DNA from: Treponema sp.
GTDB taxonomy: Bacteria > Spirochaetota > Spirochaetia > Treponematales > Breznakiellaceae
DNA length: 36,287 nt
Reading direction: 5' to 3'
Assembly (NCBI GenBank): GCA_031286095.1
Contig: JAITUY010000217.1
Location: 1 to 36,287, forward strand
The notes beneath the pieces were generated by a model, which saw only the letters and a program-made list of their open reading frames with translations, searched no databases and was not told where the DNA came from. The position numbers and the translations under genes were made by a program. Shown here one piece after another: positions 1 to 36,287 of the stretch (position 1 is its first letter; each line of letters opens with the position of its first letter).

Positions 1-51
1 ATATCTGAATATGCAGAAGAAAATAATATAGAAATAAAGTTAGTAAAATAA
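1..51 (+). CDS. C-terminal fragment of an AT-rich accessory gene, cut by the window edge (…ISEYAEENNIEIKLVK*)
   Basis: Open frame from base 1 to TAA at 49-51 with coding-like composition; the start lies outside the window. Confidence 0.4.
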   Translation: MSEYAEENNIEIKLVK

Positions 52-696
52 ATATAAAGCCAGCCAAAACGTCGCATAACAGGACTGTAACTGCTTCGCC
101 GCCCATTGGGCGGCTTGGGCTACACAAAACCGTGTTCGGGCTTGCGCCCTCGGCACGGTTTTGTTCCGCCACATTTTTTTGCGCCCGTGAAACTGCTTCG
201 CAGTTTCTTTTTTATCTACTTCATATTCTTTTCCCTCGTCAAATATTCCTTCTATTCCATTTAAGGCATTGGGATACAATTCTAAAACCAATAATGCCGC
301 AGGGAATTTTTTGTCCTTATTTGTAATTCTATATTCTTTTGATTCTTTAAATCCAAACCTTTTATAATATTCAGGATCGCCATAAATTATTATTGCCTTA
401 TATCCCATTTCCTTTGATAATTTTATTATCATATCATTTGTAGTTTTAGTCTTAAACCATGTAATATATTTATTGGGATTACCTTCTTCATAAAAAGGCG
501 GATTAGGTAAATTTTCAATAAACCAATTATCAATATTTTGAAATAATTGTTTTTCTTCCTCAGTAACATTATATGAATAATAACTGCTGTTAATAACATG
601 ATGACAAGCACCAAATATACCAACTGGCTTTCCAGTTTTACCTGTATATCTTACTTGTATTCGTACATATTTTTGCCTATTACTGATACTTTCCAT
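40..696 (-). CDS. Probable chimeric ORF: N-terminal hypothetical-protein segment, C-terminal part of a GNAT (YhbS-like) acetyltransferase, and a tail encoded by a structured repeat
   Basis: GYKAIIIYGDPEYYKRFGF…FPAALLVLELYPNALNGIEGIF matches the C-terminal half of YhbS-type GNATs. The first ~87 aa do not look like a GNAT N-terminus. From about ETAKQFHG onward the frame runs through the repeat at 62-207. Confidence 0.5.
   Translation of the reverse strand: MESISNRQKYVRIQVRYTGKTGKPVGIFGACHHVINSSYYSYNVTEEEKQLFQNIDNWFIENLPNPPFYEEGNPNKYITWFKTKTTNDMIIKLSKEMGYKAIIIYGDPEYYKRFGFKESKEYRITNKDKKFPAALLVLELYPNALNGIEGIFDEGKEYEVDKKETAKQFHGRKKMWRNKTVPRAQARTRFCVAQAAQWAAKQLQSCYATFWLALYLFY
62..207 (+). repeat. 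Structured dispersed repeat, copy A (three hairpins after AACAGGACTGT)
   Basis: GCCGCCC-att-GGGCGGC (98-114); ACAAAACCGTG…CACGGTTTTGT (124-164); GAAACTGC-ttc-GCAGTTTC (189-207). Homologous to copy C. Confidence 0.8.
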
Positions 697-964
697 TATT
701 TTTTCCTATATTATTAATAAATTATTATCTTTCTTTTTATTATTTCCCCAAATTTACTTATATGTTAATTTACTATCTCTGTCAAGTAAATATTCATACA
801 AATTCTATTTACTTTTCAAGACATCATAAATTGTATTATTACACATAAACAACTTTATATCAAAAAATTAAATTGTTTTCCGAATAATATATTTAACCAA
901 TAAATGTTAGCGCAAATTTCGCCTAACTGGCTGCAAAAAACTGTTGAAAAACCATTGATTTTGG

Positions 965-1110
965 GCGTTTTGAGGCTAATTTCAGGCATGTTTTGAAATC
1001 ATTTTTTGGGAAACGTTTTTTTTGCAACCTCAACAGGACTGTAATTGCGCTCGTACCGAAGGCATGTCGAACCTGCGGTTCGCGTCTGCTTTGCAGACAG
1101 AATGCCACGT
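965..1110 (+). repeat. Structured dispersed repeat, copy B
   Basis: 965-1047 aligns with the reverse complement of 35783-35868 (…GGCTAATTT..GGCAT.TTTTGAAATC.TTTTTT…TGCAACCTCAACAGGACTGT). Followed by hairpins CGAACC-tgc-GGTTCG (1068-1082) and GTCTGC-ttt-GCAGAC (1084-1098). Confidence 0.75.
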
Positions 1111-1133
1111 CGGGGATAAATTATATCAGAACG

Positions 1134-1865
1134 TTACCGCACGCCTTCGCGGAAAAGCCTGACAAATTCCCCGGCGCTTATGTCTACGGCTCCAAGATCA
1201 TTTTTATAATCAAGGGGCATTCCCAAATCAAAAAATAAAAATCCCTGTTCATGCAGATGACGGGTGGCAAGAATAATCTGCACAGTCCCCGCGTTGTCTT
1301 CGTCATAAAAACCCGAATAACTTGTGTAAACCCTGCCGCATACAATACCGAACTCTCCTGCAACAAGTTTTCCTTCGCGATAAAGGGCGAAAGACGCGGG
1401 GCGGGCATTTTCCGAAGGTGTAAGCAAACCGCTGTCATTTTTACCGCCTGCGCTCCGAATCTTTTTTATACACTCGACCAGCGGCGGAGTAAGCCAGTCA
1501 GCCTTGTGTTTCTCTATACAGCGGTCAACGATAAGATCAAACTCGGCGTCAGGCCGCAATTCAAAGCGGCTTAAAAAACGGCGTATCGATTTTTTTATGT
1601 GTAAATTTTCAAAAAAAAGGGCGGAACGGACAAGATGCAGTTTTGGTAGCAAAATAAAATCAGGTTCCGCGCTGTTCTCGGACAGATTCATCGACATTAC
1701 CAAAAAACCGGCTTTCATTAATTCTGCGACAAAATCAGGGTTAAAATCCCCGGCGACACAAAAATCCTTGTCGTAGTCAGTCGCAAGAATAGCGTCTACG
1801 ATTTTGCGGCAGTCGTCCGGCGGGGAGATATAAATATGACCGGAAAGGGTATAATTCAGGTACAT
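1134..1865 (-). CDS. Divergent leucyl/phenylalanyl-tRNA--protein transferase (Aat)-family protein
   Basis: GHIYISPPDDC near the N-terminus; RFELRPDAEFDLIVDRC; SFALYREGKLVAGEFGIVCGRVY; FFDLGMPLDYKNDLGAVDISAGEF parallels the C-terminus of Aat proteins. Confidence 0.6.
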   Translation of the reverse strand: MYLNYTLSGHIYISPPDDCRKIVDAILATDYDKDFCVAGDFNPDFVAELMKAGFLVMSMNLSENSAEPDFILLPKLHLVRSALFFENLHIKKSIRRFLSRFELRPDAEFDLIVDRCIEKHKADWLTPPLVECIKKIRSAGGKNDSGLLTPSENARPASFALYREGKLVAGEFGIVCGRVYTSYSGFYDEDNAGTVQIILATRHLHEQGFLFFDLGMPLDYKNDLGAVDISAGEFVRLFREGVR

Positions 1866-1943
1866 GCGCTTGACCTTTCTTTGCCAATATAATAGACTAA
1901 TATTCTAATTTTGTTTTTAACCTTATTTATAGGAGTATATATC

Positions 1944-2099
1944 ATGAAGCGGACTTATCAACCCAGTAAAGTTAAGCGGAACCGTAAATTCGGCTTTCGC
2001 GCCCGTATGAAAGACAGGTGGGGGCGGCTTGTGCTAAAGCGCCGAAGGGCAAAGGGCCGGTATAAACTAACGGTTTCTGACGAGAAAAAACCTTATTAG
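1944..2099 (+). CDS. rpmH: 50S ribosomal protein L34
   Basis: [50 protein letters not shown] upstream of the ATG at 1944. Confidence 0.97.
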
Positions 2100-2454
2100 C
2101 TGTAATAACGCCTCTTTCCGGTTTAAGCGGGAGGAGCATTTAAAGGGAAGGAGCGAAATCCGGAAGGTTTTTGAAAAAGGCAGACAATTTTTCTGTCAGG
2201 GCGCAAAACTTTATGTTTTAAAGAGCGATTTGCCCCATAACCGGATTTGTTTTACTTTCCCAAAAGGGTTCGGAAATGCAGTTGCCAGAAACCGCGCAAG
2301 ACGCCTTGGGCGTGAGGCTTTTCGGCTGTTGAACAGCCGTCTTTTCTGCGGTAACGATTTAATACTGCTGGTCTATGTGGAAACCAATATGGCGCTTTCC
2401 GGCAGGATCAAACAATTTGAGTCCCTTTTTAACAAAGCCGGTTTATTGAAATGA
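2095..2454 (+). CDS. rnpA: Ribonuclease P protein component; start codon unresolved (non-canonical ATT at 2095 or CTG at 2077)
   Basis: In-frame extension upstream of the listed [73 protein letters not shown]. The RNR signature is present. Located between rpmH and yidD. Confidence 0.9.
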
Positions 2455-2660
2455 AGAAGATAGCTTTACTTTTTATTCGTTTTTATCAGTACGCGGTGTC
2501 TCCCCATTTCCCTCCGGTTTGCAGGTATTATCCGTGCTGTTCGTCTTATGCTTACGAGGCGGTAAATAAATACGGTGTTCTGCGCGGCAGTTTTATGGCT
2601 GTCAGACGGCTTGTGCGGTGTCATCCTCTCCACGCGGGCGGATATGATCCTGTGCCTTAA
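2451..2660 (+). CDS. yidD: Membrane protein insertion efficiency factor YidD
   Basis: IRFYQYAVSPHFPPVCRYYPCCSSYAYEAVNKYGVLRGSFMAVRRLVRCHPLHAGGYDPVP; ATGA overlap with rnpA. Confidence 0.95.
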   Translation: MKKIALLFIRFYQYAVSPHFPPVCRYYPCCSSYAYEAVNKYGVLRGSFMAVRRLVRCHPLHAGGYDPVP

Positions 2661-2680
2661 ATTATTTGTAAGGAAGTAAA

Positions 2681-4477
2681 ATGGAAAAAAATACAATTTT
2701 AGCGGTGGTTCTTTCTACTCTTGTGCTTGTCGGTTTTTATGTGGTGCAGGGAGTATTCTTTCCTCGCGCGAAACCCGTTCAGCCGGAAGCTCAGCCGCCT
2801 GTAACGGCGGTTGCGCCTGAAACGGATTCGCAGGTTATCAAAAAAGACGGCAACCTGGCGGACGCGCAGGAAGTAGCGGCGCAGGGAGCAACGGCATCAC
2901 AGCCGGATACGGACGCAGGTCCGCGTGAAGTAGAGCAAATAACGGTAGATACGGAATATATCACCGTCGTTCTTACCAATGCGGGCGGCAATGTTGTTTC
3001 ATGGAAACTAAAAGATCATTTGGATAAAGATGAAAACGTTGACATGATCCTTTCAGGCGCGCAGTCAGCGCAGGCTTTTTCATTGGCGTTCGGCGGCATA
3101 GACGCCCAGCCTGTTACATCTTTGTTTTATGTAAATAAAATATCTGAATATTCAATAGAATTTTACCGCGACTTTTCAGACAATGCGGACGGAAGATTCC
3201 GCCTGATCAAACGGTACGATTTTAAGCCCAGGGATTATATGTTTGAGCTGACTGTAACTCTTGACGGCGGATATTTAATGTCTGGCTTTAATTTTGCAGG
3301 TAGCGCGTACACTCTTACATTCGGACCGCAAATTGGTCCCAAGTTTGAAAAACTTGATAACCGCTATGATTACCGCCACTACTTAACATTCGTAAACGGA
3401 AAAAGAAAAAACGCGAAGGTTAACGAGCTTATCGACACTCGTCCGTCGTGGGCGGCGATTTCCGGCAAGTATTTTACCTTTATCGCTATTCCCTATCTTG
3501 CGCAGTACAGCGTCTTTTTTTCTGACAAGCCGGAACAGGGTATACCTTCCGCTTCCAGATTTAGTATTGTTCGTCCAGCTATAAGCGTGTCTAAAGCCGC
3601 CGACACATACCGTTTTTATCTTGGACCTAAAACACAGGAAGCGCTTGCCGTCTATAATAACGGTAAAAACGAATTTGGACTTAAAGACACTCATCTTGAA
3701 GAAGCGGCAAGTACGCGCGGAATTTTGTCCCCGCTGGAAAGATTGTTAAAATGGCTTCTTTTAATTTTTTATAAAATAACACCTAACTACGGCGTTGCGA
3801 TTATCCTGCTTACGCTGTTTATAAAGCTCCTCTTTTTCCCGCTTACAAAAAAAGGGTCGGAAGCCACTTTGAGGATGCAGGCGCTTGCTCCTAAAATAAA
3901 GGAAATACAGGAAAAATACAAAAACAACCCGCAGAAACAGCAAATTGAAATGGGAAATTTTTACAAGCAGGAAGGTTACAACCCCCTTTCAGGCTGTCTT
4001 CCAATGCTTTTGCAAATACCAGTTTTGTTCGCTATGTACAATTTGTTCAATAATCATTTTGATCTGCGCGGGGCGGGATTTATTCCCGGCTGGATACCGG
4101 ACCTTTCCGTTCCCGAGTCTATCTGGAATTTCCCCGATGGTTTTAAACTGCCAATTTTACACTGGACGGCGCTTAGGGCTTTGCCGTTTATCTATGTCGG
4201 TTCGCAGTTAATCTACGGCAAAGTAACGCAAACGCCGGGACAACAGCAAAATACCGGACAGATGAAAATGATGTTATACGTCATGCCGATAGCGTTCTTC
4301 TTTATACTTTATGATGTGCCGTCAGGGTTATTGATATACTGGATTTTTTCTAACATTCTTACGCTGGTACAGCAGTTGATAATAAACAAGTACATTCTGG
4401 CAAAGAAAGAACAAACTTCCGCGCTACAAACGGAAGAAAAGAATGTTATAGCGCCCAAAAAAAAGAAAAACAGGTAG
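2681..4477 (+). CDS. yidC: Membrane protein insertase YidC
   Basis: N-terminal TM, periplasmic domain, then NYGVAIILLTLFIKLLFFPLTKKGSEATLRMQALAPKIKEIQEKYKNNPQKQQIEMGNFYKQEGYNPLSGCLPMLLQIPVLFAMYNL. Confidence 0.97.
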   Translation: MEKNTILAVVLSTLVLVGFYVVQGVFFPRAKPVQPEAQPPVTAVAPETDSQVIKKDGNLADAQEVAAQGATASQPDTDAGPREVEQITVDTEYITVVLTNAGGNVVSWKLKDHLDKDENVDMILSGAQSAQAFSLAFGGIDAQPVTSLFYVNKISEYSIEFYRDFSDNADGRFRLIKRYDFKPRDYMFELTVTLDGGYLMSGFNFAGSAYTLTFGPQIGPKFEKLDNRYDYRHYLTFVNGKRKNAKVNELIDTRPSWAAISGKYFTFIAIPYLAQYSVFFSDKPEQGIPSASRFSIVRPAISVSKAADTYRFYLGPKTQEALAVYNNGKNEFGLKDTHLEEAASTRGILSPLERLLKWLLLIFYKITPNYGVAIILLTLFIKLLFFPLTKKGSEATLRMQALAPKIKEIQEKYKNNPQKQQIEMGNFYKQEGYNPLSGCLPMLLQIPVLFAMYNLFNNHFDLRGAGFIPGWIPDLSVPESIWNFPDGFKLPILHWTALRALPFIYVGSQLIYGKVTQTPGQQQNTGQMKMMLYVMPIAFFFILYDVPSGLLIYWIFSNILTLVQQLIINKYILAKKEQTSALQTEEKNVIAPKKKKNR

Positions 4478-4526
4478 TCCTGGAATATGTTTTTGGGATT
4501 ATCCGAAAATAGATAAGGAGATACTT

Positions 4527-5243
4527 ATGGAATATGAATTTGAAGGAAAAACAGAAAAAGAGGCAATTGACAACGCGGCGAAAGAACTTGGTCTTGAAAA
4601 AGACGATTTTGACGTCGAGATTCTGGAAACCCAGAAAAACGGTCTTTTCAAGAAAGGCTTTGTACGAATAAGGGTTCATACGGGAAACACGCTTTCTTCA
4701 AGCGGTTTTTCAGGCAAGGATGAAACGGAAACGAGGCATAGAACCGGGACAAATAAGGCAATTTTCGGGGAGCCGGCGCCGCAAAATGAATTTGAAGAAA
4801 AAATGACGGAATTTACAACCGGCATTATCGAAAGAATGGGCTATCCCGGTAAAGTTACTGTTCTGTTCAGGGAGAAGCATAAGATTGGGATAAAAATCGA
4901 CTCCGAACATTCATCGATCCTGATTGGGAAAAAAGGCAAAAATCTTGATGCGCTACAGCTCTTGTTAAATATTTACGCCGGAAAGATAGGCAGGGACGAT
5001 ATGCGCGTAATCCTTGATACCGAAAATTACCGTATACGCAGGGAAGAATCCCTTGTGCGTCTTGCGTATAACGTAGCGGAAAAAGTACGCGAAAACAAAG
5101 ATTCCATTCTGCTTGAACCAATGAATCCATTTGACAGATGGCTTATCCATACAACATTAAATGATATAAATGATGTTGAAACCAAAAGCGAAGGAGATGG
5201 TTTATATAAACAGGTAAGGGTGTTTTACCGCGGATTAAAGTAA
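4527..5243 (+). CDS. jag: RNA-binding protein Jag/KhpB (Jag-N, KH, R3H domains)
   Basis: EYEFEGKTEKEAIDNAAKELGLEKDDFDVEIL; ILIGKKGKNLDALQLLLN; YRIRREESLVRLAYNVAEKVRE; follows yidC. Confidence 0.93.
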   Translation: MEYEFEGKTEKEAIDNAAKELGLEKDDFDVEILETQKNGLFKKGFVRIRVHTGNTLSSSGFSGKDETETRHRTGTNKAIFGEPAPQNEFEEKMTEFTTGIIERMGYPGKVTVLFREKHKIGIKIDSEHSSILIGKKGKNLDALQLLLNIYAGKIGRDDMRVILDTENYRIRREESLVRLAYNVAEKVRENKDSILLEPMNPFDRWLIHTTLNDINDVETKSEGDGLYKQVRVFYRGLK

Positions 5244-6023
5244 ATGAAGCGCAGATTTGCTCTTTTAGTTTTATTCACTTTTGCTGTTTCCTGTGTTTTT
5301 TCAATCCCGCTTGAGGAACTGACAGGGGCTGAAAATGCCGCCCGTCTGCGTTCAGGCTCTGTTTCCGAAACGCAATTAGGAAAACCGGTGTTAAAATTAC
5401 TGCCTGTTTTGCCGGAATTACGGCAAATTGCCGCAGATTCCATGTCTTCCCTTGAGCCTACTGTAACGGTTGAAACTCTGTATCTTTATAAAAAACAAGA
5501 TTCCTCTTCTGCCTGGAACGACACACGGCGAGCGGCTTTATTCAATCAAATGCTGGCTATAAGCACGCTTACAGGAATTGAATATTTTTCCGCCAGCCGC
5601 AATAAAATGAGAACTTTTTACGAATATTCCGCCGTGATAGATGATCCTTCAACCAAAAAACCGCTGTCCGACCCCGTTTTTGAACAGCCTCCCGCCAAAT
5701 ATACGCTGTACGCAAGGCAAAAAGACCTTACTTTTGGCGATAATATCTACCGTTACGATTATACGGCGGCAAAAGACGCTTTATTTTTCATTCAGGAGAA
5801 TATAACCCCCCTTAATTACGGAATAATCACCGCTGTAGGCAAAAACAGACTAAAATCGGTATTGGCGGTAGTTGATTGCGGCGATTTTCTGTTAATTTAC
5901 GCCGTTTCCATGGCAAAAGCCGTATCTCTGCCCGGAATGACGGACAGGATAGGTAATTCTTTCAGAAACCGCGCGGACGCGGTCTATAAATGGTTTGTTT
6001 CAGGCGCTGATAAGGTTTTTTAG
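5244..6023 (+). CDS. Conserved spirochaete exported protein of unknown function
   Basis: Signal peptide MKRRFALLVLFTFAVSCVFSIP; starts directly after the jag stop codon. Confidence 0.6.
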   Translation: MKRRFALLVLFTFAVSCVFSIPLEELTGAENAARLRSGSVSETQLGKPVLKLLPVLPELRQIAADSMSSLEPTVTVETLYLYKKQDSSSAWNDTRRAALFNQMLAISTLTGIEYFSASRNKMRTFYEYSAVIDDPSTKKPLSDPVFEQPPAKYTLYARQKDLTFGDNIYRYDYTAAKDALFFIQENITPLNYGIITAVGKNRLKSVLAVVDCGDFLLIYAVSMAKAVSLPGMTDRIGNSFRNRADAVYKWFVSGADKVF

Positions 6024-6119
6024 AATTGTTTATTTTTGTTATACGATTGAAGAAAATGACAGAATTTGCCGAAATTATTAATATATAGTATATTTAATGT
6101 AAGGAAGGATGGTAAAAAC

Positions 6120-7028
6120 ATGAGGTTATTAACCAGGTCTGATTTTGACGGACTGGCTTGTGGGGCGCTTTTAGTATATTTGGGACTCATTGATGAATGG
6201 AAATTTGTCCATCCAAAAGACATTCAAGATGGTCTAATTGAAGCCACGGATAACGATATATTGGCGAATATTCCCTACATTAAGGGCTGTAAATTGTGGT
6301 TTGACCATCATTCCAGCGAATCAGAAAGATTGGGAAAAAATGTTTATTTTGAGGGAGTATCAAAACCCGCCCCAAGTTGCGCAAGGGTAGTTTATGAATA
6401 TTACGGCGGCGATGCTAAACTGGGTAAATTTGCGGAGATGATTCACTATGTGGACAAAGTGGATTCCGGCGATCTTACTCCCGATGAAATCCTTGATCCC
6501 AAAGGCTGGGTTCTTCTTGGTTTCCTTATGGACCCGCGTACCGGTCTTGGCCGTTTTAGAAATTTTACAATCAGCAACTACGATCTAATGAAAGAGTTAG
6601 CTTTAGCTTGCACCGAAAAAAATATTAATGAAATACTTGCCATGCCGGACGTAAAAGAACGTTTGGATTTGTATTTTGAACAGACAAGCAATTATAAAGA
6701 GATGGTTCTTAAATACGCCAAAGCCGTTGGTAATGTTATTATGATAGACCTGCGGAATGTGGAAACAATATATGCCGGAAACAGGTTTTTCATTTACACG
6801 CTTTTTCCTGAACAAAATATTTCAATCTGGGTTGTGGACGGCAGGAATAAAGCAAATGTCGCCGTTACTGTAGGATACAGCATTATAAACCGTACCGCGA
6901 CAGTAGATGTCGGCGCTCTTTTACTTTATTATGGCGGCGGCGGTCACAGGCAGGTAGGAACCTGTCAGGTCCCTTACGATGATGCCGACAAAGTAATTGC
7001 CGAAATTCTGGAAAAGTTAAAACATTAA
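6120..7028 (+). CDS. DHH-family phosphoesterase
   Basis: RSDFDGLACGALL, LWFDHHSSES and C-terminal YYGGGGHRQVGTC. The likely start is ATG 6120 (MRLLTRSDFDG), after a GGAAGGA-like RBS. Confidence 0.85.
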   Translation: MRLLTRSDFDGLACGALLVYLGLIDEWKFVHPKDIQDGLIEATDNDILANIPYIKGCKLWFDHHSSESERLGKNVYFEGVSKPAPSCARVVYEYYGGDAKLGKFAEMIHYVDKVDSGDLTPDEILDPKGWVLLGFLMDPRTGLGRFRNFTISNYDLMKELALACTEKNINEILAMPDVKERLDLYFEQTSNYKEMVLKYAKAVGNVIMIDLRNVETIYAGNRFFIYTLFPEQNISIWVVDGRNKANVAVTVGYSIINRTATVDVGALLLYYGGGGHRQVGTCQVPYDDADKVIAEILEKLKH

Positions 7029-7096
7029 TATATAGTATATATTTTATTTCTAATACACCTTGCTAATATTTTGAAAAATTTGTATAATGCTAAGGT

Positions 7097-8566
7097 ATGC
7101 TGGAAAAAGAAGTTACAATTTTACTTTCTAAAGTTTTAAAACAGCCTGGTGGAAAGAACTATAAGCAAATAGTTGATATTATGCTGGAGATAAATACTCC
7201 CATTATATGTGTAAAAAAATCTTCACAAAACAAACGGATTATGCCGTTTAAGTCTTTGTACGACAGCAACGAAAATTTCTGGCAACAGGACAGCAGTTGG
7301 GAATATTCACTTGCAAAAGAATCTCTGGATAAAATCAAGGAAGAGGTTATTGCCAGAAAGGGCTCATGGATAGATGATATAGACATAGAAACAAACGAAA
7401 AAAATAATGCAAAGCCAAATCCTAAAACCAATGATAAAGATATTGAGAAATTAGAAGTTCAGGTTGGGTATGGAAGCGAATATAAAAACTTTGCCGATAT
7501 GTCCACTCCTGAGAAAGTTGATCGGCTTAACAAAAACAAGCAAAAGTTAAACGAGCTTCTTGCTCTAAAAAACAAAGACACGGAAGTTATTACCGAAGCT
7601 CTTGTAGATACTACAAAAGACGCCGCATTGATAAATCATACGGCGCTGGTCGATGCTATACGGCTTGGAGATGATGAAGCAAAAAAACTTACGCAAGATG
7701 TGGTAGATTCTACTCACGAAATGGTAAAGTCGTCAGCCATGCTTTTAACCTCGGATATATTTAATAACGAATTAATAAATACACTGGTAAAAAAATCCAA
7801 CGGTACTATTGTCCAGCACATGACAAGAGTGTACATTCACGGAATTGCGTTTCTTTCGTATTACAATAATCTTGTTTCAACGTCCAGCGCTATACAAAAA
7901 CTGCGTATTTCTTTTCAAGCAAGGAAATCCAAATACCGCGATTTTTATCATAAACTGCTTCCGCATGTTGATTTAGACGAGCTTTCTCTGGAGCGCGTTT
8001 TTTACGGCGGCATGAGGGCAATCCCGCGGGATGACTATTTTAAGTGGGCTGTGGGTTTTCTTATTCACGATATAGGAAAGGCGGCCAATGTTGAGTATCA
8101 TGAAGGAGAAGCCAGCTATGACCGCAACATTGTAATAGATCACGTAAAACAGGGATATAAGTCCGTCATGAACAAGACAAACTATCCTATGGAAGCGAGT
8201 CTTATTATAGGTTACCATCACGAGTATTACGGCGACCCTGCGGGTTACGGTTTTTTCCGCGCGTTTCTTCAACAATACAAAAAACAAAACCCGGAAGCGC
8301 ATCAGGATTATTGTATTTCCTATGATCTTGAGCCTGTTTTAGATTATCATGTTCTTGCTTATTTTCCGGCAAAGGTTTTGGAAATAATAGATGTTTATGA
8401 CAGCGTTACCGATCCTAACCGTGTTTACCGAAAGGCAATGACTCCTGAAGAGGCGCTTGCCATGATGCGCGAAGACTTTATCGAGAAACATCATAAGTTA
8501 GATTATGTTCTTTTTGATATTTTTGACTCATTTATCAGGGAACAGCAAAAACACTTAAACAAATGA
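7097..8566 (+). CDS. HD-domain phosphohydrolase
   Basis: FLIHDIGKAANVEYHEGE … HVKQGYKSVMNKTNYPMEASLIIGYHHEYYGDPAGYGFF … EIIDVYDSVTDPNRVYRKAMTPEEAL. Confidence 0.75.
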   Translation: MLEKEVTILLSKVLKQPGGKNYKQIVDIMLEINTPIICVKKSSQNKRIMPFKSLYDSNENFWQQDSSWEYSLAKESLDKIKEEVIARKGSWIDDIDIETNEKNNAKPNPKTNDKDIEKLEVQVGYGSEYKNFADMSTPEKVDRLNKNKQKLNELLALKNKDTEVITEALVDTTKDAALINHTALVDAIRLGDDEAKKLTQDVVDSTHEMVKSSAMLLTSDIFNNELINTLVKKSNGTIVQHMTRVYIHGIAFLSYYNNLVSTSSAIQKLRISFQARKSKYRDFYHKLLPHVDLDELSLERVFYGGMRAIPRDDYFKWAVGFLIHDIGKAANVEYHEGEASYDRNIVIDHVKQGYKSVMNKTNYPMEASLIIGYHHEYYGDPAGYGFFRAFLQQYKKQNPEAHQDYCISYDLEPVLDYHVLAYFPAKVLEIIDVYDSVTDPNRVYRKAMTPEEALAMMREDFIEKHHKLDYVLFDIFDSFIREQQKHLNK

Positions 8567-10063
8567 TTTTTTTAGCAGTTCTAAGTCCAGTTCTGGATAC
8601 ACAGGGAAACGGTCCAGCAAATTTTTCACACGTTTAATAACCGCTTCTTTTACGCCCGCGTTAATGTCGTATTTTGCCTTGCTGTTTTTTGAGGGGTCTT
8701 TCTTGTCCCGCGACTGGGTCGTCCCCTTTATCACTTCGGCAATCAGAGCGCCAAGTTCTGTCATTTCCGCCTTGCCCATTCCAAGACTTGTAACAGCCGC
8801 CGTTCCAAGTCTTATTCCAGATGTATACCACGGGCCGTTTGGATCGCGCGGAAGACTGTTGCGGTTAAGCGTTATGTAACACTCATGCAGAGCGCTTTCC
8901 GCCTGTCTGCCCGTAAGGCCGTTTTTGTGAACATTTATCAGAATCAGATGATTGTCAGTTCCGCCTGTAAGCACGTCCAGCCCGTTTTCGATACAAGAGG
9001 CGGCAAGTGCTTGGCAGTTGTCAACGATATTTTGCGCATACTGCCTGAACCCGGGAAGAGACGCCTCGCGGAAAGCAACAGCCTTTGCCGCTATAACATG
9101 TGGCAGAGGACCGCCCATAGTAAGCGGACAGCCTTTGTCCAAAGATTCGGCAAATTCGGAAGTAGAAAGTACAATTCCGGCGCGCGGACCGCGCAATGTT
9201 TTGTGGGTTGTGCTTGTAACAACATGCGCATAGGGTATTGGATCAAACTCGCCTGTAAAAACCTTGCCAGCTACAAGACCGGCAAAATGCGCCATGTCTA
9301 CCATAAAGACAGCGCCGGATTTGTCGGCAATTTCCCTCATGCGTTTAAAGTTGATTTTTCTCGGATACGCTGAATATCCGGCAAGAAGGATAAGAGGACG
9401 CAATTCCAGCGCTTGTTTTTCAATTTGGTCGTAATCAAGAAGACCGTCTTTTTCGGAAACCGAATAACCGTGAACGTCAAATATACGGCTGGAAATATTG
9501 TTCCGGTAACCGTGCGTTAAATGTCCGCCGGAATAGTAATCAAGCCCCAAGAGACGCTGGTTCCCAAGTGAGGCTTTTAACTCTTTCCATTGGGAGTCGG
9601 TAAGATTGTAAAGGTTGGTTTCGTTCCATTTTTCCAGCGCCGGATTTTCTACGCGGGTAGTGAGTATCGCCCAGTATGCGAGCAGGTTCGCGTCCGCCCC
9701 GCAGTGTGGCTGAACATTGGCGTACTGCGCGCCAAAGAGCTTGCAGGCTTCTTCCGCTGTAAGAGCCTCGATTGCGTCTACGTTTTCGTTTCCAGCGTAA
9801 AACCGGTGGTTAGGGACACCCTCGGCATATTTGTCGGTTAAGAGATTTCCCATGGCAAGCTGTACCGCAATAGAGCAGTAATTTTCGCTTGCGATTAGCT
9901 TTACTCTTTTACGCTGGTTTTCAAGTTCCTTTACAATAGAGGAAGCGATTTCCGGGGTTACTTTGGCAACTTCTGTTAAATTGCAAAGGTATGCTAAAAG
10001 GTTTGTGTTTATTTTTTCCGGCGAAACGGCGGCAAGATACGCCGCGACAGGGTTTTTACTCAT
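8555..10063 (-). CDS. glyA: Serine hydroxymethyltransferase (long form)
   Basis: KLIASENYCSIAVQLAMGN…DKYAEGVPNHRFYAGNENVDAIE…VTSTTHKTLRGPRAGIV; long form with internal insertions. Confidence 0.95.
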   Translation of the reverse strand: MSKNPVAAYLAAVSPEKINTNLLAYLCNLTEVAKVTPEIASSIVKELENQRKRVKLIASENYCSIAVQLAMGNLLTDKYAEGVPNHRFYAGNENVDAIEALTAEEACKLFGAQYANVQPHCGADANLLAYWAILTTRVENPALEKWNETNLYNLTDSQWKELKASLGNQRLLGLDYYSGGHLTHGYRNNISSRIFDVHGYSVSEKDGLLDYDQIEKQALELRPLILLAGYSAYPRKINFKRMREIADKSGAVFMVDMAHFAGLVAGKVFTGEFDPIPYAHVVTSTTHKTLRGPRAGIVLSTSEFAESLDKGCPLTMGGPLPHVIAAKAVAFREASLPGFRQYAQNIVDNCQALAASCIENGLDVLTGGTDNHLILINVHKNGLTGRQAESALHECYITLNRNSLPRDPNGPWYTSGIRLGTAAVTSLGMGKAEMTELGALIAEVIKGTTQSRDKKDPSKNSKAKYDINAGVKEAVIKRVKNLLDRFPVYPELDLELLKKSFV

Positions 10064-10117
10064 GGGTTAAGGATACAGGAAATGCGGGGATTATTTCAAG
10101 GCATACATCTTGCGTTT

Positions 10118-12970
10118 CTAAAATGAGGCGCTGATTCCAACGTCAACGAACCATGGAAACCCTCTTCCGGTAATGACGTTAGAAAATTTCCATGCCCCAA
10201 AGACGAATGGTTCAACAGATACGGGGATTTTTACAAACGGGAAAAAAGATGTTTTAATGCCAAGCTTTAACCCCAAAGACTGGGAAAGATGAAAATTGTT
10301 TATCTTTATTCCTTCGGCGTCGGGGTGACCTTTGCTGTCATAAATTTGATTTCTTACCGAAAGACTGCCGAAAAATCTGTTGAAGTAAAGATGAGAAATA
10401 TTTTTTTGTATCTCCAAAGAAAATAAACCTATGCCAATTTCGCCGCCGCCAAGCCAGAGAAGATCAAGACCGGAGAGATTAGGGTATTCTTTCAGGGCAA
10501 GCCCCTCAATCGCCGTTGAGCTAAAAGTGTTTGATACGCCGTGCAGATTCATTCCCCTTTCGTCATAAGCGCCAAAAAGAGTAAAGGACAGCGGAAATCT
10601 GGTTCTTGTACTTACGCGGAAAATCAAATCCATGCGCGGTTCAAAACTGTCAGTAAGGCTTGCGCCGCTGAATTGTAAACTTGCCCTGCGGTACGAAAAT
10701 ACAAAACCTGTTTGCATATAAAAACCACTTCCCGTTTTTTCCCATTCATAGGCGCTTTTTCCGTTTCCATAACCGGCATTACGGACATAGCCGCCGCCAA
10801 GTAAAATTTGATTATTCCACTGATCCCCTGTCCAATTTAAACTGCCTGTAATACTGGCGTTGGTATAACGGTATATGTCATCTCCGTCTTCCATTACCTT
10901 GTCGGAAAAATTTAACGTAATGGGAAAACCCATGCTGGTATTTTGCCAAGAAAACCGGTCTACCATAGCCATTTTATATGGGGCATCGTAGTAAACCAAA
11001 AAATAGATCAGATTCCTGTCGGGAGGGTCCGCCATTACCGAAAAGATTCCGCCGCCGTCCAGTCTTAATAAAGGATCGCCGTCAGAAAAAACACGGATCA
11101 AGGGCATGGGAAACCATAGCTTAAACGGATTCATGTAGCGAAGTCCAATGTACGGTTTTGAGGGACCGTCGTACGGCGGCTCGTTTACCGTCGCCAATTC
11201 AGCCGGCGGCTCATTTTCCGTTTTGTAATTTTGGCTGTCCAGTTTAACCAGCCGCAAATCGATGCGGTTTCCGGAAAAGGAATCGGCAGGTTCGGGAAAG
11301 CGCATAAGGCTGTTACGCGAGACAAACGTCGCAAAATAATAGACACTGCCATTTGCAGAAACAGGATTAAAAACGCCGCCTGAAAATTCCCTGCAGTTAA
11401 AGACTGCTTGCATTGTTTCAAGATCGATAACTGCGAGTTTATACATTTTGTCGTCGGAATTATAACTAAAAAATAATTTCCCTTGCGAAACGCCAAGACC
11501 GCGTATATATGCCCAGTATTTATTGTCATCTAATTTGTTCTCGATTTTAAAAAGTTCCCGCGAAACATAATTGTAAAGCCACAGTTCCCTTTTTCCGTCT
11601 CGCCCAGCGATAAATACAATACGGTCGTTATCAACGGCCTGAGGACCTGAAAACATAAGGTTTTCATTTCCGGTAAAAAGAACTTCGCTTTCACCTTTAA
11701 AGTTTTCGTATACGATAAGGGTATTGTGCAGATCGGAACGAAGCCCTATAACTCCGTCCCTGAAATAACGCGCCCTGGCGAGTCCTTTAATAGTCCTTCC
11801 TGTTTTATGTCCGTTTTTTGTTCTATGTTCGGTAACAATCGCGCCGGCACGGTCCTCAATATAACGATAACCGGACAACAGCATAACTTTTCCGTCCGCC
11901 GAAACATCAATATCATACGCGCCGGACGCCGCGTTAAAAGTTTTCGTCTTTCCGGTCAAAGTATCATAGACGCCTATTTTTGCTGATGAGTTTTCGATAA
12001 AATAAAGTTTGTTTTCTTTTGAAACTAAACCGCTGGTAAAATACTCTCTTTCGGAAAAATAATTGTACTTTTTGGGAGAAAGTTCGTTTTCGTTAATTTC
12101 CATTTCGTCCAAAACAAACAAAGCGCTGAATTCTTTCCATGCGTCTAAAAAATCAATATCGTACACTTTTTTGAATATACGGTAATAGTCTGACCGGTAT
12201 ACAAAAAAAGAAAACGCTGCATCATTTCCCATTTTCTGCCAAAGCTGAGCGTACTTTTCCATGCCGTAATTTTGTATCAGCCATTGCGAAAAAAGCCCGC
12301 CGTATTCATACCAGTAACCATTGGGACGCATTGGACGGTCATAAACGCCGCTGGCCTGAAAAGGCGTGAGAAACTTATTTTCATACACAGCCTGCCGCAG
12401 GTATTGTTTAGTGCGCGGATCATTCGCTCTGCCTGTACCGTTGCGGCTTTCAAAACTGACTGTAACTCCTTCCACCATAAATTGAGGCGCTAATAAATAA
12501 GCGGGGGAATAAAAGTTTCCAAAAACCTTATGCCAAAACTTATATTGCGGCGCTCTTGAGTTCAGGGAAACCGCGTGGGTCAGTTCATGCAAAAAAAGAT
12601 TTTCAAGATTATTCTTAAAACTGGTCCATTCAATATCAAGCGGCGTATCATAAAGTACAATATGATTAAAAATCATACTGTAATAACCGTTAAACATATC
12701 TGTATGAGGCGATAAAGATACAGGAATACGGCCGGGAACCTCAATTCCAAGCAGGGAGCTTACATGATCATAGACGCGGTCGGCATAACCAGCCAAAATG
12801 CGGGCTGACGATTCTGATTCTTTTGGAAAGACAATTTCAAAATGCTCTGTCTGAATAACCCTAAAAAAAGTAAATGGTTTGTAAAGCGCGTTTTGAGCAA
12901 ACACATCAGCCGAAACAAAAACAAAAAGCGCAAGTGTAAATCGCAGTGCGCAAGAAAACCCGCGGCTCAT
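10118..12970 (-). CDS. Predicted outer-membrane protein: gluzincin (peptidase MA-like) domain, beta-propeller repeats, C-terminal beta-barrel
   Basis: Signal peptide from ATG 12970 (MSRGFSCALRFTLALFVFVSADVFA); FLHELTHAVSL zinc motif; downstream VEGVTVSFES; repeated propeller-like segments; alternating beta-strand C-terminus ending in Phe (…VDVGISASF). Confidence 0.65.
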   Translation of the reverse strand: MSRGFSCALRFTLALFVFVSADVFAQNALYKPFTFFRVIQTEHFEIVFPKESESSARILAGYADRVYDHVSSLLGIEVPGRIPVSLSPHTDMFNGYYSMIFNHIVLYDTPLDIEWTSFKNNLENLFLHELTHAVSLNSRAPQYKFWHKVFGNFYSPAYLLAPQFMVEGVTVSFESRNGTGRANDPRTKQYLRQAVYENKFLTPFQASGVYDRPMRPNGYWYEYGGLFSQWLIQNYGMEKYAQLWQKMGNDAAFSFFVYRSDYYRIFKKVYDIDFLDAWKEFSALFVLDEMEINENELSPKKYNYFSEREYFTSGLVSKENKLYFIENSSAKIGVYDTLTGKTKTFNAASGAYDIDVSADGKVMLLSGYRYIEDRAGAIVTEHRTKNGHKTGRTIKGLARARYFRDGVIGLRSDLHNTLIVYENFKGESEVLFTGNENLMFSGPQAVDNDRIVFIAGRDGKRELWLYNYVSRELFKIENKLDDNKYWAYIRGLGVSQGKLFFSYNSDDKMYKLAVIDLETMQAVFNCREFSGGVFNPVSANGSVYYFATFVSRNSLMRFPEPADSFSGNRIDLRLVKLDSQNYKTENEPPAELATVNEPPYDGPSKPYIGLRYMNPFKLWFPMPLIRVFSDGDPLLRLDGGGIFSVMADPPDRNLIYFLVYYDAPYKMAMVDRFSWQNTSMGFPITLNFSDKVMEDGDDIYRYTNASITGSLNWTGDQWNNQILLGGGYVRNAGYGNGKSAYEWEKTGSGFYMQTGFVFSYRRASLQFSGASLTDSFEPRMDLIFRVSTRTRFPLSFTLFGAYDERGMNLHGVSNTFSSTAIEGLALKEYPNLSGLDLLWLGGGEIGIGLFSLEIQKNISHLYFNRFFGSLSVRNQIYDSKGHPDAEGIKINNFHLSQSLGLKLGIKTSFFPFVKIPVSVEPFVFGAWKFSNVITGRGFPWFVDVGISASF

Positions 12971-12971
12971 T

Positions 12972-13682
12972 TTACAGCCCTCGGACAATCCTTATCACTA
13001 TGTCTGCGGAATGTTTGGATGCTACCGGCAGGAATTCAGCAAAACTTACAGTTGACTGCGTGCCAGCAACATCTGAAAGCGCGCGTATGACAAGGGCGGG
13101 AACGGAAAAAAGACGGCAACAATGCGCGATAGCCGCCCCTTCCATTTCAACAGCGGCAATGTCAGGAAAAATCCTGCGTACTTCCGCTATGCGTTCCGGC
13201 TCGTGCATAAAAACATCGCCCGATCCTATTATGCCCCTGCAATGATTAAAAGACGGGGGAAGGGCGTTTTCCTGCTTTAACTCGTCAACCGCGTCTTCCG
13301 CTAGTTTTACAAGTTTTTCATCTGCCGGAAAAACTTGCGGCTGACCTGGAAGCTGACCGGGGGCGTATTTAAACGCGGTAACATCGACATCGTGGTAAAC
13401 AAGTCCGGTGGATATAACGGCGTCTCCGACTTTCAGCAACGGCTCAATGCCGCCTGCGGAACCGGTATTGATAACGCATACGGGGTTAAACTGTTTAATA
13501 AGCAGAGCGCAACCCACCGCGGCGTTCACCTTGCCGATTCCACAGCACAACAGTGTAACATCTTTTCCCTCAATTTTGCCGGTGTAAAATTCAAAACCGC
13601 CTATTTTTTGAGTTTCAAATTCTCCCATTGCGCCGCATAGAATACTTAACTCTTTTTCCATTGCCGCTATAATGCCAATCAT
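12972..13682 (-). CDS. mtnN: 5'-methylthioadenosine/S-adenosylhomocysteine nucleosidase
   Basis: MIGIIAAMEKELSIL…NTGSAGGIEPLLKVGDAVIS…AAVEMEGAAIAHCCRLF…IRALSDVAG. Likely start at 13682, not the longer ORF start. Confidence 0.93.
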   Translation of the reverse strand: MIGIIAAMEKELSILCGAMGEFETQKIGGFEFYTGKIEGKDVTLLCCGIGKVNAAVGCALLIKQFNPVCVINTGSAGGIEPLLKVGDAVISTGLVYHDVDVTAFKYAPGQLPGQPQVFPADEKLVKLAEDAVDELKQENALPPSFNHCRGIIGSGDVFMHEPERIAEVRRIFPDIAAVEMEGAAIAHCCRLFSVPALVIRALSDVAGTQSTVSFAEFLPVASKHSADIVIRIVRGL

Positions 13683-13683
13683 A

Positions 13684-14829
13684 TTAACCTGCCGGGTGTA
13701 TGTGTGTAATTTCGGGATTCCACGTAGTACAACGGTTTCGTCCCTGCTGTTTCGATGTATACAGCGCATCGTCTGCACGGCGGATAATGGTATTTACATC
13801 AACGCCGGAATTTTGATCAAAAGTATAAATCCCCAAACTGATTGTAACCTGCGGCAATGGAACGTCCCAGGTGACTTTCATATCCGCGACATTGACCCGC
13901 AGACGTTCTGCAACACTCCACGCCGTCGGTTGATCTGTGTTGGGTAAAAGCACTGTAAATTCCTCGCCGCCAAAACGGGACGGAATATCGTCGTTTCGCA
14001 CCCCCTTCTTTATTACTTGGGCAAGGTGTTCAAGAACTTTGTCTCCGGCAAGATGACCGTATGAGTCGTTAAAATTTTTAAACTTATCCACGTCTATTAC
14101 TACAATTGTAGAACAATGCTTATTGCGTTTTGTGCGGGAAACTTCTTCCGTAAGACGGGCAAGGAAAAAGCCGTGATTATACAGCCCTGTTTTTACATCG
14201 CGAAGTGAATGTTCATAATGCAGATGGTTTTTGATTCCCTGAGATACAAAAGACATTAGCTGGCGGAGAAAAAACAATTCGTCGTTGTTGTATTCTTCAT
14301 CAATATTTTTTTTGCCGATTAAGATTAATCCGTATAATCCAAAGGGACCAAGAATCGGAACAACGATTTCTGTTTGTATATCCCTGTATGGCTTTACAAT
14401 TTCTTCGTTATTTAAAAAGCTTATCAAAAAATCAAGCTTTACCGGTTTGGGGTTTTGCCTGAAAAACGCTTCTAACGGCGTTATGCTGTCTATATTTAAA
14501 TTCAAGTTTACAGGTTTATAATTTTTGTAAGCCTTAATTGTAATATCTTCCCTTGTCTGAACCGGTTTCCATAAAAACGCGAGAAACGACGGCAAAAAAT
14601 GATCCGATATTTGATAAACTGTAGAATCCATTATTTCATCAATGTTGATATGGTTAAAAATATCCAGGCCTCTTACAAGAAGGCTTCTGTAATTGTTTAC
14701 TACCCGGTTCATGGATTCCAGATAATCTAAAACTCCGATATTTTTAAGTAACTCTGCGTTTTCCATTATTTTGGAATTGGAAAGAAAGTCGTTTTTGTTG
14801 CCGTCTTCTTCTAAAAAAATATCATGCAT
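13684..14829 (-). CDS. Diguanylate cyclase (GAF-like sensor plus GGDEF)
   Basis: RFGGEEFTVLLPNTD with DVDKFKNFNDSYGHLAGDKVLEHLA; ADDALYTSKQQGRN. Confidence 0.9.
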   Translation of the reverse strand: MHDIFLEEDGNKNDFLSNSKIMENAELLKNIGVLDYLESMNRVVNNYRSLLVRGLDIFNHINIDEIMDSTVYQISDHFLPSFLAFLWKPVQTREDITIKAYKNYKPVNLNLNIDSITPLEAFFRQNPKPVKLDFLISFLNNEEIVKPYRDIQTEIVVPILGPFGLYGLILIGKKNIDEEYNNDELFFLRQLMSFVSQGIKNHLHYEHSLRDVKTGLYNHGFFLARLTEEVSRTKRNKHCSTIVVIDVDKFKNFNDSYGHLAGDKVLEHLAQVIKKGVRNDDIPSRFGGEEFTVLLPNTDQPTAWSVAERLRVNVADMKVTWDVPLPQVTISLGIYTFDQNSGVDVNTIIRRADDALYTSKQQGRNRCTTWNPEITHIHPAG

Positions 14830-14837
14830 TATTTTCC

Positions 14838-15326
14838 TCAGGTAATAGAAAAATATTCACTAATCGGCGTACGCCAATCAGAGCTGTTATCCTTTGCTTC
14901 CCACTCTATTATTCTCTTTATTATAAAGTCCCTTACATCCGGCGGGTTATTATAGTGGACTACTCCAAAACGTCCGCCGCCTATGTAACAGACAGCGTCA
15001 TTTGTTTCCAGAGATACCATTTCTGTAACCCGTCCAAGTACACAGTCGAAGTGAATGGGACGGCCTGTATCTTTGTCCGCAATGGCACATGTAATGTCTT
15101 TTATTGGTTTCCCGCACCATGGGCAGTCCGGAGTAATGTCTTGGTAATCTGGGGGAACCGGCGCTGTCCACTGAAGCCGCTCGTACATAGAGGCTCTTTC
15201 ATATTTTTCGCCGGCAAAAAAGTTGTCGGTATTTCTTTTCCTGTCGTGTTTTTGAGAGTCGTCTTTTCGTCCGGAATAACGATGCCGGGGTCTGTGGTTA
15301 TTTCCGCTTTTTCCGTTGCCGCTCAT
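14838..15326 (-). CDS. Conserved hypothetical protein with a CxxC…H..C zinc-ribbon-like motif
   Basis: CPWCGKPIKDITCAIADKDTGRPIHFDCVLGRV; basic, low-complexity N-terminus. Confidence 0.55.
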   Translation of the reverse strand: MSGNGKSGNNHRPRHRYSGRKDDSQKHDRKRNTDNFFAGEKYERASMYERLQWTAPVPPDYQDITPDCPWCGKPIKDITCAIADKDTGRPIHFDCVLGRVTEMVSLETNDAVCYIGGGRFGVVHYNNPPDVRDFIIKRIIEWEAKDNSSDWRTPISEYFSIT

Positions 15327-15468
15327 GACGTTCCGCCTCCTGAGTTAAATCCATCAATTCATTACTCAGTACCATAGCCAGTCTTTGGATAGCGGCATGA
15401 AGATAGCCTTCGTCATTTACGCGCCGCCTTAATAATTCCAGTTTTCTGGTATTCATAGCCTGTTCCAT
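15298..15468 (-). CDS. Small 56-aa ORF absent from the supplied track; helical, faintly Spo0E-like
   Basis: MEQAMNTRKLELLRRRVNDEGYLHAAIQRLAMVLSNELMDLTQEAERHERQRKKRK; its ATG overlaps the yraN stop (TAATG) and its 3' end overlaps the next gene. Confidence 0.6.
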   Translation of the reverse strand: MEQAMNTRKLELLRRRVNDEGYLHAAIQRLAMVLSNELMDLTQEAERHERQRKKRK

Positions 15469-15836
15469 TATAATACACGCTCCGTGAAGGCTGACGCAAG
15501 ATGGGTAACTGAATTTTTATTAATGAATACAACGTCAAAGCGAATCGCCATATTACTATATTTTCGATTTTCGGATAAAAAATAATTAGCAGTTTTGATG
15601 ATTTTTTGCTGTTTTTGGGCATTTATGCCGTATTGAAGGTCTTCCATGCCATAGACCGACCATGCCTTAACTTCCACAAAAACGACTGTTTCCCCGTCAA
15701 GAGCGACAATATCAACTTCGCCCTCTTTAGAACGCACGTTTTTAGCGATTATTTTCATTCCTGCGGATTCCAGAGCGGCGGCGGCCTGCTCCTCTCCTTT
15801 TTTACCGGAACTTACTTTATTCATCTGTACCGGCAA
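15468..15836 (-). CDS. yraN: YraN/UPF0102 family endonuclease-like protein
   Basis: GKKGEEQAAAALESAGMKIIAKNVRSKEGEVDIVALDGETVVFVEVKAWS…RFDVVFI. Confidence 0.92.
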   Translation of the reverse strand: MPVQMNKVSSGKKGEEQAAAALESAGMKIIAKNVRSKEGEVDIVALDGETVVFVEVKAWSVYGMEDLQYGINAQKQQKIIKTANYFLSENRKYSNMAIRFDVVFINKNSVTHLASAFTERVL

Positions 15837-16992
15837 ATTCAGCCGGGTCTATCGCTTTTTTTATAAAAAGGGTTTTTTTGACAAGAAGATCGATGACTTC
15901 TCCCTTTCCTGATTTAAAGACTTTGCCGGTTTTATCCATTAGCAGTTCCACTACAGGACGCAGTGGGGCGTTGCTGTTTACGGATAAAACTCTTGCTACA
16001 GATTCGTCATTTAGCCGTATTATTGAACCTATGGGATATATGCCCATGATTTTTGTAAAAGCCATGATTACCGCAGGATCAAAACGGCGCGCGTTGTCCG
16101 CAAGCATGTTCTTAATAGCCTGATAACCTACCATGGATTCGCGGTAGGACTTCTTGCTGACCATAGCTTCAAAAGCGTCGGCTACGGATACAATTCTGGC
16201 TCCCATATCAATAGCCTGTCCGCTCAAGTGGTCGGGATAGCCGTTACCGTCCCAGCGTTCATGGTGATGAAGGGCTATTAAATTCACTTCTTGATTGCCA
16301 AACAGTTCTTTGGAAACAATTTTAGATGAATGAAGAGGGTGACTTTTTATCTGTTCAAATTCCGCGTCTGAAAGCCCGCCTTTTTTTTCTGTGATACCCT
16401 TTGATAATCTGAACATTCCGACATCATGGAGGAGCGCGCCGGAGACAATATTGCTAATTTTATGGTTTGGCAGATGAAGTTCATTTGCGGTTAATGCCGA
16501 AAGAATTGCCGTATTAACTGAACTTTTTGCCAGTTCCTTGCCTTCTACCTCGCCGCCTAGAATATAACCGATAAAATTATTCGGGTATTCTCTTAAATCT
16601 TTAAGAAGCTGAGCGCCGATATTATCGACTACGCGCATCTCCATATCTACACCGTTCTTTATTCCTATAAACACACTGTCAAGTTTTTCTATAAGTGATT
16701 TATACGCGCGATATTGGCTTGAATTTTGCTTGACATCGCTAATTGAAATTTGTACATCGCCTAAATCTGCGGGTTCAGAAGAGGCGGCCTGTATAGCCGC
16801 AGACGCTATTTCTTCATCGGAAAGGGCGTATCCTTCTGTCGAAACAGCCTCAATGCCCCATGTATAAAGAAAATCAATATCCCGCTGAAGCAGAGGAATC
16901 ATGGCTGGTACTAGTAAGCTACTGCCTTCCGAATAGACCGGCGCGGAAAAAACCTGCCCTGCCCTTAATGTATCAGTATTAATTTTATTCAT
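15817..16992 (-). CDS. HD-GYP domain protein (candidate cyclic-di-GMP phosphodiesterase)
   Basis: ALLHDVGMFRLSKGITEKKGGLSDAEFEQIKSHPLHSSKIV…ALHHHERWDGNGYPDHLSGQAIDMGARIVSVADAFEAMVS. Confidence 0.92.
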   Translation of the reverse strand: MNKINTDTLRAGQVFSAPVYSEGSSLLVPAMIPLLQRDIDFLYTWGIEAVSTEGYALSDEEIASAAIQAASSEPADLGDVQISISDVKQNSSQYRAYKSLIEKLDSVFIGIKNGVDMEMRVVDNIGAQLLKDLREYPNNFIGYILGGEVEGKELAKSSVNTAILSALTANELHLPNHKISNIVSGALLHDVGMFRLSKGITEKKGGLSDAEFEQIKSHPLHSSKIVSKELFGNQEVNLIALHHHERWDGNGYPDHLSGQAIDMGARIVSVADAFEAMVSKKSYRESMVGYQAIKNMLADNARRFDPAVIMAFTKIMGIYPIGSIIRLNDESVARVLSVNSNAPLRPVVELLMDKTGKVFKSGKGEVIDLLVKKTLFIKKAIDPAEFAGTDE

Positions 16993-17134
16993 CGTTCATC
17001 CTTCCGAATAATAATTCAAAAACTTAGAGCCTTGTTATAAATTTCGGTATAAAACTATTATAAGTTTATAAGTAATAACACTATAGTAGAAACCTGTTAA
17101 AAATATGTGTTTTATAAGAAAACATTAGGAAATT

Positions 17135-19114
17135 TCACTGGGATAGACGGGCAATTTCGTCCCTAATCGCCGCCGCTTGCTCAAATTCAAGATTTTTCGC
17201 GTGTTCAAGCATCTCGCCCTCCAGAGCCTTAATCAACTGTTTGCGCTGTGCGGGTATTAGCGTATTAAACGACTTTTTAAGCACTTCGACCGTACTTGCC
17301 GCTGTCTCATCGGCTTCCTCGATATGGCGGGTCAGTATTTCCGCGATTGCTTTTTTGACCGTCGCGGGCGTTATGCCGTGTTTTTTGTTATAGGCGATCT
17401 GTATTTCTCTTCTGCGGTTGGTTTCGGCAATAGCCTTTTCCATCGCCTCGCTCATGCGATCGGCGTACATGATAACCTTTCCGGCGGCATTACGCGCCGC
17501 CCGCCCGATAATTTGTACAAGGCTTGTAAGCGACCGCAAAAAGCCAATCTTGTCCGCGTCTAAAATCGCTATAAACGAAACTTCCGGCAGATCAATGCCT
17601 TCGCGTAACAGGTTAATCCCGACAAGTATGTCAAAATCGCCCTGCCGCAACTGGGTAAGAATTTCCACCCTCTCGATTGTTTCAACCTCGCTGTGAATGT
17701 AGCGGACTTTCAATCCAAGACCGGTAAGGTAATCGGTTAAATCTTCCGCCATTTTTTTTGTCAGGGTAAGGATAAGCGAGCGCTCTCCGGCCTTGATCCG
17801 TTTCTGCACTTCGCCGTAAATGTCCTCCATTTGCCCTTCGCTTGCCCGTACTTCGATTTCAGGGTCTAATAGGCCGGTTGGACGGATTAACTGCTGAACC
17901 ACCCGCGCCGACTGCTCAATTTCGGTCTTGCCTGGCGTGGCGGAGACAAAAACAGTCTTGTCCAGCCGCTCGACAAATTCGTCGTAGCGAAGGGGGCGGT
18001 TGTCCAAAGCGCATGGCAGGCGGAAACCGTATTCAACAAGGTTTTGTTTGCGACTGTGATCGCCAGCATACATCGCGCCTAACTGCGGAAGTGTAACGTG
18101 GCTTTCGTCGATGAACGTAAGATGTTCCTTTGGCAGATAATCGACAAGAGTGTCAGGCGATTCGCCCGGTTTGCGCCCTGCCAAAATCGCGGAATAATTT
18201 TCTATGCCAGAACAGTAGCCCATTTCCGTAAGCATTTCGATGTCGTATTCAACGCGGGCTTTAAGCCGTTCCGCTTCCCGTATTTTTCCGTTTGCCTTAA
18301 AAAACTCCAGCCTTTCTTTTAACTCTTTCCTGATTGCACCTAACGCATTTTGAACCATGTCTGCCGGCATGACGAACTGTTTTGCGGGATAAATGAGCGC
18401 GTGATCGATTTCTTCAAGTATTTCGCCTGAAACCGGATCGAACCGCCTTATGCGTTCGACAACATCCCAGTCAAGATCGATGCGGTAGGCTTCTTCCATG
18501 TAGGCGGGAAAAATTTCCAGCGTGTCGCCACGCCTGCGGAAGCGTCCGCGCTCAAGAACGGCGTCATTGCGTTCGTATTGCAGTTCAACAAAACGGCGGA
18601 TTAGCGCGTCAACATCGATGGTTTCGCCTTTTGAACATGTGGCGGTCATCTTTCGGTACACTTCCGGCGTAACCATGCCGTAGATACATGACACTGTCGC
18701 CACAATGATAACGTCCTCGCGTTCCATCATGCTTCTTGCCGCAGACAGTCTCATTCGCTCGATCTCGTCGTTTATGGACGCGTCTTTTTCGATATAAAGG
18801 TCTCTGCTTGCGACATACGCTTCCGGCTGGTAATAATCGTAGTAGGAGACAAAATACTCAACCGCGTTATCCGGAAAAAATCCTTTGAACTCGCGGTAAA
18901 GCTGGGCGGCAAGCGTTTTGTTGTGGCTGACAATCAATGTGGGCATTTGCACTTTTTCGATTAACTTTGCCATAGTGAAGGTTTTGCCCGAACCTGTAAC
19001 GCCCTGCAATGTCTGGTATTTGTCTCCCGCCCTGATACCGTCCGCAAGCGCCGCTATCGCCTCGCCCTGGTCGCCCGCCGGTTTGAAAGGGGACACTACT
19101 TTGAATTTACGCAT
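17135..19114 (-). CDS. uvrB: Excinuclease ABC subunit B
   Basis: FKPAGDQGEAIAALADGI…TLQGVTGSGKTFTMA…FVSYYDYYQPEAYV…LVGINLLREGIDLPEVSFIAILDADK; C-terminal UVR motif. Confidence 0.98.
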   Translation of the reverse strand: MRKFKVVSPFKPAGDQGEAIAALADGIRAGDKYQTLQGVTGSGKTFTMAKLIEKVQMPTLIVSHNKTLAAQLYREFKGFFPDNAVEYFVSYYDYYQPEAYVASRDLYIEKDASINDEIERMRLSAARSMMEREDVIIVATVSCIYGMVTPEVYRKMTATCSKGETIDVDALIRRFVELQYERNDAVLERGRFRRRGDTLEIFPAYMEEAYRIDLDWDVVERIRRFDPVSGEILEEIDHALIYPAKQFVMPADMVQNALGAIRKELKERLEFFKANGKIREAERLKARVEYDIEMLTEMGYCSGIENYSAILAGRKPGESPDTLVDYLPKEHLTFIDESHVTLPQLGAMYAGDHSRKQNLVEYGFRLPCALDNRPLRYDEFVERLDKTVFVSATPGKTEIEQSARVVQQLIRPTGLLDPEIEVRASEGQMEDIYGEVQKRIKAGERSLILTLTKKMAEDLTDYLTGLGLKVRYIHSEVETIERVEILTQLRQGDFDILVGINLLREGIDLPEVSFIAILDADKIGFLRSLTSLVQIIGRAARNAAGKVIMYADRMSEAMEKAIAETNRRREIQIAYNKKHGITPATVKKAIAEILTRHIEEADETAASTVEVLKKSFNTLIPAQRKQLIKALEGEMLEHAKNLEFEQAAAIRDEIARLSQ

Positions 19115-19184
19115 AAATCAGTTTCTATTAATATCACAGAATTTTTGTATTGGCAATTACAGTGTTCTTGCATAAAATAGAGAT

Positions 19185-19844
19185 ATGAAATTAACAATGG
19201 AAAAAGAAGTCCAGGACGCTATCGCTAAAGAAGGCATTATTGCGGTTCTGGAAATTGAAAACGAGCAGAACGCGCCTTCTGTTGCAAAGGCGTTACTTGA
19301 AGGCGGAGTTACAGTAATCGAGCTTGCACTGCGCACGCATGCGGCAATCCCTTCAATTTTACGGATCGCGAAAGAAGTTCCGCAGATGTATATAGGAGTT
19401 GGCACTATAATTGAGACGGGACAGTCTGCAATGTTAAAAAAAATTGAAAATGTGCGCTTCGGTGTTTCTCCTGGAATAAATCCTGAAATTGTCAAAGAAG
19501 CGATTTCTGTTGATTTACCTTTTGCGCCCGGCATTGCGACTCCAAGCGAGCTGGAGCAGGCAATTTCTCTTAACTGCCGCGTTGTCAAACTTTTCCCCGC
19601 GGAAGGCATGGGGGGATTAAGCTATCTAAAAAATATCAACGCCCCCTATAATCACTTAGAGATAAAATATATTCCATTAGGGGGCGTCTCCGTAAACAAC
19701 CTTGCCAATTACGCGAAATTCAGCCCCGTGCTTGCAGTCGGCGGAAGCTGGATAGCGAACAAAGAACTGATCAATGCCAAAGACTGGGGCGGAATTACCA
19801 AAAGGGCTAAAGAGGCGAAGAATATTTGGAACGGCGAAAGGTAG
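19185..19844 (+). CDS. eda: KHG/KDPG aldolase
   Basis: GIIAVLEIENEQNAPSVAKALLEGGVTVIELALRT…IGVGTIIETGQ…FAPGIATPSELEQA…VVKLFPAEGMGGLSYLKNI…PLGGVSVNNLANY. Confidence 0.92.
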   Translation: MKLTMEKEVQDAIAKEGIIAVLEIENEQNAPSVAKALLEGGVTVIELALRTHAAIPSILRIAKEVPQMYIGVGTIIETGQSAMLKKIENVRFGVSPGINPEIVKEAISVDLPFAPGIATPSELEQAISLNCRVVKLFPAEGMGGLSYLKNINAPYNHLEIKYIPLGGVSVNNLANYAKFSPVLAVGGSWIANKELINAKDWGGITKRAKEAKNIWNGER

Positions 19845-19935
19845 AGTAATAGAAATTTTACCACGAACCAACACGAACAAGGGAATAGAAGAACCTCTCG
19901 CGGAAGCGTAGCCCCTTTGGTTTGAGTTGGGTGTC

Positions 19936-20002
19936 TCACAAGTCCTGCAAGAATACTTTTCTATTGACAGCTGTTCGGAAAACTGAAGTTTCCGAACAAC
20001 TC
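19936..20002 (+). repeat. Short dispersed repeat, copy D, with hairpin GTTCGGAAAACTGAAGTTTCCGAAC
   Basis: Aligns with 26430-26519: CTGCAAgAATaCTTTTcTA … AACTGAAGTTTCCGAACAACTCTA. Hairpin at 19973-19997. Confidence 0.7.
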
Positions 20003-20189
20003 TAATATAACAAACAGCAACCCCTGCGTCTTTGCGTCTCCGCGCCTCTGCGAGATGTCTTTTCCGAAACAGCGCAGACGCGATATTACCTTGTTCGTTG
20101 GAAAAAAATTCCCCCGTAAAGTAAAGCGCCATTCATCTGCGCTCATATATATAGTATCCAATGTTGAAATGTTGGATACAGGAGTTTTT

Positions 20190-21803
20190 ATGAGTGTGAT
20201 GGCTTATATGCCCTACGGGGCGGGCGGAATTATTATCCGGGTTGAAGCGGATATTAGAAGGGGCATTCCTGGCGTTGATATTACCGGACTCGCGGAAGGC
20301 GCAGTAAGGGAAGCGCGGGACAGGGTGCGGGCGGCGTTCAGAAATTCAGGGTTCAGTTTTCCTATGGACAGGATATTGATAAACCTCGCGCCGGCTGGAC
20401 TAAAAAAAGACGGAGCCGCGCTTGATTTGCCGATAGCCTTGTCGGTTATGTCAGCGGCCGGGATCGCACCTGTTACGGGAAATCTTCTGGTAATGGGCGA
20501 ACTTGAGCTTTCAGGAAAAATAAGACCGGTGCGTGGAGTGCTTTCCGCCATTGCCGCCGGATTGTCCGAAGGTATTAACGAGTTTATCGTCCCTGCTGAA
20601 AATGCGGGAGAGGCGGCTATTCTTGCGCAAAGGGGCGCGCGTTTTAACGCCGCGGAAAATTTACAAGAAGCGGTTGACGCGCTTTTTATAAGGGAGAGAA
20701 CAGGCTCTCTCCCTGAATTATTTGACGCGCCCTCCCCTGCGGCAACTAACACAGACGGCGCTTTCGGCATTTTCGCAGAGGGCGATTTTTCCGAAGTGCG
20801 CGGACAGACTGTTTACAAACGCGCTCTGGAAATTGCCGCCGCCGGAGGGCATAACGTGCTGGTCTTTGGACCGCCTGGCGCGGGAAAGACAATGCTGGCG
20901 CGCCGTATGACTTCTATAATGGCTCCGCTTACCCCTGACGAGGCAGTCGAAGTAACGCGCCTTTACAGCCTTGCCGGACCCCTTGTAAACAACAGCGACC
21001 GTTATTCGCAACGTTATATCGACCGCCTGATAACAAACGCGCCGTTCCGCGCCCCGCACCATTCGGCCAGCGCGGAGGGCATTCTTGGCGGCGGCAGAAA
21101 TCCGCGCCCGGGAGAAATCAGCCTTGCCCACTTCGGCGTGCTTTTTCTTGACGAAGCGCCGGAATTTAAAATCAATGTACTGCAGGCTCTCCGCGAACCG
21201 CTGGAAGACAGGGTGATAAGCATTTCCAGGGCAGAAGGTCCCGTACGCCTGCCCGCGCAATTTCAAATGCTGATGACGGCAAATTCCTGCCCCTGCGGAC
21301 GGCTCGGTATCCGCGAAACAGATCACGCTTGTTTCTGCTCACCGGAAGAAATCAACCGGTACTGGCGCAAGTTCAGCGGCGCTCTTCTGGACAGGGTAGA
21401 AATCCGCGTCGCTGTCCTTCCGCCAAAAATTGAGGAAATGGGCGGGACAGGCAAAAACACCAAAATCGAAGAAAAAAGCGCCGTTGTTGCGCAGAGGGTC
21501 ATGGCGGCGGTGGAAATACAGCGCTTGCGTTTTAAAGGGACAGAAATCCGCCGAAACGCCATGCTAACCGCCGGAAAAACCGCCGACTTTTGTCCAATGA
21601 GCGAAAAAGCGGAAAGCGCCCTTCACACAGCAATTTCAAAAATGGGGCTTTCCGGCAGGGCTTTTCATGGGATTTTGCGCGTAGCCAGAACAATAGCCGA
21701 CCTTGAGGGCAGGGAAATCATAGAAACAGAACATATTCTCGAGGCTGTCTATCACCGCCGTCTAGGGGAAGACCCTTGGGAAATTTTATCAGTTTTAAGT
21801 TAG
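20190..21803 (+). CDS. comM: YifB/ComM family Mg-chelatase-like AAA ATPase
   Basis: MAYMPYGAGGIIIRVEADIRRGIPGVDITGLAEGAVREARDRVRAA…VFGPPGAGKTMLARR…FRAPHHSASAEGILGGG…LFLDEAPEF. Likely start 20190 after GGAG. Confidence 0.94.
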   Translation: MSVMAYMPYGAGGIIIRVEADIRRGIPGVDITGLAEGAVREARDRVRAAFRNSGFSFPMDRILINLAPAGLKKDGAALDLPIALSVMSAAGIAPVTGNLLVMGELELSGKIRPVRGVLSAIAAGLSEGINEFIVPAENAGEAAILAQRGARFNAAENLQEAVDALFIRERTGSLPELFDAPSPAATNTDGAFGIFAEGDFSEVRGQTVYKRALEIAAAGGHNVLVFGPPGAGKTMLARRMTSIMAPLTPDEAVEVTRLYSLAGPLVNNSDRYSQRYIDRLITNAPFRAPHHSASAEGILGGGRNPRPGEISLAHFGVLFLDEAPEFKINVLQALREPLEDRVISISRAEGPVRLPAQFQMLMTANSCPCGRLGIRETDHACFCSPEEINRYWRKFSGALLDRVEIRVAVLPPKIEEMGGTGKNTKIEEKSAVVAQRVMAAVEIQRLRFKGTEIRRNAMLTAGKTADFCPMSEKAESALHTAISKMGLSGRAFHGILRVARTIADLEGREIIETEHILEAVYHRRLGEDPWEILSVLS

Positions 21804-21820
21804 TCAGCGTAAAGACGAAT

Positions 21821-21853
21821 GTCAATACAAAATATATTGACAAATGTATTGAC
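21821..21853 (+). promoter_or_regulatory. Inverted repeat upstream of brnT (candidate autoregulatory operator)
   Basis: GTCAATACA (21821-21829) / TGTATTGAC (21845-21853), a perfect 9-bp inverted repeat; also two direct TATTGACAAA words and a TTGACA -35-like hexamer. Confidence 0.55.
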
Positions 21854-21875
21854 AAAAAATTAATGGAGGAGTATA

Positions 21876-22157
21876 ATGAAAATAAGGTTTGAGTGGGACG
21901 AGAAGAAAAACGCCAAAAACAAAAGGAAACACGGGGTTTCTTTTAAAAACGCAAAAAGGGTTTTCTTCGATCCTAAACGCTTTGAAGAATTTGACAGAAA
22001 ACACAGTTTTTTTGAAGAGCGGTGGATAACTGTTGGTTTTTCAGATTTGATTTGGCTTACAGTTGTGTTTACGGAAAGAAATGGCTATGTCAGAATAATT
22101 TCTGCCAGAAATGCAAATAAAAAAGAAGAGGAGGCGTATTTTTATGGGTATTGTTAG
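21876..22157 (+). CDS. brnT: BrnT family type II toxin
   Basis: FEWDEKKNAKNKRKHGVSFKNAKRVFFDPKR…ERWITVGFSDLIWLTVVFTERNGYVRIISARNANKKEEEAYF. Confidence 0.92.
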   Translation: MKIRFEWDEKKNAKNKRKHGVSFKNAKRVFFDPKRFEEFDRKHSFFEERWITVGFSDLIWLTVVFTERNGYVRIISARNANKKEEEAYFYGYC

Positions 22158-22455
22158 AACAATCTCAGATGGAACTGAACCATTAACGGAAGAAGATTTA
22201 CAAGAGTTGGAGGCCTTAAAAACCAGACCTATAGATTACAGTGATATTCCTAATTATAGCCGTGAAGAAATACGGGAAATGAGGCGCTATGCGGAAGAAA
22301 AACGCAAAGAACAAAGAAAAAAAATGTTTTCTTTACGGCTGGAGACATCAACTGTTGACTGGTGGAAGTCTTTAGGAGAAGGTTACACGGCTCTTATGGC
22401 AAAGTTTTTAGATAGCGCAAAGAAGCATCCTGAATGGGTCAAAGAATGTCTTTAA
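22144..22455 (+). CDS. brnA: BrnA family antitoxin
   Basis: ATG 22144 after GAGGAGG, overlapping brnT by 14 bp; LRLETSTVDWWKSLGEGYTALMAKFLDSAKKHPEW is BrnA/CopG-like. Confidence 0.85.
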   Translation: MGIVRTISDGTEPLTEEDLQELEALKTRPIDYSDIPNYSREEIREMRRYAEEKRKEQRKKMFSLRLETSTVDWWKSLGEGYTALMAKFLDSAKKHPEWVKECL

Positions 22456-23354
22456 AACGCCAGTTCTGGTATCGCTGAAAGAATAGCGTCGTCTACCTTT
22501 CTCCCCCTGCTTGAATAGCCAAGTTTCCTGTCGGGGCGGACATTGCCGTGGAAGTCGCTCCCCTCAGTAACGTATAGCCCCAGCGATTTTCCCAAAGCCT
22601 CAAGCCGTCTGCAGGAGCCGGGTTTGGCTGTAGGATGCCATGCTTCAATGCCCATAAGTCCGCGATCCTTAAGGTGTTTTATCAGATCGGGAAGCCGCCC
22701 CCATGCTACAAAGAGCGAAATAGGGTGCGCAAGAACGGGAATGCCGCCAGATTCGCGTATCAGTGACACAGCCTCCTCGAAAACCATTCCCTCTTTCGGC
22801 ACATACAGGGGCTTTCCAGCGCCTAAATAACGGTCAAACGCTTGATTCACGCTTTTTACAATGTTTTTTTTCACCAAAAGCGCCGCAAAATGAGGCCGTC
22901 CCAGCGAATGCCCGTCTATTTTACCTGATTTTTCCGTGTTACCATGTTCAGTAATAGCCAAAAGCTCTTCCCAAGTCGCGTCAATGCTTAATTCGTGCAT
23001 TCTATCCAGTATTTTACGGCTTCTTTCCTCCCGGCCGTGCAATAATTTGTCGATAGCGGCAATAAATTTCTGTGTCGGCGAGCGAATTCCCAGTCCAAGA
23101 AGGTGAAATTCGCCTCCAGGACCCACTCCAGAAACATTTTTCTCCCCATTCCAGTTGATATTTATCTCTATTCCGGGAATAAACCGTAAATTTTCGGCAA
23201 AAGCCGTCTTCATTGCGCTTTCCAGACCGTTAATGTTATCATGATCGGTAAGGGCAATGGCGCTAAGCCCATGCCTGACAGCCTCTTTTATGAGCTGTTC
23301 AGGGCTAAAGTCCCCGTCAGAAATATTGGAATGGGTGTGTAAATCTATCACCAA
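22452..23354 (-). CDS. PHP-domain phosphoesterase (TrpH/Rnm-like)
   Basis: MVIDLHTHSNISDGDFSPEQLIKEAVRHGLSAIALTDHDNINGLE…PGIEININ…VLAHPIS…YVTEGSDFHG. Confidence 0.9.
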   Translation of the reverse strand: MVIDLHTHSNISDGDFSPEQLIKEAVRHGLSAIALTDHDNINGLESAMKTAFAENLRFIPGIEININWNGEKNVSGVGPGGEFHLLGLGIRSPTQKFIAAIDKLLHGREERSRKILDRMHELSIDATWEELLAITEHGNTEKSGKIDGHSLGRPHFAALLVKKNIVKSVNQAFDRYLGAGKPLYVPKEGMVFEEAVSLIRESGGIPVLAHPISLFVAWGRLPDLIKHLKDRGLMGIEAWHPTAKPGSCRRLEALGKSLGLYVTEGSDFHGNVRPDRKLGYSSRGRKVDDAILSAIPELAF

Positions 23355-23489
23355 GAGTATTGTAGCAATTTTTTCCCATTAATTCATCACATTTACCGAT
23401 AATTAAGGTAAGTGTCATTAGATCAGGAAATAAGCGCATTGATCAACCATGATATTTTGCTTAAAATTGTAGTAAAGGACGGTCTTTAA

Positions 23490-24728
23490 GTGTTTGAATA
23501 CACCTTGGAAAGTGGAGTAATTGTTTCCCCGGGTAAAAAACCATATTCAGGAAAGTTGGGAATTAAAGGGGAAAAAATATCTTCACCTTGCGGTTCTGTA
23601 AAAATTGATTTAAAAGGAAATTCTTTTATTTATCCTTCTCTTATTAATACGCATGATCACTTACAGGGAAATTACCGTCCGCCCGTCGGTCCGCAAAACG
23701 GAAACTTCTATCTTACATGGTTGCCTTGGGACAATGACTTAAAAGCGTCAGATACCTTTAAAGAGCGCTCACAGTTAACAAGGGAAGACCTTTACGCTCT
23801 TTCGGGTTACAAGTGCCTGTTTTCCGGCGTAACGACGGTGAACGATCACTTTCCGCATAAATTTAATAGTCAGATATTACCCACACTGCCTGTAAGGGCT
23901 ATTCAGGAATACACTATTGAGCATGAATGTTCTTCTTATGATCTTAAGTGGGGAGACGGCATAGAAATTGAGCATGAAATTGCTGTAAAAAACAAATGGC
24001 CGTTTATCACTCATCTTTCTGAAGGTTTTGACAATGAAGCGATGCACAGTATAGAGAAACTGGAAAAAATGAACGTGCTGGACAATCACTGTTTATTCAT
24101 TCACTGTATAGGTTTTAGCGACGAGGATATTTTAAAAGTCGCAAAAGCGGGGGCAAGTATTTCATGGTGCGGTTTTTCCAATATGTTTATGTTTAACGTA
24201 ACAGCTAAAGTACGGAAGATGATTAAAGCGGGAGTAAATGTTACAATCGGGACAGATTCTTCCGCGACAGGTTCAGCTAACCTTCTTGCGGAAATTAAAT
24301 ACGACAGGGAACTGTACCGCAATCTTTACGGTGAGGATATCGGCGCGGAGAATTTGTTCAATATGACGACAATAAACGCGGCAAAAGCCTTTTGGATGCA
24401 GGATAAAACAGGCAGTTTGGACGAAGGCAAGTTAGGCGACATTCTTGTTTTAAAAGCTAATAACAGCGATCCTTATGAAAATATTGTTAATGCCGGTATG
24501 CATGATATTGAATTGCTGGTTTTGGGCGGAGTGCCAATATACGGCGAGACGCGTTTCCTTGATATTTTTAACGGGAAACTTCCCGGTGATTATACGCAAA
24601 TAAAGGTTGGTAATAAATTGATGTTTGTAAAAGGCGACCCTGCGGGTCTTTACAAGTCAGCCAGAAAAAAAATCGGCTTTAAAAAAGAGCTGGATTTTTT
24701 GCCCTTTGAGCCGGAACAGGAAGGTTAA
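23490..24728 (+). CDS. Amidohydrolase family protein (ATZ/TRZ-like)
   Basis: INTHDHLQGN; FSGVTTVNDH; FITHLSEG; LFIHCIGFS; VTIGTDSSATGSANLLAEI; GSLDEGKLGDILVL. GTG start. Confidence 0.85.
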   Translation: MFEYTLESGVIVSPGKKPYSGKLGIKGEKISSPCGSVKIDLKGNSFIYPSLINTHDHLQGNYRPPVGPQNGNFYLTWLPWDNDLKASDTFKERSQLTREDLYALSGYKCLFSGVTTVNDHFPHKFNSQILPTLPVRAIQEYTIEHECSSYDLKWGDGIEIEHEIAVKNKWPFITHLSEGFDNEAMHSIEKLEKMNVLDNHCLFIHCIGFSDEDILKVAKAGASISWCGFSNMFMFNVTAKVRKMIKAGVNVTIGTDSSATGSANLLAEIKYDRELYRNLYGEDIGAENLFNMTTINAAKAFWMQDKTGSLDEGKLGDILVLKANNSDPYENIVNAGMHDIELLVLGGVPIYGETRFLDIFNGKLPGDYTQIKVGNKLMFVKGDPAGLYKSARKKIGFKKELDFLPFEPEQEG

Positions 24729-24730
24729 TA

Positions 24731-25720
24731 ATGCCAAAACCACTTCAATACCGTACAGGTTCGCTTATATATTTTCAGGGAGACCCTGCGGATAAAATTT
24801 ATATTCTGCAAAACGGCAAAGTAAGCCTTGTTTCTCAGGATATAGAAACCGGGGAGGATATACGCGAATCGGTACAGCCGGGTGAATTCTTTGGAGTTAA
24901 GTCCGCGCTGGGACGTTATCCCCGCGAGGAAAACGCCATGGCGTTATCTGATACCAGTCTTATGGTCTTTACCGTACAAGAATTTGAAGCCGTAGCGATG
25001 GCAAATTCAAGAATTATTTTGAAAATGCTAAAGGTTTTTTCAAACCAGATGAGGCGCGTGCATAAACAGGTGTCAAAGCTGATGGCAAAGGAAGAAGAAC
25101 CGCCGGCCGACGGCTTGTTCGATATAGGTGAATTTTACCTTAAGAATAAACGGTTCTCGCAAGCCAAATATGTTTTCAGCCGCTATCTGATATATTATCC
25201 TTCCGGCAAGAACGCGTTTCAGGCGACAAAAAATCTTGAAATCGCGGAGAACGCGCTTTCCCGCTACGGAGACGGCAAAGGTCCAGGCGTTGCCGTAAGC
25301 GCGGGCGGGCCCCCGCCGCCTGCAGGCGGTTCCGCCATAGACAACCCTTCCAAAATTTACAATGACGCTATTATTCTTGTTTCGCATGGCAAATATCAGG
25401 AAGCGTTTATGTCGTTTAAATTGATAGTGGACTCCGGTGCGGATGCGGAATGGACGTCAAAAGCGGCGTATGAGATCGGGCGCTGTATGTTTATGATGAG
25501 CAAGTTTGACGACAGCCTGAAATATTTAACAAATGTGCTTACAAAATATCCGAAACATCCGAATCTTCTGGACGCCATGCTTGTTATTGGACAGTGCCAT
25601 GAAAAGATGGGCAGAAAAGATCAGGCGGCGGCTTTCTTTAAAAAAATTATTTCCATGGGTAGCAGTAATGACGGCACTACGGAAAAAGCAAAACGGGCGT
25701 TATTAGCCCTGGGAGCGTAA
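24731..25720 (+). CDS. Cyclic-nucleotide-binding domain protein with C-terminal TPR repeats
   Basis: GSLIYFQGDPADKIYILQNGKVSLVSQDIETGEDIRESVQPGEFFGVKSALG; C-terminal TPR-like KYQEAFMSFKLIVDSGADAEWTSKAAYEIGRCMFMMSKFDDSLKYLTNVL. Confidence 0.8.
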   Translation: MPKPLQYRTGSLIYFQGDPADKIYILQNGKVSLVSQDIETGEDIRESVQPGEFFGVKSALGRYPREENAMALSDTSLMVFTVQEFEAVAMANSRIILKMLKVFSNQMRRVHKQVSKLMAKEEEPPADGLFDIGEFYLKNKRFSQAKYVFSRYLIYYPSGKNAFQATKNLEIAENALSRYGDGKGPGVAVSAGGPPPPAGGSAIDNPSKIYNDAIILVSHGKYQEAFMSFKLIVDSGADAEWTSKAAYEIGRCMFMMSKFDDSLKYLTNVLTKYPKHPNLLDAMLVIGQCHEKMGRKDQAAAFFKKIISMGSSNDGTTEKAKRALLALGA

Positions 25721-25721
25721 A

Positions 25722-26372
25722 ATGGCTATGGATTTGGCCGCGTTTGGCCGTTTTTCACGGACATTTCAGCCGGGCGATATAATTTTCTCCGAGTATGAAC
25801 TTGGCGATACTTTTTACCTTATTCAGTCGGGAAGGGTACAGCTTGTAAAACTTGTCGGGGACATTGAGCGGACGCTTGATGTTTTACAGCCTTCCGAAAT
25901 GTTTGGCGAAATGGCGATTTTGGAAAATTCCCCACGTTCGGCGACCGCGATAGCGCTGGACGAAGTTAAGGTGCTGGAATTTAATTCCCAAAACTTTGAA
26001 ATTCTTTTGCTTGGCAACCCTCAAATTGCCCTGAAACTTTTAAAAATGTTCTGCAAACGTATTTACGATTCAAAACGGCGGTTTATGATTTTGACGCTTC
26101 CTGACTCGCAGACAAAAGTCGCCGACGTATTCCTTATGCTTGATGAAACAGGCGTCGATATAGATAAATCTACCGAGCGCCGCGAATTTAAAACTACTGT
26201 TGAAGGCGTAGCGCACTGGGCGGGAATGTCTGTAAATGAAGTAAGAGATGTTTTAGGTCATTATGTAAATCAACGGCGCGTGGAAATTTTCCCAGACTGT
26301 ATGGTTGTAAAAAATATAAATGATTTTGCCCGTTATGTAACTTCCCGCAGAAAAGACAGCAGAGGCCGTTAG
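25722..26372 (+). CDS. Crp/Fnr-family cyclic-nucleotide-binding regulator with C-terminal HTH-like region
   Basis: GDIIFSEYELGDTFYLIQSGRVQLVK…FGEMAILENSPRSATAIALDEVKVLEF; GVAHWAGMSVNEVRDVLGHYVNQRRVEIFPDCMVV. Confidence 0.82.
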   Translation: MAMDLAAFGRFSRTFQPGDIIFSEYELGDTFYLIQSGRVQLVKLVGDIERTLDVLQPSEMFGEMAILENSPRSATAIALDEVKVLEFNSQNFEILLLGNPQIALKLLKMFCKRIYDSKRRFMILTLPDSQTKVADVFLMLDETGVDIDKSTERREFKTTVEGVAHWAGMSVNEVRDVLGHYVNQRRVEIFPDCMVVKNINDFARYVTSRRKDSRGR

Positions 26373-26410
26373 TCCGAGCGTCTGACCGATAAAAATACAG
26401 TGGACTATTC

Positions 26411-26519
26411 GCAACCATGTCGGTTGCCTTGCAAGTCCTGCATTTTTTCGGCCAAAGCCCTGCAAAAATGCTTTTTTATAAGGTAGTTATTAAGAAACTG
26501 AAGTTTCCGAACAACTCTA
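26411..26519 (+). repeat. Hairpin-rich repeat, copy E, ending at the methyltransferase stop codon
   Basis: GCAACC-atgtc-GGTTGC (26411-26427); GCATTTTT…AAAAATGC; 3' segment AAACTGAAGTTTCCGAACAACTCTA identical to copy D. Confidence 0.65.
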
Positions 26520-27161
26520 TTAAATATTTTTTCTTCCAATTAATATTATATCTTCCGTTATGCTTCCATCCATTTCTGTATAATTTAATTTATAATCTTT
26601 TATGATTTTGATTCCATTGTTCTCTAGCATATTTATTATTTCACCTTGTTCGTGATAATAAATATAATATTTATTCTTTCCGCCAAACGAAGTTTCTTCA
26701 AATCCATATTTGTTTCCGTTCATAAAACTGATATAAAAATAACCATTTTTTTTCAGCATTATTACGCTGTTTTTAATACATTTCTCAGTTTGTTCTTTAT
26801 TTAAATATGGAATTCCAAAACCTATTATTATTAGATTGAATTTCATGTTATTTTTAAATGTAATTATTGAGTCGCAGATAAAATTCCCATCAGGTACATT
26901 TTCCTTTGCTATTTTTATCATTTCTTTTGATAAATCAACTCCGGTAATATTTACATTTATTTTATTTTTTATATAACTGCTTATTTGGGCGGGTCCGCAC
27001 GCAAGATCAAGAACATTGTCGTTCTCCTTTAATAAATTATGTAAAAAATCATATGTACCATCATAATTATTTAACTTTCCAATTTTTTGCATAAATTTAT
27101 TTGCAGAATTATCATAAGATTTTATCGTTTCTATTTGATTATTATCCATTATTAAACTCAT
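26520..27161 (-). CDS. Class I SAM-dependent methyltransferase (AT-rich, accessory)
   Basis: NVLDLACGPAQISSYIKNKINVNITGVDLSKEMIKIAKENV…FNLIIIGFGIPYLNKEQTEKCIKNSVIMLKKNGYFYISFM. Markedly more AT-rich than neighbouring genes. Confidence 0.85.
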   Translation of the reverse strand: MSLIMDNNQIETIKSYDNSANKFMQKIGKLNNYDGTYDFLHNLLKENDNVLDLACGPAQISSYIKNKINVNITGVDLSKEMIKIAKENVPDGNFICDSIITFKNNMKFNLIIIGFGIPYLNKEQTEKCIKNSVIMLKKNGYFYISFMNGNKYGFEETSFGGKNKYYIYYHEQGEIINMLENNGIKIIKDYKLNYTEMDGSITEDIILIGRKNI

Positions 27162-27259
27162 GGCTTATATTTCTCAAACAATTTAGTCTGCCTTTCGCCT
27201 AACAAGCTGTGTTAAACGGCAAACGGCGTCCGAAAAGTTTTAAAAACTCCCCAGGTAAT

Positions 27260-27308
27260 TTAAACAGCAAACTGTTATTAAACAGCAAGCTGTTGTCAAA
27301 CAGCAAGA
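27260..27308. repeat. Tandem ~18-bp palindromic repeat (about 2.7 units)
   Basis: TTAAACAGCAAACTGTTA / TTAAACAGCAAGCTGTTG / TCAAACAGCAAGAG; the third unit overlaps the nptA-like stop codon. Confidence 0.7.
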
Positions 27309-28981
27309 GTCTCCGCTATTTCAAGGCAGTAATCTCCAAGTTTTTCAATTCTGCGCACAATGTCAATAAACAGAAGCTCCGTTTTTACATCTTTGCCGGA
27401 TTCCAGCCTTTTCCTGCCAAGCTTACGAAGTTTGTCGCGGTTAAAGTCTATTTCTTTTTCCAGTTCTCTTGCGTAAGAAAGCGTAGTTGGCGAAAGTTTG
27501 CGTCCAAGATTATCCTTAACCAGATTAAGAAAATTCTCAACCTGATTTAAGTACGGTATAAGCGCGTCCATCTCTTTTTTCTTGATTACAAGATTTTCTT
27601 TTACGCCGTTTTCCAGAATAAAACTTAAACTGCAACAGTCATCGGAAATTTCTTCCAAATCCGAAATTATGCGTAATAACTGCGAAACCCGGTGTTCTGA
27701 ACGGGGATTAAGCTGTTCCTTTGCGCATATCATTAAAAACGCGCCAATCTGATCGCGCATTTGATCGGCGTACTCTTCTTTTTGTTTTAATTCATCCCCA
27801 AGAGATGTTACAACCGTTTGCCTGTCCTGCATTTCAAAGAGAGCTTGAATCACGTTGTTAAAGCGGGAGAACATCAACAAAACATGGTTTGCCATGTCTC
27901 TGACTTCCTTCTCCGCGAAAACAATCTGCATCTCCGGCGTATTTTGAATTTTTCCCGAGGCAAATGTAAAGCGGTAACGGACTGGTTCGGCAGTTTCGCT
28001 TGGATCATCCTTGATAAGAAACGTAACAAACGAGGCAAAGTATTTGACAAACGGCAAAAAGACAATCGTATTTGTCATGTTGAATACGGTGTGCAACATG
28101 GCGAGGTGGGCGGTAACCATAGGATCGTTTACCATACCCGGAGTCATCGTGCCGGGAGTTACCAGTTCGACAAGCGCCAAAAGCGGTTTTAACAGGGGCA
28201 ATGCCCAACAGGTTCCAAAAATATTAAAGAGAACGTGGACAAGGGCGGCTCGTTTTGCGTTTGTCTTTGTGCCTATAGACGCCAGCGCGGCGTCTATCGT
28301 AGTGCCGATATTCGCGCCAAGGATCATAGAAGCCGCTATTTCATAACCAATTATGCCGTTATACGCCATAGTTAATATTATAGCGGTAGTGGCGCTTGAT
28401 GAATGGAGAAACAGGGTGATCATCATTCCAAAAACCGTTCCTATCACATAGGTAAAAAAACCCATGTTTGAAATTTTTGAAATGATATAGACATTCTCCC
28501 CCAGAGAGGGCATGGACTTGGTAAGAAAATCAAGACCCATAAATAGAAGACCGAAACCAAGGATAAACTCCCCAATGTCGCGGTACTTCCATTTAACCAT
28601 ACTACAAATAAAACCCACCCCGACCGCAGGCAGGGCAAGTTCAGAAAGTTTAAGTGAAAACCCGATAAGCGATACGACCCACGCTGTTACGGTGGTTCCA
28701 ATATTCGCGCCCATTATTAAGCCGATTGACTGTGTAAGGTTGAGTAATCCCGCGTTTACAAGGGACACCACCATGACGGTTGTAGCCGATGACGACTGAA
28801 TTATCGCCGTTATGGCAAAGCCGGTAAAAACTGCCGTAAATCTGTTCCCGGTAATCAGATTTAGAAAACGCTGAAGCCTGTCACCGGCGGCGCGCTGAAT
28901 GCCGTCGCTCATTACCTTCATTCCGTACAAAAACAGACAAAGACCGCCGGTAATTTTTAGCAAGGTTGAAATTACTGTCAT
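27296..28981 (-). CDS. Na/Pi cotransporter family protein with C-terminal PhoU-like domain
   Basis: GLCLFLYGMKVMSDGIQRAAGDRLQRFLNLITGNRFTAVFTGFAITAIIQSSSATTVMVVSLVNAGLL…LHSSSATTAIILTMA; PhoU-like helical C-terminus. Confidence 0.92.
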   Translation of the reverse strand: MTVISTLLKITGGLCLFLYGMKVMSDGIQRAAGDRLQRFLNLITGNRFTAVFTGFAITAIIQSSSATTVMVVSLVNAGLLNLTQSIGLIMGANIGTTVTAWVVSLIGFSLKLSELALPAVGVGFICSMVKWKYRDIGEFILGFGLLFMGLDFLTKSMPSLGENVYIISKISNMGFFTYVIGTVFGMMITLFLHSSSATTAIILTMAYNGIIGYEIAASMILGANIGTTIDAALASIGTKTNAKRAALVHVLFNIFGTCWALPLLKPLLALVELVTPGTMTPGMVNDPMVTAHLAMLHTVFNMTNTIVFLPFVKYFASFVTFLIKDDPSETAEPVRYRFTFASGKIQNTPEMQIVFAEKEVRDMANHVLLMFSRFNNVIQALFEMQDRQTVVTSLGDELKQKEEYADQMRDQIGAFLMICAKEQLNPRSEHRVSQLLRIISDLEEISDDCCSLSFILENGVKENLVIKKKEMDALIPYLNQVENFLNLVKDNLGRKLSPTTLSYARELEKEIDFNRDKLRKLGRKRLESGKDVKTELLFIDIVRRIEKLGDYCLEIAETLAV

Positions 28982-29017
28982 ATGGCTATTATATCATTAT
29001 TAATCTATTGTTAGAAT

Positions 29018-29569
29018 ATGTTTATGGACGGGAAAAAACTTTTGGTCTTTTCAGATACCCACGGCAGTATCACATCACTGACTGCCGTCATGAATTGGGC
29101 AAAAGGCCGCTTGCCGCCGAACGGCACCATCTGTTGCGCCGCTTTTCTTGGCGACGGTATTGCCGACCTTGGACGGGCGGCTGAAGCGTCGGGTTTTTAC
29201 TGCGATTGGAAAGTGGTATGCGGAAATAACGATTATAAAGCCTCAATGCCGGAGGCCGCCGTTTTTGACTTTTGCGATTACCGCTTTTTTATATGCCACG
29301 GACACCGCCACAGCCTTTACGGCGGCTATAATTCGCTGATTTCCGCCGCCCGCGTTTCTCAGGCGAATGTAGTTTTATACGGTCACACCCATATCCCTTC
29401 CTGTAAAAACATAGACGGCATTTTGCTTGTTAACCCTGGAAGCGTAGGAAGACCGCGAAGCAGGATCGGCGCGTCATTCGCCGTTATAGAATGTACAGAT
29501 AACGGCGCGCTGACTGCGGATTTTTTTGGGATCGGGGACAGAGGAATCATAAAAAAGCTAAAGATTTAA
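29018..29569 (+). CDS. YfcE/MJ0936-family metallophosphoesterase
   Basis: LLVFSDTHGSITSL…VVCGNNDYK…FFICHGHRHSLYGG…VVLYGHTHIPSCKNIDGILLVNPGSVGRPR. Confidence 0.9.
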   Translation: MFMDGKKLLVFSDTHGSITSLTAVMNWAKGRLPPNGTICCAAFLGDGIADLGRAAEASGFYCDWKVVCGNNDYKASMPEAAVFDFCDYRFFICHGHRHSLYGGYNSLISAARVSQANVVLYGHTHIPSCKNIDGILLVNPGSVGRPRSRIGASFAVIECTDNGALTADFFGIGDRGIIKKLKI

Positions 29570-29575
29570 GGCGCT

Positions 29576-30790
29576 TTATATTTCAACGTCCGCGTCGTAA
29601 TTAACGCCGGCAACATCAAAGCCGTGCGCCTCAAGGAAGTCGTGCTTAAAGCCCGCGACATCGGTTTGTGTAAAAACATTTTCCGGCGTTATGTTTTTCA
29701 TTTTTTCCATAGTCGCTTTTTGCACGTCTTCGCGCATCTCCCAGTCGTCAATGCGGATGCGCCCTTTGCGGTCAACGGGGACCATTTCAGGATCGCCACT
29801 TTCTGCTGAATACAGGCGTTCGCGGTAAAGCCGTACAATCTGCTCGATACAGCCTTCGTGAAGATGCATCTCTTTCATTACTTTGAACAGGCATGAAATG
29901 TAAAGGGGGATAATCGGAATTACCGCGCTTGAACGGGTAACAAGCGCCTTGTTTACGGAGACCCACGCGCCAGCGATTTTTCCTTGCTCTGCGTATATTT
30001 TATTGATTTCGACGCAGGCTCTTTCCAAATCTTCCTTCGCTTTTCCGATAGTGCCGTTTTTGTAAATCGGCCATGAATGTTCCGGTCCAAGATACGAATA
30101 AGCGACGGTTCTGGTTTTTGGGGAAAGTAAACCTTCTTTGTACAGCGCTTCCATCCAGTATTCCCAATCCTCGCCGCCCATAACTTTTATCGTGTTGTAG
30201 ATTTCATCTTCTGTAGCAGGTTCGGCGGATGTAACCGTAAAAGTTCCGTCCATCATGTTAAGGGTCTTGCCGGAAAAAGGTTCTCCCACAGGTTTAATCG
30301 CGGATTTATAAAGAATACCCGTCTTTGGGCAAGTCCTTACAGGGGAAGCGAGCGAATAAACAATTAAATCGATCTTCGGCTGTATCTTCGCCTCTTCTGC
30401 GGCAAGGCGAACTACCTTTGCCGTTTCCGCTTTTGTCTCGCCAAGAAAAGCGTTGCCGTCCAGAGTTTTGGAAATAAGTCCCGCCTTAGCCGCCTCGCGA
30501 TCAAACGCCTCGTTATTGTAATAACCCGGCGTGGCCGTGTGTTTGTCCGAAGCCGCTTTTTCTTTGGAAAGCCCAACCGTAACAGCGCCGTAACCAAACG
30601 CCGCGGCGATACGGCTTGCAAGCCCATAACCGTTTGAACAACCGATAACTAAAACAAGTTTTGGGGTTTTGTAATCGACTGGCGACAGATTTTTTTTCGC
30701 GTACTCAATTTGTCTTTGCACAGACACGGTACAACCGGTAGGGTGGCTGTTCAGACAGATGTTGTTTCGAACCATTGGTTTTATGATCAT
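29576..30790 (-). CDS. fabV: Enoyl-ACP / trans-2-enoyl-CoA reductase (FabV/Ter)
   Basis: MIIKPMVRNNICLNSHPTGC…VLVIGCSNGYGLASRIAAAFGYGAVTVG…DLIVYSLASPVRTCPKTG…VKVMGGEDWEYW…AYSYLGPE…SSAVIPIIPLYISCLFKVMKE. Confidence 0.95.
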   Translation of the reverse strand: MIIKPMVRNNICLNSHPTGCTVSVQRQIEYAKKNLSPVDYKTPKLVLVIGCSNGYGLASRIAAAFGYGAVTVGLSKEKAASDKHTATPGYYNNEAFDREAAKAGLISKTLDGNAFLGETKAETAKVVRLAAEEAKIQPKIDLIVYSLASPVRTCPKTGILYKSAIKPVGEPFSGKTLNMMDGTFTVTSAEPATEDEIYNTIKVMGGEDWEYWMEALYKEGLLSPKTRTVAYSYLGPEHSWPIYKNGTIGKAKEDLERACVEINKIYAEQGKIAGAWVSVNKALVTRSSAVIPIIPLYISCLFKVMKEMHLHEGCIEQIVRLYRERLYSAESGDPEMVPVDRKGRIRIDDWEMREDVQKATMEKMKNITPENVFTQTDVAGFKHDFLEAHGFDVAGVNYDADVEI

Positions 30791-31210
30791 TTATGAATTC
30801 CCCACCAGACACATCCATTCCGCCTCGGCGGCGACTTCATCGCCGACATAGGCTATCCCGGATTGCTTGATCATCTTCGGTGAAACCCGAAGATTTGTAA
30901 TTTCACTGCGGACTTCGTCGCCCGGGCGAACCTGACGGCGGAACTTTACCTTGTCTACTGTCGCAAAAAAGAAAAGCGAATCTTCGCCGAGAACGCCGCA
31001 TTTGCGTAAGCCCGCGCCGCCTGACTGAGCCATTGTTTCGACAAGAATCACTCCCGGTACGACTGGGTATTCGGGGAAATGTCCCTTAAAAAAATATTCT
31101 TTTTCAGTAAAGACGCGCTTTGCGATAATTTTTTCTTTGTCCGCTTGAATAATTTCGTCCACAAACAAAAAGGGATCGCGGTGCGGTAAAAGATTTTCGA
31201 TTTCGTTCAT
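30791..31210 (-). CDS. fabZ: 3-hydroxyacyl-ACP dehydratase
   Basis: IENLLPHRDPFLFVDEI…FKGHFPEYPVVPGVILVETMAQSGG. Confidence 0.95.
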   Translation of the reverse strand: MNEIENLLPHRDPFLFVDEIIQADKEKIIAKRVFTEKEYFFKGHFPEYPVVPGVILVETMAQSGGAGLRKCGVLGEDSLFFFATVDKVKFRRQVRPGDEVRSEITNLRVSPKMIKQSGIAYVGDEVAAEAEWMCLVGNS

Positions 31211-31223
31211 AATTATTCCTTAT

Positions 31224-32495
31224 TTAACCTTTGTACTTTTTGAAAACAATTACGCCGTTATGTCCGCCGAAGCCCAGCGAACCGGAAGCGGCGGCGTTGA
31301 TTTCGCCGTACTGAACTTTGTTCGGCACATAATCAAGATCACATTCAGGATCAGGATTGTCCAAGTTGATAGTCGGAGGGAAAAAGCCTTCGTTGATTGC
31401 GAGAATACAGGCGATGGCTTCCAGTCCGCCGCCGCCGGCGACACAATGACCGTGCATGCTCTTGGTACTGGAAACTTTTAGCTTGTACGCGTGATCGCCG
31501 AAAGCGAGTTTAAGCATCTTTGTTTCGGTAGGATCGTTTATTTCGGTAGAAGTGCCGTGCGCGTTGTAATACTGTATGTCCTCAGGTTTTAAATCCGCAT
31601 CCGCTATCGCTTTTTTTACAGCAGTCGAACCGCCCATGCCCGTTGGGTCTGGGGAAGTAATATGGTACGCGTCCGCGCTTGCTCCGTATCCGGCGAACTC
31701 GGCGTATATTTTCGCGCCGCGTTTTTTCGCGCTTTCTTCGCTTTCAAGAATTAAAATGCCGGAACCTTCTCCCATTACAAACCCGTCGCGGTCGGCGTCG
31801 AAAGGACGGGACGCTTTTGTCGGTTCGTTACAACGTTTTGTGGAGAGCGCTTTTAGCATCTGGAAACCGCCGATGGCAAAAGGAACAATAGTCGCCTCCG
31901 TGCCGCCTGAAATAATTATATCACAGCGGCCGGAGCGGATAAGATCGAGCGCTTGCCCCATAGCGTCAGTACCGGCGGCGCAGGCGGTAACCTGCGTATA
32001 GGCCGGTCCCTTTGTGCCGTACATCATTGAGATATTTCCAGCGGCCTCGTTGGGAATCATCATCGGCACTGTAAGCGGCAACATTCGTTTCGGACCGTCG
32101 TTAAAAAGCTTTTTGTGAGATTCGCCAACAACTTCAAACCCGCCGATACCGTTTCCAAGAACAATACCGATAATATTCGGATCGCAGTTTACAGTTCTTT
32201 TGCCTTCGGCGTCAGGCGCGCCAAGGAGCTTGGCGTCTTCTAAAGCCTGAGACGCCGCCGCTACAGCGAATTGGGTAAAGCGGCACATTTTGCGCGCTTC
32301 TTTTTTATCCATATACAAAGAAGGATCAAAATCTTTTACCTCGCCCGCGATTGTTACATCATAGCCGGTAGTGTCAAAAGAGGTGATAGGACCGATTCCG
32401 CTTTTTCCCGCTTTAAGACTTGCGCCAAATTCCTCAACGGATTTACCAATGCATGAAATTGCGCCCATTCCGGTTACAACAACTTTCTTTTTCAT
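31224..32495 (-). CDS. fabF: Beta-ketoacyl-ACP synthase II
   Basis: KKKVVVTGMGAISCIGKSVEEF…VTACAAGTDAMGQALDLIRSGRCDIIISGGTEA…YNAHGTSTEINDPTE…SSTKSMHGHCVAGGGGLEAI. Confidence 0.96.
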   Translation of the reverse strand: MKKKVVVTGMGAISCIGKSVEEFGASLKAGKSGIGPITSFDTTGYDVTIAGEVKDFDPSLYMDKKEARKMCRFTQFAVAAASQALEDAKLLGAPDAEGKRTVNCDPNIIGIVLGNGIGGFEVVGESHKKLFNDGPKRMLPLTVPMMIPNEAAGNISMMYGTKGPAYTQVTACAAGTDAMGQALDLIRSGRCDIIISGGTEATIVPFAIGGFQMLKALSTKRCNEPTKASRPFDADRDGFVMGEGSGILILESEESAKKRGAKIYAEFAGYGASADAYHITSPDPTGMGGSTAVKKAIADADLKPEDIQYYNAHGTSTEINDPTETKMLKLAFGDHAYKLKVSSTKSMHGHCVAGGGGLEAIACILAINEGFFPPTINLDNPDPECDLDYVPNKVQYGEINAAASGSLGFGGHNGVIVFKKYKG

Positions 32496-32504
32496 TTTCT
32501 TCTC

Positions 32505-33239
32505 CTAAAAATACATTCCGCCATCTACGGGCAATACTTGCCCGGTAATATATGAAGAATCGTCGGACGCGAAAAAGAGCGCCGCCCGCGCGACATCTTC
32601 CTGTTTTCCCGTCCTCTTCATGGGGATAACCTCGGTCATTTTCTTTCTTGCTTCTTCCGGGACAGCCGCCGTCATGTCGGATTCGATATAGCCGGGCGCT
32701 AGGGCGTTTACGCGCACTCCTCGGCTTGCCACTTCGTTGGCAAGACTCTTTGTTACGCCGATTAAACCCGCCTTGCTTGCGGAATAATTTGCCTGCCCGC
32801 CGTTGCCGTGGATACCGACGACGCTCGCCATGTTGATAATTGATCCTGTACGTTTGCGGATCATATCCCTTGCCACGGTGCGGGCGACAAAGAACGCCGC
32901 GGAAAGGTTAATATCAAGAACCTTCTGCCATTCTTCCAAAGACATTCTGAAAGAAAGATTGTCCTTTGTGATTCCAGCATTGTTGACAAGTATGTCAAAA
33001 CCATCGGCTTCCTTTACGGCGCTTTCGATTACACCGTCGATTTCCGCCGTCTTGGAAAGATCAAGTTGAACCCAGTGGAGTTTCCCTTTTGCCGCCGAAA
33101 CCCTGTCGGAAAGGTCTTCCGGCGTTTTATAATCCAGACCCCAAACTTCCGCTCCTTCCGCGATAAATAAATCGGTTATTGTTTTTCCGATTCCTCTTAG
33201 CGCTCCGGTAATAAGCGCCTTTTTATTTTCAAGCCTCAT
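32505..33239 (-). CDS. fabG: 3-oxoacyl-ACP reductase
   Basis: MRLENKKALITGALRGIGKTI…LVNNAGITKDNLSFRMSLEEWQKVLDINLSAAFF…NYSASKAGLIGVTKSLANEVASRGVRVNALAPGYI. Start 33239 after TTGGAGG. Confidence 0.95.
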   Translation of the reverse strand: MRLENKKALITGALRGIGKTITDLFIAEGAEVWGLDYKTPEDLSDRVSAAKGKLHWVQLDLSKTAEIDGVIESAVKEADGFDILVNNAGITKDNLSFRMSLEEWQKVLDINLSAAFFVARTVARDMIRKRTGSIINMASVVGIHGNGGQANYSASKAGLIGVTKSLANEVASRGVRVNALAPGYIESDMTAAVPEEARKKMTEVIPMKRTGKQEDVARAALFFASDDSSYITGQVLPVDGGMYF

Positions 33240-33321
33240 GCTTCCTCCAATTACCATCTGCCTTTTAGGCAGACTTCAAAAATGCTCTTTATAAAGAAAT
33301 TGTACAACTCTATTCTACATA

Positions 33322-34287
33322 TTAACTGCCTATTTTTCCAGTATCTTCAACAGTACCCGCAAGGTAGCAGGGTATTTCCCCTACTGTCACCGAATCGCGC
33401 CAAAGCCCCTGAAGAACCTTGCCAGGCCCTACTTCAAGACAGGCTGACGCGCCAATTTCCGCGATAGAGGCTTCTTCCTCTACCCAGCGGACGGGGCTTG
33501 TAATTTGCTGTAGGGCGAGTTTTTTCGCCTCTGCGCCGGAAGAAACTTTTTTTCCAGTAACGTTTGAAAAAAGCGCCACAGTAGGATCGTTGAATGTTAT
33601 GGTTTCAAGTACCGGCGCAAAGATTTCCGCTGACTGCGCCATAAGCGGCGAATGGAAGGGACCTGCCACTTGCAGGCGTATAACCCTTTTCGCGCCCGCT
33701 GATTTAAAACGTGTTTCCGCTTCGGTTAAGGCAGACGCCGTTCCGCTGACTACCAGCTGTTTCGGCGAATTGATATTTGCCGCGTAAAGGTCTTTTAATC
33801 CTTCCGCGCTCCATTTTGCGATTAGTTCTTCAACCTCTTTGGGGGCAAGCCCTACGACAGCGGACATACCCGGCGCGGCTGTAGCGTCCCCGCCGCACTC
33901 TTCGCGCAGACGGTCAGAATTTTTTTGCATTGCTTCGCCTCTGGCTTTTATCAGGCGGAAGCAGTCGGCGGCTGTAATTACGCCGCTTAAAACAAGCGCA
34001 GAATATTCGCCCAGACTGAATCCGGCGCACGCGGCGGGACTGTACCCCTGTTCGCCCAAGTATGCCGCCGCAGAAAGATTAGCGAGGGTGATCGCCGGCT
34101 GGGAAACATCGGTGCGTTTTAACGTGTCCGCATCTGACGCAAGAAGAGCCTTCATGTCCTTTCCGTTGATTTCATCTGCCGTATCAAACAATGCTTTTAC
34201 AGCGGAGGAAGAAAGAAAATCGTGCGCCATGCCGGAATATTGCGCCCCCTGACCTGGAAACAAGTAAACTACATTTTTTTTATCCAT
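33322..34287 (-). CDS. fabD: Malonyl-CoA:ACP transacylase
   Basis: VVYLFPGQGAQYSGMAHDF…CAGFSLGEYSALVLSGV…GPFHSPLMAQSAEIFAPVLE. Confidence 0.95.
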   Translation of the reverse strand: MDKKNVVYLFPGQGAQYSGMAHDFLSSSAVKALFDTADEINGKDMKALLASDADTLKRTDVSQPAITLANLSAAAYLGEQGYSPAACAGFSLGEYSALVLSGVITAADCFRLIKARGEAMQKNSDRLREECGGDATAAPGMSAVVGLAPKEVEELIAKWSAEGLKDLYAANINSPKQLVVSGTASALTEAETRFKSAGAKRVIRLQVAGPFHSPLMAQSAEIFAPVLETITFNDPTVALFSNVTGKKVSSGAEAKKLALQQITSPVRWVEEEASIAEIGASACLEVGPGKVLQGLWRDSVTVGEIPCYLAGTVEDTGKIGS

Positions 34288-34297
34288 TTTTATACTC

Positions 34298-35329
34298 CTA
34301 CCAAATTATTATATTTCCTCCGTAGGTAAGACCTCCGCCAAAACCTACGGTTAAGATTAAATCGCCTTTTTTCAACAGACCTTTTCTGTTCATTTCATCT
34401 AACGCGATTGGAATTGACGCCGAAGACGTGTTGGCGTATTCCTCTATGTTAAGATAAAACTTTTCAAGCGGTATACGCAGGCGTTTTGCCGCCGCCTGAA
34501 CAATCCGCGCGTTAGCCTGATGAGGAACAATCCGCGCAATTTCATCAATGTTGATTCCGCCCTCTTTTATAAGAGCGTTTATTGTGTCTGTTACCGCTTT
34601 TACGGCAAAGTTATATACCTCTTGTCCGTTCATCTCGATAACGATTGATTTTTCCAAAGTTTCCCCCGCTTTAAACGGGTTGCGCGTTCCCCCTCTTCGT
34701 TCAATCAGGCTCTCATAACCGGAACCGTCCGCGAACAAAAGTGTCTGCAAAAGACCGCTTTTACTGTTGTCAGTTTTTTCAAGCACCACCGCGCCTGCGC
34801 CATCCCCGAACAGAACGCAGGTTCCCCTGTCATTCCAGTCCGCCATTTTGGTTAAAATTTCCGAACCCAATACCAAAGCGCGTTTTCGTTTTGAACTGAC
34901 GCTTAAAAGCCCCGCGGCAGTTTCCAGCCCGTAAACAAACCCGGTGCATGCCGCTGAAATGTCCATGGCGGCGGCGTTTACCGCCCCAATTTTATGCTGA
35001 ACAACGCAGGCGGTAGAAGGTGTCCCAAAATAATCCGCCGTAACCGTCGCAATAACGATAAGGTCTATACTGAGCGCCGTTTGAGCCGCGGCTCTGTCTC
35101 TTTCCGCGGAATCCTGTCCGGTGTAGCCCGCTACCATGGCAAGGGCGTTTTTTGCCGCCTCTGCCGCAAGATCGCTACAAGCGGTGTTTTCGTCCGCGAT
35201 ATAGCGGCTGGCAATCCCTGTATGAGACCTTATCCACTCATCGCTGGTGTCGATACGAGTTGCCAAATCGTCGTTGGTAACCCTTTTCTGCGGTATTGCC
35301 TTCCCTGTTCCAATAATTTCAATTGCCAT
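34298..35329 (-). CDS. fabH: Beta-ketoacyl-ACP synthase III
   Basis: IEIIGTGKAIPQKRVTNDDLATRIDTSDEWIRSHTGIASRYIA…AAMDISAACTGFVYGLETA…IVPHQANARIVQAAAKRLRIPLEKFYLNIEEYANTSSASIPIAL. Confidence 0.96.
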   Translation of the reverse strand: MAIEIIGTGKAIPQKRVTNDDLATRIDTSDEWIRSHTGIASRYIADENTACSDLAAEAAKNALAMVAGYTGQDSAERDRAAAQTALSIDLIVIATVTADYFGTPSTACVVQHKIGAVNAAAMDISAACTGFVYGLETAAGLLSVSSKRKRALVLGSEILTKMADWNDRGTCVLFGDGAGAVVLEKTDNSKSGLLQTLLFADGSGYESLIERRGGTRNPFKAGETLEKSIVIEMNGQEVYNFAVKAVTDTINALIKEGGINIDEIARIVPHQANARIVQAAAKRLRIPLEKFYLNIEEYANTSSASIPIALDEMNRKGLLKKGDLILTVGFGGGLTYGGNIIIW

Positions 35330-35338
35330 TTTCTTTAT

Positions 35339-35365
35339 TATGACAAAATTTGAATATTTGTCATA
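35339..35365 (-). promoter_or_regulatory. Perfect 9-bp inverted repeat upstream of fabH (candidate operator)
   Basis: TATGACAAA-atttgaata-TTTGTCATA, 10 bp upstream of the fabH ATG and immediately downstream of a promoter-like sequence. Confidence 0.6.
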
Positions 35366-35370
35366 CTCCT

Positions 35371-35399
35371 ATTATTTAGATTTTTTTCTCTATTGTCAA
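35371..35399 (-). promoter_or_regulatory. Sigma70-type promoter for the fab operon
   Basis: Minus strand: TTGACA (35399-35394), 17-bp spacer, AATAAT (35376-35371). Confidence 0.6.
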
Positions 35400-35638
35400 G
35401 TTATTTTTTGACCCAAAAAAGGGCTTTTGGTTGCGAATTTAACCAAAATATACGCTTGAAGTTATTAGGAACGTACAAATTAGCATTATTTTATGAAAAA
35501 GATGACAGTTCGCAAGCTCTACTGTGATTCGTGCCATGACAGTGAGTGATTAGGTTATCCAAAAAGAATTTTTTACCATAAAGCACCGCAAAGGTGATGT
35601 CCGAAAAGCTTGAAAAACTTGTTCGTACACCGTTCTGG

Positions 35639-35868
35639 CTGTTTACGATGGTTTTTTGCGCCCGATAAGGAAAAATGCGAAGCATTTTTAAGGGCGCAAA
35701 AAACTGTGCTGGAGCAAAACACCACAAAGGCACTTGCGCCGACTGGTGTTTTGCGGAAGCCGAGCCGCCGACAGGCGGCGAAGCGTAAACAGTCCTGTTG
35801 AGGTTGCAGAAAAACAGAGTTTCTAAAAAAACGATTTCAAAATATGCCAAAAATTAGCCCCAAAATGC
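35639..35868 (-). repeat. Structured dispersed repeat, copy C (cloverleaf-like)
   Basis: Outer stem CTGTTTACG (35639-35647)/CGTAAACAG (35784-35792) encloses AAAAATGC-gaa-GCATTTTT (35671-35689), GCAAAACACCA…TGGTGTTTTGC (35714-35754) and GCCGCC-gaca-GGCGGC (35764-35779). Leader 35783-35868 matches copy B. Confidence 0.8.
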
Positions 35869-35873
35869 AAATT

Positions 35874-36037
35874 AGAGCCTATCCTGTTTTTTGTGTAAAT
35901 GAAAATCTCGATTTTTTTCCCATTACCATTTACACAAAATTTATGATAAGTCTAGTAGGAAAACTGCTGGAAATTTGATATTTCAAAAAGTAAAGAAAAA
36001 TGGAAAATCTATTTACACAAAAAACAGGATAGGCTCT
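35874..36037. mobile_element. MITE-like element with perfect 27-bp terminal inverted repeats and no coding capacity
   Basis: AGAGCCTATCCTGTTTTTTGTGTAAAT at 35874-35900; its exact reverse complement at 36011-36037; internal third copy of ATTTACACAAAA at 35928-35939. Confidence 0.8.
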
Positions 36038-36287
36038 TATTTTCTATTACTATAATTTTTAATATTTTACTATTTTCCCATTTCGTAAATATTTTATCAT
36101 CTTTTATTGGTTCTACCCAATCATATGATAATTCAATTTTTTGCCTTTCAAATATTTTTATATCTTTTACTTTAATTTCATTTCCATTTAATCTATATTC
36201 ATAAACTCCAAAATTTTCAAATGCCTTTATATCTGGTTCTTGATATTTTTTCTTATCCTCAATAATATAAAATTCACCTATATAATT
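36009..36287 (-). CDS. Partial AT-rich ORF entering from the right window edge and terminating inside the MITE-like element
   Basis: 93-codon open frame NYIGEFYIIEDKKKYQEPDIKAFENFGVYEYRLNGNEIKVKDIKIFERQKIELSYDWVEPIKDDKIFTKWENSKILKIIVIENKSLSCFLCK*; stop at 36011-36009 lies within the right TIR region. Confidence 0.55.
   Translation of the reverse strand, partial: NYIGEFYIIEDKKKYQEPDIKAFENFGVYEYRLNGNEIKVKDIKIFERQKIELSYDWVEPIKDDKIFTKWENSKILKIIVIENKSLSCFLCK

Follow-up and report, generated by a model that had tools for sequence, protein, structure and literature searches.

Chromosomal integrons have been described in Treponema denticola, T. succinifaciens and T. brennaborense, with the recombinase gene and the cassettes running in the same direction and with some long attC sites of 115-132 bp, and no traces of integrons were found in T. 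primitia and T. azotonutricium (PMC3607928). Integron integrases are recognised, and searched for, by an additional domain (PMC8352920, PMC9668308), which these two papers, citing Messier and Roy 2001, describe as necessary for activity. We describe here what we take, with a probability of about 0.8, to be a chromosomal integron-like cassette system with attC repeats and a recombinase that lacks this additional domain. It differs from the oral and gut Treponema integrons in its integrase, in its 18-bp cassette arms and in the length of its sites, which is mostly about 165-177 nt. It resembles the superintegron of Vibrio cholerae (VCR) in having long attC sites with a branched variable terminal structure, bottom-strand folding and cassettes in one direction, but the V. 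cholerae IntI (2a3v) carries the additional domain.

The window analysed is a whole stretch of 36,287 nucleotides, the complete contig C17 of a 2.77-Mb draft genome (88% complete, 270 contigs). The features that concern us in it, and those at the head of an array on contig C217, are as follows.

40..696, minus strand: ORF of 218 amino acids, opposed to attC A
63..80, plus strand: 18-nt end arm GCCAAAACGTCGCATAAC of the cassette ending at attC A
75..205, plus strand: attC A, with R'' (CATAAC), L'' and the stems of the variable terminal structure; truncated, L' and R' being missing after about 205
928..1031, plus strand: diverged copy of the attC-targeting MITE, between CGCCTAAC and AACAGGACTGT
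1029..1138, plus strand: attC B, degenerate (11 bits, E 0.13), with a MITE-derived R'' and R' GTTACC; array boundary
35626..35802, minus strand: attC C, full-length (166 bits by covariance model)
35800..35868, minus strand: inner end of the MITE, with terminal inverted repeat (TIR) GAGGTTGCAGAAAAAC at 35800-35815, interrupted by another element
35869..36042, no strand assigned: second short element, with 32-nt terminal inverted repeats AGAGCCTATCCTGTTTTTTGTGTAAAT... that are 97% complementary
Contig C217, 1394-2536, plus strand: tyrosine recombinase, followed by an attI-like site GTTAAGTGCAATTGGTGC at 2961
Contig C217, downstream of the attI-like site, same strand as the recombinase: NUDIX gene and attC 3574-3749

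Sites A, B and C form the edges of array fragments at both ends of the contig, each directed inward, and between the fragments lie ordinary chromosomal genes (YidC, FabH-like, Leu/Phe-tRNA-transferase-like); the contig ends fall on these repeats. The covariance model (R1) matches attC A at 75-243 with 93 bits, the 3' part of this match being forced. The 218-amino-acid ORF gave no Pfam match and ends in codons antisense to attC A, which makes it a fused or truncated gene. In attC C, R' reads GGTGTA in place of GTT followed by RRR, and this site has therefore probably been damaged at the array boundary. All three appear to be best explained as sites at array edges that have suffered truncation and the insertion, behind R'', of a probable IS1182-type MITE. 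The sequence GGTGTACG also occurs behind attC C.

A sequence-only reading had taken A and C for copies of a dispersed family that it did not recognise, with compensatory changes in the stems. Both copies, and their stems, were confirmed as it gave them: the long stem (ACAAAACCGTG/CACGGTTTTGT in A against GCAAAACACCA/TGGTGTTTTGC in C) has five of its eleven pairs changed on both sides, and the last stem (GAAACTGC/GCAGTTTC against AAAAATGC/GCATTTTT) has two. The limits that it gave for copy C (35639-35868) need correction, as the site spans 35626-35802, positions 35803-35868 belonging to the inserted MITE.

By their boxes and their fold, the repeats are integron attC sites, and so the family belongs in part to a known class of repeat. 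Full-length copies start ..ATAAC-AGGACTGTAACTGC and finish GTCAGTTACAGCCAGAAC-GTTATG, and these ends, together with the branched variable terminal structure, give the R'', L'', L' and R' boxes of attC. R'' (RYYYAAC) pairs with R' (GTTRRRY), the exceptions in the window being A, where R' is lost, and C, where it is altered; L'' and L' are likewise paired, with 94% pairing in the L stem. One base of that stem, A10, is unpaired and invariant and is a candidate counterpart of the known extrahelical G/T. At each of the 24 sites folded, the bottom strand was the more stable of the two, as attC biology leads one to expect (PMC2727003), and the form that a site would take in an excised circle was in all 24 more stable than the form in the array (mean -62.4 compared to -52.1 kcal/mol). 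Exchange at G^TT is proposed for these sites, and the indirect sign of it is a duplicated cassette whose edges fall at the junctions.

The family is large. The sequence AACAGGACTGT occurs exactly 37 times in the genome and the 12-mer CAACAGGACTGT 17 times (compared to 0 for its reversed control), and at E <= 0.001 the covariance model picked out 83 sites there, including a few partial ones. Across the spirochaete family, it found sites in 171 of 202 sampled genomes, belonging to 49 of 59 genera; sites were searched for with Infernal's stricter filters and IntI at E <= 1e-50, and absence in these counts means undetected. The covariance model was used instead of a simple RYYYAAC/GTT scan behind the integrases, which had found two sites only. 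In an alignment of 18 copies over 180 columns, both-side changes were seen at 29 of 61 pairs, compared to a mean of 14.9 in shuffled alignments, with none of 500 shuffles reaching as high, and 91.9% of pairs were kept, compared to 38-46% when the partners were slid by 1-3 columns. The structure was written from one row of this alignment, a choice that biases the slide control towards it but does not account for the double changes. In 57 sites from several genomes, 553 cells held double changes compared to 157 when shuffled, this alignment being one fitted to the model. The selection on a folded form that had been proposed from copies A and C is well supported.

The cassettes themselves carry the most distinctive feature. 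In 31 cassettes, each flanked by adjacent sites, we set the opening 18 bases against the reverse complement of the closing 18, and 30 of the 31 had terminal arms of 18 bp that pair only with their own partner. Over positions 9, 10 and 12-18, arm identity was 0.943 within a cassette and 0.411 when shuffled (0 of 10000 shuffles as high), and across the two sides of one attC in an array it was 0.430. Since each of these two sides comes from a cassette of its own, the extended pairing needs either the excised circle or a fold across the gene. Position 11, counted from the AAC end, is A at 31 of 31 starts and G in the reverse complement (C in the top strand) at 30 of 31 ends, giving a fixed mismatch that is A/C on the top strand and a T.G wobble on the bottom strand; the sole exception is a cassette with a MITE-type end, and the arm at 63..80 in the window has the C. 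In known attC sites the R boxes pair over up to 9-11 nt (PMC2727003), compared to 18 here, and no earlier description of matching 18-base cassette ends was found in the literature. The longest ORF runs in the attC direction in 25 of the 31 cassettes, and the encoded domains include PemK, Fic, methyltransferase, peptidase S51 and nitroreductase. In many cassettes TGGTGTACG or a close form of it stands directly before the 18-nt end arm (for example L202, L201 and L200), and CTAAAATTT or a similar sequence stands directly after the start arm.

Nine genomes show, all on one strand, a tyrosine recombinase gene, then an attI-like site and then cassettes bearing the attC sites described here, which is the layout of an integron, with the attI assigned by sequence only. 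The gene order on C217 is one of these, and it is repeated in eight further genomes with recombinase and cassettes in the same direction. In 9 of 9 loci an attI-like arm follows the integrase gene at a distance of 69-1166 nt and matches the end of the first cassette at 16-17 of 18 positions; these attI-like sites share with the cassettes both the arm and the mismatch at position 11. The genome G000 holds two integrases (C217:1394-2536 and C172:887-2092) which are 56% identical; behind the C172 gene there is an attI-resembling site, GTTATGCG, which may mark a second array.

The integrase has the tyrosine recombinase core, but against the integron integrase model TIGR02249 it scored 217.7 and 200.8 bits, under the cut-off of 265. 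Aligned with 2a3v, it breaks where 34 of its residues stand against 76 in the chain. A block between GKGRKDR and HxLRH was missing in 25 of 25 aligned relatives, while three canonical IntI of the same family do have it; seven further integrases showed the same 72-residue spacing, and in total 32 sequences lack the IntI-specific additional domain (around patch III, about 40 residues). The missing block is the domain by which IntI is recognised (PMC8352920, PMC9668308). On this reading of the alignments, the predicted integrase should not be filed as IntI. It shares the lack of the domain with XerC/XerD and XerA, and its best match among solved structures is XerA 5hxy. The Xer proteins resolve chromosome dimers at dif; the integrase here differs from them in heading a cassette array with an attI-like site. 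Homologues in other families of the phylum are 39-53% identical to it. The integrase tree was not used to decide between loss of the domain and its never having been gained, as its rooting is arbitrary and its Xer rows sit on very long branches. The N-terminal 100 or so residues (L061) are common to many of the integrases and gave no Pfam match.

That cassettes move as units is suggested by G145, a genome in one contig of 4,059,867 bases, which carries two copies of a cassette of about 1.4 kb, attC included, that differ at 3 of 1429 positions and have unrelated flanks beyond the junctions; homologous recombination between sites could also be the source of the duplicate. In the mechanism that we propose, the recombinase would bind the bottom strand of an attC folded as a hairpin and exchange it at G^TT with a double-stranded attI-like site, by which circular cassettes would be inserted and excised. 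In the excised circle, pairing of the arms would give the recombinase a binding stem of 18 bp where it otherwise has one of about 7 bp, the fixed mismatch would mark the strand, and the longer arm may take over part of the work done by the additional domain in canonical integrases. We infer from sequence that the system works like an integron, and we think it probable that it is one with an Xer-like recombinase lacking the IntI domain, folded single-stranded attC sites, cassette-specific 18-bp arms and a strand-marking mismatch.

An integrase homologue was detected in 80 of the 202 genomes, 73 of which also have sites, compared to the 171 genomes with sites, and these many arrays with no detected integrase count against our reading. 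They would fit an alternative in which the repeats are CALIN-like clusters of attC moved in trans by a canonical IntI, with the domain-less recombinase an unrelated neighbour; canonical IntI does occur in the family (above the cut-off in 5 of the 202 genomes), and another integrase could be missing from the draft genome given its incompleteness. We nevertheless regard this as unlikely, as the recombinase stands directly upstream of the attI-like site and array in nine genomes, among them the one-contig G145, in which no canonical IntI was found and which reduces, though it does not remove, the concern over a missed integrase. The genomes with canonical IntI are moreover ones in which sites of this kind were not detected: R1 had no matches in G014, G015, G017 and G018, and the fifth, G144, is absent among the matches listed for sites. 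A scan for canonical attC near three of the canonical IntI loci found a single site, which is too few for a control on the arms.

The scatter of the sites over many contigs, and the true MITE that adjoins many of them, might instead suggest that a transposase has dispersed the repeats as a family of miniature transposons or REP-like elements, but the MITE, which has TIRs of its own, is distinct from the sites into which it has inserted, and the sites divide whole cassettes whose ends pair together, making such an origin very improbable. The sequence-only reading had offered either an RNA or single-stranded DNA used by a recombinase as the selected form. Strong covariation alone cannot separate the two, but a structured RNA is scarcely credible when an Rfam search at gathering thresholds, which that reading had proposed, gave no match for the repeats, the bottom strand outfolds the transcribed top strand at every site folded, and the sites lie exactly at cassette junctions, with AAC/GTT boxes and cassette-specific arms, in arrays headed by a tyrosine recombinase and an attI-like site. 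The second option, single-stranded DNA, is well supported and is the one on which the integron-like reading builds.

If that reading is true, searches based on the additional domain would miss a cassette system found across a whole spirochaete family, and attC sites served by a recombinase lacking the domain make the question of its necessity testable. Such a system might stand early in integron evolution, have arisen independently or have lost the domain secondarily, and it would touch on the question of how there could be attC sites before there was a recognition domain. G145 and a second genome, G143 (3,855,671 bases, with at least five sites and a partial integrase match only), are perhaps T. 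primitia ZAS-2 and T. azotonutricium ZAS-9, which we assume as a lead and not as a test; if these identifications hold, the published absence of integrons from the two species is contradicted.

A genome search with the element bearing TIR GAGGTTGCAGAAAAAC gave 41 matches. In the 35 distinct placements listed, it lies behind a ..YYTAAC-type end wherever its own start is present, and nearly always before a AGGACTGT-like sequence, in one orientation and with AAC on both sides, although truncation or divergent flanks in some copies keep the rule from being a strict 35 of 35. An ORF-less repeated element was considered as a cassette and rejected, since it follows the AAC of R'' and not G^TT. In two longer relatives of the MITE at contig ends (C95 and C210), nearly the same end, with its AAC, is followed by what is probably the beginning of an IS1182-family transposase; the N-terminal 111 amino acids match NF033551 with 54 bits compared to a cut-off of 270, this being a contig-end fragment. 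In inserting at one end of attC the MITE resembles the IS1111-attC elements (ISKpn4, ISPst6; PMC11187229), but unlike them it has true terminal inverted repeats and these putative IS1182-type relatives; a literature search brought up no obvious paper on an IS1182-type element that targets attC. The second short element sits in or beside the MITE at attC C, and similar stretches occur in L044, L045 and L047. Another dispersed repeat, AAACTGAAGTTTCCGAACAACTCTA, is present in the window at 19926-20007 and 26419-26522 (96% identical over 28 nt), and a stretch similar to it flanks one copy of the MITE.
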